Source: an uncultured Bacteroidota bacterium
GTDB taxonomy: Bacteria; Bacteroidota; Bacteroidia; 2-12-FULL-35-15
Assembly: GCA_903926385.1 (NCBI GenBank)
Contig: CAIYIS010000076.1
Location: forward strand, 1 to 64,000
Length of the DNA stretch: 64,000 bases
Direction: 5' to 3'
Shown: positions 1-64,000 of the stretch, in pieces
How positions within the stretch are numbered: the stretch's first letter is position 1
Layout: every line of letters starts with the position of its first letter
Notes under the pieces: model-generated
Databases searched by the model: none
Told to the model about the DNA's origin: nothing
Seen by the model: only the letters and a program-made list of their open reading frames with translations
Position numbers and translations under genes: made by a program

Positions 1-177
1 ATAGCGATGGCAATTTAGCAGACTACATTCCATCCCCAAAATCCCATCCTCTCTTAAAACGCATCTATTGAGGTCGGTTTTTCCGTTTTCTGTTTTATTT
101 TTGTTTTAAAAAGAGGGTTGTGCAACGGCTACTTATGTTATCAGTAGTGCTTTTCTTTCGTGTCAAGGGTTTCAAGG
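1..177. other. Left edge, non-coding; carries left arm of a flanking inverted repeat
   Basis: No open frame with coding character was seen here. The stretch ends at the stop codon of the minus-strand protease gene. Positions 137-152 (GTTATCAGTAGTGCTT) match, inverted and with one mismatch, positions 2193-2208 beyond the second gene. The accessory two-gene module is therefore enclosed by inverted repeats. Confidence 0.5.
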
Positions 178-1353
178 TTAATTTGTTTCTACAATGTAAA
201 TACATTTCTTTAGTTCTGCAACTTTAGCAACCATTGACTTTTCTTTTATTGTGTTCGCAAGAGTTGGATATTTAAAACCTTCAATGTTCTTTAAAAAGGA
301 TTCTAAATAGGTTGCCTTTATTGCATAATAAGTAGCATCCGCAATAGTTAGTTTGGAATTAATAACTCCGATAACATTTCCTTTTTCGTCAAAGAGTGGA
401 CAACCACTATTCCCTGGCTGAACGGCTGATGAAACTTGAAACTTACTAATGTCGCCCATAATACCACTTTTAGCATTTATTATTCCGTCTGTTAATTTTA
501 TTTCATTACCCATTGCATCTGTTAATGGATAACCCATAGCAAATATCTTTTCGCCCTGTTCAACGCCATTGCTGCGAATGGCGAAAGGTGGAATATTAAA
601 TTTTAAGTTCGTATTACTTATTTTTAGTAATGCCAAATCATTTGCTTTGTCTGTTGCAACAACTGTTACTGCATACTTGGTTGTAAAATCTCCGTTAACG
701 CCTTTAATAATTATTTCTTTAGCGTTTTCTACAACGTGGTTGTTTGTAACGAAGTAACCATTTCCTGAAATTAGAAAACAAGTTCCTTGTCCTTTTCCTT
801 CCTGCTTGGAATCTTTGAAAGAATCTTTGTTGATTGGATAGTCTAAATTTTCCTCTTGTTTTGTACTTTTAGTAACACGCGAATCCGCTGTCCCGAATTT
901 TCTGTTGTGATATGGTTCTAAATTAATAACGTGGTCAATTGTTGCTTTATCTTCTATGGTGAATTTTTGAAAGTCATATAATACATAATAGTCATTCCCT
1001 CTTTTAACATCTAATGTAAGTTGAAATGATTGTTTTGTAGGTGGAACAGACTTTGGAAGGTCAGGAAATGCTCTTGCCATCTCTGGTGATAAAGATTCGC
1101 CTGCACAAGATTCATCAAGGTTTACAGTAATCTCACCTTCGGAATAAATTTTATAATCTATAATAGAACCTGCATCAAGGTTGTAAGTTTTTTGGTTGGA
1201 AACTGAAACGTCCACAAAGCACCCGCCACCAACTAAAGCACCACTTCTAACAATATGAAGTGTTGAATGAGGTAATTCTCCGTTGCCTTGTGCATTAATA
1301 CTTTTAGTAGGCAATATTGATATTGCAATAAGAATAAGAATTGTTTTCTTCAT
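178..1353 (-). CDS. Secreted trypsin-like (S1C, DegP-type) serine protease
   Basis: The 391-residue product has an N-terminal signal peptide (about residues 1-21, ending in NAQ). A region of about 150 residues without a recognised fold follows, and then a chymotrypsin-fold protease domain from about 185. The catalytic triad is visible: His206 in TNNHVV, Asp239 in ANDLALL and Ser316 in QPGNSGCPL. No PDZ domain follows, unlike DegP/HtrA, so it is a short secreted trypsin-like protease, probably periplasmic or on the surface. It lies 18 bp downstream of the coiled-coil membrane protein gene on the same strand, so the two are probably co-transcribed. The substrate is unknown. The pair is an accessory module enclosed by inverted repeats. 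Confidence 0.8.
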   Translation of the reverse strand: MKKTILILIAISILPTKSINAQGNGELPHSTLHIVRSGALVGGGCFVDVSVSNQKTYNLDAGSIIDYKIYSEGEITVNLDESCAGESLSPEMARAFPDLPKSVPPTKQSFQLTLDVKRGNDYYVLYDFQKFTIEDKATIDHVINLEPYHNRKFGTADSRVTKSTKQEENLDYPINKDSFKDSKQEGKGQGTCFLISGNGYFVTNNHVVENAKEIIIKGVNGDFTTKYAVTVVATDKANDLALLKISNTNLKFNIPPFAIRSNGVEQGEKIFAMGYPLTDAMGNEIKLTDGIINAKSGIMGDISKFQVSSAVQPGNSGCPLFDEKGNVIGVINSKLTIADATYYAIKATYLESFLKNIEGFKYPTLANTIKEKSMVAKVAELKKCIYIVETN

Positions 1354-1371
1354 TTGTTTTTTATTAGTTAT

Positions 1372-2130
1372 TTATTCTCCCTTTTTCACTCTTTCCCATT
1401 CCTTCTTTAATATTGTCTTTGTAATTTCAACAATTGATTGTTGAATGCTTTCTGGTTCTTGCATTATTGCAGGTTCGCCAAACAATGCTTTCGTATATAA
1501 CCCAAGTTGATTAATAAGTTGTTTTGAATCTTCTTCGTTAGAGTTAACCATTAAAACAATTTTAAATTCTAAACGTAATATTTCCTTTAGGTCTGAAGTG
1601 TCTGCATTTTGAGCTGCTTCTTTTCCTTTGCTTTTTATTTGGTCAAGTTTAATACTATATGTATTGCACATTGCAATATATTCACTAATTGCATCACGTA
1701 ATGTATTTATCCAAGCTTGTCTATTCCCTGATAAAACTGTTTTATTAAAATCAAGTTGTACTATTTTTCTTGAATTTTCAATTTGTGATATTGCAATGTC
1801 TTTCGCATTATTCAACTGTTTGTCAGTTGTTGCACCACTACTTTCTAATTGCCGATTTAAACTTTCTTTTGTTTCCTTTCTTGATTTTCTGCTAATATAT
1901 ATGTTTGCGAAGATTGTCAATAAACTAACTAATACAGCACCAATCCAAGGTAGGTTCTTTTCTATATCAAATTGTTTAACTGTGGTCGGTTCAGTAATTA
2001 ACTTAATAGCTAAAGTGTCTGAACTCATTTTTTTCGCTACTGCTTTTAGTGAATCATTCACTAACTTATTCTGCGAATAAGTTAGTTGCAAAGTCAACAT
2101 TAAGGTTAGAAGAGTAAAATATTTTTTCAT
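1372..2130 (-). CDS. Coiled-coil membrane protein, function unknown
   Basis: The product has 252 residues. It begins with a signal-peptide-like segment (1-19, ending YSQ), has one clear transmembrane helix around 61-79 (PWIGAVLVSLLTIFANIYI), and then a long charged helical region rich in K, E, Q and N from about 80. The stretch around 145-160 (GNRQAWINTLRDAISEY) resembles a recurring motif, R-Q-x-W-I-x-x-L-R-x-x-I, seen in many small uncharacterised bacterial membrane proteins. It is the first gene of a two-gene unit with the downstream secreted protease. A protease-membrane partner relationship is an inference from this order only. No enzymatic motif was seen. Confidence 0.6.
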   Translation of the reverse strand: MKKYFTLLTLMLTLQLTYSQNKLVNDSLKAVAKKMSSDTLAIKLITEPTTVKQFDIEKNLPWIGAVLVSLLTIFANIYISRKSRKETKESLNRQLESSGATTDKQLNNAKDIAISQIENSRKIVQLDFNKTVLSGNRQAWINTLRDAISEYIAMCNTYSIKLDQIKSKGKEAAQNADTSDLKEILRLEFKIVLMVNSNEEDSKQLINQLGLYTKALFGEPAIMQEPESIQQSIVEITKTILKKEWERVKKGE

Positions 2131-2174
2131 TTCATTTTGTTTTTGTTTGTCCGTTTGTTTCGTGCTCGTTGCGT

Positions 2175-2182
2175 CAAAGTTA
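2175..2182 (-). promoter_or_regulatory. Bacteroidota-type -7 box for the protease module
   Basis: On the minus strand this reads TAACTTTG, an exact match to the Bacteroidota -7 consensus TAnnTTTG, about 45 bp before the membrane-protein start codon. No clear TTG -33 element lies 19 bp upstream, so the call rests on the -7 box and its position. Confidence 0.45.
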
Positions 2183-2214
2183 GCACGTCCCCAAGCATTA
2201 CTGATAACTTGTTT

Positions 2215-2282
2215 ATACCCGAAACAAACCTTCGGTTATCTCTCCAACTTGGAATTGATACCCGAAGGTTTGTTTCGGGTAT
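2215..2282. terminator. Perfect 21-bp inverted repeat with nested hairpins and T tail
   Basis: Arm 2215-2235 begins ATACCCGAAACAAACC and is the exact reverse complement of 2262-2282, with a 26-nt spacer. Each arm is itself a small hairpin (CCCGAA-N7-TTCGGG on the right). The right arm runs into TATTTTT. This fits a rho-independent terminator on the plus strand. However, no gene reading into it from the left lies on the plus strand, so another role is possible. Confidence 0.5.
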
Positions 2283-2612
2283 TTTTGTCAAATATACTAC
2301 TTTTACAAATCATCAAATGGGCTTTTTACATTTTGAATACTTCTCCCCCCTGTTGGTGTTCCCCTTTTATCCCCGTTGGGCGTAGCGTCCCGCTACGTCC
2401 TTTCTAACAAGGCATCTTGCCTCAATAAATAAATCCCCCCTTATTATCCCGCTCATTCAGTTCTACAAAACAAAAATATACAAAATACTTCAAATTTGTC
2501 TTTTTTAGGATTACTAATCAGTCAGAAAAAAAACAGGATGGTGGTATTGGATATTTCAATTTTTTTTAATTTTAGGGTGTGAAATATATAGTTACTAAAA
2601 ATTTGAGAGAAA

Positions 2613-3131
2613 ATGGAAACTCCAGGATTTTTGTTGTTTTTAGACCCCAAGTTGTATTTAATCGGAATTCGGGAGCTGGATAGCCCTAAGAATAAAAGAA
2701 AATACACTAAGGCAAACGATGCGTTAAACACCACCGAAGCTCACAAGCAGGAAGCGAGAAAGGCGAAGTACTGCTGTTCGTCTCCTCATATAAACGACCC
2801 TCTTATGTGCTTATTCTGGCACCAAACTCATTACTTCATCGACCTCTGCCTGATAAAAAAACTAACCTTTATGCAAATTAATGTTATGATGTGCATGGAG
2901 CGCGGGTTTCAGACCAAGAACATGGAGGGCGAACTGGGTTTAAAGCAGGATGGAGTAAAATATCATTTACGAAAAATAAGAAAGAAACTTAATTTAAAAC
3001 ACACTGATGACGTTCGTTTTGCAATTCTCGGACTTAAAAAAGGTGAATTGTTTTTTAAAGAAGAAGTATTAAATGGATTAAAAAACTACACTATTTTTCC
3101 GCACCTCAACCCAAAAAATTGCAAGAAATAA
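2613..3131 (+). CDS. Stand-alone LuxR/GerE-type helix-turn-helix protein
   Basis: The product has 172 residues. The first 80 residues are not recognised and include two adjacent cysteines (54-55) and a hydrophobic patch. Residues about 84-141 look like a LuxR/GerE winged HTH: LTFMQINVMMCMERGFQTKNM aligns with the usual T-x-x-E-x-x-V-L-x-x-x-x-x-G-x-x-x-K-E-I pattern, followed by VKYHLRKIRKKL for the recognition and scaffold helices. The usual E in the first helix is Q here. There is no receiver domain, so it is not a complete two-component regulator. It lies immediately upstream of a 21-bp tandem dyad array and an unrecognised protein gene, which suggests, but does not prove, that it acts on that array. 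Confidence 0.6.
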   Translation: METPGFLLFLDPKLYLIGIRELDSPKNKRKYTKANDALNTTEAHKQEARKAKYCCSSPHINDPLMCLFWHQTHYFIDLCLIKKLTFMQINVMMCMERGFQTKNMEGELGLKQDGVKYHLRKIRKKLNLKHTDDVRFAILGLKKGELFFKEEVLNGLKNYTIFPHLNPKNCKK

Positions 3132-3565
3132 AAAAACTATTTACTTATTTCGCTGAAAATTTTATTCAAAATAAATAAGGTTTTGGAGTTCTTTAAAAAA
3201 GTGTAAACATTCTTTAAGCCCCTTAACAGAAAACGGGGGAAGCAGATTGGAAAGTAAAACAGGGTTTTTAGAAAGTTGGGGAAAGTTCTCTGTAAGTTGG
3301 AGAAGGTTCTCCATAAGTTGGTGAAGGTTCTCCGTAAGTTGGTGAAAGTTTCCAACAAGTTGGTAAAGGTTCTCCGTAAGTTGGAGAAGGTTCTCCGTAA
3401 GTTGGAGAAAGTTCTCCGTAAGCTGGAGAAAGTTCTCCATAAGTTGGAGAAAGTTCTCCGTAAGTCGGAGAAAGTTCTCCGTAAGTTAAAAAACTTTATT
3501 CTGAAACAGTAAAACGCTTATAATTAATAAACAACAGTAAAAACACAGCAAAAAAATCAAAAAAA
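3132..3565. other. Intergenic region containing the locus A array
   Basis: No gene is called. Three reading frames are open across the repeat simply because its 21-bp unit has no stop in them. The remaining sequence (3132-3274 and 3485-3565) is AT-rich, and the promoter of the following plus-strand gene should lie in 3485-3565. Confidence 0.6.
3275..3484. repeat. Locus A: ten contiguous 21-bp tandem units, each with a 14-bp dyad
   Basis: Ten units in exact 21-bp register run from 3275 to 3484 without spacers. Each starts with GTTG or a close variant (GCTG, GTCG) and most end in TAA or CAA. Units 2, 6, 7, 8, 9 and 10 contain the dyad GGAGAA-(A/G)G-TTCTCC; units 1, 3, 4 and 5 are diverged versions. 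At 10.5 bp per turn, 21 bp is two helical turns, so all dyads face the same side. The array lies between a HTH-protein gene and an unknown gene whose start is at 3566. The open frames through it would encode heptad peptides but lack credible starts. Confidence 0.9.
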
Positions 3566-4264
3566 ATGGAAACGTATATCGAACGCACAGATGCAGGGTT
3601 AAAAACCCAGCTTGAAACATTTTCTTCGGTAATCGACACTTATACCAGTTCGCTCGGATTGGATGCCGACAAAGTAACCGAATTGAAAAAAGCAATTACT
3701 TATTATTCTTTTGTGTTTAATAAGAACGAAATTTATCATGATTATTCAAAAGCCATTGCTCAGCACAAAGCTTTGGTGGGAAAAGGAGCGGGAGGAACAG
3801 TAATGGTTCCTTTTCCGGCATTGCCGGCTTTGGGCACAGTGCCCGATGCACCTGCTGAACCAAATGTGAGGGCAACATTTGGAAGTATGATTCAGGATGC
3901 CAAACGAAGTGCGAATTTTACAACTAGTGTGGCAAGTAGTTTAGGGGTGCTTTATGTGCCCGGTTCGTTTAATCCGGAAGATGGAAAACCTACTTTCAAA
4001 ATTTCGTTTAGTAGCGGAGGTCATCCTAATTTAATTTGGGTAAAAGGTTTGTACGATGGAGTTGAAATATGGAAAGACAGTGGTGACGGACAGGGATGGA
4101 AAAAGTTGGACAAAGATTTTCGTCCCGATTTTATTGATAAATCAGACCTTCCGGCAGCCGGCAAATCGGTGGTTTGGAAATATAAAATGATTTATATTTA
4201 TAAAGATGATATAGCAGGGCAGTGGAGTGACGAAATGAGTGTAACTGTGGTTGGCCCTGTTTAA
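3566..4264 (+). CDS. Unrecognised two-domain protein (helical N-terminus, Fn3-like C-terminus)
   Basis: The product has 232 residues and no signal peptide or membrane segment. Residues 1-70 look helical (METYIERTDAGLKTQLETF...). An Ala/Pro/Gly linker follows around 75-100 and a second helical stretch around 105-130. Residues about 145-232 look like a beta-sandwich similar to fibronectin type III: PNLIWVKGLYDGVEIW, then a W-K-Y-K-M-I-Y-I-Y strand and a terminal GQWSDEMSVTVVG. The start ATG at 3566 follows an A-rich leader. The upstream array and HTH gene, and the parallel arrangement at locus B, suggest it is the effector or structural product of a small unit. I do not recognise its function. 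Confidence 0.7.
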   Translation: METYIERTDAGLKTQLETFSSVIDTYTSSLGLDADKVTELKKAITYYSFVFNKNEIYHDYSKAIAQHKALVGKGAGGTVMVPFPALPALGTVPDAPAEPNVRATFGSMIQDAKRSANFTTSVASSLGVLYVPGSFNPEDGKPTFKISFSSGGHPNLIWVKGLYDGVEIWKDSGDGQGWKKLDKDFRPDFIDKSDLPAAGKSVVWKYKMIYIYKDDIAGQWSDEMSVTVVGPV

Positions 4265-4310
4265 TATGCTTTGAGAGGCTTTACTCAAAAAAGGTAAACG
4301 CAAAAACAAA

Positions 4311-4339
4311 AAATCCCGCTCAGCAATGAGGGGGATTTT
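4311..4339. terminator. Bidirectional terminator between convergent genes
   Basis: The hairpin is AAATCCC-G-CTCA-GCAA-TGAG-G-GGGATTT, flanked by A-rich sequence on the left and T-rich on the right. It serves the plus-strand gene ending at 4264 and the minus-strand kinase gene ending at 4341. Confidence 0.85.
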
Positions 4340-4340
4340 T

Positions 4341-4874
4341 TTATGCCCCGAGTTGTTCTATGGCTTGTATACAATTGGCCAATCTCTCCTCTCCATGCCC
4401 TTTAATAATGGTATAATCGGCTTTTAGTTTTTTCAGCTCGTCAAGGTACCATTCGAACAAAAATTCTCTGCGATGCGGGTTTTCCCTCAGGGCATCTTCT
4501 TCCCAGGGCAAATCGGGAGAGGTAAGCAAATAATAATCGTATTTTTTAGCCATCAGCGTTTCCGAAATCCATTGTGGGCAGGTATGGAAAACATCCATAC
4601 ACCATACCTTGGCAATGATGAGTTCGGTGTCGGCAAAAATGTATTTACGGGCCGTATTCATTTTTAGGCTTTCGTCCTCGAGCTGAAGTTTGGCTATGTT
4701 TACCACATCGTCCAGCACATATTTCCGGTTTAAAGCCGACAGATAATTACGGGCATGTTCGGGCACCCACTGAGTGTGGTAATGCCGGGCAAGAGCAGCT
4801 GCCAGTGTCGATTTGGCAGTGCATTCGGGCCCAAGCAGAGCTATACGAAGGATGTGGCTGTTTTTTTTCTCCAT
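4341..4874 (-). CDS. NadR-type nicotinamide riboside kinase (ATP-binding protein)
   Basis: The product has 177 residues and is a P-loop kinase resembling the C-terminal ribosylnicotinamide kinase domain of NadR. The Walker A motif is GPECTAKST at residues 15-23. The ATP-phosphorylation target would be nicotinamide riboside, giving NMN for NAD salvage in the cytoplasm. The NMN adenylyltransferase and HTH domains of full NadR are absent, so only the kinase step is covered. Its start overlaps the 3' end of the upstream pnuC-like gene by 34 bp, and this coupling to the riboside transporter supports the assignment. The characteristic TSPDLPWEEDALRENP motif of this family is present near residue 118. 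Confidence 0.82.
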   Translation of the reverse strand: MEKKNSHILRIALLGPECTAKSTLAAALARHYHTQWVPEHARNYLSALNRKYVLDDVVNIAKLQLEDESLKMNTARKYIFADTELIIAKVWCMDVFHTCPQWISETLMAKKYDYYLLTSPDLPWEEDALRENPHRREFLFEWYLDELKKLKADYTIIKGHGEERLANCIQAIEQLGA

Positions 4875-5455
4875 GATAAATATCCGGTAACCGAAAGTAA
4901 TGTGTACACCACCGAAAGCAGGGCTATAAGATAAAAGCCCCGATAGGAGTAGAGCACTATGCTGAGTCCGTTAAGCACTATCCAATAAAGCCAGTTTTCA
5001 ATTATTTTTTTGGCCTGCATCCAGGTGGCTATTATGCTGAACGAGGTGATGAATGCATCCAGATAAGGCAATACCTGAGTAGAATATCGATGGGCCACAA
5101 ACCCAAATGGAAACCAAATAAGCAAGCCAAGGCCCGCTAATAGTGCGTTTTTCTTTACCGAATAAAAGGTGATGGATAATTCTGTTTTGTGTTCGGAGCC
5201 GTGCAACCACTGGTACCAGCCATAAATGCCTATTATTACATAAAAAATATTTAATCCGCTTTCCAGAAATAAATGTCCCGAAAAACAAAGGTAAACCAGC
5301 AATGCACTCGAGATAATTCCGAACAGCCAGCACCACACATTTTCTACAGCTGCCAGTAAAATATAGAGCAAAGCACTAATAAAAATAAGCCATTCGGTTA
5401 AACTGGTTTGATGAAAAGCCGTGAGTAAGGAATCGAAAAAGGAGGACAATATCAT
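4841..5455 (-). CDS. pnuC: Nicotinamide riboside transporter PnuC
   Basis: The product is a 204-residue integral membrane protein with about seven hydrophobic segments. The family signature ESGLNIFYVIIGIYGWYQW lies in the middle, preceded by NVWCWLFGIISSALLVY; both are typical of PnuC. It imports nicotinamide riboside by facilitated diffusion, with trapping by phosphorylation. The overlapping downstream gene encodes the matching kinase, so the pair forms a compact uptake-and-trap unit for NAD precursor salvage. The length matches the family (about 190-240). No riboswitch was recognised upstream; the 73-bp gap to the preceding gene is occupied by a terminator. Confidence 0.88.
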   Translation of the reverse strand: MILSSFFDSLLTAFHQTSLTEWLIFISALLYILLAAVENVWCWLFGIISSALLVYLCFSGHLFLESGLNIFYVIIGIYGWYQWLHGSEHKTELSITFYSVKKNALLAGLGLLIWFPFGFVAHRYSTQVLPYLDAFITSFSIIATWMQAKKIIENWLYWIVLNGLSIVLYSYRGFYLIALLSVVYTLLSVTGYLSWRKKTATSFV

Positions 5456-5487
5456 CTGAGGTTTTGAAGAAAAGAAAAAGAAAAAAA

Positions 5488-5522
5488 CAACCCTGCCGAC
5501 TTACAAGAGGCCAACAGGGTTG
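5488..5522 (-). terminator. Terminator after the thiE-like gene
   Basis: Inverted repeat CAACCCTG ... CAGGGTTG with an inner GCC/GGC pairing. On the minus strand it is followed by GTTTTTTT. It separates the GGGPS/ThiE-like pair from the pnuC/kinase pair. Confidence 0.75.
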
Positions 5523-5528
5523 AAAAAA

Positions 5529-6164
5529 TTATTCGATGGGAATATTCAACTCTTTGAATTTTTCAATCACTTTGTTGAACTCGGCAGTAGGGTCTTTCTT
5601 TTTCCATAACGCAGAATAAAAAGCCATACCATGAAACCCTATTTTGTCGCCTTTGGCAATCGCATCCATGTCTACTCCTCCGCGAGCAACCACTTTATAA
5701 GTTGTTTTTCGCATGGCCGATGCCAAACTGTGTTCGGTAAATCCGCTTTGAAACTTACTGCTCAAACTATCGAAAACAGGACTTAAAAACACATAACTGT
5801 AATCGTAAGAATGGTTTTTTTCGAGCAACTGACCGATGTTGTTATACGAAGTAGTTATTTCAATATCGGGATTAAAGAAACGTAGTATTTTTAAGGTAGC
5901 CCAGGTTTTTACACTGTCTTTCAAATGCGATTTGGTAAGATGCACCCCTCTCAGTTTAAATTTTCGTGCCAGCCCATGGTGGGAGTGAATAATAATTCGA
6001 TTGTGATACGCTTCAGGAATTTTTTTAATATAATTCCTCATCATATTTGTAGAAAATTTATGTTTTCGTAAATGAAAAGTCTCCAAACCCGACTCAAACA
6101 GTTTGGTTACTATTTCTGCTTCATTATCCAGCGTTTTAGAACTTGATATTACTATTAATTTCAT
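5529..6164 (-). CDS. ThiE/TenI-family protein (thiamine phosphate synthase-like)
   Basis: The product has 211 residues with a TIM-barrel pattern of the ThiE/TenI family. Visible elements are FHLRKHKF near residue 31, RIIIHSHHGLARKFKLRGVHLT near 75-97, YVFLSPVFDSLSSKFQSGF near 122-140 and VVARGGVD near 155. ThiE couples HMP-PP with the thiazole phosphate to make thiamine phosphate, while TenI is a thiazole tautomerase. The divergent sequence, and the absence of other thiamine genes nearby, leave open which reaction applies. It is 9 bp downstream of the GGGP synthase gene on the same strand, so the two are probably co-transcribed. No TPP riboswitch was recognised upstream. Confidence 0.7.
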   Translation of the reverse strand: MKLIVISSSKTLDNEAEIVTKLFESGLETFHLRKHKFSTNMMRNYIKKIPEAYHNRIIIHSHHGLARKFKLRGVHLTKSHLKDSVKTWATLKILRFFNPDIEITTSYNNIGQLLEKNHSYDYSYVFLSPVFDSLSSKFQSGFTEHSLASAMRKTTYKVVARGGVDMDAIAKGDKIGFHGMAFYSALWKKKDPTAEFNKVIEKFKELNIPIE

Positions 6165-6173
6165 AGGTGTTTG

Positions 6174-6914
6174 TTATAAATTATGTATTGCATCCGCAAT
6201 GTTTTTTATTAGTCTCGAATCTTTTTCAATGGCGTTTCCCACCACTATTAAATCAGCACCGGCCTTGCAGGCATCAGTAGCTTTTTTTACCGAATTAATA
6301 CCACCGCCAATAATAAGCGGAATACGAATCGATTCTTTTACTCTTTTAATCATTTCTGTTGAAATGCATTTTTCGGCCCCACTACCGGCATCCAGGTAAA
6401 TTAATTTGAGGCCTAGCATTTCGCCTGCCATGGCTGTACACATGGCAATATCAGACTTGTCGGCAGGTATTGGTAATGTGTTGCTCATATACGAGGCGGC
6501 TGTTTGTTTGCCACTTTCTATCAGCATATAGCCAGTAGGCATTATTTCGAGTCCTGATGATTTTAAATGAGGAGCAGCAATTACATGGTCGCCTATCAGC
6601 AGGTTCGCATTTCGCCCCGAAATGAGCGATAATAATAAAATAGCATCTGCTTTACTGGTTATTTGCATCCCATTGCCCGGAAAAATAATTACCGGTATGG
6701 AAGTCAGTTTTTTTATTGTTGCGACACTATCCTCAAAACTCCCGTTTGTAATCAAACTACCTCCCACCATTATAAAATCGACCCCTGCTTTTTCGGCAAG
6801 CTTTATCGTTTTATCACTCTCAAATTTATCCGGGTCAATCAAAATGGAAAAAAGTTTTTCCCCTCTCTTTTGGCGTTCTAAAATTAAAGAGTATATAGTT
6901 TTTTGTATCATCAA
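6174..6914 (-). CDS. Geranylgeranylglyceryl/heptaprenylglyceryl phosphate synthase family protein
   Basis: The product is a 246-residue TIM-barrel protein. The family pattern is clear: LFSILIDPDKF near residue 20-30, VDFIMVGGSL near 45, PVIIFPGNGMQI, then SGRNANLLIGDHVIAAP, MPTGYMLI, LIYLDAGSGAEKCIS and IPLIIGGGI, with a final ADLIVVGNAIE phosphate-binding segment. Enzymes of this family attach a polyprenyl chain to sn-glycerol-1-phosphate. Bacteroidota homologues are common, though their end product is less well established than in archaea. It is the first gene of a unit with the ThiE-like gene, and is transcribed divergently from the WG-repeat gene. Confidence 0.85.
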   Translation of the reverse strand: MMIQKTIYSLILERQKRGEKLFSILIDPDKFESDKTIKLAEKAGVDFIMVGGSLITNGSFEDSVATIKKLTSIPVIIFPGNGMQITSKADAILLLSLISGRNANLLIGDHVIAAPHLKSSGLEIMPTGYMLIESGKQTAASYMSNTLPIPADKSDIAMCTAMAGEMLGLKLIYLDAGSGAEKCISTEMIKRVKESIRIPLIIGGGINSVKKATDACKAGADLIVVGNAIEKDSRLIKNIADAIHNL

Positions 6915-7006
6915 AATTTATACATTTACACCGCAATATTAATTAATTCATTTGAGGAGCAAAGAAAATATTTATAAAAAATGGGTTTTTATTGAAAAAA
7001 AAGTGT

Positions 7007-7036
7007 TTTGCGTTCAAAATATTTTAGATATTTACC
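7007..7036 (+). promoter_or_regulatory. Candidate promoter of the WG-repeat gene
   Basis: TTTG at 7007-7010 is followed after 18 bp by TATTTACC at 7029-7036, a partial match to TAnnTTTG. The position, about 22 bp before the ATG at 7058, fits. The -7 match is imperfect. Confidence 0.35.
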
Positions 7037-7057
7037 AAAAATTTTACATCGAAAATT

Positions 7058-8104
7058 ATGAAGTCAATTACAATTAACATCAAATTATCAGTACTTGTTT
7101 TGTTTGGTTTGCTTTGCCAATCGACCATTAAGGCTCAAGATGCCTTGTATCCATTTTCTGATAAAGGTAAATATGGATTTATAAATAAATCAGGGAAAGT
7201 GGTTATTGCACCAACTTTTGATTTTGCAGAAAAATTTTATGAAGGAATGGCCGTTGTAAAAACAGCAGGTAAACGTGGGTTTATTGATGCCACCGGAAAA
7301 TTAGTTATCGCAGCTCAATACGATTCCAAAGTGGATGGTTATTTTTCGGACGGAGTGGCTTGTGTAAAACAAGGCGCAAAGTTTACTTACATTGACAAAA
7401 CAGGTAAAACAGTATTGGAGCCTAAATGCGATTTTGCTTACAAATTCTCCGAAGGTATGGCACGTGTGCAGATTGATAATAAATTTGCTTACATCGATAA
7501 AACAGGAAATCAAATTATCAAAAATATTTACGAAGGAGGATTTGATTTTAAAGAAGGTTTGGCTCGTGTTAAGAAAAATGGTAAATGGGGTTTTATTGAC
7601 AAAACAGGAAAAGTGGTGATTGATTTTAAATATGACGAAACATTTGAATTTTCTGAAGGAATGGCAAATGTAAGAGTTGGAGATGATAAAACAGGTAAAT
7701 GGGGTTATGTAGATAAAACCGGAAAGGTGGTTATAGATGGACCATTTGACAAAGCGTATCCTTTTACTGATGGTATGGCTTGCATTCGTGTTGGAGATTT
7801 CAAAACCGGAAAATTTGGTTTCATTGATAAAACAGGAAAGATTGTTATCAATCCAATTTACACCGGAGCATTTTGGTTTCACGATGGTTTAGCTTGTATC
7901 AGTACTTCTCCATTATCAGGAGGAACTTTGAAAGATGCAAAATGGCAATATATTGACAAAACCGGAAAAATAGTTGTTTCACGTGGTTCTGATTTTACAG
8001 CTGATTTTTACTCAGGTATGGCTTACGTAAGTTATGATGGACAATTGAATTATATTGATAAATCCGGAAAAGTGGTTTGGACCGCAACAGATAAAAAACC
8101 GTAA
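7058..8104 (+). CDS. Secreted WG-repeat protein
   Basis: The product has 348 residues: a signal peptide (about 1-26, ending IKA/QD) followed by consecutive WG beta-repeats. Units of about 45-55 residues carry the pattern K-W/Y/F-G-F/Y-I-D-K-T-G-K-V-V-I followed by a Y/F-D and F-x-E/D-G-M/L-A. About seven copies cover the rest of the protein. WG repeats form beta-structures, often on the surface or in the periplasm, and are thought to mediate binding; no enzymatic residue is seen. It is a single gene with its own probable promoter, divergent from the GGGP synthase gene, and is followed by ahcY after 98 bp. Confidence 0.85.
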   Translation: MKSITINIKLSVLVLFGLLCQSTIKAQDALYPFSDKGKYGFINKSGKVVIAPTFDFAEKFYEGMAVVKTAGKRGFIDATGKLVIAAQYDSKVDGYFSDGVACVKQGAKFTYIDKTGKTVLEPKCDFAYKFSEGMARVQIDNKFAYIDKTGNQIIKNIYEGGFDFKEGLARVKKNGKWGFIDKTGKVVIDFKYDETFEFSEGMANVRVGDDKTGKWGYVDKTGKVVIDGPFDKAYPFTDGMACIRVGDFKTGKFGFIDKTGKIVINPIYTGAFWFHDGLACISTSPLSGGTLKDAKWQYIDKTGKIVVSRGSDFTADFYSGMAYVSYDGQLNYIDKSGKVVWTATDKKP

Positions 8105-8134
8105 GATTAACAACATAAAATTAGGTGCGATGTT

Positions 8135-8162
8135 TTTGTTATCAAAATAACAAGTAATTTCG
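8135..8162 (+). promoter_or_regulatory. Candidate promoter of ahcY
   Basis: TTTG at 8135-8138, then 16 bp, then TAATTTCG at 8155-8162, one base from the TAnnTTTG -7 consensus. The ATG follows 40 bp later. Confidence 0.45.
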
Positions 8163-8202
8163 CACTTTCTTTTTATATAAAACTTAACTAATAATAAATA
8201 AA

Positions 8203-9522
8203 ATGTCAAACGCAAAGGTGGAAAAATTTGTAAAATTCAAAGTGAAAGATATGTCTCTGGCTGAATGGGGACGTAAAGAAATTAAATTAGCTGAAGCAGA
8301 AATGCCAGGCTTAATGGCATTACGTGCTGAGTTTGGTGCTTCCAAACCTTTAAAAAATGCACGCGTTGCAGGATGTCTGCACATGACCATTCAAACAGCC
8401 GTATTAATCGAAACACTTGTTGAATTGGGTGCTGAAGTTACTTGGTCATCATGTAATATTTTCTCAACTCAAGATCACGCTGCTGCTGCAATTGCCGCTG
8501 CTGGTATCTCTGTTTACGCCTGGAAAGGGATGAACGAAGTAGAATTCGACTGGTGTATCGAACAAACATTGTTTTTCGGTGAAGATAGAAAACCATTGAA
8601 CATGATTCTGGACGATGGAGGAGATTTAACCAATATGGTTTTTGATAAATTCCCTGAATTAATAAAAGGAATTAAAGGATTATCAGAAGAAACAACTACA
8701 GGTGTTCACCGTTTGTACGAACGTATGAAAAATGGAACTCTTCACATTCCTGCAATTAATGTTAACGATTCTGTTACCAAATCAAAATTTGACAATAAAT
8801 ATGGTTGTCGCGAATCATTAGTGGATGCTATTCGCAGAGCAACGGATTTAATGCTTGCCGGAAAAGTAGCTTCTGTTGCTGGTTATGGTGATGTTGGGAA
8901 AGGTTCTGCAGAGTCATTGTCTTCACAAGGTGTTCGTGTTATTGTTTCCGAAATCGACCCTATTTGTGCGTTACAGGCTGCAATGGACGGATATCAGGTA
9001 ATGAAAATGGACAATGCCATTAAAGAAGCCGATATTATTGTTACTGCAACCGGAAATAAAAACATTATCAATGAGCGTCATTTCAGAGCAATGAAACATA
9101 ATGCCATTGTTTGTAACATTGGTCACTTCGATAATGAAATCGATATGGCATGGTTAAATAAAAACTATGGTAACACAAAAGATGTTATCAAACCACAAGT
9201 GGATAAATACACCATTGATAAAAAAGACATCATTGTGCTTGCTGAAGGTAGATTGGTGAATCTTGGCTGTGCCACAGGGCATCCATCTTTTGTTATGAGT
9301 AATTCATTTACTAATCAAACTTTAGCTCAATTGGAGCTTTGGAACAATTCATCTAATTACGAAAACAAAGTGTACACTTTGCCAAAACATTTGGATGAAA
9401 AAGTAGCGCGTTTGCACCTTGCAAAAATTAATTGCGAGTTAGATGTTCTCACTCCCGAACAAGCCGCTTATATTGGTGTTACAGTTGAAGGTCCATTCAA
9501 ATCGGATGCTTACCGTTACTAG
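8203..9522 (+). CDS. ahcY: Adenosylhomocysteinase
   Basis: The 439-residue product hydrolyses S-adenosylhomocysteine to adenosine and homocysteine in the cytoplasm, completing the methyl cycle. The N-terminal domain has [20 protein letters not shown] and the substrate-binding stretch [19 protein letters not shown]. The NAD-binding Rossmann motif is [12 protein letters not shown] near residues 225-236. TATGNKNII and the C-terminal dimer tail ending SDAYRY are also typical. The length is that of the short bacterial form. It is monocistronic: its own promoter-like sequence lies upstream and a strong terminator follows. No SAH riboswitch was recognised in the leader. Confidence 0.97.
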
Positions 9523-9544
9523 TATTAGGACAAATTAATAAACA

Positions 9545-9582
9545 AAAAAAGACTCCTTGCACTATGCAAGGAGTCTTTTTTT
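9545..9582. terminator. Strong bidirectional terminator
   Basis: The stem GACTCCTTGCA / TGCAAGGAGTC has a 3-nt loop, with an A run before and a T run after. It lies between ahcY (plus) and the convergent lipoprotein gene (minus). Confidence 0.92.
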
Positions 9583-9600
9583 GTTTATTACAAATGTTGT

Positions 9601-10026
9601 TTAGTTATAAATATGTAATGTTGTTCCATCAAAAGTGGTGTTGTAGGCTTTCAAAGGAACTGAAGCAGGTCCGTTGGTTACACTGCCATCGTATAACGAA
9701 AATTTAGAATGACAACAAGTGTCGGTGGCTAAGATATGAGAGTTGTCCACCACCACAGTCGCACAAGGTTGAGAAGGTTGATAAGTACAATTTCTGTCGT
9801 AAGCCATCAATTCGCTCGTAGATTTTCTATACAATATAATTCCTCTAACCCCTCCTGTAATATAAGTATACCCTCCGACAGCGTTTAAATTAATAAAGCT
9901 GGGATTACTTGTATATAAATAAATGTCTACATTTGTAAGCGGAACACTATTGTCTTGTTGCTTCTTACAGGAGAAAGCGTATACTAAAACTATAACAGGG
10001 AATAGGATTTTTACTAAAGTTTTCAT
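9601..10026 (-). CDS. Lipoprotein with a degenerate Rieske-type domain
   Basis: The start at 10026 (MKTLVKILF) is preferred over the Met seven codons upstream because it gives a normal lipoprotein signal with lipobox AFSC at Cys20. The 141-residue precursor then carries a Rieske-like fold. The second cluster box is recognisable in DTCCHSKFSLYDGSVTNGPA, which resembles C-x-x-H-x-x-x-F-x-x-x-G. In the first box the usual C-x-H is C-T-Y (RNCTYQPSQPC), so one histidine ligand is missing. It may bind an altered centre or none. It is a single gene facing ahcY. A TACTTTTG -7 box lies just upstream. Confidence 0.65.
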   Translation of the reverse strand: MKTLVKILFPVIVLVYAFSCKKQQDNSVPLTNVDIYLYTSNPSFINLNAVGGYTYITGGVRGIILYRKSTSELMAYDRNCTYQPSQPCATVVVDNSHILATDTCCHSKFSLYDGSVTNGPASVPLKAYNTTFDGTTLHIYN

Positions 10027-10044
10027 CAAAAATAAATTGAGTAA

Positions 10045-10052
10045 CAAAAGTA
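10045..10052 (-). promoter_or_regulatory. -7 box for the Rieske-like lipoprotein gene
   Basis: On the minus strand this reads TACTTTTG, an exact TAnnTTTG match, 18 bp before the preferred ATG at 10026. No -33 TTG at the ideal spacing was seen. Confidence 0.5.
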
Positions 10053-10100
10053 GTCAAAATTATAATATCAAATAAACAAATCTGTCAAACATTATATTGG

Positions 10101-10108
10101 TAAATTTG
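10101..10108 (+). promoter_or_regulatory. -7 box for the small basic protein gene
   Basis: TAAATTTG matches TAnnTTTG exactly and lies 19 bp before the ATG at 10128. The -33 element is not clear. Confidence 0.5.
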
Positions 10109-10127
10109 CGGCTCACTTATTATTTAT

Positions 10128-10443
10128 ATGAGAAAAGTATTCAAAAAAATTATCGTACTATTAATTTGCATGCTTCCTTTGATGGTTGTGGCTCAGGAGA
10201 AGAAAAAAGAAGAAAGTAAAGGAGCTGTTTCGTCTAGTATGCAGAGGCGAGCAGCCCGACAGAAATGGAAGGATAATCGTAAGCTTGAAAGGGCACAGAA
10301 AAAGGCTGTAGAAGCTCATCATAAACGCTTACAGAGTAAGAAGACATTGAAGGCAATGAAGCAGGAAAAAAAAAAAAAGTGACAGACTTCGTGAAAACAA
10401 AAGAGAATTCTTCATGATAAGATGGTTTAGAAACAGGCGTTAA
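10128..10443 (+). pseudogene. Small basic secreted protein, frame interrupted at a 13-A tract
   Basis: The intact part (10128-10382, 84 residues) has a signal peptide (about 1-22, ending VVAQ) and a very basic, helical K/R/E/Q/A-rich body. Its frame stops just after a run of 13 A at 10366-10378. In the +1 frame the sequence continues without a stop for 21 codons (SDRLRENKREFF...WFRNRR) to TAA at 10441-10443, keeping the same basic character. One A fewer would give a protein of about 105 residues. This could be a decayed gene, a slippage or phase-variable site, or an assembly error. The function is unknown. Confidence 0.6.
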
Positions 10444-10456
10444 TAAAAAGTTTGAT

Positions 10457-10482
10457 AATCCTTTTGCATATGCAAAAGGATT
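10457..10482. repeat. Perfect 26-bp palindrome
   Basis: Half-site AATCCTTTTGCAT is followed directly by its reverse complement, centred on GCATATGC. It could act as a terminator-like hairpin or as a dimer-binding operator. No T tail follows, so termination is not favoured. Confidence 0.6.
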
Positions 10483-10739
10483 GAAATGCAAAAAAAGTTA
10501 AAAAAGGCATTGCCAATTAAAAATATATCTGTAACTTTGCCATTGAAAGATTAAGCAACATCCCCCTGTAGAGTTTTAATCAACGAACTTGAGTTCGTAA
10601 AAAATTTCATCCATTAAATATTTTGTGTTTTTTTTCTTCGTTTTTTTTCTTTCTTTCTTTCTTTTATGAAATAAAACTGAATAATAGAGGATTAAAAATA
10701 GGGCAGAAAAAATATGATAACATTTAAAAAAAATATTTG

Positions 10740-10768
10740 TTTGTGGAATTTAAAAAATACTATATTTA
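10740..10768 (+). promoter_or_regulatory. Promoter of the TonB receptor trio
   Basis: TTTG at 10740-10743 is followed after 17 bp by TATATTTA at 10761-10768, one base from the TAnnTTTG consensus. The start codon is 53 bp further on. Confidence 0.5.
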
Positions 10769-10821
10769 CACACTTTAAATTTTTGCACGAGTTTAAATAA
10801 TATTAAAAATACATTAATTAT

Positions 10822-13800
10822 ATGCTACGAAAATTACTATCAACATTATCAATCGTTGTTGCTACCACCGGATGGATGCTTGCACAAAACGAATCAGCAA
10901 TTAAGGTTAAATTAACTGATAAAAACAATCATGAAACAATTCCGTTCGCTAACGTAATTGTTGAAATGGGAGGTATTCAAGCAGGTGTTGGTATTACCAA
11001 TATTGATGGTGAAGCGATGATTAAACCATTGAATCCTGGTAAATATGATGTAAAGGCTAGTTATGTAGGATATCAGACAGCTGCTATTGGCAACGTTTCG
11101 ATTGCCGTTGGAAAAACAGTTTATCTGAATATCGAGATGACAGCTGGTCAGGAGTTGAAAGTAGTAGAGATTACTGAATGGAAAGAGCCATTGATTGATC
11201 CTGATACTAAATCTGGGGGTACTGTTACTCGTGAAGAGTATGAAAACATGGCATCTAAGAATATTAACTCGGTAGCAGCTACAACAGCTGGAGTATACCA
11301 AAGAGATGAGGGCGGTTCTTTAAATATGCGCGGGGCTCGTGATAATGCAACCGCTTATTATGTGGATGGACAAAAAGTGATTGGTAGTGCTGGTGTGCCG
11401 CAGGAAAGTGTTGAACAAATTACAACAATTGTTGGAGGAACTCCTGCGGAATATGGAGACGAAACAGGAGGTATAGTTTCTATTACAACAAGAGGGCCTG
11501 CGAGTAAATATACTGGAAGTGTTCAGTTGATTAGTTCTGGAATAGAAGAAAAAAAAGGATTGGACGCTTATGGGTATAATTATATAGGTTTTTCGATTAA
11601 TGGTCCAATCCTTTCAAGACAAGATTCTGCAAGTAGTAGCAAAAAATCTGTTCTGGGATTTTCAATTTCAGGAGAAGCAGTTACGCAAAAAGACCCTAAT
11701 CCTTCAGCCGGTGGGTTCTATAAAATCAACAGCGATAAATTAGCACAAATTGAAAATACTCCTCTAAAACCAAGTGCCACCGGAGGTCTAATTCCCACTG
11801 CTGAATTTATTACTAAAGACGATATGACTGCAGTAAAGGCAAAAACAAATGTGGGGTCAAACTCGCTATTAATGAATGGTAAAATGATTTACCAACCTAC
11901 TGCTAATATGGGAATTACTATTGGAGGTTCAGTGGATTATAACAAACGTCATGATTTTATTTATGAATACGCCTTATTCAATCCTAGTAACAACCCTCAA
12001 ACAATTGCGAGCACTTGGAGAGCATATGGTAAATTAACTCAGAAATTTAATAACGCTTCTGCAAAAGAAGAGGAAAAGTCAGCTTCTATAATTAAAAACG
12101 CATATTTTACTTTGCAAGCAAGTTATGCTTTGGATCATTCCAAAACTTGGGATGATACTCATAAGGATAACATTTTTAATTATGGTTACATTGGAAAATT
12201 TGTTCAAACAATGTTGCCAAGTATTCAAAATAAACCAGCTAGAATATATTTGCGAGATAATAATGGGAACATTTATTTAGACACTGTTACCGGAAACATA
12301 ATGAACAGTTATCAATCGGTTAATCTTGCGTTCACTCCAAGTGATGTTAATCCTAATGGTGTCGCTTATACTAATGAATATTATGCCAATGCTCTTAATC
12401 AAGGTTTATCTACTCAAAGCAGTTCTGATGTTCAAGGAGGCTTAGGACTGATGAATGGTGATAGACCTTCGAACGTATATTCTTTATGGTTTAACACAGG
12501 TCGTCAGTATAACGGTTACGGTTATACTAATAACTCTCAATTCCGAGTGTTTGCAAATTTTTCTGCCGACATAAAAAAACATGCTATCTCTATGGGGTTT
12601 GAGTACGAACAACGAACCGAGAGGTCTTATACTTTAAACCCAATTGGACTATGGACTTTAATGCGTCAACTAGCTAATTTTCAATTGAAGAATTTAGATT
12701 CGGTTGCTACTTTTCAAAGTAATGTGATGATGGTTGAAGGTTCCCAATCTTTTGTTGGGGATGGCTATTTTTATCAAAGACATAATGACGGTACACAGAA
12801 TGCATTTGACCGAAACTTTAGAACAAGTTTGGGGTTGGATCCTAATGGGATTGATTATATAGATATCGATTCATACGACCCTTCTAAGTTTTCGATTGAT
12901 ATGTTTAGTCCTGATGACTTGTTAAGAAGCGGTGTCCAATATGTATCTTACTATGGGTACGATCACACCGGAAAAAAACTTACAGGAAAGCCTAGCCTTG
13001 ATGATTTCTTCACTGCTAAAGATGAAAATGGCAACTACACTCGTCAGATAGGAGCATTTCAACCCATATATATTGCGGGATATATTCAAGATAAATTTGA
13101 TTTCAAAGACTTGAAATTTAACATCGGTTTACGTGTTGACAGATATGATGCAAACCAAAAGGTTTTAAAAGATAAGTATTTGTTGTACGAGGCAAAAACA
13201 GCAGGAGAGGTTACTTCCATTGGAGGAAATAGTGTTTCTCACCCTTCAAATATTGGAGATGATTTCGTGGTTTATGTAGATAATAAAGACAACCCAAGTA
13301 GAATTGTTGGTTACAGAAGTGGAGACACTTGGTATAATGCACAAGGAACAGCTATAACTGATGCATCATCATTAACAGGTACAAATACTGTGGATGGTGC
13401 AATCAATCCTTACCTTGTCGATCCGGCATCTGTTCGTAAAAAAATTATCACAGGCAAAGTATTTGAAGATTATAAACCTCAGTTAAACTTGATGCCTCGT
13501 ATCGCATTCTCGTTCCCAATTTCTGATGTTGCGAGTTTCACGGCTCATTATGATATCTTAACTCAACGTCCTCCGGGATTTAACAGGTTAGATCCTGTTC
13601 AATATTTGAATATTGAAAATAATGCTGCAGGTTTTATTAATAATCCAAATCTTAAACCTGAAAAAACGACTGATTATGAGTTAGGCTTTCAGGAGGTGTT
13701 GAATGAAAAGAAAAATTCGGTGATTAAGATTTCTGCATTCTATCGTGAATTAAGAAATATGGTTCAAACCGTTCAAGTTTTCCAAGCATTCCCAACAACA

Positions 13801-14589
13801 TACAATACATTTGACAATATCGATTTTGGAACTGTAAAAGGACTTTCATTAAGTTATGAACTTAGAAGGATGGCTACTGGAGTTCAATTAACTGCAGGTT
13901 ATACCTTGCAATTTGCAGACGGAACCGGTTCTAGTACATCTGATGGTGCAAATCTTACCGCTGCAGGGGAACCTAATTTACGTGTTCCTCATGCATTAGA
14001 TTTTGACCAACGTCACACCGTCGTGTTAAATGTTGATTACCGTTTTGGTGGAGGAAAAGATTATAAAGGCCCTACCTACACACGTAAAAAGGGAGATTCT
14101 GAAAAAACCTTCAAGTTGTTGGAAAATATGGGGGCCAATATTACTTTAAGAGCAGGTTCTGGTACCCCTTACAGTAAGCAATCAAATATTACCCAAGATG
14201 GTTCGTTTGGAGTTGCAGAGCGTCATATTTTGAAAGGAAAAATTAATGGTTCGAATTTACCTTGGAACTTTAAAATTGATTTACGTGTTGACAAAGATTT
14301 AGAACTTACATGGGGTGGTAAAAAAGAAGGTCAAGAAAAAAAGAAAGCAATGCTTAATATTTATTTGCAAGTGTTGAATGTGTTGAATACCAAAAATGTT
14401 TATGGTGTTTATCATGCAACTGGTAATCCAGACGATGATGGTTATTTAGCTTCTGTGGCTGGTCAGACGGCAATTGCTGGAAGTTACAGTCCTCAATCAT
14501 TTACAGATTTGTATAATATTAAAATTAATAACCCGGCTAATTACAGCCAACCACGTGTAATTCGCCTTGGTTTGGAACTTAATTTTTAA
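10822..14589 (+). CDS. TonB-dependent outer-membrane receptor with CarboxypepD_reg domain
   Basis: The product has 1255 residues. The signal peptide (about 1-21, ending MLAQ) precedes a carboxypeptidase-regulatory beta-sandwich at about 25-110 (IKVKLTDKNNHETIPFANVIVE ... GKYDVKASYVGYQ). A plug domain follows at about 130-225, with SLNMRGARDNATAYYVDGQKV and GGTPAEYGDETGGIVSITTRG, and then a long beta-barrel ending LGLELNF with the terminal aromatic residue of outer-membrane barrels. It imports an unknown ligand using TonB energy. There is no SusD-like partner. It is followed by a giant secreted protein and a PorV-like protein with 54-bp and 59-bp gaps, so the three probably form one operon. 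Confidence 0.9.
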   Translation: MLRKLLSTLSIVVATTGWMLAQNESAIKVKLTDKNNHETIPFANVIVEMGGIQAGVGITNIDGEAMIKPLNPGKYDVKASYVGYQTAAIGNVSIAVGKTVYLNIEMTAGQELKVVEITEWKEPLIDPDTKSGGTVTREEYENMASKNINSVAATTAGVYQRDEGGSLNMRGARDNATAYYVDGQKVIGSAGVPQESVEQITTIVGGTPAEYGDETGGIVSITTRGPASKYTGSVQLISSGIEEKKGLDAYGYNYIGFSINGPILSRQDSASSSKKSVLGFSISGEAVTQKDPNPSAGGFYKINSDKLAQIENTPLKPSATGGLIPTAEFITKDDMTAVKAKTNVGSNSLLMNGKMIYQPTANMGITIGGSVDYNKRHDFIYEYALFNPSNNPQTIASTWRAYGKLTQKFNNASAKEEEKSASIIKNAYFTLQASYALDHSKTWDDTHKDNIFNYGYIGKFVQTMLPSIQNKPARIYLRDNNGNIYLDTVTGNIMNSYQSVNLAFTPSDVNPNGVAYTNEYYANALNQGLSTQSSSDVQGGLGLMNGDRPSNVYSLWFNTGRQYNGYGYTNNSQFRVFANFSADIKKHAISMGFEYEQRTERSYTLNPIGLWTLMRQLANFQLKNLDSVATFQSNVMMVEGSQSFVGDGYFYQRHNDGTQNAFDRNFRTSLGLDPNGIDYIDIDSYDPSKFSIDMFSPDDLLRSGVQYVSYYGYDHTGKKLTGKPSLDDFFTAKDENGNYTRQIGAFQPIYIAGYIQDKFDFKDLKFNIGLRVDRYDANQKVLKDKYLLYEAKTAGEVTSIGGNSVSHPSNIGDDFVVYVDNKDNPSRIVGYRSGDTWYNAQGTAITDASSLTGTNTVDGAINPYLVDPASVRKKIITGKVFEDYKPQLNLMPRIAFSFPISDVASFTAHYDILTQRPPGFNRLDPVQYLNIENNAAGFINNPNLKPEKTTDYELGFQEVLNEKKNSVIKISAFYRELRNMVQTVQVFQAFPTTYNTFDNIDFGTVKGLSLSYELRRMATGVQLTAGYTLQFADGTGSSTSDGANLTAAGEPNLRVPHALDFDQRHTVVLNVDYRFGGGKDYKGPTYTRKKGDSEKTFKLLENMGANITLRAGSGTPYSKQSNITQDGSFGVAERHILKGKINGSNLPWNFKIDLRVDKDLELTWGGKKEGQEKKKAMLNIYLQVLNVLNTKNVYGVYHATGNPDDDGYLASVAGQTAIAGSYSPQSFTDLYNIKINNPANYSQPRVIRLGLELNF

Positions 14590-14643
14590 TTAGAAAGAAA
14601 TAAAACTTAAAATCATCCCCTATAACGAATAAAAATAATAATT

Positions 14644-17600
14644 ATGAAAAAGAAATGTTTTAACTTAATCGTTTCGTCAGTTTTTTTAGTTTTCGCTTTT
14701 AGTGCTTTTGCTAAGGAAAATGTAGGTGGTGCTGGTAATAATAATACCACATCAAGTAACAATTTAACTAAATCTGTTAATGCTCAATGTGTAAATGCAA
14801 CAGCGCAAATTGATTTAGATATTAATAATGTAAGAGCTAAAATTCTAAACGGAGGTGATATGTGGTGGGACATCTTTGGTTCTACTAATGCCCGCTATCA
14901 AATTCCTAAGCCAGCAAGTAGTTCTACAATAGGACCAAGTTCTCAATTTGCGAGTTCTGTTTGGGTTGGTGGCTATGATGCTGGAGGACAATTAAAGGAA
15001 GCTGCACAAACTTATCGACAATTCGGAGGTAACGATTATTGGCCTGGACCATTAAAAGATGATGCAACTACGGATGCTGGCAGGTGTTTGACTTGGGATA
15101 AATTTTATAAAATAAATAGGGTGGATGTTCAGACATACTATAATTGGGCGATAAACCAGATTGGACCAAATCCACTTGTTGGTCATTCAACTTTGCCTGA
15201 TGCAATGGATAACATAACTAATTGGCCCGCTTTTGGTCCGGAAGGTCATCCTTTAGCTCCATTTTATGATTATAATGGCGATGATTTATATGACCCAACA
15301 ATTGGTGATGTTCCGGGGTTTGATATTACAGGTGCCGATGGATGTACAGGAGATCATTTGTATGGAGACCAAAGTATTTTTTGGGTGTTTAATGATAAAG
15401 GAGGAATTCACACTGAAACTCAGGGAGAGGCAATAGGTTTAGAAGTGCAGGCCCAGGCTTTCGCATTTCAAACTAATGACGAAATTAATAATGCTACTTT
15501 TTATAAATACAAATTAATTAACAAATCCTCATACAAATTGGATAGTACATTTTTTGGATTATGGGATGATGCAGATTTGGGAGATTACTCTGATGATTTT
15601 GTTGGATGTGATGTTGGTTTGGGATTAGGGATTCTATATAACGGGGACGCTGTTGATGGAACTGGACAGGCAACTGCCTACGGAGCCAATCCTCCTGCTG
15701 TGGGTGTCGACTTTTTTGAGGGGCCAAAGGCTGATACAACTGGAGCAATGGGGCACGACAGACCTTCCAATTCAGTTCCTCCGAGTTTTGTTTACTATGG
15801 AGATGGTGTTCCATACAATGAGCGTTTAGGAATGTGCAGATTTATGTATTTTAACAATGATAACAATCCTGTTAACGGTAATCCAGGAGTAAATGCTGGA
15901 GGGAGTTCAGATGACTATTATCAATATTTGTCTGGCACATGGAAAAACGGAACTCCTATTACTTATGGTGGAAATGGTACAACAGGAAGTGTTCCTTGTA
16001 AATATATGTTCCCTGGTAATTCGGATGCTCCAGACTTTTTTGGAACTAATGGTGTTTCAGAACCATCTTGGGATGAGACAACTTCTGGAAATACTCCTGC
16101 GGATAGAAGGTTTTTGGAAAGTTCAGGTCCATTTACTTTGTATCCTGGAGCGGTTAACTATATTACCATTGGGGTGCCATGGGCTCGAACTACTCAGGGA
16201 GGAAATTTGATGTCGGTGGCGTTATTAAAAGGAGCAGATTCGAAACTTCAACAATTGTTTAATAATTGTTTTGCTACTTTAAATGGGCCTGATGCACCAA
16301 ATTTGGCCATTCAAGAATTAGATAAAGAATTAATTTTGACATGGACTAATCCATCCAATTCCAATAATTTCGGAGAGAAGTATTCCGAAGATTACGATAA
16401 ATCATCTGGAGCAGACTCATTATATCGTTTTCAAGGTTATATGGTATATCAATTGAAAGATGCATCTGTAAGTTCAACCGATTTATATAATGTTGATAAA
16501 GCGCGCCTCTTATTTCAGTGTGATAAAAAGGATGGGGATAAACTCAATGGAGCATCTCAAATTATTAATTATACAAATGATGTTACGATTTCAGCAATGA
16601 TTCCTCAGGAAATGGTGAATGGTGCTGATAAAGGTATTTCACATTCTCTTTCAGTTAAAAAAGACTTGTTCGCAACGGGTAATGATGTATTAATTAATCA
16701 TAAAACTTATTTTTATGCTATTATTGCTTATGGCTTTTCCCCAACTTTAATACCTACAAATATGAATATTTTGGGGGATTATAAGCCATTTATTGCTGGA
16801 AGACGACCAATGGATGCAACTTTCTATCATTCTGCAATTCCACATATTCCTGGTCCGGAAGCTAATGGTACTTTGGTTCAATCTGGTTATGGAACAACTC
16901 CAAAACTTACAAGAATAGAAGGTCAAGGAAATGGAGGAATGATTTTAGATTTTACTTCATCCACGGTTGATGAAATTATGTCTTCTTCATCTGGTTGGAG
17001 ATCGATTCATCCTACATATGAAAATTCGCACGGGCCGGTTAGGATTCAGGTAATAGATCCTTTGAATGTTCCTGAGAATGCTGATTTTAAATTTATAATT
17101 CATGGAAAGACAACTACTTCAGGGTCTACTGTACCTGCCACTTCAACATGGGAACTAATTAACACCACAAGTAACGAATCAGTGTCCTCTGAAACTTCAA
17201 TTTCAGTTTACAATGAACAGATTATTAATGGGCAGCCTTCTGGTACTACCTCTGTAACAATTCCAAAATGGGGATTATCCGTTAATGTTAGTTATGTTGC
17301 AGATCCAGGGCTTTCAGGTTCTGTTAGTAATGGGTTCCTTGAAGCTACAATGAGTTTCTCTGATCCTGATAAGGTTTGGTTGACAGGAATTCCTGATGGA
17401 GAAGGTTTAGATTGGCATAATTGGATAAGATCAGGTACTTTCACTTCAACAACTACTCTTGGTTTTGACGATTACTCTTCTAAAGATGACCAACAGTATT
17501 ACGAAAAAGTGCTTGGTGGGACATGGGCGCCTTATCGAATGTCATCTATGGTAGTGCCTACCACTGCAAGTAATCCTGTTCTCTATTCTGCTAGTCCTGC

Positions 17601-18753
17601 TTGGAACAGTTCTTCCGCAATGGGGCAGAGTTTACTATCAAATTTGGCAAGCACTGATATAATCATTACTAGCGACCGTTCTAAATGGACAAGATGTCCG
17701 GTTATTGAATTAGAAGAGTCAACAACTTTAGCGATAGGAGCCACTCCCAAAATGAAATTACGCAGTTCCCCTTCAGTCGATAAAAATGGCGTAGCTAATT
17801 ACCCTTCAGTAGATAACAATGACTTTGCTACAGGGATGAGTTGGTTCCCTGGATATGCGATTAATCTTGAAACGGGTGAAAGATTAAATATGGTTTTTGG
17901 TGAAGATTCTTGGTTAGTGAACGAGCACGGTGCAGACATGATTTGGAATCCGACATCAGCCGATTTATCTCCTGATTTTACTCCGTTATTTGGAGGGAAG
18001 CATTACATTTATGTATTTGGTCATAATGGGGACAAACTATTCTCTAGCACTGATGCTCATTTTCCTAATGGTATAAGAAATGTTCCTCGATATGACGGAG
18101 GGGCTTTTATTCACAATACGCTTGCAGTTGCTAATTTAGCTAGTCCGGTAGATCCATACGGACGTGCTGTTTATGGAGATGCTATGTGGGTGACAATTCC
18201 ATTATTAGTTCCGGGGCATAGTTTGTTAGAAAGCGATGTGAAGATTAGATTAAGAGTGGCAAAGTCTTATCAGGCAGGTTATGCAACTACATTAACTCCT
18301 ATTTCTGATACTTCGTTAACCCCAATTAATCACAACTTGCCACTTTATCAGTTTAATACTGCTGACATAGGAGCAAAGACCAATAATTCTGATGCTGCAG
18401 TTCAGGCTCTGGATTTAATTAATGTGGTTCCTAACCCTTATTATGCTTATTCAGGTTATGAACAATTGACAGGTCAGAATATTGTTAAGATAACAAACCT
18501 ACCTGAAAAATGTACTGTGACTATTTATACATTGAATGGAACTTTGGTTAGAGCATTTAAGGTTGATCAGCCATCTTATGCTAGAAATAAAATGGGGGTG
18601 GCTGTTACTTCTCTTGATTGGGATTTAAAAAATCAGGTTCGTGTTCCTATCTCAAGTGGTTTATACATTATTCACGTTGATGTTCCAGATGTAGGGTCCA
18701 AAACGATCAAATGGTTTGGGGTAATGCGTCCTATTGATTTGGAAGCTTATTAA
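14644..18753 (+). CDS. Giant secreted protein with T9SS-like C-terminal domain
   Basis: The product has 1369 residues with a signal peptide (about 1-23, ending AFAK). The body is rich in G, N, S, T, D and aromatic residues, as in extracellular beta proteins. It contains a D-rich patch around residue 215-235 and a fibronectin-like segment near 550 (GPDAPNLAIQELDKELILTWTNP). The C-terminus, about 1255-1369, has VVPNPYYAYSGYE, then VKITNLPEKCTVTIYTLNGTLV and SSGLYIIHVDVP. This resembles T9SS/FlgD-Ig-type sorting domains, although it ends with an extra WFGVMRPIDLEAY tail. Position between a TonB receptor and a PorV-like protein supports surface export. The specific function is unknown. Confidence 0.75.
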   Translation: MKKKCFNLIVSSVFLVFAFSAFAKENVGGAGNNNTTSSNNLTKSVNAQCVNATAQIDLDINNVRAKILNGGDMWWDIFGSTNARYQIPKPASSSTIGPSSQFASSVWVGGYDAGGQLKEAAQTYRQFGGNDYWPGPLKDDATTDAGRCLTWDKFYKINRVDVQTYYNWAINQIGPNPLVGHSTLPDAMDNITNWPAFGPEGHPLAPFYDYNGDDLYDPTIGDVPGFDITGADGCTGDHLYGDQSIFWVFNDKGGIHTETQGEAIGLEVQAQAFAFQTNDEINNATFYKYKLINKSSYKLDSTFFGLWDDADLGDYSDDFVGCDVGLGLGILYNGDAVDGTGQATAYGANPPAVGVDFFEGPKADTTGAMGHDRPSNSVPPSFVYYGDGVPYNERLGMCRFMYFNNDNNPVNGNPGVNAGGSSDDYYQYLSGTWKNGTPITYGGNGTTGSVPCKYMFPGNSDAPDFFGTNGVSEPSWDETTSGNTPADRRFLESSGPFTLYPGAVNYITIGVPWARTTQGGNLMSVALLKGADSKLQQLFNNCFATLNGPDAPNLAIQELDKELILTWTNPSNSNNFGEKYSEDYDKSSGADSLYRFQGYMVYQLKDASVSSTDLYNVDKARLLFQCDKKDGDKLNGASQIINYTNDVTISAMIPQEMVNGADKGISHSLSVKKDLFATGNDVLINHKTYFYAIIAYGFSPTLIPTNMNILGDYKPFIAGRRPMDATFYHSAIPHIPGPEANGTLVQSGYGTTPKLTRIEGQGNGGMILDFTSSTVDEIMSSSSGWRSIHPTYENSHGPVRIQVIDPLNVPENADFKFIIHGKTTTSGSTVPATSTWELINTTSNESVSSETSISVYNEQIINGQPSGTTSVTIPKWGLSVNVSYVADPGLSGSVSNGFLEATMSFSDPDKVWLTGIPDGEGLDWHNWIRSGTFTSTTTLGFDDYSSKDDQQYYEKVLGGTWAPYRMSSMVVPTTASNPVLYSASPAWNSSSAMGQSLLSNLASTDIIITSDRSKWTRCPVIELEESTTLAIGATPKMKLRSSPSVDKNGVANYPSVDNNDFATGMSWFPGYAINLETGERLNMVFGEDSWLVNEHGADMIWNPTSADLSPDFTPLFGGKHYIYVFGHNGDKLFSSTDAHFPNGIRNVPRYDGGAFIHNTLAVANLASPVDPYGRAVYGDAMWVTIPLLVPGHSLLESDVKIRLRVAKSYQAGYATTLTPISDTSLTPINHNLPLYQFNTADIGAKTNNSDAAVQALDLINVVPNPYYAYSGYEQLTGQNIVKITNLPEKCTVTIYTLNGTLVRAFKVDQPSYARNKMGVAVTSLDWDLKNQVRVPISSGLYIIHVDVPDVGSKTIKWFGVMRPIDLEAY

Positions 18754-18812
18754 TAGTGGAGTTATTCAATCAGATATTCAAATTGAAAAAGAATCAAGAA
18801 AAAAAGATAATT

Positions 18813-19919
18813 ATGAAAAGACATTATAAAATATTTACATCTATTGCAGTTGTAGGGACTTTTCTTACCCCTATATGTAATGTTAAAGCAGGAAATCCGG
18901 ATAGGGTAGGGCAGGCAGGAGCCACAGAATTGTTAATTAATCCGTGGGCGCGCAGTTCTGGTTGGGCAGGCAGTAATGTTGCTGGTGTTAGAGGACTTGA
19001 ATCAATGTTCTCGAACATTGCAGGTACCGCTTTTACTAAGAAAACGGAGTTGCTTTTTACAAGAACGCAATGGTTGAAAGGAACAGATATCAATATAAAT
19101 GCTTTTGGGTTAACTCAACATGTTGGAGAGACAGGGGCGATTGGGTTGTCTATTGTTTCGATGCGTTTCGGAGATATTCCTATTACAACTACTGATTTAC
19201 CAGAAGGTGGTTTGGGTACGTTTTCACCTCAGTTTATGAACGCCACTATTTCTTATGCGAAAGGCTTTTCCGATAATATTTATGGAGGGTTAGCTGTTAA
19301 GGTAATTACTGAAAAAATTGCTAACCTGAGTGCACGTGGTGTTGCTTTGGATGCAGGGATTCAATATGTGGCAGGAAAACATGATCAGATGAAATTTGGT
19401 ATTGCTCTACAAAATTGGGGGCCGCAAATGAAATTTTCTGGTGACGGTTTAGGTTTTAAAACTCCCGTACCCGCAAGTACTTCAACTCAAACAATGACTG
19501 TTGAACAACGTTCTGATCAGTTTCACTTACCAGCATTGCTAAGTATTGGATGCGGTTACGATTTTTATTTGAAGAAAGACAGTGCTTCTATGAAAACACA
19601 TAGAATTACTGCAATGGGTACATTCACATCATGTGCATTCGACAAAAACCTTTATAAGATTGGGTTAGAATATGGATGGAAAAACATGTTGATGATTCGC
19701 GCGGGGTATGCAATTGAAAAAGGTCAAACTAAAGACTTTGATTATTCTTCTTCTTCTTCAAATGTAAGTTTAACCACTGCTCTTAAGGGCCCAAGTGCTG
19801 GATTTACTTTTGAAATTCCTTTCGGAAAAAATAAATCTACTTTTGGTATCGATTATTCTTACAGAGCTACAAATACATTTGGAGGAACACACTCGGTGGG
19901 TGCAAGAATAAACCTCTAA
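18813..19919 (+). CDS. PorV/PorQ-family outer-membrane protein
   Basis: The ATG at 18813 (MKRHYKI) is preferred over an upstream one at 18756 because it starts a normal signal peptide ending VKAGNP. The mature protein is a beta-barrel of the FadL-related PorV/PorQ family: GQAGATELLINPWARSSGWAGSNVAGVRGLESMFSNIAG matches the family N-terminus, with many alternating beta-strands to a terminal GARINL. PorV shuttles T9SS cargo from the translocon to the attachment complex. A dedicated paralogue beside a giant secreted protein suggests it helps export or hold that product. It is the last gene of the trio, before a terminator. Confidence 0.85.
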   Translation: MKRHYKIFTSIAVVGTFLTPICNVKAGNPDRVGQAGATELLINPWARSSGWAGSNVAGVRGLESMFSNIAGTAFTKKTELLFTRTQWLKGTDININAFGLTQHVGETGAIGLSIVSMRFGDIPITTTDLPEGGLGTFSPQFMNATISYAKGFSDNIYGGLAVKVITEKIANLSARGVALDAGIQYVAGKHDQMKFGIALQNWGPQMKFSGDGLGFKTPVPASTSTQTMTVEQRSDQFHLPALLSIGCGYDFYLKKDSASMKTHRITAMGTFTSCAFDKNLYKIGLEYGWKNMLMIRAGYAIEKGQTKDFDYSSSSSNVSLTTALKGPSAGFTFEIPFGKNKSTFGIDYSYRATNTFGGTHSVGARINL

Positions 19920-19939
19920 TTTATTTAATATTTAATTTC

Positions 19940-19980
19940 GAAAAGAGTCCTTCCGTTTAACCAACGGAAGGATTCTTTTC
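19940..19980 (+). terminator. Terminator after the PorV-like gene
   Basis: The stem GAGTCCTTCCGTT / AACGGAAGGATTC (one mismatch) is flanked by AAAA and TTTT. It ends the TonB receptor trio before greA. Confidence 0.88.
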
Positions 19981-20010
19981 TATTTTTCGGACACTATAAA
20001 TTTACTTAAT

Positions 20011-20484
20011 ATGGCTACTATCTCTTATTTTACTCAGGAAGGTTTAAAAAAACTGGAAGAAGAATTACACCATTTGAAGGCACACGAAAGGCCTTCTATT
20101 TCTAAACAAATAGCTGAAGCTCGTGACAAAGGCGATTTGTCGGAAAATGCTGAATACGATGCAGCAAAAGAAGCACAGGGTTTACTCGAGATGAGAATTT
20201 CAAAACTGGAGGCTGTTTACAAAAATGCTCGTTTAGTAGACGAGACTAATATTGATTTATCAAAGGTTCTTATTCTGTCGAAAGTGAAAATTCAAAATAA
20301 ATCAACAAATGCTTCGATGACCTATACTTTGGTAGCCGAAAATGAAGCTAATTTAAAAGAAGGTAAAATATCGGTCGATTCTCCTATTGGTAAAGGTTTA
20401 CTTGGGAAAAAGAAAGGAGATATAGCTGAAATAAAAGTCCCGGCAGGAGTACTTAAATTCGAAATCATCGAAATTTCTCGTTAA
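20011..20484 (+). CDS. greA: Transcription elongation factor GreA
   Basis: The product has 157 residues, the family length. The N-terminal coiled coil (FTQEGLKKLEEELHHLK ... RPSISKQIAEARDKGDLSENAEYDAAKEAQG) includes the acidic tip D-x-S-E-N residues that reach the RNA polymerase active site to stimulate cleavage of backtracked transcripts. The C-terminal FKBP-like domain ends with the GLLGKKKGDIAEIKVPAG pattern. The gene follows a terminator and is 3 bp ahead of the HIT protein gene, so the two share a transcript, an arrangement seen in other Bacteroidota. Confidence 0.97.
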   Translation: MATISYFTQEGLKKLEEELHHLKAHERPSISKQIAEARDKGDLSENAEYDAAKEAQGLLEMRISKLEAVYKNARLVDETNIDLSKVLILSKVKIQNKSTNASMTYTLVAENEANLKEGKISVDSPIGKGLLGKKKGDIAEIKVPAGVLKFEIIEISR

Positions 20485-20487
20485 CAA

Positions 20488-20883
20488 ATGGCTTCCATTT
20501 TTACAAAAATAGTAAATGGAGAAATTCCATGTTACAAGATTGCCGAAAACGATAAATATTTGGCGTTTCTTGACGTTTTTCCTCTTGTACATGGCCATGT
20601 GCTAGTTATTCCGAAGGTGGAAACTGACTATATTTTCGATATTGCTGATGCCGATTTAGCCGAAATGATGGTGTTTTCTAAATCTGTGGCTAAAGCTATT
20701 AAGGCTGCTGTTACATGCAAAAGAGTAGGAGTGGCGGTTATCGGGCTCGAAGTTCCGCATGCACATATTCATCTTGTACCTATGAATACGGTTAATGACA
20801 TTAATTTTACTCAAGCCAAATTAAAACCTTCAGCGGAAGAATTATCTGATATGGCAGAGAAGATTCGCTCAAAATTCAATTAG
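20488..20883 (+). CDS. HIT family nucleotide-binding protein
   Basis: The product has 131 residues. The histidine-triad motif PHAHIHLVP places His91, His93 and His95 at the active site. The preceding IFTKIVNGEIPCYKIAENDKYLAFLDVFPLVHGHVLVIPK is the standard Hint-branch N-terminus. Such enzymes hydrolyse nucleotide phosphoramidates or related adenylated compounds in the cytoplasm. It is translated 3 bp after greA in the same operon, and a terminator follows at 20931. Its exact substrate cannot be told from sequence. Confidence 0.95.
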   Translation: MASIFTKIVNGEIPCYKIAENDKYLAFLDVFPLVHGHVLVIPKVETDYIFDIADADLAEMMVFSKSVAKAIKAAVTCKRVGVAVIGLEVPHAHIHLVPMNTVNDINFTQAKLKPSAEELSDMAEKIRSKFN

Positions 20884-20930
20884 AACTCCGTTAGACGGGT
20901 TTGAAATATTGGATTAATGATTTATTAAAA

Positions 20931-20959
20931 AAGTCCCGAAGCTATTCGGGACTTTTTTT
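20931..20959 (+). terminator. Terminator of greA-HIT operon
   Basis: The stem AAGTCCCGAA / TTCGGGACTT has loop GCTA and is followed by a T run. Confidence 0.92.
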
Positions 20960-21267
20960 ATTTAAAGAAGTTTAAAGTTAGAAAGTTTAAAGGTGGGAGG
21001 GAGGAGGCAAAAAAACTGGTTATTCGGTTTAGGCAATTCCGGATAACGTCCAAACACTCGGTTTATGGTTATCCCCAATTGGGGATAGTGCCAAATGAAC
21101 TTGCCAATTTGTTATGTTTGGTTGAGATAGAGAGGTTTCTACTGATTGGAAACGATATTTTTAAAGTAAGGTGAACGATAGGTTAGAAGTTTTGGATTTC
21201 GTACGAATTTATATCAGAAAAACAGTATTTCTACATTTTGTTATTTCAGAATACTGATATCCTAGCA

Positions 21268-21300
21268 CAAAAAAAGAGGAATAATTTCTTATTCCTCTTG
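21268..21300 (-). terminator. Terminator of carA
   Basis: Inverted repeat AAGAGGAATAA ... TTATTCCTCTT. On the minus strand it is followed by a run of T. It lies directly after the carA stop codon. Confidence 0.85.
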
Positions 21301-21303
21301 CGG

Positions 21304-22422
21304 TTATTGAACCAATGTTTTTACTTTGGACATCATTCCTATAAAATCGTCAAACAAATACCGTGCATCCAAGGGTCCCGGACATGCTTCGGGATGGTAT
21401 TGCACCGAAAATACATTTCGGTCGGTGTAACGCAATCCTTCGATGGTATTATCATTTAAATTAATGTGGGTTACTTCCATGTTTTTTACTTTCGCTACAT
21501 CCTCTGCCTTCACACCAAAACCGTGGTTTTGCGATGTGATTTCACTTTTTCCGGTAATCAGGTTTTTCACCGGATGATTAATGCCTCTATGTCCTTTATG
21601 CATTTTGAACGTTGAAATTCCGGATGCTTCGGCAATAAGTTGATGCCCCAGGCAAATGCCAAAAGTGGGTACACCGCAGTTAATTATCTTTTTTATGTTG
21701 GCCGCCTCTTCTTTCATCACACCGGGGTCTCCGGGGCCATTACTAATCATAAATCCATCGGGTTGCCATTCCAGCATTTCTTCTAAAGTAGATTTTTGAG
21801 GAAATACTTTTAAGTAACAACCTCTCTCTTCCAAGGAACGTAAGATGTTTTTCTTTACTCCTAAATCGAGCACAGCCACGCGATGCTCTGCCTCAGGATT
21901 ACCAACAAAATAGGCTTCTTTGGTGCTAACTTTTGATGATAATTCCAAACCGGCCATAGATGGTACTTTAGCCAGTTTAGCTTTGAGTACTTCAATATCC
22001 TGCGTTTCGGATGAAATAATGCAATTCATTGCTCCTTTATCTCTGATGTATCTTACAATGGCTCGTGTATCAACGTCTGAAATGGCCACTATTCCTGCAT
22101 TTACAAAATAATCTTTAAGTGAGCCGTTGCTGCGCTTACGCGAATGGAATTCTTCGAATTGTTTGCAAATAAGGCCAGCTATTTTAATCGAATCCGATTC
22201 TGTTTCATCATTATTTACACCATAATTACCTATGTGTACATTTGTGGTAACGATGATTTGTCCGAAATAAGAAGGATCGGTAAAAATTTCCTGATAGCCG
22301 GTCATACCGGTGTTAAAGCATATTTCTCCGGTAGCAGTGCCAATGGTTCCGGCAGCTTTACCATTAAAAACTTTTCCATCTTCTAATAGTAAAATGGCAG
22401 GTGATTTAGTAACGTATTTCAT
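21304..22422 (-). CDS. carA: Carbamoyl-phosphate synthase small subunit (glutaminase)
   Basis: The 372-residue product releases ammonia from glutamine for the large subunit CarB, feeding pyrimidine and arginine synthesis. The N-terminal domain has LLLEDGKVFNGKAAG and TGEICFNTGMTGYQEIFTDPSY. The class I amidotransferase domain has the nucleophile Cys257 in FGICLGHQ, and His343 and Glu345 in QYHPEACPGP. Length and motifs are complete. carB is not in the window. It lies downstream of the ribosomal alpha operon on the same strand but is separated by a terminator, and its own 5' spacer is a heptameric repeat tract. Confidence 0.96.
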   Translation of the reverse strand: MKYVTKSPAILLLEDGKVFNGKAAGTIGTATGEICFNTGMTGYQEIFTDPSYFGQIIVTTNVHIGNYGVNNDETESDSIKIAGLICKQFEEFHSRKRSNGSLKDYFVNAGIVAISDVDTRAIVRYIRDKGAMNCIISSETQDIEVLKAKLAKVPSMAGLELSSKVSTKEAYFVGNPEAEHRVAVLDLGVKKNILRSLEERGCYLKVFPQKSTLEEMLEWQPDGFMISNGPGDPGVMKEEAANIKKIINCGVPTFGICLGHQLIAEASGISTFKMHKGHRGINHPVKNLITGKSEITSQNHGFGVKAEDVAKVKNMEVTHINLNDNTIEGLRYTDRNVFSVQYHPEACPGPLDARYLFDDFIGMMSKVKTLVQ

Positions 22423-22439
22423 ATTTTATTTTTTAGTAT

Positions 22440-22523
22440 TGAGATGTGAGATTTGAGATGTGAGAAACCATTCTCAAATGACATGTCTAAAATTTCATGT
22501 CTCATATCTAAAATCTCATTCAT
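22440..22523. repeat. 7-bp phased tract between carA and the rplQ terminator
   Basis: Twelve consecutive heptamers can be read in one register from 22440: TGAGATG, TGAGATT, TGAGATG, TGAGAAA, and later CATGTCT, AAAATTT, CATGTCT, CATATCT, AAAATCT. The second half approximates the reverse complement of the first, so a long imperfect hairpin is possible. Confidence 0.8.
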
Positions 22524-22524
22524 A

Positions 22525-22560
22525 AAAAAAGGATAAAGCAAAAATACTTTATCCTTTTTA
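22525..22560 (-). terminator. Terminator of the spc-alpha operon
   Basis: Inverted repeat AAAAAGGATAAAG ... CTTTATCCTTTTT just beyond rplQ on the minus strand. On that strand it ends in a T-rich run. Confidence 0.85.
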
Positions 22561-22586
22561 AAGAACATTAATTATAGTTCAACAAA

Positions 22587-23081
22587 TTATTCACTTTTAG
22601 CAGCGTCATCATTTGCATCTGCAATAGGATCAACGGTTGTAGCGTCAATATTTGTTGATTTCTTTTTACCACCACGTCTTGCTGACTTAGCTTTTGCAGG
22701 AGCTTTTCCTCCCATCATATTCTCGTTGTAATCTACTAATTCGATGAAACACATGTCAGCATTATCTCCCAAACGAGCACCTGTTTTCAAAATACGAGTA
22801 TATCCACCCGGACGATCTGCTATTTTGGTTGATACTTCTTTGAACAACGTATCTACTGCTTCTTTGTTTCCTAAGTAAGCAAACACAGTTCTTCTGGAAT
22901 GAGTAGAATCTGTTTTAGACTTTGTTAAAAGCGGCTCTACATATATTCTAAGCGCTTTTGCTTTAGCTACAGTTGTGCTAATGCGTTTGTGCAATATCAA
23001 TGAACTTGCCATGTTAGCTAGCATTGCTTTGCGGTGAGCAGTTTTTCTGCCTAAGTTATTTAATTTATCTCCGTGTCTCAT
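22587..23081 (-). CDS. rplQ: Ribosomal protein L17
   Basis: The 164-residue product is a 50S subunit protein. The conserved N-terminus [20 protein letters not shown] and the central [28 protein letters not shown] are diagnostic. The C-terminal 40 residues are a K/A-rich tail, then acidic, as in other Bacteroidota L17; the core is about 120 residues. It is the last gene of the operon, directly before the terminator, and follows rpoA as usual. An 86-bp spacer containing a mirrored heptameric tract separates it from rpoA. Confidence 0.97.
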
Positions 23082-23093
23082 ATTTTTTAGTAT

Positions 23094-23170
23094 TGAGATA
23101 TGAGATGTGAGATATGAGATACGAGATTCACAATCTCAATACTCATATCTCAAATCTCACATCTGATTTA
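23094..23170. repeat. 7-bp phased, mirrored tract between rpoA and rplQ
   Basis: Eleven heptamers in register: TGAGATA, TGAGATG, TGAGATA, TGAGATA, CGAGATT, CACAATC, TCAATAC, TCATATC, TCAAATC, TCACATC, TGATTTA. The left half (TGAGATN) is complementary to the right half (NATCTCA), which gives an imperfect stem of about 35 bp in the transcript. Confidence 0.9.
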
Positions 23171-24163
23171 TTCTCTGTCTAATTTATATTTTGCTAAGTT
23201 CATTCCAAAAGTTAATCCTTTGTTTTGAACTAAGTCTTCTAATTCTGTTAATGATTTTTTACCAAAGTTACGGAACTTTAATAAATCGTGTTTTGCAAAC
23301 GAAACTAACTGTGCTAAGGTATCTACTTCTGCAGCTTTTAAGCAATTCAAAGCACGTACAGATAAATCCATATCCGATAGTTTTGTTTTTAACAACTGAC
23401 GCATGTGTAATGATGTTTCATCAAATTCTTCAGTCGCCATTTTTTCTTCAGTATCCAAAGTGATACGCTCATCTGAGAATAACATGAAGTGGTGAATCAA
23501 AATTTTTGCAGCTTCTTTTAAAGCTTCTTTAGGATGAATAGAACCATCAGTAACAATGTTCATGATTAGTTTTTCATAATCCGTTTTTTGTTCAACACGG
23601 AAATTCTCGATGCTGTACTGAACATTTTTGATAGGAGTATAGATAGAATCAATTGGAATAACACCTGCATGAGAAGTCATCGGTTTGTTTTCTTCAGCCG
23701 GAACGTATCCACGTCCTTTATCAATAGTAATTTCAAGTTTTAATTTTACAGTTGGCTCCATGTTGCAGATAACCAAATCAGAATTTAACACCTGATATCC
23801 GTTTGTAAATTTACCAATGTCACCAGCAGTTAATTGATTTTTTCCGGTTACGTTAACAGTTACTTTTTCATAATCAATGCCACCATCAATTTGTTTTTTG
23901 AAACGAATTTGTTTCAAGTTCAATATTATTTCAGTCACATCTTCAGTTACGCCTTTTATTGTAGAAAATTCGTGGCTTACACCATCAATTCTTACAGTTG
24001 TTATGGCATGTCCTTCTAATGATGACAACAAAATTCTTCTTAACGCGTTACCAACAGTGATACCATATCCGGGTTCTAAAGGACGGAATTCAAACTGTCC
24101 TTCCGTGTCGTTCGAATTAACCATTATTACTTTATCCGGTTTTTGAAAAGCTAAAATTGCCAT
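23168..24163 (-). CDS. rpoA: RNA polymerase alpha subunit
   Basis: The product has 331 residues. The N-terminal dimerisation and assembly domain (1-235) has [46 protein letters not shown]. The C-terminal DNA-binding domain (about 255-325) has [56 protein letters not shown] with helix-hairpin-helix character. It sits between rpsD and rplQ, the normal alpha-operon order, and is essential for polymerase assembly. The stop codon overlaps the edge of the heptameric tract that fills the gap to rplQ. Confidence 0.98.
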
Positions 24164-24250
24164 GTTTTATTTTTAATTTAGTTATTTTGTTTTACTGTTT
24201 ATTGTTTGTCATTGCTTGCAGCCTTTCGGCTACAGGTTACTCTCTAATTA

Positions 24251-24856
24251 CTATTTAGAGTAAAGCTCGACAATAAGCTGTTCTTTTATGTTTTCTGGTA
24301 TCTGAGATCTTTCAGGTATAGCAATGAATTTTCCGGTCATTGATGATTTGTCAAAATCCATCCAAGGGTAAATGCTAGCAGATTTAGCAACTGATATTGT
24401 TATTACCTCCATAGTTTTTGAACGCTCACGAACAGCAACAACATCACCAGGTTTCAAGATGTAAGAAGGAATGTTCACTACATTATCATTAACAGTGATG
24501 TGGCAATGGCTTACCAACTGACGAGCACCGCTACGAGTAGGAGCAATTCCCATACGATAAACAACATTATCAATACGCGATTCGATTAATTGTAACAATA
24601 CCTCACCGGTTACACCATGTGCACGTTGAGCCATGTTATAAATTTTCTCAAACTGACGCTCCAAAATACCGTAAGTATATTTTGCTTTTTGTTTTTCCTG
24701 CAACTGTACAGAGTACTCAGACTGTTTTGCACGTTTTTTTGATAATCCGTGCATTCCCGGAGGGTAGTTCTTTTTTTCTAATACTTTGTCATAACCAAAT
24801 ATTGGTTCTTTAAACTTTCTTGCAATTCTTGATTTCGGACCTATGTATCTTGCCAT
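24251..24856 (-). CDS. rpsD: Ribosomal protein S4
   Basis: The product has 201 residues. The N-terminus [21 protein letters not shown] lacks the zinc-binding cysteines found in some S4 proteins, so it is the cysteine-free form. The S4 RNA-binding domain spans about 90-155 ([46 protein letters not shown]). S4 nucleates 30S assembly and in some bacteria regulates its own operon; no such control site was identified here. Neighbours rpsK and rpoA are as expected. Confidence 0.98.
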
Positions 24857-24864
24857 CTTTTGTA

Positions 24865-24941
24865 ATTATAAATTATAAATGTTGAATTATAAATGTTGTT
24901 TTTAATTAGCTAATTAGCATATTAGCTAACTGAATAATTAT
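24865..24941. repeat. 7-bp phased tract between rpsK and rpsD
   Basis: Five clean heptamers: ATTATAA, ATTATAA, ATGTTGA, ATTATAA, ATGTTGT from 24865. They are followed by a TTAGC-based segment with a spacing closer to 8 bp (TTAGC at 24906, 24914, 24922). Confidence 0.65.
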
Positions 24942-24944
24942 TTT

Positions 24945-25355
24945 TTATACTCTTCTTCTTTTTGGAGGACGGCAACCATTGTGAGGAATAGGAGTGATGT
25001 CCATAATTTCGCTCACTTCGATACCAGCACCTGCAATTGTACGAATTGCAGATTCACGACCACCACCTGGTCCTTTTACAAAAACTTTTACTCTTCTTAA
25101 ACCTAAATCGTGTGCCACTTTAGCACAGTCTTGAGCAGCAAGCTGAGCGGCATAAGGAGTATTTTTTTTCGAACCACGGAATCCCATTTTTCCGGCACTC
25201 GACCAGGAAATAACTTGTCCCGAATTATTGGTTAATGAAATAATGATATTGTTAAACGTAGCATTGATGTGAGCTTGTCCCACTGCATCCACTTTTACAA
25301 CTCTTTTTTTCGCAACTGCCTTTGCGGCTGTTGTTGCCTGATTTGTTTTTGCCAT
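24945..25355 (-). CDS. rpsK: Ribosomal protein S11
   Basis: The start at 25355 ([12 protein letters not shown]) is chosen. An in-frame extension to 25412 only translates the heptameric spacer ([11 protein letters not shown]) and is not conserved protein. This gives 136 residues. S11 forms part of the 30S platform. [50 protein letters not shown] and the C-terminal [28 protein letters not shown] are standard. It lies between rpsM and rpsD in the alpha operon. Confidence 0.97.
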
Positions 25356-25366
25356 TTTTTTTATTT

Positions 25367-25436
25367 TGAGATTTGAGATTCGAGATTTGAGATTTGAGAA
25401 ACGATTTCTCAATACTAAAATCTACTATCTAACTTC
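25367..25436. repeat. 7-bp phased tract between rpsM and rpsK
   Basis: Ten heptamers in register: TGAGATT, TGAGATT, CGAGATT, TGAGATT, TGAGAAA, CGATTTC, TCAATAC, TAAAATC, TACTATC, TAACTTC. The same word family and left-right mirroring as in the rpoA-rplQ spacer are seen. Confidence 0.88.
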
Positions 25437-25440
25437 TATT

Positions 25441-25818
25441 TTATTTAGTTACTTTTTTCTTGTTTGCAACAGTTTTACGTTTACCTTTTCTGGTACGTGC
25501 ATTGTTTTTGGTAGTTTGCCCGCGAACCGGAAGACCCAAACGGTGACGAATACCTCTGTAACTTCCGATATCCATTAATCGTTTAATGTTTAACTGAACT
25601 TCAGAACGTAATGCTCCTTCAAGTTTATATTTTTCACTCAAGATATTACGAATATCAGTCAATTGTTTATCATTCCAATCTTGTACTTTGGTATCAAAAT
25701 CAATTCCTGCTTCAGTCAATACTTTACGAGCAGTACTGCGGCCTATTCCGAAAATATAAGTTAAGCCTATTTCGCCTCTTTTGTTGTTTGGTAAGTCAAT
25801 ACCTGCAATTCTTGCCAT
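25441..25818 (-). CDS. rpsM: Ribosomal protein S13
   Basis: The product has 125 residues. [38 protein letters not shown] is the family N-terminus, followed by helices and the basic tail [35 protein letters not shown] that contacts tRNA and the head of the 30S subunit. The length is typical. It follows rpmJ by 13 bp and precedes rpsK, the usual order. Confidence 0.98.
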
Positions 25819-25831
25819 TGTTTATCTGATT

Positions 25832-25948
25832 TTATTTTTGTCTTTGTTTAAATTTAGGGTTCTTCTTGTTGATTACATACAAGACTCCTTTTCTACGCAC
25901 GATTTTGCAATCTACGCTTCTCTTTTTAACTGAAACTCTTACTTTCAT
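25832..25948 (-). CDS. rpmJ: Ribosomal protein L36
   Basis: This 38-residue gene was read directly from the sequence. It starts at ATG 25946-25948 on the minus strand ([20 protein letters not shown]) and ends [12 protein letters not shown] at TAA 25832-25834. It is the cysteine-poor form with a single Cys14 and no zinc ribbon, as in many Bacteroidota. It sits between infA (17 bp upstream) and rpsM (13 bp downstream), its normal place. Confidence 0.95.
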
Positions 25949-25965
25949 TTTATTTGCTTTTTACT

Positions 25966-26184
25966 TTATTTATATCTGTATGATATTCTTCCTTTTGTTA
26001 AATCGTATGGCGACATTTCTACCTTTACCTTGTCCCCAGTCAATATTTTAATATAATGCATCCGCATTTTACCCGAAATATGTGCTGTTATCACATGACC
26101 ATTTTCAAGCTCCACACGAAACATTGCATTTGACAATGATTCTAAAATTGTTCCGTCTTGTTCTATTGACGCTTGTTTTGCCAT
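25966..26184 (-). CDS. infA: Translation initiation factor IF-1
   Basis: The product has 72 residues with a single S1-like OB fold: [67 protein letters not shown]-1 binds the 30S A site during initiation. Length and sequence are standard. It lies between map and rpmJ in the operon. The 42-bp spacer towards map contains two copies of AATTCTAAAATT. Confidence 0.98.
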
Positions 26185-26226
26185 TTTATTATATTCTTTA
26201 ATTCTAAAATTTCAACTTGTTAAATT

Positions 26227-27015
26227 CTAAAATTCTCTTCCGAGAGCTTTTTCTATATCTTCAAAAGAAGATAAAATATCAGCTTTCTCTTTTCCTACTG
26301 CTACAGTGTGCTCAAAGTGTGCTGACGGCATTTTATCCGCAGTTACTATCGTCCATCCGTCCGATTCGTGTTTCACTCCCTTTGTTCCCATGTTTATCAT
26401 AGGTTCTATAGCTATTACCAATCCTTCCTGCAATTTTAGGCCGCTTCCGCGTTTTCCGTAATTAGGTACTTCAGGCGATTCATGTAAGTTTCGGCCTATG
26501 CCATGTCCTACTAATTCTCTTACTACTCCGTATCCGTTTGCTTCTGCTAGTGTTTGAACTGCACTTGCCACATCTCCTATGCGTTTACCAACCACTGCCA
26601 TTTCTATTCCTTTGTAAAGGCTTTCTTTGGTAATTCTTAAAAGTTGTAACACTTCTTCTTTTACTTCGCCTATCGCAAATGTGTACGCAGAGTCTCCAAA
26701 AAATTCATTTTTCACAACTCCGCAATCAACAGATACTATATCACCGTCTTTTAATTCATATTTTCCGGGAATCCCGTGTACCACTTGTGCATTTACTGAA
26801 ATACACAGCGAATTAGGGAAACCGTTATAATTTAAAAAAGCGGGAACAGCTTTGCTGTCCATTATAAACTCGAATGCCACTTTATCTAACGATAAGGTCG
26901 TCATTCCGGGTTTAATAACTTTTGCTACTTCGGCTAAAGTTTTTCCAACAAGTAAAGAACTTTCTCTGATTAACTCTATTTCATCTTTGGTCTTATAATA
27001 CAATCCTTTCGCCAC
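26227..27015 (-). CDS. map: Methionine aminopeptidase, type I
   Basis: The 262-residue product removes the initiator methionine from nascent proteins. Metal ligands are visible: Asp97 (VSVDCGV), Asp108 (FFGDSAYTF), His171 (VGHGIG), Glu204 (AIEPM) and Glu235 (HFEHT), with substrate-binding His80 (QVVHGIPG). There is no N-terminal zinc finger, so it is a type Ia enzyme. It is translated 21 bp after secY and precedes infA, the common spc-operon order in Bacteroidota. Confidence 0.97.
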   Translation of the reverse strand: MAKGLYYKTKDEIELIRESSLLVGKTLAEVAKVIKPGMTTLSLDKVAFEFIMDSKAVPAFLNYNGFPNSLCISVNAQVVHGIPGKYELKDGDIVSVDCGVVKNEFFGDSAYTFAIGEVKEEVLQLLRITKESLYKGIEMAVVGKRIGDVASAVQTLAEANGYGVVRELVGHGIGRNLHESPEVPNYGKRGSGLKLQEGLVIAIEPMINMGTKGVKHESDGWTIVTADKMPSAHFEHTVAVGKEKADILSSFEDIEKALGREF

Positions 27016-27036
27016 TTACCTTCCCTCGTTTTTGTA

Positions 27037-28377
27037 TTATGATGTTGTCATACTCATAGAAGAACGACCTTTGATTCTTCCAGCTTTCATTAATCCGTCA
27101 TAATGACGCATCAATAAATGACTTTCTATTTGTTGTAATGTATCTAAAACAACACCCACAAGGATTAATAATGATGTTCCTCCGTAAAAGTGTGCAAACT
27201 CTTGCTGTATATTTAATTTGATGGCAAATGCAGGTAAAATAGCTATTAGTGCAAGGAAAATAGAACCTGGCAATGTAATACGCGACATTACTGCATCAAT
27301 AAATTCAGCTGTTTTTTTACCTGGTTTTACACCCGGAACAAAACCTCCGTTCTTTTTCATATCCTCAGCCATTTGATTTGGATTAACGGTGATAGCTGTA
27401 TAGAAATAAGTAAACACAATAATCATTAATGCAAACACAACGTTATACCATAAACCATAATGGTTAGAGAATGTTCCTATAAAGCCTGCCATAGCTTCTG
27501 ATTGAGAAAAACCGGCAACAGTTAAAGGAATAAACATGATAGCCTGAGCAAAGATGATTGGCATAACCCCGGCAGCATTCACTTTTAGAGGTATATACTG
27601 ACGAACTCCACCAACTTGCTTATTGCCTACAATTTTCTTAGCAAATTGTACAGGTATTTTTCGTGTACCCTGAACAAGCATAATAGAGCCAACAATAACC
27701 AAAAGTAAAAGAACCATTTCAATAAGCAACATTATTAATCCTCCTCCTTCATCACCTACACGGGATACAAACTCTGTAAACATAGCGTAAGGTAAACGAG
27801 CTATAATACCAATCATAATGATTAAAGAAATACCATTACCAATTCCTTTATCAGTAATTTTTTCACCTAACCACATAACAAACATAGTTCCTGTTACTAG
27901 TATTAGTACCGATTGCATCCACCAGAAAGTTGAAGGATCGTTAACTACACCCATTTTGTTTGTCACCTGAGAAGCAATGTAGCCTGGTGCCTGAAACAAA
28001 GTGATGATAACAGTTAAGAAACGAGTAATCTGATTTATCTTTTTACGTCCGCTTTCTCCGCCTTGTTGTAATTTACGGAAATAAGGTAATGCCATTCCTA
28101 ATAACTGAACCACGATAGATGCCGAAATGTAAGGCATAATTCCTAATCCGAAAATAGATGCACGAGAAAAGGCTCCACCTGCAAAAATATTAATCAGACC
28201 AACAATGCCTTCGTTAGCACCTTTGTGCGATTGGGCAAGGGCTTCGGAGTTAACCCCGGGAAGTACAATGTACGAACCCAAACGGTAAATTAAAACAAAC
28301 CAAAGAGTATTAAGAATTCGAACTCTTAAGTCTTCAATTTTCCAAATGTTACGTAACGTTGTTATTAAGTTTTTCAT
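27037..28377 (-). CDS. secY: Preprotein translocase subunit SecY
   Basis: The 446-residue product has about ten transmembrane helices and is the channel of the Sec translocon in the inner membrane. Recognisable parts are NTLWFVLIYRLGSYIVLPGVN at the N-terminus, the plug-proximal INIFAGGAFSRASIFGLGIMPYISASIVVQLL, and the cytoplasmic loops GTRKIPVQFAKK and NPNQMAEDMKKNGGFVPGVKPGKKTAEFID. It lies between rplO and map, as expected. All the signal-peptide proteins in the window depend on it. Confidence 0.98.
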   Translation of the reverse strand: MKNLITTLRNIWKIEDLRVRILNTLWFVLIYRLGSYIVLPGVNSEALAQSHKGANEGIVGLINIFAGGAFSRASIFGLGIMPYISASIVVQLLGMALPYFRKLQQGGESGRKKINQITRFLTVIITLFQAPGYIASQVTNKMGVVNDPSTFWWMQSVLILVTGTMFVMWLGEKITDKGIGNGISLIIMIGIIARLPYAMFTEFVSRVGDEGGGLIMLLIEMVLLLLVIVGSIMLVQGTRKIPVQFAKKIVGNKQVGGVRQYIPLKVNAAGVMPIIFAQAIMFIPLTVAGFSQSEAMAGFIGTFSNHYGLWYNVVFALMIIVFTYFYTAITVNPNQMAEDMKKNGGFVPGVKPGKKTAEFIDAVMSRITLPGSIFLALIAILPAFAIKLNIQQEFAHFYGGTSLLILVGVVLDTLQQIESHLLMRHYDGLMKAGRIKGRSSMSMTTS

Positions 28378-28399
28378 AAAACAGATTTACTGTATTTAA

Positions 28400-28858
28400 T
28401 TAAGCTTTTTCTATCGATTCTGCTGTTCCGCCTTGAGCTTCTATTGCAGTTTTTGCAGTAGCTGAAAAAGCATGAACTTTAATTTCCACTTTTGATTTTA
28501 ATTCTCCGCGTCCAAGAATTTTAACTTTGTCATTTTTATGAGCAAGTCCTTTTGAAATAAGGAAAGCACAGTCAATAGTACTTACTTTATTGTCATCAAT
28601 TAATCCTTGAATAACATCCAAATTAACTCCGCGGTATTCCTGACGGTTAATATTTTTGAAACCAAATTTTGGTACACGTCTTTGTAAAGGCATTTGACCT
28701 CCTTCAAAACCTCTTTTTGCAGAGTATCCTGAACGAGACTGAGCTCCTTTATGACCTTTTGTTGAAGTACCTCCTTTTCCAGATCCTTGTCCTCTTCCTA
28801 AACGCTTTTTAGCATTTTTTACTGAGCCTTCTGCCGGTTTTAAATTACTTAAATTCAT
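28400..28858 (-). CDS. rplO: Ribosomal protein L15
   Basis: The product has 152 residues. MNLSNLKPAEGSVKNAKKRLGRGQGSGKGGTSTKGHKGAQSRSGYSAKRGFEGGQMPLQRRVPKFGF is the flexible basic N-terminal arm that penetrates 23S rRNA; the globular C-terminal domain follows. The length is typical. The gene precedes secY by 22 bp in the usual order. The 41-bp spacer on the rpmD side contains a short CGAAATC heptamer tract. Confidence 0.98.
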   Translation of the reverse strand: MNLSNLKPAEGSVKNAKKRLGRGQGSGKGGTSTKGHKGAQSRSGYSAKRGFEGGQMPLQRRVPKFGFKNINRQEYRGVNLDVIQGLIDDNKVSTIDCAFLISKGLAHKNDKVKILGRGELKSKVEIKVHAFSATAKTAIEAQGGTAESIEKA

Positions 28859-28873
28859 ATTTTTATTTTTTTT

Positions 28874-28901
28874 CTTAATCCGAAATCGAAAATCCGAAAT
28901 T
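28874..28901. repeat. Short 7-bp phased tract between rpmD and rplO
   Basis: Four heptamers: CTTAATC, CGAAATC, GAAAATC, CGAAATT. The last overlaps the end of rpmD. Confidence 0.6.
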
Positions 28902-29076
28902 ATTTAATAACTGTTACTAAATGTTCTACTTTTTTAAGCATACCCATAATTTGAGGAGTTGCTTCTTTGTCCAGAATCTGGTTCATTTTGGTAAAACCCA
29001 ATGCACGCAAAGTGCGTTTTTGACGCTCCGGGCGGTTGATACCACTTTTTGTTTGTTTTATTTTAATTGTTGCCAT
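28900..29076 (-). CDS. rpmD: Ribosomal protein L30
   Basis: The start at 29076 (MATIKIKQTKSG) is chosen over an in-frame Met six codons upstream because it gives the normal 58-residue protein. TIKIKQTKSGINRPERQKRTLRALGFTKMNQILDKEATPQIMGMLKKVEHLVTVIK is the complete ferredoxin-like L30 fold; the two parts around residue 20 and 40 are family-typical. It lies between rpsE and rplO as usual. The upstream spacer (29080-29124) holds an AATTAGC / GCTAATT inverted repeat. Confidence 0.96.
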   Translation of the reverse strand: MATIKIKQTKSGINRPERQKRTLRALGFTKMNQILDKEATPQIMGMLKKVEHLVTVIK

Positions 29077-29124
29077 TTTATGATGATTATGCAATTAGCT
29101 AAAACGCTAATTAGCTAATTAATT

Positions 29125-29643
29125 TTACCCGTTAAATACTTTTTCCATTGAAATACCGCGGTGTTGAGCCACAGTAGCTGCATCACGCATTTTTATCAAA
29201 GCATCCATAGTTGCTTTCACAACGTTGTGAGGATTTGACGAACCTTTTGATTTTGCCAAAACGTCTGTTACACCAACGCTTTCCAATACTGCACGCATCG
29301 CACCACCTGCAATAACACCTGTTCCGTGTGCTGCCGGTTTTAAGAAAACTAACGAACCGCTATATTTTCCGTATTGCTCATGAGGAACAGTTCCTTTTAC
29401 TATAGCAACTTTAATAAGATTCTTTTTTGCATCATCAATACCTTTAGTAATAGCATCAGTTACCTCTTTTGCTTTTCCTAAACCGTAACCAACAATACCT
29501 TTTTCATTACCTACTACAACGATAGCTGAAAATGTAAAATTTCTACCTCCTTTGGTAACCTTAGTTACACGTTGAATGCTAACCAACTTATCTTTTAATT
29601 CGATATCGCTTGATTTAACTCTTTTTATGTTTGCGTTTGACAC
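29125..29643 (-). CDS. rpsE: Ribosomal protein S5
   Basis: The product has 172 residues. The N-terminal double-stranded RNA-binding domain has [50 protein letters not shown], followed by the C-terminal domain with [48 protein letters not shown]5 contributes to decoding accuracy in the 30S subunit. The position between rplR and rpmD is standard. Confidence 0.98.
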
Positions 29644-29678
29644 GTTGTTAAATTTTTAATTAATAATTTATAATTTCC

Positions 29679-30035
29679 TTAGAACTTTAATCCTGCTTCG
29701 CGAGCTCCTTCTGCAAGCGATTTTACACGACCATGGTACAAATATCCATTTCTGTCAAAACGTACAGACGAAATACCTGCCTGAGTTGCTTTTTCAGCTA
29801 TCGATTTACCTACCATTTTTGCCTGATCCAATTTATTCATTTTTTGATCTGCAATTCCTTTGTCTGCCGACCCAGCTGCAACAAGTGTCTTTCCTGTTAC
29901 ATCATCGATCAACTGTACATAAATTCCTTTATTGCTTCTGAACACAGTAAGTCTTGGACTTTGAGCATCACCGCTAACAACTTTGCGGATACGCTGCTTA
30001 ATTCTGTTTCTTCTAAATTCTTTTGTTACTGACAT
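29679..30035 (-). CDS. rplR: Ribosomal protein L18
   Basis: The product has 118 residues. [34 protein letters not shown] and [41 protein letters not shown] are family-typical. L18 binds 5S rRNA together with L5 and attaches it to the 50S subunit. It lies between rplF and rpsE. The 35-bp spacer to rpsE is AT-rich with TTTAATTAATAATTTATAATT. Confidence 0.98.
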
Positions 30036-30087
30036 TTTTTACCTTTTTGCTATCGGTTTTAGCCGATAAATGTGAATTTACTTATTA

Positions 30088-30642
30088 TTATTTACCTGCT
30101 GATTTACCTGCTTTTCTTCTTAATATCTCACCAGTAAACTTAATACCTTTTCCTTTGTACGGCTCAGGTTTACGCAATGAACGTATTTTTGCAGCTACCA
30201 TTCCGATTAATTGCTTATCGCAACTTTCTAAAATGATGCTTGGGTTCTTACCTTTATCAGCAGTTGTAGTTACTTTAATTTCTACCGGCAAATCAAACGA
30301 CACGTTGTGAGAATAACCTAAAGTTAATTCTAATAACTGTCCTTTGTTAGCAGCACGATAACCTACACCCACTAATTCTTGTTCTGTTTTATATCCTTCC
30401 GAAACACCTTTAACCATAGAGGCTATCAATGCGCGGTATAAACCATGCATTGCTTTGTGGCGTTTTTGCTCGGTAGCACGAGATACGGTGATAACACCAT
30501 TCTCATTGGTTAATGTAATGGCTGAATCCATTGGTTGAACCAATGTTCCTTTTGCACCTTTTACAGTAACAACATTTTTATCCGAAACATTTACTTCTAC
30601 TCCTTTGGGAAGTGTGATTGGTAATTTTCCTATTCTTGACAT
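30088..30642 (-). CDS. rplF: Ribosomal protein L6
   Basis: The product has 184 residues with the two repeated alpha-beta domains of L6. MSRIGKLPITLPKGVEVNVSDKNVVTVKGAKGTL opens the first, and the second contains the signature PEPYKGKGIKFTGEILRRKAGKSAGK at the C-terminus. L6 sits near the factor-binding centre of the 50S subunit. It lies between rpsH and rplR, in the usual order. Confidence 0.98.
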   Translation of the reverse strand: MSRIGKLPITLPKGVEVNVSDKNVVTVKGAKGTLVQPMDSAITLTNENGVITVSRATEQKRHKAMHGLYRALIASMVKGVSEGYKTEQELVGVGYRAANKGQLLELTLGYSHNVSFDLPVEIKVTTTADKGKNPSIILESCDKQLIGMVAAKIRSLRKPEPYKGKGIKFTGEILRRKAGKSAGK

Positions 30643-30673
30643 CTTTTTTTATTTTTATTTTTAAAGCCTCACA

Positions 30674-30715
30674 CGAAATGTGAAACTTGAAACTTGAAAT
30701 TTATAAATTTGAAAC
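30674..30715. repeat. 7-bp phased tract between rpsH and rplF
   Basis: Six heptamers: CGAAATG, TGAAACT, TGAAACT, TGAAATT, TATAAAT, TTGAAAC. The word (TGAAACT) differs from neighbouring spacers while the period is the same. Confidence 0.75.
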
Positions 30716-30717
30716 TC

Positions 30718-31113
30718 TTAATAAACGTAACACAAAACCTCGCCACCTACTTTTTGAGTTTTTGCTTCTTTATCTGTCATTACACCTTTCGATGTAGAGA
30801 TAATAGCAATACCCAAACCGTTTAACACGCGAGGAAGCTCAGTTGAGCCTGCGTATTGACGCAGACCTGGAGAACTCACTCTCTTTAGGTTTTTGATAGC
30901 CGATTGTTTTGTGATAGGATGATACTTCAAGGCTATTTTGATGGTGCCTTGTGTAGTCGAATCTTCAAATTTGTAACTTAGGATGTACCCTTTTTCTAAA
31001 AGAATCTTGGTGATTTCTTTTTTAAGGTTTGATGCCGGAATTTCTACTATTCTGTGGTTTGCTTTAATAGCGTTTCTTACTCGTGTAAGGTAATCTGCAA
31101 TTGTATCTGTCAT
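30718..31113 (-). CDS. rpsH: Ribosomal protein S8
   Basis: The product has 131 residues. [44 protein letters not shown] opens the N-terminal domain. The C-terminal signature [26 protein letters not shown] is diagnostic. S8 organises the central domain of 16S rRNA and represses the spc operon in E. coli; no such target structure was examined here. It lies between rpsN and rplF. Confidence 0.98.
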
Positions 31114-31189
31114 TTTATTTGTTTTTATATCTTATCCCGCACGCAGGATAATTATACATTAATACTCTTTTTCTGTACTGGATTTTTTA

Positions 31190-31459
31190 TTACCAGCTTG
31201 CTTTGGTTATTCCCGGAATGGTACCATCCAAAGCCATTTCACGAAACGTGTTACGTGATAATCCAAACTGACGCATGTATCCTCTCGAACGTCCTGTCAA
31301 TTTGCAACGGTTACGCTGACGGGTTGGAGAAGATGCTCTTGGAAGTTTTTGCAAACCTACTGAGTCTCCTGCAGCTTTCAACGCTTTTCTTCTTTCTGCA
31401 TAAAGGTCACCCAATCTTTTGCGTTTTACCTCTCTTGCTATCATTGATTCTTTTGCCAT
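31190..31459 (-). CDS. rpsN: Ribosomal protein S14 (zinc-free form)
   Basis: The product has 89 residues, the long form. Only one cysteine ([41 protein letters not shown]) is present, so the zinc-binding CxxC pairs of the short form are absent. S14 belongs to the 30S head. It lies between rplE and rpsH, as is usual. No second copy was seen in the window. Confidence 0.98.
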
Positions 31460-31494
31460 GCCTTTTTATATTTTAATGTCTTATTTTCTGATTA

Positions 31495-32055
31495 TTATTT
31501 CTTAGGTTGATTTTTGAATGGTAAACCAAATTCGCTTAACAAAGCTAAAGCTTCATCATCATTGGTAGCCGAAGTTACAAATGTGATATCCATTCCCATA
31601 ATTTTATATACCTTATCGATATCGATTTCCGGGAAAATGATTTGCTCCGTTACACCTAGTGTATAGTTTCCGTTTCCGTCAAAACCTTTTTCGTTGATTC
31701 CTCTGAAATCGCGGATACGTGGAAGTGCCACAGAAATTAATCTGTCCAAAAATTCATACATAGTATCTCCACGTAAAGTTACTCTAACTCCAATAGGAAC
31801 TCCTTTACGAAGTTTGAAGTTCGAAATATCTTTTTTAGAAATAGTAGCAACTGCCTTTTGGCCGCTGATAGTGGTCATTTCTTTTACAGCTCCTTCAATT
31901 AATTTTTTGTCAGAAACTGCATCACCAACTCCCTGGTTAAGGCAAATTTTCTTAATCTTTGGTACCTGCATTGAACTGCTGTATCCAAATTTTTGCTGTA
32001 AAGCAGGAATAACGTCTGCTTTGTATTTATCTTTTAAACGTGGTGAATATGCCAT
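31495..32055 (-). CDS. rplE: Ribosomal protein L5
   Basis: The product has 186 residues. [44 protein letters not shown] and [34 protein letters not shown] are family hallmarks. L5 binds 5S rRNA and contacts the P-site tRNA. Position between rplX and rpsN is standard. The 61-bp spacer to rplX shows no clear repeat. Confidence 0.98.
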
Positions 32056-32116
32056 TTTGTTTATTTATGATTTTTATTGGCCATTGGTGAATTAAAGCTT
32101 CACCTGTCCAATTCTT

Positions 32117-32443
32117 TTATTTAATAATCTCTCCTGATTTTTTTGAATAACGAACTAATTTCTTTGTGCCTTCATCCAATTTACGGCCAACACGGGTTGG
32201 TTTTCCTGTTCCCGGTTCAATCAGCATTAAGTTAGAAAGGTGTACTGAAGCTTCCTGTTTAATGATTCCTCCGTTTGAGTTTTGAGCAGTTGGTTTAGTA
32301 TGTTTAGATACCAAGTTCACTCCTTCTACAAAAGCTCTGTTTTTTACTTTGTCAACAGAAAGTACTTTTCCTTCCTGATCTTTCGAATCTCCGGCAAGAA
32401 CTTTTACCGAATCTCCTTTTTTAATATGCAATTTTGTTGCCAT
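32117..32443 (-). CDS. rplX: Ribosomal protein L24
   Basis: The product has 108 residues. The KOW motif is IKKGDSVKVLAGDSKDQEGKVLSVDKVKNRAFVEGVNLVSKH, followed by the C-terminal GGIIKQEASVHLSNLMLI and a zinc-free tail. L24 initiates 50S assembly. It lies between rplN and rplE in the usual order. Confidence 0.98.
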   Translation of the reverse strand: MATKLHIKKGDSVKVLAGDSKDQEGKVLSVDKVKNRAFVEGVNLVSKHTKPTAQNSNGGIIKQEASVHLSNLMLIEPGTGKPTRVGRKLDEGTKKLVRYSKKSGEIIK

Positions 32444-32479
32444 TCTGATTTTAATTTCTATTTCTTAATTTCCTATTCA

Positions 32480-32848
32480 CTAAAGCACTTCTGGTGCTAA
32501 AGAGATAATTTTCATAAAATTTTTGTCTCTCAGTTCACGAGCCACAGGTCCGAAAATACGGGTTCCTCTTAACTCATCTGTTGCATTTAATAAAACAACA
32601 GCGTTATCATCAAAACGGATGTATGAACCATCAGCACGGCTGATTTCTTTTTTTGTTCTTACTACCACTGCTTTCGAAACAGCTCCTTTTTTAATATTAC
32701 CTGAAGGCATAGCATGTTTAACGGTAACCACTACTTTATCACCAATAGAAGCATATCTTTTTTTGGTTCCTCCAAGTACACGAATAACAAGCACTTCTTT
32801 CGCTCCGCTGTTATCTGCTACTAATGATCTAGATTCTTGTTGTAACAT
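32480..32848 (-). CDS. rplN: Ribosomal protein L14
   Basis: The product has 122 residues. [68 protein letters not shown] and the C-terminal [29 protein letters not shown] are diagnostic. L14 forms an intersubunit bridge. It lies between rpsQ and rplX. Confidence 0.98.
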
Positions 32849-32860
32849 TTTTTAAAATTA

Positions 32861-32930
32861 ATTATAAATTATGATTTATGAATTATGAATTTATTATAGA
32901 CCATTTTTAATTTATAATCTATAATTTATA
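32861..32930. repeat. 7-bp phased, mirrored tract between rpsQ and rplN
   Basis: Ten heptamers from 32861: ATTATAA, ATTATGA, TTTATGA, ATTATGA, ATTTATT, ATAGACC, ATTTTTA, ATTTATA, ATCTATA, ATTTATA. The second half is largely complementary to the first (TCATAAT against ATTTATA), giving an AT-rich imperfect hairpin. Confidence 0.8.
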
Positions 32931-32937
32931 ATTCCCC

Positions 32938-33195
32938 TTATTTTGCTCTTTCCATTACTTCAACTAGTCTCCAGCATTTGTTTTTGCTGATAGGACGAGT
33001 TTCCATTATTTTTACTGTATCGCCTACATTACATGTGTTTGCTTCGTCATGCGCCACAAATTTTGTGGTTTTGTTAACAAACTTACCGTATTTAGGGTGT
33101 TTTACTTTACGTTCCACCGATACTACTACTGATTTGTCCATCTTGTTGCTGGTAACCAAACCAATTTTTTCTTTTCTTAAGTTTCTTTCTTCCAT
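32938..33195 (-). CDS. rpsQ: Ribosomal protein S17
   Basis: The product has 85 residues with an OB fold: [79 protein letters not shown]17 binds 16S rRNA early in 30S assembly. It is translated 8 bp after rpmC and precedes rplN, the standard order. Confidence 0.98.
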
Positions 33196-33203
33196 TTCTC
33201 GTA

Positions 33204-33407
33204 TTATTTTTTAGCCTCTGCTAGTTCTCTCGAACGAAGTTCTGTTAATAATCTTGCTATCGTTTTTCTGCTATATGTTATTTTAGCAGGGTTTTCGATT
33301 GGTGAAACAGAATGGTTCAGCTTTAGTTTTGATAAAGCTCCTTTTTCGTCTCTAATCCTTTCTACAAGGTCTTTTGTAGACAATTGTTTAATATCCGTTT
33401 GTATCAT
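33204..33407 (-). CDS. rpmC: Ribosomal protein L29, first gene of the operon
   Basis: The product has 67 residues. The helical hairpin with [54 protein letters not shown] is the L29 pattern, including the conserved P and R-K-T-I-A-R-L segment. L29 lies at the polypeptide exit tunnel. In the canonical S10-spc order it follows rplP. Here nothing ribosomal precedes it, and an exact Bacteroidota promoter lies 30-60 bp upstream, so it heads the transcription unit. Confidence 0.96.
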
Positions 33408-33436
33408 TTTTTCTAAAATTCTTTTTTTAGGGAGGG

Positions 33437-33466
33437 CAAAAGTAGAAAAATTATTTATATAAACAA
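33437..33466 (-). promoter_or_regulatory. Canonical Bacteroidota promoter of the rpmC-rplQ operon
   Basis: On the minus strand TTG (33464-33466), 19 bp, then TACTTTTG (33437-33444): exact matches to both elements of the Bacteroidota consensus at the ideal spacing. The rpmC ATG is 29 bp downstream of the -7 box. Confidence 0.85.
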
Positions 33467-34067
33467 CAAGCGGTTAAAAATATTTTTTTATTCCCCGCTT
33501 TTCACATCATATATTATAGGTGTAAATTTTGTCTTATAATAGTTCCATTTTCAATTCGAATTCAGCCATCTTATCTTAGATTCTTTTTTGTCTAATCAAT
33601 GGTCTGTTGCTTGATGGTTGTTTTTAAATGTTCTGTATCAGTGGTGTTGGGACGGTTCGCTGATTTTGCTTTTTTTCTTTTCTTTCGGCATCATTCAGTT
33701 TTTCCTTGCAATTATCAGTCCGGGTTTCATCTGTTTTTTACAAATCATAAAAAATGTGAAATTTTTATTTTTTATTTTTTACCTCAAAAGTCATTTTTTC
33801 TGTTTTAACCCTCCTTAACATTTATTTTGCCTTCCTAACCTTTACATTTGAAATTTCACTTTCCAAACTCGATTTTGTAATATAAAGTTAAATACACAAT
33901 AATATATAAAGAACTTTTATAAGGATTTATTTCAAAAATGCGATTCTCCATTTTATCACTTTTTAGAGTCCTTCTGTTCACAAATTTCTGAACAAATTGA
34001 ATGGTGTGATGATTTCGTTAGACTTACTTTGATGATTAATATCATAGTTCGATGTATCAAGTATAAA

Positions 34068-34075
34068 TAGTTTTG
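34068..34075 (+). promoter_or_regulatory. -7 box of the acyl-CoA synthetase gene
   Basis: TAGTTTTG matches TAnnTTTG exactly. The nearest -33-like sequence, TTCG at 34048, is weak. The ATG at 34184 is about 110 bp downstream, or 34121 if the upstream start is used. Confidence 0.45.
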
Positions 34076-34183
34076 TCTGTTTTTAAAACCCGAAATATGT
34101 TGTTTAGTTCAATCTAATTATTGGCTAAACACTATGGTTTTAATTATGTTTTCAATAAAAACAATACAGTAAAATTAGTCACG

Positions 34184-36310
34184 ATGAGTACAACACCTAA
34201 AAAACACTTAACAACCCCAGTGAATCAACTTGATTCATTGTTCAAACCAAAATCGATTGCAATCATTGGAGCATCATCCAAAGATTTATCAATTGGAAAT
34301 GTAATTATTAAAAACCTTGTTCATTTTGGATACAAAGGGCCTATTTACCCTATCAATCCTAAAGAACCCGAAATAAGAGGAATAAAAGCCTACCCAACTA
34401 TTTTCGATGTGCCTCACGATATTGATGCAGCACATGTAATCATTCCGAGCAAATTTGTTCCTCAGATAATAGAAGATTGCGGAAAAAAAGGAATTAAATC
34501 TGTTATCATCAATTCAGCTGGATTCAGCGAAATGGGCGAAGAAGGAGTAGCTTTACAAAAAGCATTTTTGGCAAAAGCAAAAGAATATGGTGTGCGCATC
34601 TTTGGCCCAAACTGCCAGGGCATCATCAATTGCGACCCTGATTACAATGCGTATTGCGATTTTACATTCACCTTTCCTAAACCAGGTTCCATCTCTATAG
34701 TAGCGCTGAGTGGCGGTGTGGGTGCATTCATCATGCAAAGTTTATTCGACCTCGATATCGGAATGCGCATGTATGCATCTAATGGAAACGCCTGCGATGT
34801 GTCGATTTCGGATGTGGTGAATTATTACGGAGATGACGATGGAACAAAAGCAATCATCCTTTATACCGAAGGTTTTGCTAATCCAAAAGAGTTTATGGAA
34901 ACCGCGAAAAAAGTGGCGAAGAAAAAACCGATACTTGCCATGAAAGCAGGGCGTACCGAAGAAGGCGCTAAAGCAGCCGCCTCTCACACCGGTTCGCTGG
35001 CAGGAGTGGATATTGCTACCGAACTCATTTTCGAGAAAACAGGAATGCTTGCGTTTAACAACGAAGAAGAGATGTGTCAAACAGCGATGGCTTTTTCTAC
35101 ACAGCCTATACCGAAAGGCAATCGTGTTGGAATCATCACCAACACAGGCGGTCCGGCTGTGATAGCTACTGACGAGCTGGTAAGTGCCGGACTCGAAATA
35201 CCTGCATTATCAGCCAAAGCAAAAGAAATACTTACCGCCACTCAATTGCCGGAGGCCAGCATTGGCAATCCCATTGATGTGGTAGCAACCGGTGGTGGTG
35301 CGCATTTCCGCAGTGCATTAGATGTGCTGATGAACGAAGATACTATCGATTCTATTTATATCAATTTTGTAACTGCACCGTTTACCGACACTGACGAAGT
35401 GGCGCGACAAATAGTGGAAGTAAACAAAATGAAAAAGAAACCTATTGTGTGCAATTTCATGACCAACATGAGCATGGAGCGCTATCAGGTAACAGCAAAA
35501 ATAATGAAAGATGGTGGTGTGCCTTGTTATGCATTCCCTACTACGGCTGCCAAAGCGCTGGGTGCTTTGTACAAATATCACAAGGTAAGTTCTCGCAACA
35601 TTGGCGAAGCTCGCGAATTTACCGACATCAAAAAAGATGTGGCATTGGCCATCATCAACAATGCAAAAGAAGAAGGAAAAACATTTTTATGTTCTTCGGA
35701 TGTGTATCAATTACTCGAAGAATATGGTATTCCGGTTGCCGACTGGCGTGTGGCCAACTCGGCTGACGAAGCAGTGAAAGGTGCCGAAGCCATTGGATTT
35801 CCGGTGGTGATTAAAGTAGATGCCGAATCATTGGTTCACAAAAGCGATTTGGGCGGAGTGGTGATAAATCTCAAGACTGCTGCCGATGTGCGCGCTACTG
35901 TTGAGAAAATGAAAGCTCAGTTTGATGCTCCCGATTTAAAATTCTTTGTTCAGAAATTTTTGCCCGGAGGAAGAGAACTCATAGCAGGTGTGAGTGCCAA
36001 AAAAGATTTGGGACACCTCATTATGTTTGGTATTGGCGGCATCTATGTAGAAGTGTTGAAAGATGTTGTTTTCAAAATAGCACCTGTGACGGAAGTTGAA
36101 GCCACAGAAATGTTGGCAAAAATAAAAGCTACCAAACTACTGGATGGGGTGCGTGGCGAAAAAGCAATTCACAAAGCAAGTGTTATCGAAATCATTCAGC
36201 GCTTGTCGCAACTGGTTTGCGACTTGCCAATGATTGAAGAAATGGATTTGAACCCTATCATGGCTTTCGGAGACAAAGCATTTGTGGTGGATGCACGTAT
36301 CAAGATTTAG
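34184..36310 (+). CDS. ADP-forming acetate/acyl-CoA synthetase (fused alpha-beta)
   Basis: The ATG at 34184 (MSTTPKKHLTT) is preferred; a longer frame from 34121 adds 21 non-conserved residues. The 708-residue product has the CoA-binding Rossmann domain (SIAIIGASSKDLSIGNVI, about 22-115) and the succinyl-CoA-ligase-like domain with the phospho-histidine segment ASHTGSLAG. An ATP-grasp domain covers the last 220 residues (VIKVDAESLVHKSDLGGVV). Such enzymes convert acyl-CoA + ADP + Pi to acid + ATP, or the reverse, in fermenters. It is 86 bp ahead of an HgdB-type gene, suggesting acyl-CoA fermentation. Acyl specificity is unknown. Confidence 0.88.
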   Translation: MSTTPKKHLTTPVNQLDSLFKPKSIAIIGASSKDLSIGNVIIKNLVHFGYKGPIYPINPKEPEIRGIKAYPTIFDVPHDIDAAHVIIPSKFVPQIIEDCGKKGIKSVIINSAGFSEMGEEGVALQKAFLAKAKEYGVRIFGPNCQGIINCDPDYNAYCDFTFTFPKPGSISIVALSGGVGAFIMQSLFDLDIGMRMYASNGNACDVSISDVVNYYGDDDGTKAIILYTEGFANPKEFMETAKKVAKKKPILAMKAGRTEEGAKAAASHTGSLAGVDIATELIFEKTGMLAFNNEEEMCQTAMAFSTQPIPKGNRVGIITNTGGPAVIATDELVSAGLEIPALSAKAKEILTATQLPEASIGNPIDVVATGGGAHFRSALDVLMNEDTIDSIYINFVTAPFTDTDEVARQIVEVNKMKKKPIVCNFMTNMSMERYQVTAKIMKDGGVPCYAFPTTAAKALGALYKYHKVSSRNIGEAREFTDIKKDVALAIINNAKEEGKTFLCSSDVYQLLEEYGIPVADWRVANSADEAVKGAEAIGFPVVIKVDAESLVHKSDLGGVVINLKTAADVRATVEKMKAQFDAPDLKFFVQKFLPGGRELIAGVSAKKDLGHLIMFGIGGIYVEVLKDVVFKIAPVTEVEATEMLAKIKATKLLDGVRGEKAIHKASVIEIIQRLSQLVCDLPMIEEMDLNPIMAFGDKAFVVDARIKI

Positions 36311-36314
36311 TTAG

Positions 36315-36391
36315 TGAATAGTAAATAGCGAATAGTGAATAGTGATTAGCGAAAAGTAAACTGGGATTAGTAAAAAGTAATTAGAGAAAAA
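36315..36391. repeat. Eleven heptamers in perfect 7-bp register
   Basis: Units from 36315: TGAATAG, TAAATAG, CGAATAG, TGAATAG, TGATTAG, CGAAAAG, TAAACTG, GGATTAG, TAAAAAG, TAATTAG, AGAAAAA. It fills the whole gap between the synthetase stop codon and the next start codon. TGA and TAG recur in all three frames. Confidence 0.92.
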
Positions 36392-36396
36392 TAAAA

Positions 36397-37638
36397 ATGG
36401 CAAACGAAGCAAAAAAAGAACAGTACAAAATTCATTCGACAGATGTAATGAAAAAAATAATGGGTGAATATTTTCTTTCACTCGAAACAGGAAAAAAGAA
36501 AATAGCATGGTGTACCAGTGTGGGGCCGGCAGAATTGCTGCGTTCGTTTGGGTTCGAAGTGTATTTTCCCGAAAATCATGGTGCATTATTGGGCGCTACA
36601 CGCACCGCTATGGATTATATTCCCGAAGCTATTAAATGCGGCTACTCCGGCCATGTGTGTTCTTACACCACTGCCGACATTGGTTCTTACCTCAAAAAAG
36701 AAAGTCCGCTTCAAAAACATTATGGCATGAAAGGCGCTCCAAAGCCCGATATCATTGCCTACAACACCAATCAATGCCGCGAGGTGGAAGACTGGTTTGA
36801 ATATTTTGCAGAAGAGTTCAAATGCCCTATTGTAGGCATTCAGCCTCCGCGCCACCTTGACGAAATTACGCAAGACGAAATTGATGTGGTAGTAAAACAG
36901 TTCAAAAAAATGATACCCGTTTGCGAGCAGGTAAGCGGTAATAAATTCGACCTTGATAAATTTAAAGATGTAGTACGATTGAGCAAAGAAGCCACTTTGC
37001 TTTGGCAAAAAGTATTGAAAACATCTACTGCCATGAATGCACCGCTTAGCTTTTTTGACGGAACCATTCACATGGGCCCTATTGTAGTGCTTCGCGGCAC
37101 ACAAGTGGCCAAAGACTATTACACCGGCCTTTTGAAAGAACTCGAAGAAAATGTAAAAAACAATATTGGATTTTTGCCTCAGGCCAAATTGCGTATATTC
37201 TGGGAAGGCATGCCAATATGGGGAAAACTGCGTATGTTCAGCGATTTGTTTAATGCCAACCATGCCGCTGTGGTGGCTTCTACGTATTGCAGCAGCTGGG
37301 TGTTCGATAAGTTTGACGAAAACGACCCTTGGCAATCGACAGCGAAAGCCTATACCGAAATCTTTATCAACCGCAGCGAGAAAGCCAAAATGAAAATGCT
37401 TTCGGAATGGTTTAAAGAATTTAAAATTGATGGCATTGTTTATCACGACTCCAAAACATGTTTCAATAACTCTAATGCTAAATTTGGTATGCCGGGCCGT
37501 TTGTCGGCCATTACAGGGGTTCCTTCGCTTATTATCGAAGGCGATTTATGCGACCTTCGTTTCTTCTCCGAAGGACAAAGTATTACTAAAATCGAAACTT
37601 TCTTAGAACAACTGGAGGAAAGTAAGGCGATGGCGTAA
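36397..37638 (+). CDS. 2-hydroxyacyl-CoA dehydratase / benzoyl-CoA reductase family subunit (HgdB/BcrC-like)
   Basis: The product has 413 residues of the HGD-D superfamily. Candidate cluster ligands are Cys39 (AWCTSVGPAELL), Cys127 (NTNQCREVEDWF) and Cys355 (HDSKTCFNN), at the expected places. IQPPRHLDE and SFFDGTIHMGP are also present, and the C-terminal EGDLCDLRFFSEGQ matches the family GD-x-x-D-x-R pattern. These subunits carry a [4Fe-4S] cluster and act as a pair after one-electron activation by an HgdC-type ATPase. Only one subunit gene is in the window, while an HgdC domain occurs at 48.2 kb. It follows the ADP-forming synthetase on the same strand and ends at a strong terminator. Confidence 0.82.
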   Translation: MANEAKKEQYKIHSTDVMKKIMGEYFLSLETGKKKIAWCTSVGPAELLRSFGFEVYFPENHGALLGATRTAMDYIPEAIKCGYSGHVCSYTTADIGSYLKKESPLQKHYGMKGAPKPDIIAYNTNQCREVEDWFEYFAEEFKCPIVGIQPPRHLDEITQDEIDVVVKQFKKMIPVCEQVSGNKFDLDKFKDVVRLSKEATLLWQKVLKTSTAMNAPLSFFDGTIHMGPIVVLRGTQVAKDYYTGLLKELEENVKNNIGFLPQAKLRIFWEGMPIWGKLRMFSDLFNANHAAVVASTYCSSWVFDKFDENDPWQSTAKAYTEIFINRSEKAKMKMLSEWFKEFKIDGIVYHDSKTCFNNSNAKFGMPGRLSAITGVPSLIIEGDLCDLRFFSEGQSITKIETFLEQLEESKAMA

Positions 37639-37664
37639 TTTTCCTAAAAAAATTATCACAACTA

Positions 37665-37686
37665 AGCCCCGCAAGGGGCTTTTTTT
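37665..37686 (+). terminator. Terminator after the HgdB-like gene
   Basis: The stem AGCCCC-GCAA-GGGGCT is followed by TTTTTT. Confidence 0.93.
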
Positions 37687-37696
37687 CTTCCCAAAG

Positions 37697-37771
37697 TCTC
37701 ACATCTCAATTCTAAATTTGTTCCATTGTTTTTCCCCAACAACTAACAACTATCAACCAACAACTAATTTG
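37697..37771. repeat. Two adjacent 7-bp phased tracts
   Basis: From 37697: TCTCACA, TCTCAAT, TCTAAAT, TTGTTCC, ATTGTTT. From 37737: CAACAAC, TAACAAC, TATCAAC, CAACAAC, TAATTTG. A C-rich stretch of no recognised nature follows up to about 37825. Confidence 0.7.
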
Positions 37772-37886
37772 GGCGTTCAGCCTCCCTGTTCGTTCGTCCC
37801 TGTCCTCCTACCCTCGTGTATTTTTCATTTTTAGTAAATGTATACTATACAATGAAAACTAAAACCAAGAATAAAAACTACTTTAT

Positions 37887-38690
37887 TTATGAAACGCTTT
37901 TTTGATTAAAAAAATATAAAGACGATGCAGTTAAAGCATAAGTAGGAGCCAAAAACCAGCCCACAACGGGAATGAGTAACAAAAACATAAATCCAAGACC
38001 TATTGAAAACATGAAAGGTTTGTTTTGAGAATAAAACTTTTTGCTTTCTTTTAGATTATAGCCTTCTCTTTCCAATGAATAATCTGTCATTAATATTCCA
38101 TTGTAATATGCCTGCACAATAAAGGTGAGCAATGGAGCGATAATACCAACAATGGGAATTAATTTAATCAAAGTTATTAATAGTGCAAATCCCAACTGTT
38201 TTATTGAATTTGTGATAGAGAGCGCAAGGCCTCTTTTTATTTCTTTTATCCAAGCCATAATTTTGAAGGGCTTTGATGTTTTGGTGAGAATAGAATGAAT
38301 TTTCTCACTGATAAATGAAAAATAAGAAGTCCCAACAATCAAAAACAGGGAAGTGAAAATACTGTCTTTATTAGAATCAATAGCATTTTTTAGCAACCAG
38401 AACGCAGCTTTTATTCCTATTTTAAAATCTTCAATACTAAAATTGAAAAAGCCTAATGTGTTTTTTACTACCCAATTTGTCAGCCATGGCTCAAAATTCT
38501 CAATTCCGATAATTATTGCTTTTATGCTGATAGAAAATATCAATAGAAATAATGCACCTGAAATAAGAAGATATTTTGTCAATTTATGCTTCAAAATAAA
38601 ATGATGTGCATCAAAAAAAAACGCAAGACCTTTTAAGATTTTTAAATTGTATTCTTTTGATTGTTTTTTTATTTTTTCAAAATTGAGCAT
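37887..38690 (-). CDS. EI24/CysZ-like multipass membrane protein
   Basis: The start at 38690 (MLNFEKIKKQSKEYN) is chosen. The longer frame to 38822 would overlap the RND gene and has no conserved content. The 267-residue product has about four to five hydrophobic segments. The C-terminal half fits the EI24/CysZ pattern: RGLALSITNSIKQLGFALLI, LIKLIPIVGIIAPLLTFIVQAYYNGILMTDY and a terminal GWFLAPTYALTASSLYF. Members include sulfate permease-like CysZ, but the substrate here is unknown. It starts 2 bp after the RND pump stop codon and is the last gene of that minus-strand operon. Confidence 0.72.
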   Translation of the reverse strand: MLNFEKIKKQSKEYNLKILKGLAFFFDAHHFILKHKLTKYLLISGALFLLIFSISIKAIIIGIENFEPWLTNWVVKNTLGFFNFSIEDFKIGIKAAFWLLKNAIDSNKDSIFTSLFLIVGTSYFSFISEKIHSILTKTSKPFKIMAWIKEIKRGLALSITNSIKQLGFALLITLIKLIPIVGIIAPLLTFIVQAYYNGILMTDYSLEREGYNLKESKKFYSQNKPFMFSIGLGFMFLLLIPVVGWFLAPTYALTASSLYFFNQKSVS

Positions 38691-38692
38691 AA

Positions 38693-41600
38693 CTATCCTT
38701 TTGCATTTATTTTTTCTTTTAAAGTATCTACCAAATAATAAATCATTGGCACTAAAAATACTGTCAAAATTAAAGAAGAAAGTAGTCCTCCAATTATTAC
38801 CCAAGCTAGTCCGTTTTTCCATTCCGCAGCTGTACCTGTGGCCATTGCAATGGGCAACATACCTACAACCATTGAAAGTGTGGTCATCAAAATGGGTCGC
38901 ATTCGACTTTTCCCCGCAACGATTAAAGCCTTCTTAAAGTTGTTGCCTTCTGCTTTTAATTGATTTGTGAAATCAACAATTAGGATAGCATTTTTTACCA
39001 CTAATCCCATAAGCATTATTAGTCCCAATAAAGCGAAAAGACTCAGGTTGCTTAATGATAGGTTCAGTGCTAAAAACGCTCCGATGGCTGCAAGAGGAAT
39101 AGAAAACAAGACTACAAACGGGTAAATAAAATTGTCGTAAAGTGCCACCATAATGAGATAAATCAGCAAAAAGGAAATCAGCAAAACAGAACCTAATGCT
39201 CCGAAACTATCATTCTGCCTTTTGATGTCGCTGCCCCAAGTCATCTGTATTCCTTTTGGTAGTGGATTTTTTTTAAGATAAGTAACTACATCATCGGCCA
39301 CTGTTCCTGAAGGTCTTCCCAACGCATCTGAAGTTAATGTAACTGCGGGTTGCCGGTCTTTCCTTTCTAGTAATGACGGAGAATTGTCTTGCACAACACT
39401 TGCAAATTGTGAAACTTCTACCGGTGCTCCCATAGGGTTGATAAAGGAAAGGTGTTGAACGTCCTCAAAGTTTTTTCGGCTGAATTCATCAAGCCAAATC
39501 CGCACAGGATATTCTGTTCCCTTTTCGGAAAGTACAGCATCGTCATTTCCTGTTAATGCAGTTCTAATAGTCATTCCCACACTGGCTGTTGTTAACCCCA
39601 ATCGCTGCATCTTATCTTTATCAGGAATTATCTTGTATTCCGGGCTTCCCGTTTCAACTGACAAACGCACATTATCTGCACCTGGCATTTTTTCAATAGC
39701 AGACTTTAACTCGTTTCCGCTTTTCATAACTTGATTAATATCGCTTCCGCTTAATGTAATTTCAATGGGTGCAGAACGTGGAATTAAACCTAAGGCCGCC
39801 ATTGAATAATTAATCCCGGGGAATTTTAATTTCAAATCTTCTCGTAGTTTTTTCATGAATGTTTCTGTCGGCATGTTTTTTAGTTCCTTTTTCGGCTTCA
39901 ATTGAATGGTAAATTCTGTTTTGTTTGCCGCACCAACTCCTAAACTGCCGATACCTGTGCTTGGTCCGCCAATGTTGCTGAATAGAGTTGCAACTTCAGG
40001 TTGTTCTAAAATATAAGATTCAATTTTTTGAGATGTTTGATTGTTTTCTTGAATAGAGGCCGATTTGTCAAATTCTAAAGCCATTCTGAATTTGCCTTGG
40101 TCACCTGTTGAAATTAATTCTTTGCCTATAATTCCCTGCTTCATTATACCTGCAGTCATTACAAAAAGAACCAAAATAATCCCTGTAAAAAAGAGTTTGT
40201 GACTTAACACCCATTCCAATTGTTTTCCATACCAATTGGTAAAATTTTCTAATTGATGTTCAAACCAAAGCAGGAAACGATTAAAATAGTTAGTAGGTAA
40301 TAAATCTTCTTTCTTCCCTATTCGAGAAGCTAACCAAGGTGTGAGCGTGAAGCCAACCAGCAAACTTGTAAGAGTGGAAGTGATAACGACCACCGAAAAT
40401 TGTTTGAGCATGTCGGCAACAAAAACCTGTAAGAAAAGAATGGGTAAAAAAACCACTACGTCAACCAGTGTAATAGATAAGGCAGCGAATCCTATTTCCA
40501 TTCTGCCATCCATAGCAGCCACTCGTTTGTCTTTTCCTTTGTCCAGATGTTTTTGTATGTTCTCCAATACTACAACCGCATCGTCAACAAGAATACCAAT
40601 GATTAATGACATGGCCAGCAGAGTCATCAAGTTGAGTGTATAGCCCAGAATCCACATAACTGCAAATGCTGTAATTAAAGAAGTGGGAATAGCAACAATC
40701 ACAATCAAAGAATTCCTGAAACTTCTAAGAAATAAAAGCAGCACAATTGAAACTAATATGACCGCTAAAAACAAATCAAAAACAACTGAATTAACGGCTG
40801 CAATAGTATTGTCGGTGCTGTCATCTGCAATAATGAATTTTGTTTCTGAACTTGAATTTTGTTCTTCAATCGATGTAAATTTTGCACGAACTAATTTTGA
40901 AACATCCACAGCATTGGCATCGCCTTGTTTTTTCAACATTAAACCAATTCCATTTTTGCCATTGTATCTGCTGATGGAAGTTGTTTCTTTTATGCCATCA
41001 ATTACTGTCGCTACATCTTTTACGTACACAGGGCTTCCGGCAAGTGGCAATGCTATCTGAACATTCTTTATGTCTTCTATACTTGCGAATTTCCCGGTCA
41101 AACGAACTGAATTATTCTCTTTATTTGTCAGTACTTTTCCGGCCGGTAAGTCTATCCCTGAACGATTAATTGCTTCAACAATTTGATACAACGAAATCTT
41201 GTAAAGTTTCAAATTGTTTTGATTTACTTTCACTTCTATTTCTCTTTCTTCACCGCCAAGAAGAGTAATTTCTGCTACCCCCTTTATTTGTTTAATTTGG
41301 GGCAGATACTCATCTTTCATTTTTTGGTAAAATTCGGTAGGCGATAAATTACTTGTCGCGCTTATAGAGATTATCGGTAAATCATTTGGTGAAACTTTGC
41401 TCATCACAGGACTTAAAATATCCTGTGGTAAATCCTTTCGTATATTGTCTATGTAACGTTGAGCATCTTGCATTGTTTTATCTAAATCCGTTCCGTACTT
41501 AAGGTTGGCTATAATAATTGATGCATTGGGCAAAGATTTTGTAACCAAATAGTCTACCCCTTCTAAATTAGCTAATGCATCTTCTATTTTTCGCGAAACA

Positions 41601-41785
41601 GAAGTTTCCACTTCATTAGGCTCCGCACCGGGATAAACTGTTTTTATTACTACTACCGGTTGATTAAAGTCGGGCATTAATTCATAACTCAGATTTTTGT
41701 AACCGATAAAACCCAATAGAAAAAATATGCTGAAAAGTACAATAATCAGCGAAGGTCGTTTGATGGAAATTTCTGTAATATTCAT
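38693..41785 (-). CDS. RND-family efflux permease (AcrB/HAE-like)
   Basis: The product has 1030 residues with two homologous halves, each one TM helix, a large periplasmic loop and a bundle of TM helices. The N-terminus (ISIKRPSLIIVLFSIFFLLGFIGYKNLSYELMPDFNQPVVVI) and the TM4 proton-relay region GILVDDAVVVLENIQKHLDKG with its Asp pair are diagnostic. The C-terminal half ends LILTVFLVPMIYYLVD. It exports drugs or lipophiles using proton motive force with the adaptor and TolC-like proteins encoded immediately upstream. The whole set follows a TetR gene, which probably represses it. Confidence 0.95.
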   Translation of the reverse strand: MNITEISIKRPSLIIVLFSIFFLLGFIGYKNLSYELMPDFNQPVVVIKTVYPGAEPNEVETSVSRKIEDALANLEGVDYLVTKSLPNASIIIANLKYGTDLDKTMQDAQRYIDNIRKDLPQDILSPVMSKVSPNDLPIISISATSNLSPTEFYQKMKDEYLPQIKQIKGVAEITLLGGEEREIEVKVNQNNLKLYKISLYQIVEAINRSGIDLPAGKVLTNKENNSVRLTGKFASIEDIKNVQIALPLAGSPVYVKDVATVIDGIKETTSISRYNGKNGIGLMLKKQGDANAVDVSKLVRAKFTSIEEQNSSSETKFIIADDSTDNTIAAVNSVVFDLFLAVILVSIVLLLFLRSFRNSLIVIVAIPTSLITAFAVMWILGYTLNLMTLLAMSLIIGILVDDAVVVLENIQKHLDKGKDKRVAAMDGRMEIGFAALSITLVDVVVFLPILFLQVFVADMLKQFSVVVITSTLTSLLVGFTLTPWLASRIGKKEDLLPTNYFNRFLLWFEHQLENFTNWYGKQLEWVLSHKLFFTGIILVLFVMTAGIMKQGIIGKELISTGDQGKFRMALEFDKSASIQENNQTSQKIESYILEQPEVATLFSNIGGPSTGIGSLGVGAANKTEFTIQLKPKKELKNMPTETFMKKLREDLKLKFPGINYSMAALGLIPRSAPIEITLSGSDINQVMKSGNELKSAIEKMPGADNVRLSVETGSPEYKIIPDKDKMQRLGLTTASVGMTIRTALTGNDDAVLSEKGTEYPVRIWLDEFSRKNFEDVQHLSFINPMGAPVEVSQFASVVQDNSPSLLERKDRQPAVTLTSDALGRPSGTVADDVVTYLKKNPLPKGIQMTWGSDIKRQNDSFGALGSVLLISFLLIYLIMVALYDNFIYPFVVLFSIPLAAIGAFLALNLSLSNLSLFALLGLIMLMGLVVKNAILIVDFTNQLKAEGNNFKKALIVAGKSRMRPILMTTLSMVVGMLPIAMATGTAAEWKNGLAWVIIGGLLSSLILTVFLVPMIYYLVDTLKEKINAKG

Positions 41786-41797
41786 TTTTTGCTGAAA

Positions 41798-42868
41798 TTA
41801 TTTTACCGTTACATTAGCACCGTTAAAAAGATTAATAAACCCATTAGTTATCATCACATCACCAGCTTTCAAGCCTCCGGAAACAATTGCCTTGTTTTGA
41901 GTTCGGCTCAAAATGGTTATGTTTTGCACCATGGCTTTTCCATTTTTAATCAGATATACTTGAGGTTGATTTGCCGGACCTGTGATAGTTGATGATGATA
42001 TAACAATACCCTTTTCAGATGTAATTGTTTTCAAATTTACTTTACCAAACATCCCCGATTTTATTTTCATATCAGGTGTGTTACTCACTGTAAACTGAAT
42101 GGGGAAGCTGCTTCCGGCATTAGCTTTACTTCCTATCATTGTTGTTACTCCATTTAGCACTATTTCTGAATAAGCATCTGTTGTTACTTGATAGCTTTGG
42201 TTAACTACAAACAGTTTCAATTCGTTTTCAGAAACATTTGCAGTAAATTTCAAATTGGAGATGTCTGTTATCTGTAGTAACGGAACCCCAGGTGCTGCAA
42301 AAGCTCCGGCTTCGGTCAATTTGGAAGTAACTATTCCTTTAAACGGAGCCTTGATGAGTGTCTTATTTATTTGTTCTAGCAATGTAGCTCGCTGAACTTT
42401 TGCTGATTTTAAAGCCAACTCAGCTTTCTCAAGTTGTACTCCTTGTATAGCGTCTGCTTTTGTTAAAACAGAATAACGATTTACATCGGCTTCCAAACCT
42501 TCAATTTGTAATTCCGTAGTTTGTAATTGAAATTTAAGTAGTGAATTGTCCAGTTGAATCAATGCCTGGCCTTGGGTGACATTACTTCCAATATCAACTA
42601 ATACATCATTTATTTTGCCTTGAACTTCAGCACTTATTTTTGTTTCCTTATTGGGTTCAAATGTTCCCGAAAAAAACAAATCGGCATCCAGATTTTCAAT
42701 TTGTATCGTGTCAGCCAAAACAGGTATAGGCTTTTCAATATCGTATTGATAAACTTTTTGAAGTGTAATTTCTTTATTACTTTTTAGTCGAATTACCATA
42801 GCAGCTACTAATGCCAGTGGAATAAGAACGTATACTGTTTTTTTTAGAACAGATGATTTTGTATTCAT
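41798..42868 (-). CDS. RND efflux periplasmic adaptor (membrane fusion protein)
   Basis: The product has 356 residues. An N-terminal membrane anchor (about 11-24) is followed by the barrel-sandwich/lipoyl halves (EVQGKINDVLVDIGSNVTQGQALIQLD and IKAPFKGIVTSKLTEAGAFAAPGVPLLQI) on either side of a long coiled-coil hairpin (about 125-170). Beta-barrel domains come next. It connects the RND pump to the outer-membrane channel. It lies 8 bp after the TolC-like gene and 12 bp before the pump gene. Confidence 0.93.
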   Translation of the reverse strand: MNTKSSVLKKTVYVLIPLALVAAMVIRLKSNKEITLQKVYQYDIEKPIPVLADTIQIENLDADLFFSGTFEPNKETKISAEVQGKINDVLVDIGSNVTQGQALIQLDNSLLKFQLQTTELQIEGLEADVNRYSVLTKADAIQGVQLEKAELALKSAKVQRATLLEQINKTLIKAPFKGIVTSKLTEAGAFAAPGVPLLQITDISNLKFTANVSENELKLFVVNQSYQVTTDAYSEIVLNGVTTMIGSKANAGSSFPIQFTVSNTPDMKIKSGMFGKVNLKTITSEKGIVISSSTITGPANQPQVYLIKNGKAMVQNITILSRTQNKAIVSGGLKAGDVMITNGFINLFNGANVTVK

Positions 42869-42876
42869 TGTATATA

Positions 42877-44202
42877 TTATTTATGTGTTATGGTATTTCC
42901 TGTAAGTTTTTTCAGTTCTAAATCTGCTTTCAAATAGTCTATAATAGCCGTTAAACGCCCTTGCTGTGCATCTCTTAATGCATTGTCAGCAAGTAAAACA
43001 TCAGTCAGTGCTGCTGTTCCTTGTTTTTGCTGAAGCAGGGTTTGTTCAAAAATCGTTTGTGCCAATTTGATTTGTTCATTTGCAGGGTCTATCATTTTCA
43101 AAGCGGATGTACGTTGCAGTCTTGCATTTTCAACCTGCATATTGATTTGTTCGGAGAGCAGTCCCGCTTGTAATTCATTATTGAGCAACTCAATTTTTTT
43201 CTGATGCATCTTTCTTTGTGTTACTGTGCCATTAAAAAGGGGATAGGTCATTTGAATACCACCGTAACCAATGGGGTAGAATTTCAGAAAATCATTTGGT
43301 TTCTTATCGTACCCAAACCCCGTTGTTCCATAGCTCCCTATCAGCTGAAACGAAGGTAAAAATCTGGAATAGTTCAGTATTTTAAGTTCGTTCGACAATA
43401 ATCGGTTTTGAGTATTTGTAATTTGAACTTCGGTTGAAGGAACTGTTTTGTAGTCAATCGTATTTTCATATTGAATAACGGTGTCCGGTTGAATATCTTT
43501 TTGTAGTGAAACACCCATCGCGAATTTCAACGCATTCAGAATTTGAATATATTTATTGTTTAAATTCTCTTTCTGTAAGGTTAATTGCATTTCCTGCAAT
43601 TTCAATTTGCTCACATCCGTTCCTTTGGCCAGAAGTTGTTCATGCAGCAGTTGCATGTTTTTAAGCAATCTTTCCGTATTCAAGAGATTGCTTTTAACAA
43701 AACCCAATTGATGATAAATTATTTGCGCGTTGTAATAAAGTGTTGATATTTCAACATAAATCTGTTCTTCTGTTTTTCGGTATTGCAATGCCGTTAATTC
43801 AGAAACTATTTCCGCTGACTGGATGGCACCGTATACCTGCGGGCTATACAATGGCATTGATAACTGAATATTCCCGTTGATGCTATGAGGCACTCCGAAC
43901 TGCGCTTCTTTAAATTTCCCTTCCGGCCCCCCAAAAACCGATAAGGGCATTAATTGATAGGGCAAATCAGTAAAATACTTGTAATCGGCATTGGTTGTTA
44001 TTTTTGGAATGAGATTGCCTTTTGCTTCCTTTTCTTTCTCCTCTCCAATTTTTATGTTGTTATTGTTTATTTGAAGGTTTTTGTTTCCTGTCCATGCGGT
44101 ATCAATACATTTCTGAAGCGGCCATATTTGCCCCTGAACGGCATTGATACTCATTAATGAAAACAACAGAAGTACTATTCGTGTGTGAATGTTTACTAAC
44201 AT
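42877..44202 (-). CDS. TolC-family outer-membrane efflux protein
   Basis: The product has 441 residues with a signal peptide (about 1-24, ending AVQG). Two repeats of long helices with heptad-like L/A/Q spacing and short beta-strands follow, typical of TolC/OprM channels: WPLQKCIDTAWTGNKNLQINNNNIKIGEEKEKEAKGNLIPKI at the start and TALTDVLLADNALRDAQQGRLTAIIDYLKADLELKKLTG at the end. It provides the outer-membrane exit of the RND pump encoded downstream. Confidence 0.92.
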   Translation of the reverse strand: MLVNIHTRIVLLLFSLMSINAVQGQIWPLQKCIDTAWTGNKNLQINNNNIKIGEEKEKEAKGNLIPKITTNADYKYFTDLPYQLMPLSVFGGPEGKFKEAQFGVPHSINGNIQLSMPLYSPQVYGAIQSAEIVSELTALQYRKTEEQIYVEISTLYYNAQIIYHQLGFVKSNLLNTERLLKNMQLLHEQLLAKGTDVSKLKLQEMQLTLQKENLNNKYIQILNALKFAMGVSLQKDIQPDTVIQYENTIDYKTVPSTEVQITNTQNRLLSNELKILNYSRFLPSFQLIGSYGTTGFGYDKKPNDFLKFYPIGYGGIQMTYPLFNGTVTQRKMHQKKIELLNNELQAGLLSEQINMQVENARLQRTSALKMIDPANEQIKLAQTIFEQTLLQQKQGTAALTDVLLADNALRDAQQGRLTAIIDYLKADLELKKLTGNTITHK

Positions 44203-44278
44203 AACAGCTAAATTTTTTTTAATTAGTGAGTATTAATTGGCTTTCTCATATTCCCCGAACTTTTTGTTTTGCTATTGT

Positions 44279-44740
44279 TCATTCAAAATATATATTAAAT
44301 GTAGTAAATGAAGATGCTATGTTTCTGAATTCTTTCTCAGCTTCATTCTTTTCTTTTGCATCTGCAAGTCGGTTTGCCATATCTATAAAAGGCAATAACC
44401 ATTTATGCAGTTCATCGTGTGCTTTGCCTTTCATGGTGCAGTTTGATGTGAGTAAATTAATAGTTGTCTGTAACTTATTTGCAAGTAATTTGTAATCTTT
44501 CGGTTCATGTTGAGCAAAGGAATGAATATCATTCTCCATGTTTCGAATAGGAGTCATCATGTTAGTATCCACCATCCATTTCTCTCCCTTATTTAGTTCT
44601 ATACCCGCTGCTGCGCTGTCTTGTTTCTCTTCCTCCGTAGTTATGGTTGGCGATGTTTTGTTATTTGTTTCCGTACTTGTTTGCCTGCAACCTGCAATAA
44701 GCAACATGCCCGACAAAATTGAAATAGTTATTTTTTTCAT
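44279..44740 (-). CDS. Small helical lipoprotein of the efflux operon
   Basis: The product has 153 residues with a lipoprotein signal ending LLIAGC (Cys18). The mature part starts with a T/S/N/E-rich linker, then charged helices with four His and several Met residues (KWMVDTNMMTPIRNMENDIHSFAQHEP). No domain is recognised. Similar short helical lipoproteins occur beside metal or drug efflux genes in Bacteroidota, so a periplasmic accessory or sensing role is possible. The start overlaps the preceding membrane-protein gene by 4 bp, which indicates translational coupling. Confidence 0.65.
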   Translation of the reverse strand: MKKITISILSGMLLIAGCRQTSTETNNKTSPTITTEEEKQDSAAAGIELNKGEKWMVDTNMMTPIRNMENDIHSFAQHEPKDYKLLANKLQTTINLLTSNCTMKGKAHDELHKWLLPFIDMANRLADAKEKNEAEKEFRNIASSFTTFNIYFE

Positions 44741-45126
44741 ATCCTTTTTCTGACGATTGTAAAATAAGAAACGATAGTAAATACAATAGTTAAAGAAGTT
44801 CTGAAAATCATAGCACCAATTGTTTTCGTTTCATAAATACCTCCGGTGCGGATGTGAAAGATAAGCCCGATGAATGCACTAACAAGAAGGATGGTTGAAA
44901 TTCCAAGAAGCAGTGTGGTCCATTTTTTTAGTTTCATAAAGCCATAAGCCGAAAAAAGATAAAAAATACTGCAAACAAAATTAGCCCAAACCACAAACAA
45001 TACATAATTCCCTTCTTTCCCTCGTATCCCGAATAAATCAAAGATAACGGATGAACTTAAAAATAATGTAAGCAAACCAAATGCACCCATTATAATTGCT
45101 GTAGTATATTGAATTCCCTTTTTCAT
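44737..45126 (-). CDS. Small membrane protein of the efflux operon, function unknown
   Basis: The product has 129 residues with four predicted transmembrane helices (about 8-30, 41-63, 69-90 and 104-124) and no recognised motif. Its start overlaps the tetR stop by 4 bp and its end overlaps the lipoprotein start by 4 bp, so it is firmly inside the operon. A role as pump accessory is an inference from context only. Confidence 0.65.
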   Translation of the reverse strand: MKKGIQYTTAIIMGAFGLLTLFLSSSVIFDLFGIRGKEGNYVLFVVWANFVCSIFYLFSAYGFMKLKKWTTLLLGISTILLVSAFIGLIFHIRTGGIYETKTIGAMIFRTSLTIVFTIVSYFTIVRKRI

Positions 45127-45716
45127 TTTTCTATCATTTTTAAAAGTCCGTTTAATACAGTGTTTCCTTCTTTAATCAAATTCGATTTATGTCCCGATAA
45201 TTTCCATTTTAATACCGTCATTCGCATACTGCCCATAATAATAGTTGAAATAGTAGCTGCACCTATTAATTCACGGTAACTACCATCCTTCTGCCCTTTC
45301 TTTATAATAGAACTTATATGAGTGTGCATCAGTTCCATCATTGTTGAAACTTTCTCACTAAGTTCTTTATTAAACTGGAAAATACCTTCTGCAAATATTA
45401 CGCTTACAATAGAAGGTTTCTTAATAAATGTTTTTAGCTGAGAGGCAAATATTTCTTTTAATTGCTCTGTTGGTGTTTTATCCTCTTTGGCCATTATGGC
45501 TGCTATTCGTTCTTTCATTTCAAAAATGAAGTAAGTTAACAGCCCAAGCAATATTTCATTCTTGCTCTTAAAATGCCGATACAATGCCGCTTCCGACAGG
45601 TTTAAATCAGAGGCTAAATTCTTAATCGTTAATTCTTGTATTCCTGATTTGTCAATCCGTAGCGTTGCCGCTTCCATTATTTCTATTTGACGGTCTGTAA
45701 ATTTATATTTTTCCAT
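45123..45716 (-). CDS. TetR-family transcriptional regulator
   Basis: The product has 197 residues. The N-terminal HTH is clear: DRQIEIMEAATLRIDKSGIQELTIKNLASDLNLSEAALYRHFKSKNEILLGLL, including the TetR-typical YRHF-x-S-K-x-E. The C-terminal helical ligand domain is divergent, as usual. It is the first gene of a seven-gene minus-strand unit (regulator, membrane protein, lipoprotein, TolC, adaptor, RND pump, EI24 protein). A 15-bp dyad directly beside the -7 box upstream is the likely operator, so autoregulation and ligand-induced efflux are probable. Confidence 0.9.
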   Translation of the reverse strand: MEKYKFTDRQIEIMEAATLRIDKSGIQELTIKNLASDLNLSEAALYRHFKSKNEILLGLLTYFIFEMKERIAAIMAKEDKTPTEQLKEIFASQLKTFIKKPSIVSVIFAEGIFQFNKELSEKVSTMMELMHTHISSIIKKGQKDGSYRELIGAATISTIIMGSMRMTVLKWKLSGHKSNLIKEGNTVLNGLLKMIEK

Positions 45717-45771
45717 ATTGAAGTTGTAATCAATTGCTGCTATGTATAGATTGTAAGTAAGTGTTCGCTCA

Positions 45772-45795
45772 CAAAGGTAAGTGAATTTTATTCAC
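45772..45795 (-). promoter_or_regulatory. Promoter -7 box with adjacent TetR operator-like dyad
   Basis: On the minus strand TACCTTTG (45772-45779) matches TAnnTTTG exactly. Immediately upstream lies GTGAAT-N3-ATTCAC (45781-45795), a perfect dyad apart from its 3-bp centre. It occupies the -7 to -33 spacer where a repressor would block polymerase. The -33 element itself is weak. Confidence 0.65.
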
Positions 45796-45840
45796 ACATA
45801 CGTTTTTTTAATAATTTTTGATAATTCTAATAACAATCTT

Positions 45841-45960
45841 ACCCTCTCCTTGGGCAAGTGCCGGGGGTGAGGTCTTACCCCAACCCTCACGCTTTTCCCC
45901 CTCTCTTGTGGAGAGGGGATAAAGGGGAGAGGTTAAATAAATCTCCCCCAACCCCTCTCC
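45841..45960. repeat. Dispersed CCCTCTCC/GGAGAGGG-type intergenic repeat, copy 1
   Basis: The segment is rich in CTCTCC and its complement and shares the 15-mer GGGGTGAGGTCTTAC with a second copy at 47641-47685, in the same orientation. Locus B lies between the two copies. Elements of this kind are common in Bacteroidota intergenic regions. Confidence 0.7.
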
Positions 45961-46106
45961 ATTTCCCAAAAATTATTTAATTTTGAATTACAATTTTCCC
46001 CATCCATAAATTTCATTAAAAAGAGTAGATGGGTTTAGCATCACACAATATAGTCAAACATAAACCATACATATATATAAGTAGAAACCGTTAAAACCAA
46101 ACTACC

Positions 46107-46592
46107 ATGGCCAAATACTCCAAACAACAATGGAAAATGGGCTTAAAAATGTCCGAAGAGCAATACCTCGACGGATATCTTCTCGTGTGGGCATACGGCC
46201 GTTGGCACACCATCCCCTTCATCCACATTCGCTATATCCAGGGCAATAGCAACGCATCCATCATCCACCTTCGTAATAACACCCATATCCCCGGTTCTTA
46301 TTGCCTCTCACAATACTCCAAACTCCTCCCCGCAGGATTTTTTGGCCGTTATTATAAATACCACATCATCAATCTCGCTTACATCTGCGATTTCACCAAA
46401 GGTTCCAATTGGGCAGCCATCATGTCTCCCTCCGAATTTTTTCCCATCAATTCCGAAAGTCAAAAAGCCTTCCGCCGCGATTTTTACAAACACGCCAAAA
46501 AACACTGCTTTTTTTGTTCGCTGCGTTGCTTTATTTACAAGCATTTCCTCGGAAAATTCCCCTTGTGTTTGAAATCCAAAAATTCAATTTAA
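46107..46592 (+). CDS. Stand-alone LytTR DNA-binding protein
   Basis: The product has 161 residues. Residues about 35-128 fit the LytTR domain: HTIPFIHIRYIQGNSNASIIHLRNN, then LPAGFFGRYYKYHIINLAYICDFTKGSNW, corresponding to the family pattern L-P-x-x-x-F-x-R-x-H/Y-x-x-x-I-I-N-L-x-x-I. There is no receiver or membrane domain. The C-terminal tail (130-161) is basic with four cysteines (HCFFCSLRCF and one near the end). LytTR proteins bind direct-repeat operators. It precedes the unknown two-domain gene by 68 bp and the 21-bp array by about 1.1 kb, the counterpart of the HTH protein at locus A. Confidence 0.75.
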   Translation: MAKYSKQQWKMGLKMSEEQYLDGYLLVWAYGRWHTIPFIHIRYIQGNSNASIIHLRNNTHIPGSYCLSQYSKLLPAGFFGRYYKYHIINLAYICDFTKGSNWAAIMSPSEFFPINSESQKAFRRDFYKHAKKHCFFCSLRCFIYKHFLGKFPLCLKSKNSI

Positions 46593-46620
46593 ATCCTCAA
46601 TACTTTTACCCCGCAAAATC

Positions 46621-46655
46621 ACTATTAAATATTTACTATTAACTTTTAACTATCT
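46621..46655. repeat. 7-bp phased leader of the locus B protein gene
   Basis: Five heptamers end 4 bp before the ATG at 46660: ACTATTA, AATATTT, ACTATTA, ACTTTTA, ACTATCT. They form the untranslated leader or translation-initiation region. Confidence 0.75.
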
Positions 46656-46659
46656 AATT

Positions 46660-47589
46660 ATGTCAACAGTCAATCCTATTTACAAATGCGCTCAAAGCGT
46701 ACTCTACAGTGCCCTCGAAATCGTTTGGGCGCTATTCACCGATGATGTGGATACATTCCACAATTACAAAGCCGCCTACACAGCCACCACCGCCACCGAT
46801 GCCATGGCCGCTGTCGATGCTGCTGAAGCTCTGCCCGAAGCCGCTGCCACAAGAGCGGCTGCCGAAGAAATTGGAGTCGATGTCAAAAAATTCTCCGAAA
46901 TCGTCCTCTCCAACTATCGCAAAACCAAAGGTTACATCAACACCGCTTTTGCTCCCGAATATCAACACGCCAATTACATGCAGGCGGGCGAAACACATTA
47001 CCGTAAAGCGGCTCAACACGATTGGGAAGAAGTAAAAGCTCTTGGCGAATCCATGCTTGCCTTCATTTCCGATGCTGTCAAAAAACCGCTTCTCATGGCT
47101 AACGACAACATGCCGACAGCCTTCATCACCTCGGTTGGTACCGCCAATTCCAACTTCGTTTCTAAATACAACGCCTACAAAGCTGCTCTTCGCACTTCCG
47201 ATGCCACCGATGCCAAACTCACTGCCAGCAATGCCTGTTACACCTCCGCCCGCAATATGCTCAACGATGCCGCCATTCTTTTTCCTGACAATCCTCAATA
47301 CGCTTGGGAAAATGTACTCACCTCCATCGATCCTCACGAACAAGGATTCACCGGCTCTGCCAAAGACAGCGTTTCATCACTGCCTCTTCAGGTAGCCATC
47401 ATTGCCAAAATGGACGGAAGCCCTGCCATCTCACTCACAGCCGATGCCAAAGGTAAATTCAAACAAATCCTTGCCAGCGGCACATACACAATCACCGTTT
47501 CATTACGAGGCTATCAAACACAATTCATCACCAAAGAAATCACCGTTCACAACATGTCTCGCCTCAAATTCCTTATGGTTCCGGCCTAA
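46660..47589 (+). CDS. Unrecognised two-domain protein (helical N-terminus, CarboxypepD_reg-like C-terminus)
   Basis: The product has 309 residues and no signal peptide or membrane segment. Residues 1-235 look largely helical and Ala-rich, including TATTATDAMAAVDAAEAL and TRAAAEEIGVDVKKFSEIV. Residues about 245-309 resemble a carboxypeptidase-regulatory beta-sandwich: VAIIAKMDGSPAISLTADAKGKFKQILASGTYTITVSLRGYQ, with the GTYTITVSLRGYQ strand typical of that fold. This helical-plus-beta-sandwich plan is shared with the locus A protein, although the two sequences are not obviously homologous. Codon use is richer in C and GCC than most neighbours. The function is unknown. Confidence 0.7.
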   Translation: MSTVNPIYKCAQSVLYSALEIVWALFTDDVDTFHNYKAAYTATTATDAMAAVDAAEALPEAAATRAAAEEIGVDVKKFSEIVLSNYRKTKGYINTAFAPEYQHANYMQAGETHYRKAAQHDWEEVKALGESMLAFISDAVKKPLLMANDNMPTAFITSVGTANSNFVSKYNAYKAALRTSDATDAKLTASNACYTSARNMLNDAAILFPDNPQYAWENVLTSIDPHEQGFTGSAKDSVSSLPLQVAIIAKMDGSPAISLTADAKGKFKQILASGTYTITVSLRGYQTQFITKEITVHNMSRLKFLMVPA

Positions 47590-47640
47590 TTTCAATTAAT
47601 AAATAAGAAAATTACAATTCTCACCCTATCCGTCAACTTC

Positions 47641-47685
47641 AACCCCTCTCCTCGGAGAGGGGGATTTAGGGGTGAGGTCTTACTT
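47641..47685. repeat. Dispersed CCCTCTCC/GGAGAGGG-type repeat, copy 2
   Basis: CCCCTCTCC-TC-GGAGAGGGG at 47643-47662 is followed by GGGGTGAGGTCTTAC at 47669-47683, which is identical to 45864-45878. Confidence 0.75.
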
Positions 47686-47721
47686 TCTCCTCAAAAATCA
47701 CTATTTCTCACAAAATGAAAT

Positions 47722-47973
47722 GTTTAGCCGGCTTCTAAACGTGTTGAACTGGCTTCGGGAATTGTTGAAACGACTTCGGAACGTGTTGAGACTCCTTCTA
47801 AGCGTGTTGAATCGATTTCTAAACATGTTGAAACTCTTTCGGAAATTGTTGAAACGGTTTCGGAACTTGTTAAGCCAACTTCTGAACTTGTTGAAACCTC
47901 TTCTAAACATGTTGAGCCCACTTCTATCTTTGTCAATTCCATTTCTCCCTTTGTTAATCCCCAATTCTTAATT
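47722..47973. repeat. Locus B: twelve contiguous 21-bp tandem units
   Basis: Twelve units run in exact 21-bp register without spacers. Most start GTTGA (first three units on the left and two on the right diverge to GTTTA, GTCAA or GTTAA) and nearly all have TTC at unit positions 12-14. Most contain a GAA-N5-TTC dyad. The unit skeleton GTTG-N7-TTC-N7 is shared with the locus A array. Three frames are open through the array and would encode heptad-patterned peptides, but no credible start or conserved product is evident. Confidence 0.88.
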
Positions 47974-48016
47974 GTGAATTCTACATTTTCCCCTCATGCG
48001 TAAATTCCTACTGTCT

Positions 48017-48035
48017 CCCTGAGCTTGTCGAAGGG
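48017..48035. repeat. Small palindromic element CCCTGAGCTTGTCGAAGGG
   Basis: This 19-bp imperfect palindrome belongs to a short sequence type (CCTTCGACAAGCTCAGG) that is widespread in bacterial intergenic DNA. Only one copy was seen in the window. Confidence 0.6.
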
Positions 48036-48090
48036 CTTATTTCATGAAGCTTCCACATTCGTACATTCGTATCATTCGTATTTCGTAAAG

Positions 48091-48132
48091 TCAATCCCAA
48101 ATCTCCCAATCCTAATTCCGAAATCCCCAATC
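48091..48132. repeat. 7-bp phased tract upstream of the fusion gene
   Basis: Six heptamers: TCAATCC, CAAATCT, CCCAATC, CTAATTC, CGAAATC, CCCAATC. Confidence 0.75.
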
Positions 48133-48162
48133 ATACACCCCAAAGCATGATTATTATCATAG

Positions 48163-48190
48163 TTTGACGAGTGGGGTCTGAATAGTTTTG
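48163..48190 (+). promoter_or_regulatory. Promoter of the reductase-activator fusion gene
   Basis: TTTG at 48163-48166, then 16 bp, then TAGTTTTG at 48183-48190, an exact -7 box followed by C. The ATG is 34 bp downstream. The gene therefore has its own promoter after the interposed block. Confidence 0.65.
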
Positions 48191-48224
48191 CACCGTTAAA
48201 AGAACGAGTAGAAAAACTATTGAA

Positions 48225-50054
48225 ATGAAAAAGAACAATAAGTTAAAAGTGGGAGTGATAGGCCTGGGGCCGGTGGGGATGATACTGGCAGTGAAACTGC
48301 ACGAAGCAGGCTGCGATGTGGCCTTGTGTGAGGTGAACGAAACGAAGGCAAAAAAAATAAAATCGGACGGGCTGGTGCTGGAAAACATGATGGCTGCCAC
48401 AGCACAGTTTGAGAATGTGTTTACTTCGATATCGCAGTTTGAGGGCTGGGATGCGGACTATTTGTTTTTTGCATTAAAAAGCACCCATACGGCCGGAGCG
48501 GTGAAACAGGCGATGGCATTGAATACGGAGAAACTAACTGTGGTGAGTGCTCAGAACGGAATAGAGGTGGAAGAGCTGGTGGCAGCAGGTTTTGGCGAAT
48601 CGAAAACATTGCGGATGATTATAAACTATGCCGGAAACAGCAGTACGCCAAACATAACTAAGGTTACGTTTTTTAATCCGCCCAATTACATAGGTTCGAT
48701 AAACGATGCCCGCGCGGAGCAAGCCAAAAAGATAGCCGATGTGCTGACTTCGGTAGGTTTGGAGACCAAAGCGGTGGATTCGTTTGAGATTGTAAAACGA
48801 AGCTGGGAAAAAACGATATTGAATGCCGCCTTGAGTCCGCTATGCGGAGTGGGGAGGCTAACGATGCTGGAAGCCATGAGCGACCCTGATACGGTGGAAC
48901 TGGTGGAGCAGATTATTCGCGAAGGAATACAAGTGGCGGATGCCGAAAAAATATATTTCCCCGATAATTTTACCCGTACCTGTTTGAAGTATTTGAAAAA
49001 CGGTGGAGACCATTTCCCTTCGCTGGCGGTGGATTTGATAAACAACCGACCAACGGAGATAGATTACCTGAACGGAAAAATAGTGGAGTACGGAAGGAAG
49101 CACTACATCCGCACATCGCTGAACTTGTCGTTTACCAACATGGTGAAAGCGATGACCAATAAAAACATCATATCGCGTGTGCCCGGTGCGGCAGGCGAAG
49201 TGAACAAACGGATATTGGAAAAAGGACTTGCCAACAAAGCAGCCGGTGTGGCGGCTTTTAAGAACATCGATTGTTTTCTGGGAATAGATTTGGGTTCGGC
49301 TTTCACAAAATTCTGTGTGATGGATGCCAATGGAATTGCGGTGTTTCGCTATTTCCTGCCATCGTTGAGCAACGACAAACAAGCTTTGAAAAATGTGATG
49401 ACAACGATTGCCACTAATTTTAATATCAAATCGAGTTGCGCTACAGGCTACGGCCGCAAGCACTTTGCCGATACTGACATTATAAAAACCGAAATAAGTT
49501 GTGCGGCAGCAGCGGTGTCGTATCTGCATCCGGGCGAAAAAAACATTATTGATATAGGAGGCGAAGACATCAAAATAATCCGTTGCGACAAGGACAACAA
49601 TGTGCTTAATTTTTACATGAACGATAAATGCGCTGCCGGTACAGGCTCTTTTCTGGCCGAGATAGCAGAGCGCGCCAACATCAACATTGCCGAAATGAGC
49701 AGCATGGCTTCGCTGTCGAAATACGATAAAGAGTTGAACAGTTTTTGTACGGTGTTTGCCAAAACCGAAATCATGAATTGGATTTTTGACGGAATGACAA
49801 ACGAAGATATTTCGAAAGGAATTTATATTTCGATAGCCAACAAAGTAGCCAAGATGCGCCTCGATCCGGGCATTCCAACCTATATGATAGGCGGAGTGAT
49901 AGCTCACCATCCTTACCTTCAGGTATTGCTCAACGAAATGTTTAAGAAAGATATTCTGATTATCGACAGCCCTCAACATGCCGTGTCGTATGGTGCTGCA
50001 GTGTTGGCTCAACAGAACTATGCAAAACAAAATAAAGAAACAAATAACGAGTAA
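48225..50054 (+). CDS. Fusion of ketopantoate-reductase-like dehydrogenase and HgdC/BcrA-type ATPase activator
   Basis: The product has 609 residues in two complete domains. Residues 1-325 are a PanE/ApbA-type reductase: GLGPVG nucleotide motif at 13-18, SAQNG near 108-112, KRSWEKTILNAALSPL at 191-206 and NRPTEIDYLNG at 274-284. Residues 348-609 are an ASKHA ATPase of the BadF/BadG/BcrA/HgdC type: GIDLGSAFTK at 353-362, DIGGEDIK at 443-450, and the two cluster-ligand cysteines Cys469 (DKCAAGTGSF) and Cys508 (SFCTVFAKTE). The second domain would transfer electrons into an HgdB-type dehydratase such as the one at 36.4 kb. The first could supply a 2-hydroxyacid. A thiolase gene follows 25 bp later. 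Confidence 0.85.
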   Translation: MKKNNKLKVGVIGLGPVGMILAVKLHEAGCDVALCEVNETKAKKIKSDGLVLENMMAATAQFENVFTSISQFEGWDADYLFFALKSTHTAGAVKQAMALNTEKLTVVSAQNGIEVEELVAAGFGESKTLRMIINYAGNSSTPNITKVTFFNPPNYIGSINDARAEQAKKIADVLTSVGLETKAVDSFEIVKRSWEKTILNAALSPLCGVGRLTMLEAMSDPDTVELVEQIIREGIQVADAEKIYFPDNFTRTCLKYLKNGGDHFPSLAVDLINNRPTEIDYLNGKIVEYGRKHYIRTSLNLSFTNMVKAMTNKNIISRVPGAAGEVNKRILEKGLANKAAGVAAFKNIDCFLGIDLGSAFTKFCVMDANGIAVFRYFLPSLSNDKQALKNVMTTIATNFNIKSSCATGYGRKHFADTDIIKTEISCAAAAVSYLHPGEKNIIDIGGEDIKIIRCDKDNNVLNFYMNDKCAAGTGSFLAEIAERANINIAEMSSMASLSKYDKELNSFCTVFAKTEIMNWIFDGMTNEDISKGIYISIANKVAKMRLDPGIPTYMIGGVIAHHPYLQVLLNEMFKKDILIIDSPQHAVSYGAAVLAQQNYAKQNKETNNE

Positions 50055-50078
50055 CAAATAACTATTAACAAATAAAAA
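50030..50078. repeat. 7-bp phased tract spanning the end of the fusion gene and the gap to the thiolase
   Basis: Seven heptamers: AAATAAA, GAAACAA, ATAACGA, GTAACAA, ATAACTA, TTAACAA, ATAAAAA. The first three and a half encode the last residues of the fusion protein (KETNNE); the rest reaches to 1 bp before the thiolase ATG. Confidence 0.7.
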
Positions 50079-50079
50079 G

Positions 50080-51339
50080 ATGAAAGGATTTCACGACAAG
50101 AAAAAAGGAATAGCCATAACGTATGACGATATTTATTTAATAAATGGAGCCAGAACACCATTTGGCAAGCTATGCGGCACATTGGGTAATGTGTCGCCAA
50201 CCGATTTGGGAATTTACGCTTCGCGCGAAGCATTAAAGAAATCAGGTGTTACAGGCGATGACATCGACCAGGTGATGTATGCCAATATTGGGCAGAGTTC
50301 GGCCGATACGTATTTCCTTCCGCGCCACATTGCTTTGTATTCGGGCATTCCGCAAGAAATTCCGGCTATCATGTTGCAGCGTATTTGCGGTTCGGGTTTC
50401 GAAACCATTATTTCGGGAGCGGAGCAAATCACGTTAGGTAAAGCCAGTACCGCGATGTGCGGAGGTACTGAAAACATGACCTTGTCACCAACCGTTAGTT
50501 TTGGAAATCGTAACGGATACGCATTGGGTAAAATAAATTTTCAGGATATGCTGTGGGAAGCGCTTAACGACACCGCTGCTGTGCCGATGGGTTGCACTGC
50601 CGAAAACGTAGCGGCCAAACATGGAATAACAAAAGAAGATGCAAATACCTTTGCAAAACTTTCTATCGACCGTTACCTGGCTGCAAAAGCAAGAGGATAT
50701 TTTGATGATGAAGTAGTGAAAATGAATTCTACCGTATTTGAAGTAGAAGGTTTGAATCCTAGAAAAGTATTCTTACCGAAAAATACAGTTGATTTTACAG
50801 CTGACGAAAATGTTCGTCCAGCTGATTTGGCAGCTATGGCTAAATTGCCATCGGTATTTGCCAGAGATGGTGTGCAAACAGCAGCCAACTCGAGCGGTAT
50901 AGTGGATGGTGCAGCCACAGTAGTAATCGGTAATGGTGATTTTATAAAAGCAAAAGGATTGAAACCTTTGTCGCGAATTGTAGCTTCTGCCACCAGCGCT
51001 TTAGACCCACGAGTGATGGGATTGGGCCCTGTGCCTTCCATCCGTTTGGTATTGGAAGTAGCAGGTTTAAAATTATCCGACATAGGATTAATAGAAATCA
51101 ATGAAGCTTTTGCAGCTCAGTTTATCGGTTGTGAGCGCGAACTTGGATTGGACAGAAATATATGCAATGTAAACGGTGGTGCCATTGCCTTGGGTCATCC
51201 TCTCGGAGCTACAGGCACTCGTTTGTCGTTAACCATTTCTCGCGAAATGAAAGCACGCAAAGTAAGATATGGTATTGCATCGGCTTGTATTGGAGGAGGT
51301 CAGGGAACAGCTATTTTGTTCGAAAACATGGAAGCGTAA
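50080..51339 (+). CDS. Thiolase (acetyl-CoA C-acyltransferase)
   Basis: The product has 419 residues. Thiolase active-site residues are Cys103 (LQRICGSGFE), His373 (GGAIALGHPLGATG) and Cys403 (ASACIGGGQGTA), with the family N-terminus INGARTPFGKLCGTLG. There is an extra N-terminal segment of about 18 residues relative to typical 390-residue enzymes. It condenses or cleaves 3-ketoacyl-CoA. It is translationally close to the reductase-activator fusion and probably in one operon. The combination with an ADP-forming synthetase and an HgdB-like dehydratase suggests an anaerobic acyl-CoA pathway. The direction is not known. Confidence 0.92.
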   Translation: MKGFHDKKKGIAITYDDIYLINGARTPFGKLCGTLGNVSPTDLGIYASREALKKSGVTGDDIDQVMYANIGQSSADTYFLPRHIALYSGIPQEIPAIMLQRICGSGFETIISGAEQITLGKASTAMCGGTENMTLSPTVSFGNRNGYALGKINFQDMLWEALNDTAAVPMGCTAENVAAKHGITKEDANTFAKLSIDRYLAAKARGYFDDEVVKMNSTVFEVEGLNPRKVFLPKNTVDFTADENVRPADLAAMAKLPSVFARDGVQTAANSSGIVDGAATVVIGNGDFIKAKGLKPLSRIVASATSALDPRVMGLGPVPSIRLVLEVAGLKLSDIGLIEINEAFAAQFIGCERELGLDRNICNVNGGAIALGHPLGATGTRLSLTISREMKARKVRYGIASACIGGGQGTAILFENMEA

Positions 51340-51364
51340 GCAGATGTAAATACAGACCAAAACA

Positions 51365-51402
51365 AAAAAACTCCTCAGTATTTCTGAGGAGTTTTTTTAT
51401 GC
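51365..51402. terminator. Bidirectional terminator
   Basis: The stem AACTCCTCAG / CTGAGGAGTT has a short loop (TATTT), an A run before and a T run after. It lies between the thiolase gene (plus) and the convergent membrane-protein gene (minus). Confidence 0.92.
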
Positions 51403-51409
51403 CTTATGT

Positions 51410-51766
51410 TTAAGCTTTGCCTGACTTCTTGAGATACCAACCTATGATGTAAAGAATACCGAGAATAAACAGTGGCCCCGAAATAAACAGATAAGCCACA
51501 AGAGCAAACTTACCCCAGGCCAGAATAATATATGCCAACCCGAGCAAAGGAAATATTATGCCGCCTACTAATTCCCACTTCCAGGAAAATATAAGAACAA
51601 GAATAATAAAGAAAGTAGGAATAAGATGCATGAAGAGGGCAAGTATAGTTTGCCAGAAACCATAACCTTCGCCAAAAACATCCATTGCAAAAATACTGAT
51701 AAGTGCCGCAAATGCCATGGTCATGATGCGTGCTGTCCATTTAATTGTTGTGCTGTAATTTTTCAT
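51410..51766 (-). CDS. Small four-helix membrane protein, function unknown
   Basis: The product has 118 residues with about four hydrophobic helices (approximately 12-32, 37-60, 66-84 and 88-111). No motif that I can assign is present, although small proteins of this plan are common in Bacteroidota genomes. It stands alone, convergent with the thiolase gene and sharing its terminator, with a long AT-rich region upstream. Confidence 0.65.
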   Translation of the reverse strand: MKNYSTTIKWTARIMTMAFAALISIFAMDVFGEGYGFWQTILALFMHLIPTFFIILVLIFSWKWELVGGIIFPLLGLAYIILAWGKFALVAYLFISGPLFILGILYIIGWYLKKSGKA

Positions 51767-52299
51767 TTTTTTTTAAAATTTAAGTTAAAAGATGTGTTAA
51801 TTCTGAGACAAAAGTAGAGGGAAGCCTCGAGTAGATAAAACGGGAATCTGCGGACATAATTTATTAATGAAACAAAAACTGCAACCTTCATCATTTAAGG
51901 AGATGTATTAACCTAATTTTTGTAAAAATCGCAAAATGGATAATCTGATTATTGATTTCTGCAAAAGTAATTAAACGGATTTGTGTTTTTTGCAACATTT
52001 TCCTATTCGTTTTTTTTTAGTACATAATTCTAACAAGATGTTTTCGAAAAAGGAATGAATTTATCATTCAAAATAGATAAATAATTTAAAATGTTATTGC
52101 TCTTTTATTTTATTGTTCATCAGTAAAAAACCTAGAATGTTTCATGATTATAATTTGATAATTTACATTTCGTGATTTTAAAAATATATTAAACCGACAA
52201 TACGTATAACTACTCGGTAGCTTTAGGCTATTTAACAAATAATTGTATTAAAGGAGTTGAAATAAAGTAATTTAACATCAAATCGTAAATTTAGGAAAA
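51767..52299. other. AT-rich intergenic region, nothing recognised
   Basis: It contains the start regions of the two divergent neighbours. No gene, RNA or convincing repeat is seen. TAAATTTA at 52286-52293 resembles a -7 box but lies too close to the ATG to be persuasive. Confidence 0.6.
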
Positions 52300-52927
52300 A
52301 TGAAAAAAGTATTTACACTCACTACCGCTTTATATATTGCCGCAAATTCTTTGGCTCAGACTCAAGGCGCGTTTAGTTACCAGCAAACAATTCGTAAAAA
52401 TAATAATTTGCCAGTGGTGTCTAATCAAGTAGCTATGCTGATAAGTATTTTGCAAGGTTCTCCTTCAGGAACAGCTGTGTATTCCGAAACGCAGACTGCC
52501 ATAACTGGAACTGACGGTTGGGTAAACTTAGAAATAGGTAGAGGTATTCCTGTGTCGGGATTTTTTTCAAATATTAATTGGGCTCAAGGGCCTTATTTTA
52601 TTAAAACAGAAACCGACACGAAAGGAGGAGCCAATTATACAGTGTATAAAATTAGCGAATTTTCTCCAGTTGAAGTAAAGTCAAATCCTTCTGAAAATAC
52701 TCCAGCAACGGAACATGTCTCTCCAACTAATACCAACACCGTTCCTCTAGTTAAAGGTGAAAAAGGAGGGGCGGTCCTACCAGAATAGGTGGATTTAAAT
52801 TAGGCGATTATTGGAGCCTGCCGAAAAAGACGATTCGAATGCATGGTATCAGTGCATAGCAAACGGCACCAACTATTATCAATATAAGTCAAACAATACT
52901 AGAGTTCGTAATGTAAGAAGGTCTTAA
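52300..52927 (+). pseudogene. Decayed FISUMP-type secreted protein
   Basis: The 5' part (52300-52788, 162 residues) has a signal peptide ending SLAQT and the common Bacteroidota N-terminal module: FSYQQTIRKNNNLPVVSNQVAMLISILQGSPSGTAVYSETQ and FFSNINWAQGPYFIKTETD. It stops early. Downstream, pieces of a Fib_succ_major (FISUMP) C-terminus are readable in two other frames: RIGGFKLGDYWS (frame of 52803) and DDSNAWYQCIANGTNYYQYKSN followed by NTRVRNVRRS (stop at 52925-52927). The central part is missing. It is a degraded gene with an internal deletion and at least two frameshifts; the N-terminal piece could still be secreted. Confidence 0.75.
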
Positions 52928-53161
52928 AAACAACAAAGAACATGGTATAAATATTCTTAAAAAAACGGGCGTCTTAGTAATGAGCAGCTTTCTTATTTTA
53001 TTTCAAATGTTTTCTTGAATTGTTTCTTTTCTTTATGTTCAAAGGCTCCTAAAGCCGATTATTCAGCAAACTTTTCTCTGCTTATTATTTTATTTTTCTA
53101 ATTCTCATTTCCAAAGAAAATTAAATGTACTTTCGTAACTTGAAAAATTTAAACAAAAACA

Positions 53162-54892
53162 ATGAAAAAAATAATCCTTTCGGTAACTCTTTTATTAGCA
53201 TTAACTGTAGCTTTTGGTCAGAAAGCAAAACCTGAACCTAAGCCTAAACCGGAACCAAAAGAGAAACCGGAACCAAAACCAAAACCAGAGCCAAAACCCA
53301 AGCCTGCAAAGGTGGTTAAAGGGGAAGAGCCTATTCAAATGAGCAAACCTTTTGCTGAACCTGAAAACTGGACTAAATTGCTGCAAATGTCTAACGGAAA
53401 TACCTTGCTGTTCGAAATGACCAATGGAGATGGTATGAAAGTTACTGTTTTTAATGAGAAACACATTGCCGCTCCGGTAAAGCCTCTTGTATTAAAAACG
53501 GTAATTAAAAAAATGCAATACACCGATGTGTTGGGCATTTACGAAATAGGAGGTCAAGCCGTTGTTTTTATTCAACAGTTCGAAAAGCCAAATCCACAGT
53601 TAATACGTGTTATTATTGAACCAAAAGCAGGAAAATTGGTTAGCGAAGATATGATAGGGGAGTTGCCCGAACTTACCACAGGTGATGGTTATGCCATGGC
53701 TTTTGGAAAAGTGGATGCACCACGTTTTGATGTGGTAAAAGACAATACAAGCGAAAATTACACAGTAGTTATTTACAATAGTTTTGCCGAAGAAACCAAC
53801 AAACGTATTGAAGTGATTGGGTTTGATAAAACACACAAACAAACCTTTCGTGCATTTTACAACTGTCCTGCCGACTATAAATATCTTCGTTATTTGAACG
53901 TATATAATTACGGTGGTAATTTTACATATCTTGCTGTGTATGGCTATAACACCTCTAAATCTGGTGGTGATGATTCTCGAATTTACGTTGCCCGTATTAA
54001 GCTTGGTAACCCTCAGTTCAAAAGTATAGAACTGACGTATCATGACGATTTTGAATACACACGTTGCGAAATGTCGTTCAATAAAAAAACAGAATTGCTT
54101 AACTTTATTCTGTACACATCTGTTTACGATAAAAAACACAAGAATACAGTACGCTGCTTTTTTCAGCCTGTTCACCCCGATGGTTTCAGGTTAGATTCTA
54201 TATTTGATGTGCCGTTTACTAAAGTGAATGAATATGCAAAAAGTAAATTGGGTTATAAAAAAGATTACCTGCCAACCGTGATGGATGTGTATTTGGATGA
54301 TGATGGTAATTATCATGCTTTGTTACAAAGAGCAGATTTGGTAACTTCATATCCGGTAAACACTCCCGTTTATCACTTAAACTTGGATGACTGGGGATAC
54401 GAAGTTTTTGATAATACAGGTACAGAAATTTCAGGAACATTGTTCAATGTTCATTATGATTACGATGGATTAAATGCAATGGAAGGTGGAGTTAACTTCA
54501 GATATATGGAAGCCAAAAAAGGTTACAAACCTGCCGATAGAACACTTGCTGTTGGGAAAGCCAAACATTGGTATAAGCACATGGATATGCTGTATTCTTC
54601 GAAAGCGAACATTGTTTTTATGAATGATAAATGGGATAATAAAGAATTGCCCGAAGGTAAAAAAGGCGACCCTGTCAAAGGTATGGGAGGTGTAACAGCA
54701 TTTGTTTACCATATACAACCTGATGGTACTTTTAAAAGAGATTATATTTTTGGAAAGCCTCGTGACAAAGGAAATGTAAAGTTTTGTAATTTTTATGCAT
54801 CCAGCTACGACCCCATTAAAAACATCTATGCAACTATAATGACAGATGAAGGCCAGGATAAAAAAACATACTTGGTTTGGTTACGACTTTAA
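53162..54892 (+). CDS. Secreted protein with KPEP-rich linker, function unknown
   Basis: The product has 576 residues. A signal peptide (about 1-19, ending AFGQ) is followed by a K-P-E-P repeat linker (about 21-50: alternating KPEP, KPKP, KEKP). The remaining 500 residues are rich in aromatic beta-strands and look like a beta-propeller or similar beta-repeat protein, without a motif that I can name. The charged proline-rich linker resembles cell-envelope spanning or spacer segments. It is a single gene on the plus strand with no obvious operon partner. Confidence 0.7.
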   Translation: MKKIILSVTLLLALTVAFGQKAKPEPKPKPEPKEKPEPKPKPEPKPKPAKVVKGEEPIQMSKPFAEPENWTKLLQMSNGNTLLFEMTNGDGMKVTVFNEKHIAAPVKPLVLKTVIKKMQYTDVLGIYEIGGQAVVFIQQFEKPNPQLIRVIIEPKAGKLVSEDMIGELPELTTGDGYAMAFGKVDAPRFDVVKDNTSENYTVVIYNSFAEETNKRIEVIGFDKTHKQTFRAFYNCPADYKYLRYLNVYNYGGNFTYLAVYGYNTSKSGGDDSRIYVARIKLGNPQFKSIELTYHDDFEYTRCEMSFNKKTELLNFILYTSVYDKKHKNTVRCFFQPVHPDGFRLDSIFDVPFTKVNEYAKSKLGYKKDYLPTVMDVYLDDDGNYHALLQRADLVTSYPVNTPVYHLNLDDWGYEVFDNTGTEISGTLFNVHYDYDGLNAMEGGVNFRYMEAKKGYKPADRTLAVGKAKHWYKHMDMLYSSKANIVFMNDKWDNKELPEGKKGDPVKGMGGVTAFVYHIQPDGTFKRDYIFGKPRDKGNVKFCNFYASSYDPIKNIYATIMTDEGQDKKTYLVWLRL

Positions 54893-55000
54893 TTAATCAA
54901 TGTTAGTTTGAAATAATAATATCGATTAGAATACTACATCACTATTGTTGCAATTTCCATAAATGTTGATTGCATACCATATTCCATACATTAAATTAAA

Positions 55001-55837
55001 TTGAAAGAACTAATAAATTTTATCAAAAGTAAATCGTTTCTAAAACACATGGTGATTTATCTCGTGTGTTTTGGAATTTTATGTTTGATCATTACCTTTT
55101 CTTTGAGTTCATATACCAGCCACGGGAAATCGATTAAAGTTCCCGATTTTAAAGGAGTAAAGTTAAAGGAACTCGATAATTTTATTGCTGATAAAAATGT
55201 TCGTTATTTAGTTATCGATTCTTTATACGATACCAAAGCACCCGCAGGAACGGTAGTTAAACAAGAACCAGCACCATTCGAGGATGTTAAAGATGGAAGG
55301 ATAATATTTTTATATGTCAATTCCACCATGCCTCCTTCTGTGGCTATGCCAAAACTAATCGACCGTTCATTACGTCAGGCTCAGTCTATGTTAACCACGT
55401 ATGGATTAAAATTAGGTAAAGTTAAATTCGTTCCCGACCAATGTGCCAATTGTGTTTTGGACCAATTAGTAAAAGGGAAAAAAATAGTTCCCGGAGATTT
55501 GGTACCAAAAGGAACTGTCATATCGCTTGTTGTCGGAAAAGGACTGAGTGATGAAGAAGTCGGCATTCCTTGTTTGTATGGCTTAACTCGTAAAGATGCG
55601 CTAGCCCGACTAGCGGACCAGTCGTTGAGCGTTGGGTTAATAAAATTTGATGAGCCGAAAGATTCAGCCAGAGCAAAGGTTTACAGACAATCTCCAAAGT
55701 GTGGAAAAGAAAAAACGTTAAAAATGGGAGCTTCCATAGATTTATATTTTACAACTGATAAAAATAAAATACCTTTGTTACCTTCTGATTCTTCTAATAC
55801 CAAACCAACTGATGATGATAAAAACTTTGATCAATAA
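55001..55837 (+). CDS. PASTA-domain membrane protein
   Basis: A TTG start at 55001 (MKELINFIKSKSFLKHM) is preferred to the ATG at 55049, since related Bacteroidota proteins begin with this kind of basic stretch before the membrane helix (about 18-38). The 278-residue product then has three PASTA domains: KVPDFKGVKLKELDNFIADKNVRYLVIDSLYD, MPKLIDRSLRQAQSMLTTYGLKLGKVKFVPD and IPCLYGLTRKDALARLADQSLSVG. PASTA domains bind peptidoglycan or muropeptides. No kinase or transpeptidase domain is attached. The 3' end overlaps the next gene by 26 bp. Confidence 0.88.
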   Translation: MKELINFIKSKSFLKHMVIYLVCFGILCLIITFSLSSYTSHGKSIKVPDFKGVKLKELDNFIADKNVRYLVIDSLYDTKAPAGTVVKQEPAPFEDVKDGRIIFLYVNSTMPPSVAMPKLIDRSLRQAQSMLTTYGLKLGKVKFVPDQCANCVLDQLVKGKKIVPGDLVPKGTVISLVVGKGLSDEEVGIPCLYGLTRKDALARLADQSLSVGLIKFDEPKDSARAKVYRQSPKCGKEKTLKMGASIDLYFTTDKNKIPLLPSDSSNTKPTDDDKNFDQ

Positions 55838-57857
55838 TAGAAGTCTAATCGTATTGTTTCTTTTGCTTTCCAATCTTGTATTTTCTCAAGGATTGAAAGA
55901 AGTGCCTTTGCATTCTAATCAGGTATTGATAAGTAAATGGGAAGAAGCAAAAAATACAAAAGCTTATTTCTTCCGTCCCCACATTAGTGCCGCCATAGAC
56001 CTGAACACAACTCAATTTTTGGATGATTTTTCTAATAACGGGCCTTTTCCGGATACAACCTTATGGTTAGATTGTTCTGTTTTTGTAAATCGCAACTATC
56101 CTGTAGCTCCCCCAACCATTGGTGTTGCTACTTTTGATGGAGTAAACAGTCATGGTTATCCATACAATTTTCAGGCAGGAATTACTTCTTCTCAGGTTGC
56201 CGATACACTTACTTCTAAACGAATTCTTCTTAACCTTAAGACTCCGGCAGATTCCATCTATCTTAGTTTTTATTGTCAACCACAAGGTAGAGGGAATTCT
56301 CCTGAGCCAGCCGATTCTTTGGTACTAGAATTTCGTGAAACGCGATTAGATTCTGTTCATATTAACGATACACTTGGAGTTATTCACCAAAATGTACCGA
56401 TTTGGAACCCCACACAGCAAATGTTTAATTTTGCTATGGTTGATTCATTTATAGTTCATAGCTGGGATTCTGTTTTTATTAAAGAAGTATGGCAACATAT
56501 GTGGTCTAGTCCTGGCTCACTTCTTCCTTCGGATAGTAGTTGGAAACAAGTGATGGTGCCTATTACGGATACAGCATTCTTTAAATCTACTTTTCAGTTT
56601 CGTTTTAAGAATTATGCAACCATTAGCGGAAATGGTGACCAATGGAATCTTGATAATGTATATTTGAATAAAAGCAGACACATTAACGATACCATTCTGC
56701 AAGATGTGGCATTTGTTTATGATTTACCCTCCTTATTACATCCATATTATTCAATGCCATGGCGACATTACGATACTGCATTTATGAAACATTCATTGAT
56801 TACGTATTACAGAAACAATGATTTGGCGTCATATCCAAATGTGACACGAGTGTACTCCTTGTTTGACCCTTCTGGAGACGTGATATTTTCTAATAGCCCT
56901 GGTGATTCAAAGAATGACACCTCCTATTTCTTAACTGGTTATTTTGACTACAATATAGCTGCACTACCAATGATTCTAGATACCATCACAGTGCCTTCTG
57001 CTTATAAATTTGAAATTGATATTTCTAGTACAACGGGTAATAGTAATATCATCCATCAAAATGACACATTGCGTCATGTACAGTCATTCTCCAATTATTT
57101 TGCTTACGATGATGGAACTGCTGAATCCGCATTTGCATTAGATGCAACCCTTATTGGCGAATTGGCCGAGAAGTTTACTACAACTGTTCCAGATACTTTA
57201 CAGGCAATTGATATTTATTTTAATCCCTTGTGGCACGATGCTAGTTTATATGAAGGTGCGTTTAATTTAAGAATTTGGGCAGATGCCGGTGGTCAACCTG
57301 GGGCATTGCTTTATAGTGGAGACCCATCTACTCCATGGTATAATCAATTGGAATATGCGCCCGATCATTTTAAACGGTTTCACATTCCTCCACATTTTAT
57401 GTCTCCCGGTTCATTCTTTATCGGATTCTTTCAGAACACAAGTCAGGAGCTAAGCATTGGTGTAGATAAGAACACAAACTCTCAGGATAAAATATATTAT
57501 AATACTACAGGTACATGGTATAATTCACCTTATCCGGGGTCATTGATGATGCGTCCTGTTTTCGGTACTCAGGCTGAGTGCACAGGAGTTGCTGAGCAGC
57601 CTAAAAATTCCCTTTCGCTTACAGTTTACCCTAATCCCGCAAATGATAAATTATTCCTGAAGTTTAATTCTTCCAAGTCGGACAAATTAAGTTATTCCAT
57701 CATGGATATGTTTGGAAGAACTGTTGCGGCAAATCAGTTATCAGGAAATAATAGTGAAGAAACAGTAGATATATCATCCCTTTCAGAGGGAGTCTATTTC
57801 GTAAGGTTGAATTCTGGACAAAATACTACAACCACTAAATTTATTAAAATAAAATAA
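55812..57857 (+). CDS. T9SS type A cargo protein, extracellular
   Basis: The product has 681 residues with a signal peptide (to about 26, ending VFSQ) and a large extracellular beta-rich region with D/S/T/W/Y-rich strands. The C-terminal sorting domain covers about 600-681: LTVYPNPANDKLFLKF, YSIMDMFGRTVAANQL, VDISSLSEGVYFVRL and a terminal TTTKFIKIK, the standard T9SS type A pattern. It would be exported through T9SS and attached to the surface or released. The start overlaps the PASTA gene and rluD follows after 17 bp, so the three are co-transcribed. The function of the main body is unknown. Confidence 0.88.
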   Translation: MMIKTLINNRSLIVLFLLLSNLVFSQGLKEVPLHSNQVLISKWEEAKNTKAYFFRPHISAAIDLNTTQFLDDFSNNGPFPDTTLWLDCSVFVNRNYPVAPPTIGVATFDGVNSHGYPYNFQAGITSSQVADTLTSKRILLNLKTPADSIYLSFYCQPQGRGNSPEPADSLVLEFRETRLDSVHINDTLGVIHQNVPIWNPTQQMFNFAMVDSFIVHSWDSVFIKEVWQHMWSSPGSLLPSDSSWKQVMVPITDTAFFKSTFQFRFKNYATISGNGDQWNLDNVYLNKSRHINDTILQDVAFVYDLPSLLHPYYSMPWRHYDTAFMKHSLITYYRNNDLASYPNVTRVYSLFDPSGDVIFSNSPGDSKNDTSYFLTGYFDYNIAALPMILDTITVPSAYKFEIDISSTTGNSNIIHQNDTLRHVQSFSNYFAYDDGTAESAFALDATLIGELAEKFTTTVPDTLQAIDIYFNPLWHDASLYEGAFNLRIWADAGGQPGALLYSGDPSTPWYNQLEYAPDHFKRFHIPPHFMSPGSFFIGFFQNTSQELSIGVDKNTNSQDKIYYNTTGTWYNSPYPGSLMMRPVFGTQAECTGVAEQPKNSLSLTVYPNPANDKLFLKFNSSKSDKLSYSIMDMFGRTVAANQLSGNNSEETVDISSLSEGVYFVRLNSGQNTTTTKFIKIK

Positions 57858-57874
57858 TACCACAAAAAGGTCGG

Positions 57875-58945
57875 ATGAATGATGAAGGGATTGAAATTGG
57901 TGAAGAACAAGATGACCAGGAATTTTACGAACATATCAGAGTTGTTGTTGATCCTGGGCAATCGTTGCTTCGGATTGATAAGTTTTTAATTAATCACACC
58001 AAAAACGCAACACGTTCAAAAGTACAACAGTCGATCGAAAACGGTAATGTACTCGTAAACGACAAAACGATAAAATCAAATTATCGGGTTAAGCCAAATG
58101 ATATCATCACAGTTGTATTTGCTCATCCCCCTCGTGAAATAGAGCTTATCCCTGAAAATATACCTATTAATGTTGTTTACGAAGATGATGATATAGTTCT
58201 CGTTAACAAACAAGCTGGTATAGTTGTACATCCTGGTTATGGTAACTACAGAGGAACATTGGTAAATGCATTGGTTTATCATTTTCAAAATTTACCTAAT
58301 AAAACTTTGACAATTGAGAACCCTCAAGCTGTTTTGCGTCCCGGGCTAGTTCATCGTTTGGACAAGAATACAACAGGGATTATGGTAATTGCAAAGTCTG
58401 AAATAGCAATGGTTAAATTAGCGAAAGATTTCTTTGATCGTAATATGGATCGTAAATATGTAGCTTTGGTCTGGGGCGATTTTCAGGAAGATGGTGGTAC
58501 CGTAACCGGCAATGTTGGAAGGCATTTAAAAGACAGGAAAAAAATGGATGTTTTCCCTGTAGATAGTGAGTTTGGAAAACATGCTGTGACACATTACAAA
58601 GTTCTAGAACGTTTTGGTTATGTTACATTAATTGAATGTAAACTCGAAACAGGAAGAACTCATCAAATCCGTGCTCATATGCAGCACATCGGACACTCCC
58701 TTTTCAATGATGATACTTATGGAGGAGACAGAATACTAAAAGGAACCACTTTTGCAAAATACAAACAGTTTGTTGAAAATTGCTTTACGCTTTTACCTCG
58801 TCAAGCTTTGCACGCAAAGTCTCTTGGATTCACTCATCCCGTGTCTGGTAAATATGTTCATTTTGATTCTGAATTGCCTGATGATATGCAATCTGTAATT
58901 TCCAAGTGGAGAGTTTATGCCAACAGCAATACACTCGAAGAATAA
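57875..58945 (+). CDS. rluD: Pseudouridine synthase, RluA/RluD family
   Basis: The product has 356 residues: an N-terminal S4 RNA-binding domain (about 28-85, LLRIDKFLINHTKNATRSKVQQSIENGNVLVND) followed by the RluA-type catalytic domain. The catalytic aspartate is Asp163 in GLVHRLDKNTTGIMVIAKS, with the distal GRTHQIRAHMQHIGHSLFND motif. It isomerises uridines in 23S rRNA, probably the RluD sites in helix 69. It follows the T9SS protein gene by 17 bp. Coupling with a PASTA gene is common in Bacteroidota. Confidence 0.92.
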   Translation: MNDEGIEIGEEQDDQEFYEHIRVVVDPGQSLLRIDKFLINHTKNATRSKVQQSIENGNVLVNDKTIKSNYRVKPNDIITVVFAHPPREIELIPENIPINVVYEDDDIVLVNKQAGIVVHPGYGNYRGTLVNALVYHFQNLPNKTLTIENPQAVLRPGLVHRLDKNTTGIMVIAKSEIAMVKLAKDFFDRNMDRKYVALVWGDFQEDGGTVTGNVGRHLKDRKKMDVFPVDSEFGKHAVTHYKVLERFGYVTLIECKLETGRTHQIRAHMQHIGHSLFNDDTYGGDRILKGTTFAKYKQFVENCFTLLPRQALHAKSLGFTHPVSGKYVHFDSELPDDMQSVISKWRVYANSNTLEE

Positions 58946-58946
58946 T

Positions 58947-59486
58947 TCAGGAAGATTTTTCGGCTTCGAAAAATTCTTTCTGAGCGAATTTATTTACCCA
59001 AATTATCCATAGCATAAATATATATGCGTAAATTATAATTGTGAAGGTATAGGTGTGATTAAATTCGGTTAAAGCCCTACTATGCGTATCTATAATTGCA
59101 AGACAGGCAAGTCGTAATACATTTATCAGTTCTATGGAAATTATTCCTAAAGCTATATAAACTGTTTTGTATCTCCAATTTCCTTTATAGGACACAATAA
59201 AACCTGTAAATAAAGCGAAAAGAACGATCCCGTTGCAGCTGTCGCCTATCCACAGTCCTCCACTTCCGTCTATTCCTATCAATCTGTCAGCACCTGTAAA
59301 AACACTGTAATTGAGTAATTCGAGCAACCACTTTAATACCGAAACGGTAATATCAATTACAAATAAATCTACCGTTTCCATTGGGTGTATCCACCAATAG
59401 TAAAGCAAATACCATGAAATATAAAAGAGGAAAATAAAAATTAAAAATCTAACACTTGGGTTTTTAAGTAAGCGGACATCTTTCAT
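58947..59486 (-). CDS. Exosortase-family membrane protein
   Basis: The product has 179 residues with about five transmembrane helices. The exosortase/archaeosortase catalytic triad is visible: Cys84 in GDSCNGIVLFALFTGFI, Arg125 in INVLRLACLA and His144 in FNHTYTFTIIIYAYIF. It is shorter than proteobacterial EpsH, like the compact Bacteroidota exosortases. It would cleave and anchor a small protein carrying a short C-terminal signal. Its neighbour upstream on the same strand encodes just such a protein with a PID-containing C-terminus. It is convergent with rluD, with a 1-bp gap. Confidence 0.88.
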   Translation of the reverse strand: MKDVRLLKNPSVRFLIFIFLFYISWYLLYYWWIHPMETVDLFVIDITVSVLKWLLELLNYSVFTGADRLIGIDGSGGLWIGDSCNGIVLFALFTGFIVSYKGNWRYKTVYIALGIISIELINVLRLACLAIIDTHSRALTEFNHTYTFTIIIYAYIFMLWIIWVNKFAQKEFFEAEKSS

Positions 59487-59500
59487 ATATTACAAAAAAA

Positions 59501-59526
59501 GAATCCCTTAAGCGGGATTCTTTTTT
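59501..59526. terminator. Terminator or attenuator between PID-CTERM and exosortase genes
   Basis: The stem GAATCCC-TTAAGC-GGGATTC has A and T runs on the two sides and overlaps the last codons of the PID-CTERM gene. It may allow the substrate to be made in excess over the enzyme. Confidence 0.8.
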
Positions 59527-59741
59527 GCAAGATCATACATTTTTTTACCACCAAAAGCAGCTCCTGCAATTAACAGGAAACTTACTCCACTGTCAATGGG
59601 GACAGGACATGGAGGGAATGGCCCTCCGCAAGGTTTAGCATGTCCCATTCCTCCACCCATTCCGGCAAAAGTATTAGTTACAAACAATGGTGAGCAAATT
59701 AGAATAAGTGTTATTGAAATTTTAACTAGCTTTTTTTTCAT
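59508..59741 (-). CDS. Small PID-CTERM-type exosortase substrate
   Basis: The product has 77 residues: a signal peptide (about 1-26, ending NTFA), a short Gly/Met/Pro/Cys segment (GMGGGMGHAKPCGGPFPPCP), and a C-terminal tripartite signal VPIDSG, hydrophobic VSFLLIAGAAFGG, and basic KKMYDLAKK. The PID motif, hydrophobic stretch and basic end match the PID-CTERM sorting signals known in Bacteroidota. The mature protein between the two signals would be only about 25 residues. It lies 21 bp before the exosortase gene, with a hairpin in between. Its biological role is not known. Confidence 0.85.
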   Translation of the reverse strand: MKKKLVKISITLILICSPLFVTNTFAGMGGGMGHAKPCGGPFPPCPVPIDSGVSFLLIAGAAFGGKKMYDLAKKNPA

Positions 59742-59781
59742 GACTTAAGATTTTGGAATGATAAATGTTTTTGATAAAATA

Positions 59782-62193
59782 TTATTTCACAAACTTTTTA
59801 ACTACTGTACCATACGAAGACTCAATCTTCACTAGATACATACCTGCGAAACCATCGGGTAAGCTTACGTTTACAGTCTGATTGTAGGCCTCAACATTTA
59901 TTACATCTGTAATGGTTTGGCCTAACATATTTGTTAAACTTATAGTTGTATTAGTAGATTCTCCGTAATTAAAATTAATCGTGTTACCTTGTAAAATAGG
60001 TAGTATTTCAACCGAATTTGTAGTGTTCGCTCCCATACCTGAAGAAGCTAGAGATTTGCAACTTCCGGATTTACTGAAATGAATAATGAATCGATTTTCA
60101 TTGTCCCCTGCATTTATTCTGAATGCATATGTTGGGTTGGCACTTAAATCTACTGTTGTGTTAAGTAATTTATCCTCTAGTTTAACGCAAGTAAAATCAT
60201 TTAAAAAATCAAAACCTTTTGCATCAATTCTGTAATATCCTGAAATACCTACAGTGGTGGCAAGCGGCATGTTGTAGGTTTCGTCATTACTGTTAAAAAC
60301 ATTGATAACAGAGTTAATTCCATCAATAGTCGAGTAAATTTCTGGTGCAGATTTTAATGGGCTTTTTCTGAACATATGATCTTTTCCAGCATCATATCCG
60401 TCAGTAGCATCATTTGAATTGCTCACTTTTAACGTGTGATTATAAGATATAGATTTATCACAGTTCGATAACTTTAATGTAAAGTATTGATCATCTAGTG
60501 CAGAACGAAGAGAACTGTTTGTAGCTGCTGTTTTGGCACTTTCATTAACATGTAAGGTTGCACCTGCACTTAGGGTATATACCCAAAACCCTTGAGAGGA
60601 GCCTATAACTGTTCCTGCTCCGTAATTGGTGTAGGAGCCTGCAGTCCAGTCATACATATCAATAGTTGGATCCAAGTTGGATGATGCTGCAAGAACTGAA
60701 CTCCAAGAGATGCTCGAAGCAAAAGGATTTCCAACAAGGTTTGAACTTCCACTCGGGTAAGGAGCTGTATAACTGATTAAACTGCTTAAATTTTGATCAC
60801 CTTGATTGGGAATACCAATTGTATTCATAGTAATATTTGGAATAGCTGAATAGGTAAAATCATTTGATAAGTATACCTCATAGCCGACCCCTGGATTTAA
60901 TACAGTTGAAGAAGAGGTTACAGGGTTAAGGTTGTTTGAAGGTTCGTCCCAAGCAAAAGCAGAGCATTGTTGCAAAGGAGGATTGTAAATGTAGCTAATA
61001 GCAGGCAACTCATTATCCCAATCTACAAAAGTTGTTGTTTGAACTGGTGAAGAAAGGTCTGACCATGTTGTGTCACGAGCGGTTATAAATCGTTCAATAA
61101 TAAAATCTCCACTAATAGTACTTCCTGGCGTGATTGGAGCAATACGAGCAGTTCGACTAGCAGAGGATGCTAATGTGAAGCTAGACCCATTAGAATTAAT
61201 GTTTCCTTGTGACATTGTTAAAACGTCTTTGATTGAATAGGCCCCCGAAGAAACAGAAACACCAACTCCTGAATTATTAATTGCTAGTTGCTCAAAAGAA
61301 GTAGTACCCGTTCCGGAAAGAGTTTGTGCAACGGAACCATTAAATGTTACAACATGAGAAAGACTTGGAGAAAAAGAACCGTTTTTCACCCAATTACCAG
61401 CAAGAGAAATATCATAATTATTTGCGTTCAATGTAGCACCGGCATTTACTGTGATGTTTCCTGTACAAACAAGGTTTTGTTGAAGTGATTTTGTGCCAGA
61501 ACCACCAGAAATCGTAAGGTTTGAATAGTTAGAACCAGCCATAGGTTTTGGAACTAATCCAGTGACATAATTTAAAATTACAGTATTATTTGCAGGAGAT
61601 GGGTCAAATAATCCTGCGGCTGTAACAAAACCATTGATGGTTAAAGTTAATGTAGAACCAGAACCATTAATCCATTTTGAAGTAGCTGTTAAAAGTGAGG
61701 TACCCAAAGTAAAATTCCCTAAATTTGTAACAATTTTTCCTGCAGCAAGCTGAGTAACAGAACTTAATTTTGAAATAACTGATGAACTAGAAATGGTTCT
61801 ATTGGAGGCAAAATAATAACGTACAGTAGGCGCAGTTGTACCAGTAACTGTAAGAAATGCTCCTACTCCTGGACCAGTAAATTGAATTTGTCCTGTTCCT
61901 TTTTCTAGTCCCGTAGGGTTAAGTGTATAGTTATTAAGAACACTCAAAAACACGTTGGCTAACCATTGAATAGTCCCAGATACAACAAGGTTTCTACATG
62001 ATGCTGCTCCAGAAATTGTAACCGTATGTCCAGATAAAATTGTTAAGTCATCTCCTCCTCCTGGAATTCCAGCAGGTGACCATGTGGTTGGGTCTGTCCA
62101 ACTTGTCCCCACCCCTGTGGAGACACGAACAATTCCAAAAGAACTTAGCGAAAGGCTTAGTGAAAGGATGCTTAGAATAATTATCTTTTTCAT
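59782..62193 (-). CDS. Large T9SS type A cargo protein
   Basis: The product has 803 residues. A signal peptide (about 1-20) is followed by the Bacteroidota module TGVGTSWTDPTTWSPAGIPGGGDDLTILSGHTVTISGAASCRNLVVSGTI, which resembles extracellular beta-helix or G8-like starts. Long S/T/N/G-rich beta-repeats come next. The C-terminal sorting domain (about 715-803) has EILPILQGNTINFNYGE, ISLTNMLGQTITDV and VNVSLPDGFAGMYLVKIESSYGTVVKKFVK, the type A pattern. It would be exported by T9SS. It is the first gene of a minus-strand group with the PID-CTERM and exosortase genes (40-bp gap). The function is unknown, and adhesion is a guess. Confidence 0.85.
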   Translation of the reverse strand: MKKIIILSILSLSLSLSSFGIVRVSTGVGTSWTDPTTWSPAGIPGGGDDLTILSGHTVTISGAASCRNLVVSGTIQWLANVFLSVLNNYTLNPTGLEKGTGQIQFTGPGVGAFLTVTGTTAPTVRYYFASNRTISSSSVISKLSSVTQLAAGKIVTNLGNFTLGTSLLTATSKWINGSGSTLTLTINGFVTAAGLFDPSPANNTVILNYVTGLVPKPMAGSNYSNLTISGGSGTKSLQQNLVCTGNITVNAGATLNANNYDISLAGNWVKNGSFSPSLSHVVTFNGSVAQTLSGTGTTSFEQLAINNSGVGVSVSSGAYSIKDVLTMSQGNINSNGSSFTLASSASRTARIAPITPGSTISGDFIIERFITARDTTWSDLSSPVQTTTFVDWDNELPAISYIYNPPLQQCSAFAWDEPSNNLNPVTSSSTVLNPGVGYEVYLSNDFTYSAIPNITMNTIGIPNQGDQNLSSLISYTAPYPSGSSNLVGNPFASSISWSSVLAASSNLDPTIDMYDWTAGSYTNYGAGTVIGSSQGFWVYTLSAGATLHVNESAKTAATNSSLRSALDDQYFTLKLSNCDKSISYNHTLKVSNSNDATDGYDAGKDHMFRKSPLKSAPEIYSTIDGINSVINVFNSNDETYNMPLATTVGISGYYRIDAKGFDFLNDFTCVKLEDKLLNTTVDLSANPTYAFRINAGDNENRFIIHFSKSGSCKSLASSGMGANTTNSVEILPILQGNTINFNYGESTNTTISLTNMLGQTITDVINVEAYNQTVNVSLPDGFAGMYLVKIESSYGTVVKKFVK

Positions 62194-62216
62194 AGTTGTA
62201 AAATTAATTTATTGCA

Positions 62217-62224
62217 CAAATATA
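62217..62224 (-). promoter_or_regulatory. -7 box for the T9SS/PID-CTERM/exosortase group
   Basis: On the minus strand this reads TATATTTG, an exact TAnnTTTG match, 24 bp before the ATG at 62193. No clear -33 TTG was found. Confidence 0.5.
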
Positions 62225-62317
62225 AAAATATTTTTTCGAATAAAAGTTTTTTTTTGCCCTTAAAATTTAATCTGCGACCAAACGGTTAATAAGAATGAGG
62301 TTTGCAGCAATGATTGT

Positions 62318-62878
62318 TCATAATATACTTGTTAATTCTTTACTTAGCGGACTTACGGAAGAGGATAACATGGCAATTAATTCCCCTGTTTCAGAGATAA
62401 TAAACTTGGTAAAATTCCATTTTGGTTTATCATCATTCCATCCATTTTCACTTTTAGTGGTCAACCAATGGTAAATTGGATTCTGATTTACACCTATTAC
62501 ATCTGACTTTTCTTGTATCTGAAAAGATACTCCATAGTTTACTTCACAAAAACTTTGAATAGATTTGTTGTCACTTTTTTCTTGTTCACCAAAATTGTTT
62601 GATGGAAATCCAATGATATATAAATTGCTTTTGTGGGCTTGATACAAAGTTTCTAATTCTTCGTACTGAGGAGTGAATCCGCATTTGGATGCAGTATTTA
62701 CAATCAACACTTTTTTGCCTTTCAGTTGAGAAAACGGAAAGTCTTTGCCATCAATGGTTCTGAATTGAAAATCGTAAAACGATTTTGAATCTTTTGACAA
62801 TTCAATGTTTGCTGGGCGCTTACTTATTTTTTTTGGATAAAAAACTTTCAGCAGATTATAAAGGAGTTTGGATGCCAT
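62318..62878 (-). CDS. Glutathione peroxidase (cysteine form)
   Basis: The product has 186 residues. The peroxidatic Cys66 lies in VNTASKCGFTPQY, with Gln99 in FPSNNFGEQE and Trp154 in KPKWNFTKF completing the catalytic tetrad with Asn155. It is a cysteine rather than selenocysteine enzyme; bacterial members often use thioredoxin to reduce peroxides. The first 25 residues (LLYNLLKVFYPKKI) are an extra hydrophobic/basic stretch that could be a poor signal or membrane-binding segment. It lies 8 bp downstream of the helicase gene on the same strand. Confidence 0.93.
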   Translation of the reverse strand: MASKLLYNLLKVFYPKKISKRPANIELSKDSKSFYDFQFRTIDGKDFPFSQLKGKKVLIVNTASKCGFTPQYEELETLYQAHKSNLYIIGFPSNNFGEQEKSDNKSIQSFCEVNYGVSFQIQEKSDVIGVNQNPIYHWLTTKSENGWNDDKPKWNFTKFIISETGELIAMLSSSVSPLSKELTSIL

Positions 62879-62886
62879 AAATTGGT

Positions 62887-64000
62887 TTAGTCAATAATAA
62901 TAAGTTTTGCAAACTTAAGGAGCAATTGCTTTTGCCCTACACCTTCGAAAAATACTGTTGCTTTATTATTCGGAAAATCTCCTTCCATGTTTATTACTTT
63001 TCCGTTTCCGAACCTTTCGTGAGAGACATTCATTCCTACCTGAAGTTTACGAAGACTTTCGGTATCAAAATCGGAAGTGGTTTTATTAGCTGTATTCACT
63101 TTTACCAGTTTTTTTCCTATAACAGGTCGAGGTGTAAAAGTTTCTCTTGGCTTACCTGTATTCAATTTTGCTTTGGCCGGATACATGGAGTCTCCAAACA
63201 ATCGGCCGGAGTTTTCCTGAGGTAATTCTACATACTTCTCGTCTAATTCTTCAATAAATCTGCTGGGTTCGCTATAGATTAAGTTTCCCCATTTATATCT
63301 GCTGGTGGAGTAGGAGAGGGTCACTCGTTTTTCGGCTCGTGTTATCGCTACATAAAACAATCGTCTTTCTTCTTCCAAGTCGGCTCTGTCGGTGAGCGAC
63401 ATTTGAGAAGGAAATAAATTCTCTTCCAATCCTACAATATATACATAAGGAAACTCCAGTCCTTTGGCGGCATGTATGGTCATTAGGGTAACCTTGTTTT
63501 TATCTTCTTCTTTTTCCGAATTCTTATCAGCATCTGTAAGCAGAGCGATATCCTGCATAAATACATCCAAAGTAGGTTCTTTGGTTATTGCGGGTTGATT
63601 GTCTTGGTTAGCGGTTTCTTCATTCTGAAAAAGCGGTTCGATTTTTAATTCTTCTTGCGTATTTTTTTCTTCTGTTTCCGTTACTTCATCAGCCACCAGG
63701 TCACCAAAATCTTTTTCATCAATTTCGCTGTCCGAAAATTCTTTTATACCATTGAGCAACTCCTGAATGTTTTCGTGACGGCTTACACCTTCGGGCGATT
63801 TGTCGGCATATAAGTCGCGAAGAATGCCGCAGTGAACAGCGATGTGATTAGCCAAATCAAAAGCATTTTGATAATACAACATAGCCGAAAAACTTTTTAT
63901 CATGGCTGCAAATTCATCCACTTTAGCTTTTGCTCCCGAATTTAAACCAATATTAAATTCATTGATATTTTCTATCACTTTCCAAAGCGAAATGTTGTGG
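62887..64000 (-). CDS. UvrD/PcrA-type DNA helicase, 3' part (5' end beyond the window)
   Basis: The frame is open to the right window edge and the first visible residues (HNISLWKVIENI) are internal protein, so the start lies outside. The visible 370 residues are the C-terminal part of an SF1A helicase. Motif V is in VTLMTIHAAKGLEFPYVYIVGLEENLFPS and motif VI in LEEERRLFYVAITRAEKRVTLSYS. A PcrA-type C-terminal Tudor-like segment ends the protein (VGMNVSHERFGNGKVINMEGDFPNNKATVFFEGVGQKQLLLKFAKL). It unwinds DNA in repair and replication restart. An acidic insertion (about residues 78-130) is D/E-rich. Confidence 0.93.
   Translation of the reverse strand, partial: HNISLWKVIENINEFNIGLNSGAKAKVDEFAAMIKSFSAMLYYQNAFDLANHIAVHCGILRDLYADKSPEGVSRHENIQELLNGIKEFSDSEIDEKDFGDLVADEVTETEEKNTQEELKIEPLFQNEETANQDNQPAITKEPTLDVFMQDIALLTDADKNSEKEEDKNKVTLMTIHAAKGLEFPYVYIVGLEENLFPSQMSLTDRADLEEERRLFYVAITRAEKRVTLSYSTSRYKWGNLIYSEPSRFIEELDEKYVELPQENSGRLFGDSMYPAKAKLNTGKPRETFTPRPVIGKKLVKVNTANKTTSDFDTESLRKLQVGMNVSHERFGNGKVINMEGDFPNNKATVFFEGVGQKQLLLKFAKLIIID

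Follow-up and report, generated by a model that had tools for sequence, protein, structure and literature searches.

A predicted 2-oxoacid reductase–activase fusion encoded with a lone HadB-like subunit in benzoyl-CoA degradation clusters of Bacteroidota

The window analysed here, a 64,000-nucleotide stretch of DNA from an uncultured Bacteroidota bacterium, carries on its forward strand an open reading frame of 609 codons (48225-50054) that starts with ATG and has no internal stop. Its predicted product is a fusion of a PanE/ApbA-type 2-oxoacid reductase with a BadF/HgdC-type activase. The reductase domain, delimited by Pfam and alignment, spans residues 9-310 (48249-49154, forward strand) and comprises ApbA (residues 9-158; 71 bits against a cut-off of 22) and ApbA_C (residues 189-310; 96 bits against 23). 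It is followed by a linker, residues 313-347 (49161-49265, forward strand), defined by alignment length and pLDDT, and by the activase domain, residues 352-595 (49278-50009, forward strand), placed by Pfam, NCBIfam and structure neighbours, where the full BcrAD_BadFG profile is covered (131 bits against 31.5). The NCBIfam models TIGR00745 (apbA_panE, 164 bits) and TIGR00241 (CoA_E_activ, 173 bits) also exceed their curated cut-offs of 141 and 125. By sequence, each domain belongs to a known family, and the assignment of the two halves as 2-oxoacid reductase and activase is well supported. Three further genes of interest lie on the same strand: an NDP-forming acyl-CoA synthetase (34121-36310; CoA_binding, Succ_CoA_lig and ATP-grasp_5 domains), which is the CoA ligase preceding HGD-D in this lineage; a lone HGD-D subunit of 413 aa resembling the active-site subunit HadB (36397-37638); and, directly downstream of the fusion, a thiolase, a BktB-like acyl-CoA C-acyltransferase (50080-51339). 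Within the window, 10.6 kb of unrelated genes separate HGD-D from the fusion. An RND-type efflux operon (inner-membrane pump, adaptor and outer-membrane factor; 37887-44202, opposite strand) is located between them.

Residue invariance was scored in an alignment of 54 full-length fusion homologues. In the activase half, the motifs MNDKCAAGTG and SFCTVFA align with those of HadI, and the cysteines that they contain, Cys469 (codon 49629-49631, forward strand) and Cys508 (codon 49746-49748, forward strand), are invariant. The closest solved structure is HadI itself (4eht, TMt 0.82), the activator of (R)-2-hydroxyisocaproyl-CoA dehydratase, in agreement with the original prediction, which had recognised an HgdC/BcrA-type activator here. 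The complete domain and the two cysteines place this half in the HgdC/HadI activase family, and it would act as an ATP-driven dimer, with Cys469 and Cys508 as the likely ligands of a bridging [4Fe-4S] cluster, that transfers electrons to an HGD-D partner. It is like the HadI/HgdC activators of Clostridioides and Acidaminococcus in its whole fold, ATP-site motifs and two cluster cysteines; those proteins are free-standing, however, whereas the present activase shares its polypeptide with a reductase, and its gene lies with that of a single HGD-D in a benzoyl-CoA cluster. Nor is the fusion one of the four subunits of a class I benzoyl-CoA reductase (BCR), since a complete BcrABCD is encoded besides.

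The N-terminal half is a member of the PanE/ApbA family by its two domains, its GxGxxG motif (residues 13-18) and its catalytic Asn111, Lys196 and Glu278, all of which are invariant, as are Asn200 and Ser266. With both halves complete and their catalytic residues and cluster cysteines conserved throughout the 54 homologues, the claim that 609 residues hold a whole reductase and a whole ATPase stands. The best fold neighbours of the reductase half are a putative Enterococcus faecalis ketopantoate reductase (KPR; 2ew2) and D-mandelate dehydrogenase (5x20, TMt 0.88), and it is nearer to these than to the E. coli ketopantoate reductase; the original prediction had noted that the PanE family includes D-2-hydroxyacid dehydrogenases of lactic acid bacteria. 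The PanE-type D-mandelate dehydrogenase of Enterococcus (3wfi/5x20) has the same fold, GxGxxG motif and aligned catalytic Asn, Lys and Glu at about 24% identity, but is free-standing. Position 36 is Asp or Glu in 37 of the 54 homologues and Val or Ile in the others, hinting at NADH as the cofactor.

Could this half simply be a housekeeping ketopantoate reductase of pantothenate synthesis, fused to an activase by chance? In favour of this, it is the only ApbA_C protein in its own genome and in most fusion genomes, and PanB is present. However, PanB was found in 55 of 59 relatives, most of them without a detectable homologue of the fused reductase, which implies that ketopantoate is reduced otherwise there, for example by IlvC. 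In addition, the gene is located in a benzoyl-CoA cluster, the E. coli enzyme matches only remotely (E 9e-4, compared with 1.6e-20 for 2ew2), and an invariant Ser204 apparently takes the place of Asn184 of E. coli KPR. We regard a chance fusion of this kind as very unlikely.

The fusion is not confined to one assembly. An identical protein (100%) occurs in another assembly (L008/G034), and full-length homologues elsewhere are 52-92% identical. Against the 92% identical homologue (L009), synonymous sites are saturated (pS 0.77-0.87) and dN is 0.04-0.10 in all parts, linker included; over all comparisons, dN is 0.04-0.22, again with saturated synonymous sites. Saturation at synonymous sites together with a low dN in each of the three parts (reductase, linker and activase) shows that both halves and the junction are under selection. 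An assembly artefact, raised as a possibility when the fusion was first noticed, was rejected on the strength of the same or similar fusions in independent assemblies and of the saturated synonymous sites. The same domain order recurs widely: 84 of 90 de-duplicated related loci carry the fusion. A search of genome contigs gave 80 loci. Metagenome-assembled genomes of Bacteroidota account for nearly all of them, and a few carry the labels Ignavibacteria, Chlorobiota, Competibacteraceae or Thermoanaerobaculia. Among 392 genomes drawn evenly from the phylum, BcrB was found in four, and reductase and activase in all four of these; the only other genome of the sample with both (G215) has a BZD-type reductase and no Bcr type. 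A close relative with a fragmented assembly (G031) gave BcrA- and BcrD-like matches, and no fusion was detected in it. Split homologues, which the original prediction had held to count against it if unlinked and in unrelated contexts, do occur: reductase and activase are encoded by neighbouring but separate genes in G015 and G024, lie about 3.8 kb apart within one cluster in G349, and are unlinked in G215.

The linker keeps a constant length in 45 of the 54 homologues (38 residues, 314 to 352), and the lowest pLDDT of the structure model falls within it, at residues 313-322. The model has two confident domains (mean pLDDT 86) whose mutual arrangement is uncertain (pTM 0.54). It had been proposed that the fusion couples the reduction of a 2-oxoacid to the activation of the dehydratase that removes the resulting hydroxyl. 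This idea survives at most as co-expression or co-localisation, since the two reactions have to be bridged by a CoA ligase step and the activase does not act directly on the product of the reductase; the fusion therefore probably serves co-expression or co-localisation and not channelling. Donation of electrons from NAD(P)H to the activase through the reductase domain was rejected on chemical grounds: to our knowledge, this reductase family has no flavin able to split a hydride into single electrons.

To describe the surroundings of the fusion, neighbouring genes were clustered, profiles were built, and all loci were re-annotated by profile search of six-frame translations. The genes form a benzoyl-CoA degradation cluster and follow each other in a conserved order: BcrC-BcrB-BcrA-BcrD, a CoA ligase, the lone HGD-D, the fusion, a thiolase and/or a hydroxyacyl-CoA dehydrogenase/hydratase (HCDH-ECH), Had, Oah and Dch. 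Counting only profile-recognised genes, between which unrelated ones may intervene, the next cluster gene upstream of the fusion is HGD-D in all 86 testable loci, so that the co-occurrence with an HgdB-like subunit anticipated in the original prediction is found; the next gene upstream of HGD-D is the CoA ligase in 79 of 79; and the next gene downstream of the fusion is the thiolase in 48 of 85 loci and HCDH-ECH in 16. Such counts reflect inheritance of a block in what are nearly all metagenome-assembled genomes, and are not independent events. Bcr genes are present in 75 of the 90 loci and Had/Oah/Dch genes in 67. BcrB (645 bits, cut-off 487), Had (447, cut-off 339) and Oah (599, cut-off 464) exceed their NCBIfam cut-offs; BcrC (419, cut-off 421), BcrD (308, cut-off 313), Dch (225, cut-off 293) and BcrA (425, cut-off 578) score below theirs, although each is the sole family listed at its E-value. 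Many clusters have homologues of 4-hydroxybenzoyl-CoA reductase at their flanks, along with an XdhC-like and a MobA-like gene. No canonical benzoate-CoA ligase above cut-off was found in 18 genomes, so that the pathway may start from something other than benzoate. This cluster context, the single alpha-type dehydratase subunit and the intervening CoA ligase step had escaped the original prediction.

In the genome under study the cluster is split over three contigs (C33, C76 and C11). One (C33) holds BcrCBAD with 4-hydroxybenzoyl-CoA reductase; the window contributes two parts, synthetase plus HGD-D (34.1-37.6 kb) and fusion plus thiolase (48.2-51.3 kb); and the third (C11) holds Had, Oah, Dch and HCDH-ECH. 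This genome has retained the parts of the cluster although the block is broken up. An even better natural test of parts kept in spite of a split block is G215, in which HGD-D (C37), two PanE genes (C43 and C116) and the activase (C82) are all unlinked, one PanE gene overlapping an aminotransferase gene; its reductase is of the BZD and not the Bcr type, with BzdN, BzdO and BzdQ above cut-off. A separate observation concerns the third contig of our genome, where genes for caprolactamase/acetophenone carboxylase-related HyuA/HyuB, a RidA-like protein and an acyl-CoA dehydrogenase lie downstream of the hydroxyacyl-CoA dehydrogenase/hydratase (L153:14440-18232); in L012, L030, L043 and further loci, these genes come after the fusion.

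The presumed partner of the activase, the lone HGD-D, resembles HadB. Ser41, Glu59, Cys88, Cys127 and Cys355 are invariant in 47 homologues and align with Ser37, Glu55, Cys84, Cys117 and Cys346 of HadB; the protein thus has the three cysteine cluster ligands, serine and glutamate expected of a dehydratase active site. HadB is also the best match in sequence and profile comparison to solved structures, and the best fold (TM 0.87-0.91). In the tree, the lone HGD-D lies on the active-site side of the HGD-D family (100/100) and groups with HadB (94/87, a moderate support with very long branches). HadB is again the best family model, yet at 219 bits against a curated cut-off of 750, so that by sequence the protein represents a related subfamily and not HadB itself. 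According to published work, BzdO and HadB have one [4Fe-4S]-OH2 cluster held by three cysteines, and in BzdO Glu65 stands beside Ser44 (PMC11971306). A HadC/HgdB-type beta subunit was sought in the 18 genomes and none was found: 16 hold only BcrB, BcrC and the lone HGD-D; in the remaining two, G042 and G215, a BzdNO pair is also present, with a fragment besides in G215. The (R)-2-hydroxyacyl-CoA dehydratases known so far are heterodimers. Since no dedicated beta partner was found, the lone HGD-D may work either as a homodimer or paired with a Bcr subunit.

Two additional cysteines of this subunit deserve mention: Cys298 is invariant and Cys385 nearly so, and both are absent from HadB, MbdO and BcrB. 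In the alignment, Cys298 shares its column with a cysteine of BzdN and DCCP, which are double-cubane subunits. A double-cubane reading was nevertheless rejected: of the six cysteines of an [8Fe-9S] centre only Cys88, Cys127, Cys298 and Cys355 match the DCCP/BzdN columns, Cys298 is the only one of these in the second-cubane columns, and Cys39 lies two columns off.

These features allow another explanation, in which the lone HGD-D would stand in for the usual catalytic subunit in the reduction of another aryl-CoA, as a variant benzoyl-CoA reductase acting perhaps with BcrC; the fused activase would then feed HGD-D while the reductase acts on an unrelated 2-oxoacid. The position of HGD-D inside a BCR cluster, its relatedness to BCR active-site subunits, the fact that 16 of the 18 genomes have no beta subunit apart from those of Bcr, and the extra Cys298 and Cys385 would all suit such a role. 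However, its nearest family model, fold and tree neighbour are those of HadB and not of BcrB, and Ser41 is shared with HadB and BzdO but missing from BcrB and MbdO. Moreover, a 2-oxoacid reductase in the same polypeptide as the activase fits a 2-hydroxyacyl-CoA best. We consider a variant aryl-CoA reductase unlikely.

The loci thus encode two complete domains, a cognate HadB-like HGD-D, a CoA ligase, a thiolase and a complete Bcr/Had/Oah/Dch set. The reading that we favour, with somewhat more confidence than doubt, is that the fusion assists benzoyl-CoA degradation as an auxiliary enzyme with two functions, converting an arylpyruvate to the (R)-aryllactate and activating an HGD-D dehydratase on the way through cinnamoyl-CoA to benzoyl-CoA. 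The pathway would proceed as follows: (i) the N-terminal domain would take up a 2-oxoacid, most likely one formed from an aromatic amino acid (phenylpyruvate or 4-hydroxyphenylpyruvate), and reduce it with NAD(P)H to the (R)-2-hydroxyacid, the D-(R) stereochemistry that (R)-2-hydroxyacyl-CoA dehydratases require. (ii) The ligase would form (R)-aryllactyl-CoA. (iii) The C-terminal domain, as an ATP-hydrolysing dimer with its bridging [4Fe-4S] cluster, would inject one low-potential electron into HGD-D, which as a ketyl-radical enzyme would remove water to give cinnamoyl-CoA or coumaroyl-CoA. (iv) Enoyl-CoA hydratase/3-hydroxyacyl-CoA dehydrogenase and thiolase would yield benzoyl-CoA or 4-hydroxybenzoyl-CoA, with acetyl-CoA split off. 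(v) 4-Hydroxybenzoyl-CoA reductase and then BcrABCD would dearomatise the ring. The hosts are presumably anaerobic or facultative Bacteroidota.

It is the genomic context that points to phenylpyruvate or 4-hydroxyphenylpyruvate as the substrate of the reductase. Because the central metabolite of the cluster is benzoyl-CoA, an arylpyruvate is the substrate that would give this order of steps its meaning, and 4-hydroxyphenylpyruvate, leading to 4-hydroxybenzoyl-CoA, fits a cluster that holds a reductase for the latter. Further hints come from the missing benzoate-CoA ligase, from the aminotransferase gene that overlaps a PanE gene in G215, from another near the fusion in L039 and L014/L116, and from a tryptophanase/tyrosine phenol-lyase relative directly 3' of it in L023 and L074. 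On the other hand, such amino-acid genes adjoin the fusion in a handful of loci only, the ligase could activate benzoate or 4-hydroxybenzoate instead, and the thiolase and HCDH are required anyway for 3-hydroxypimelyl-CoA.

Genes for 2-oxoacid:ferredoxin oxidoreductases of the KorAB type, present in a minority of the clusters, bear on two other explanations. In the first, the substrate would be aliphatic, for example 2-oxoglutarate reduced to (R)-2-hydroxyglutarate and converted to glutaconyl-CoA, a route that would join the lower benzoyl-CoA pathway or serve as an electron sink; the best-known HGD-D enzymes do use 2-hydroxyglutaryl-CoA. However, most loci lack KorAB, which in known benzoate degraders also gives reduced ferredoxin to BCR; the reductase half is similar to D-mandelate dehydrogenase, whose substrates are aryl and branched 2-oxoacids; and the module co-occurs with BCR genes, so that an aliphatic substrate seems to us decidedly improbable. 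In the second, the reductase half would work oxidatively, as an (R)-mandelate dehydrogenase whose product, phenylglyoxylate, is converted to benzoyl-CoA by a 2-oxoacid:ferredoxin oxidoreductase, with the activase serving an unrelated reaction. The same likeness to D-mandelate dehydrogenase would speak for it, but it leaves the accompanying HGD-D and activase without a role and calls on oxidoreductases that few of the loci have; we give it hardly any credence.

The reading in which an arylpyruvate is reduced and dehydrated has a close counterpart in Clostridium sporogenes, where FldABC and its activator follow the same proposed logic, from arylpyruvate through (R)-aryllactate and aryllactyl-CoA to cinnamoyl-CoA by an HGD-D enzyme and activase. 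Clostridium reduces cinnamate to phenylpropionate and uses a heterodimeric FldBC with a CoA transferase. The Bacteroidota system differs from FldABC in that one polypeptide carries both reductase and activase, dehydration would fall to a lone alpha-type subunit, and the clusters hold a ligase gene and ring-reduction genes. The class I benzoyl-CoA reductases (BcrABCD, BzdNOPQ, MbdNOPQ) belong to the same HGD-D and BcrAD superfamily, but the fusion and the lone HGD-D, HadB-like and with Ser41, are additional to their four subunits, a complete BcrABCD being encoded in the same cluster. The double-cubane cluster protein (DCCP) and its reductase DCCP-R likewise combine a single-type HGD-D subunit with one separate activase, yet the lone HGD-D differs from DCCP in carrying the catalytic PEN glutamate.

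The chemistry of each step is already known separately, and a paper on benzene degradation, in which the clostridial phenyllactate dehydratase is cited, outlines identical final steps in a different connection (PMC13416013). In the literature searched, whose scope left out most subscription journals, we did not find the fusion, a beta-less single-subunit dehydratase or their placement in a benzoyl-CoA cluster described. Anaerobic conversion of phenylalanine to benzoyl-CoA is known to run by oxidative routes via phenylacetate, and Bacteroidota are not known for linking amino-acid breakdown to full ring degradation. With a little less confidence than an even chance would allow, we propose an undescribed anaerobic pathway in this phylum, the complete degradation of phenylalanine and tyrosine with a reductive start, leading from arylpyruvate through (R)-aryllactate, aryllactyl-CoA and cinnamoyl-CoA to benzoyl-CoA and ring reduction. 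It would be run by the fusion and a single-subunit dehydratase that lacks a beta subunit and possibly contains an atypical Fe-S centre in which Cys298 and Cys385 take part, or shares BcrC. If true, a reductive route through aryllactyl-CoA and cinnamoyl-CoA into class I BCR would be a new link between the chemistry of amino-acid fermentation and full aromatic ring degradation, whose marker gene would be that of the reductase–activase fusion; a dehydratase that needs no beta subunit would offer a tractable model for electron movement in this radical family.

Several other features of these clusters were observed. A free-standing copy (about 150-190 aa) of the C-terminal domain of AMP-forming ligases is present in 32 of 34 loci with the NDP-forming synthetase and in none of 44 with a full-length AMP ligase; examples are L104:7-576 on the forward strand (C33 of our genome, about 25007-25576), L014, L037, L040 and L044. 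Five cysteines (CHY, CFCPR, GKCLxGC) are conserved in both the free-standing and the in-ligase forms, which suggests that the domain has a job of its own, perhaps metal-binding. BZD-type benzoyl-CoA reductase genes, with BzdN and BzdO above cut-off, occur in two genomes of the phylum (L147:9089-13219 and L113:3333-6585), and G042 has both the Bcr and the Bzd types. Finally, in a handful of loci the usual thiolase is replaced by a pair consisting of a divergent thiolase and, after it, a 696-aa protein with no Pfam match at E 1e-10 (L031:13068-15158).
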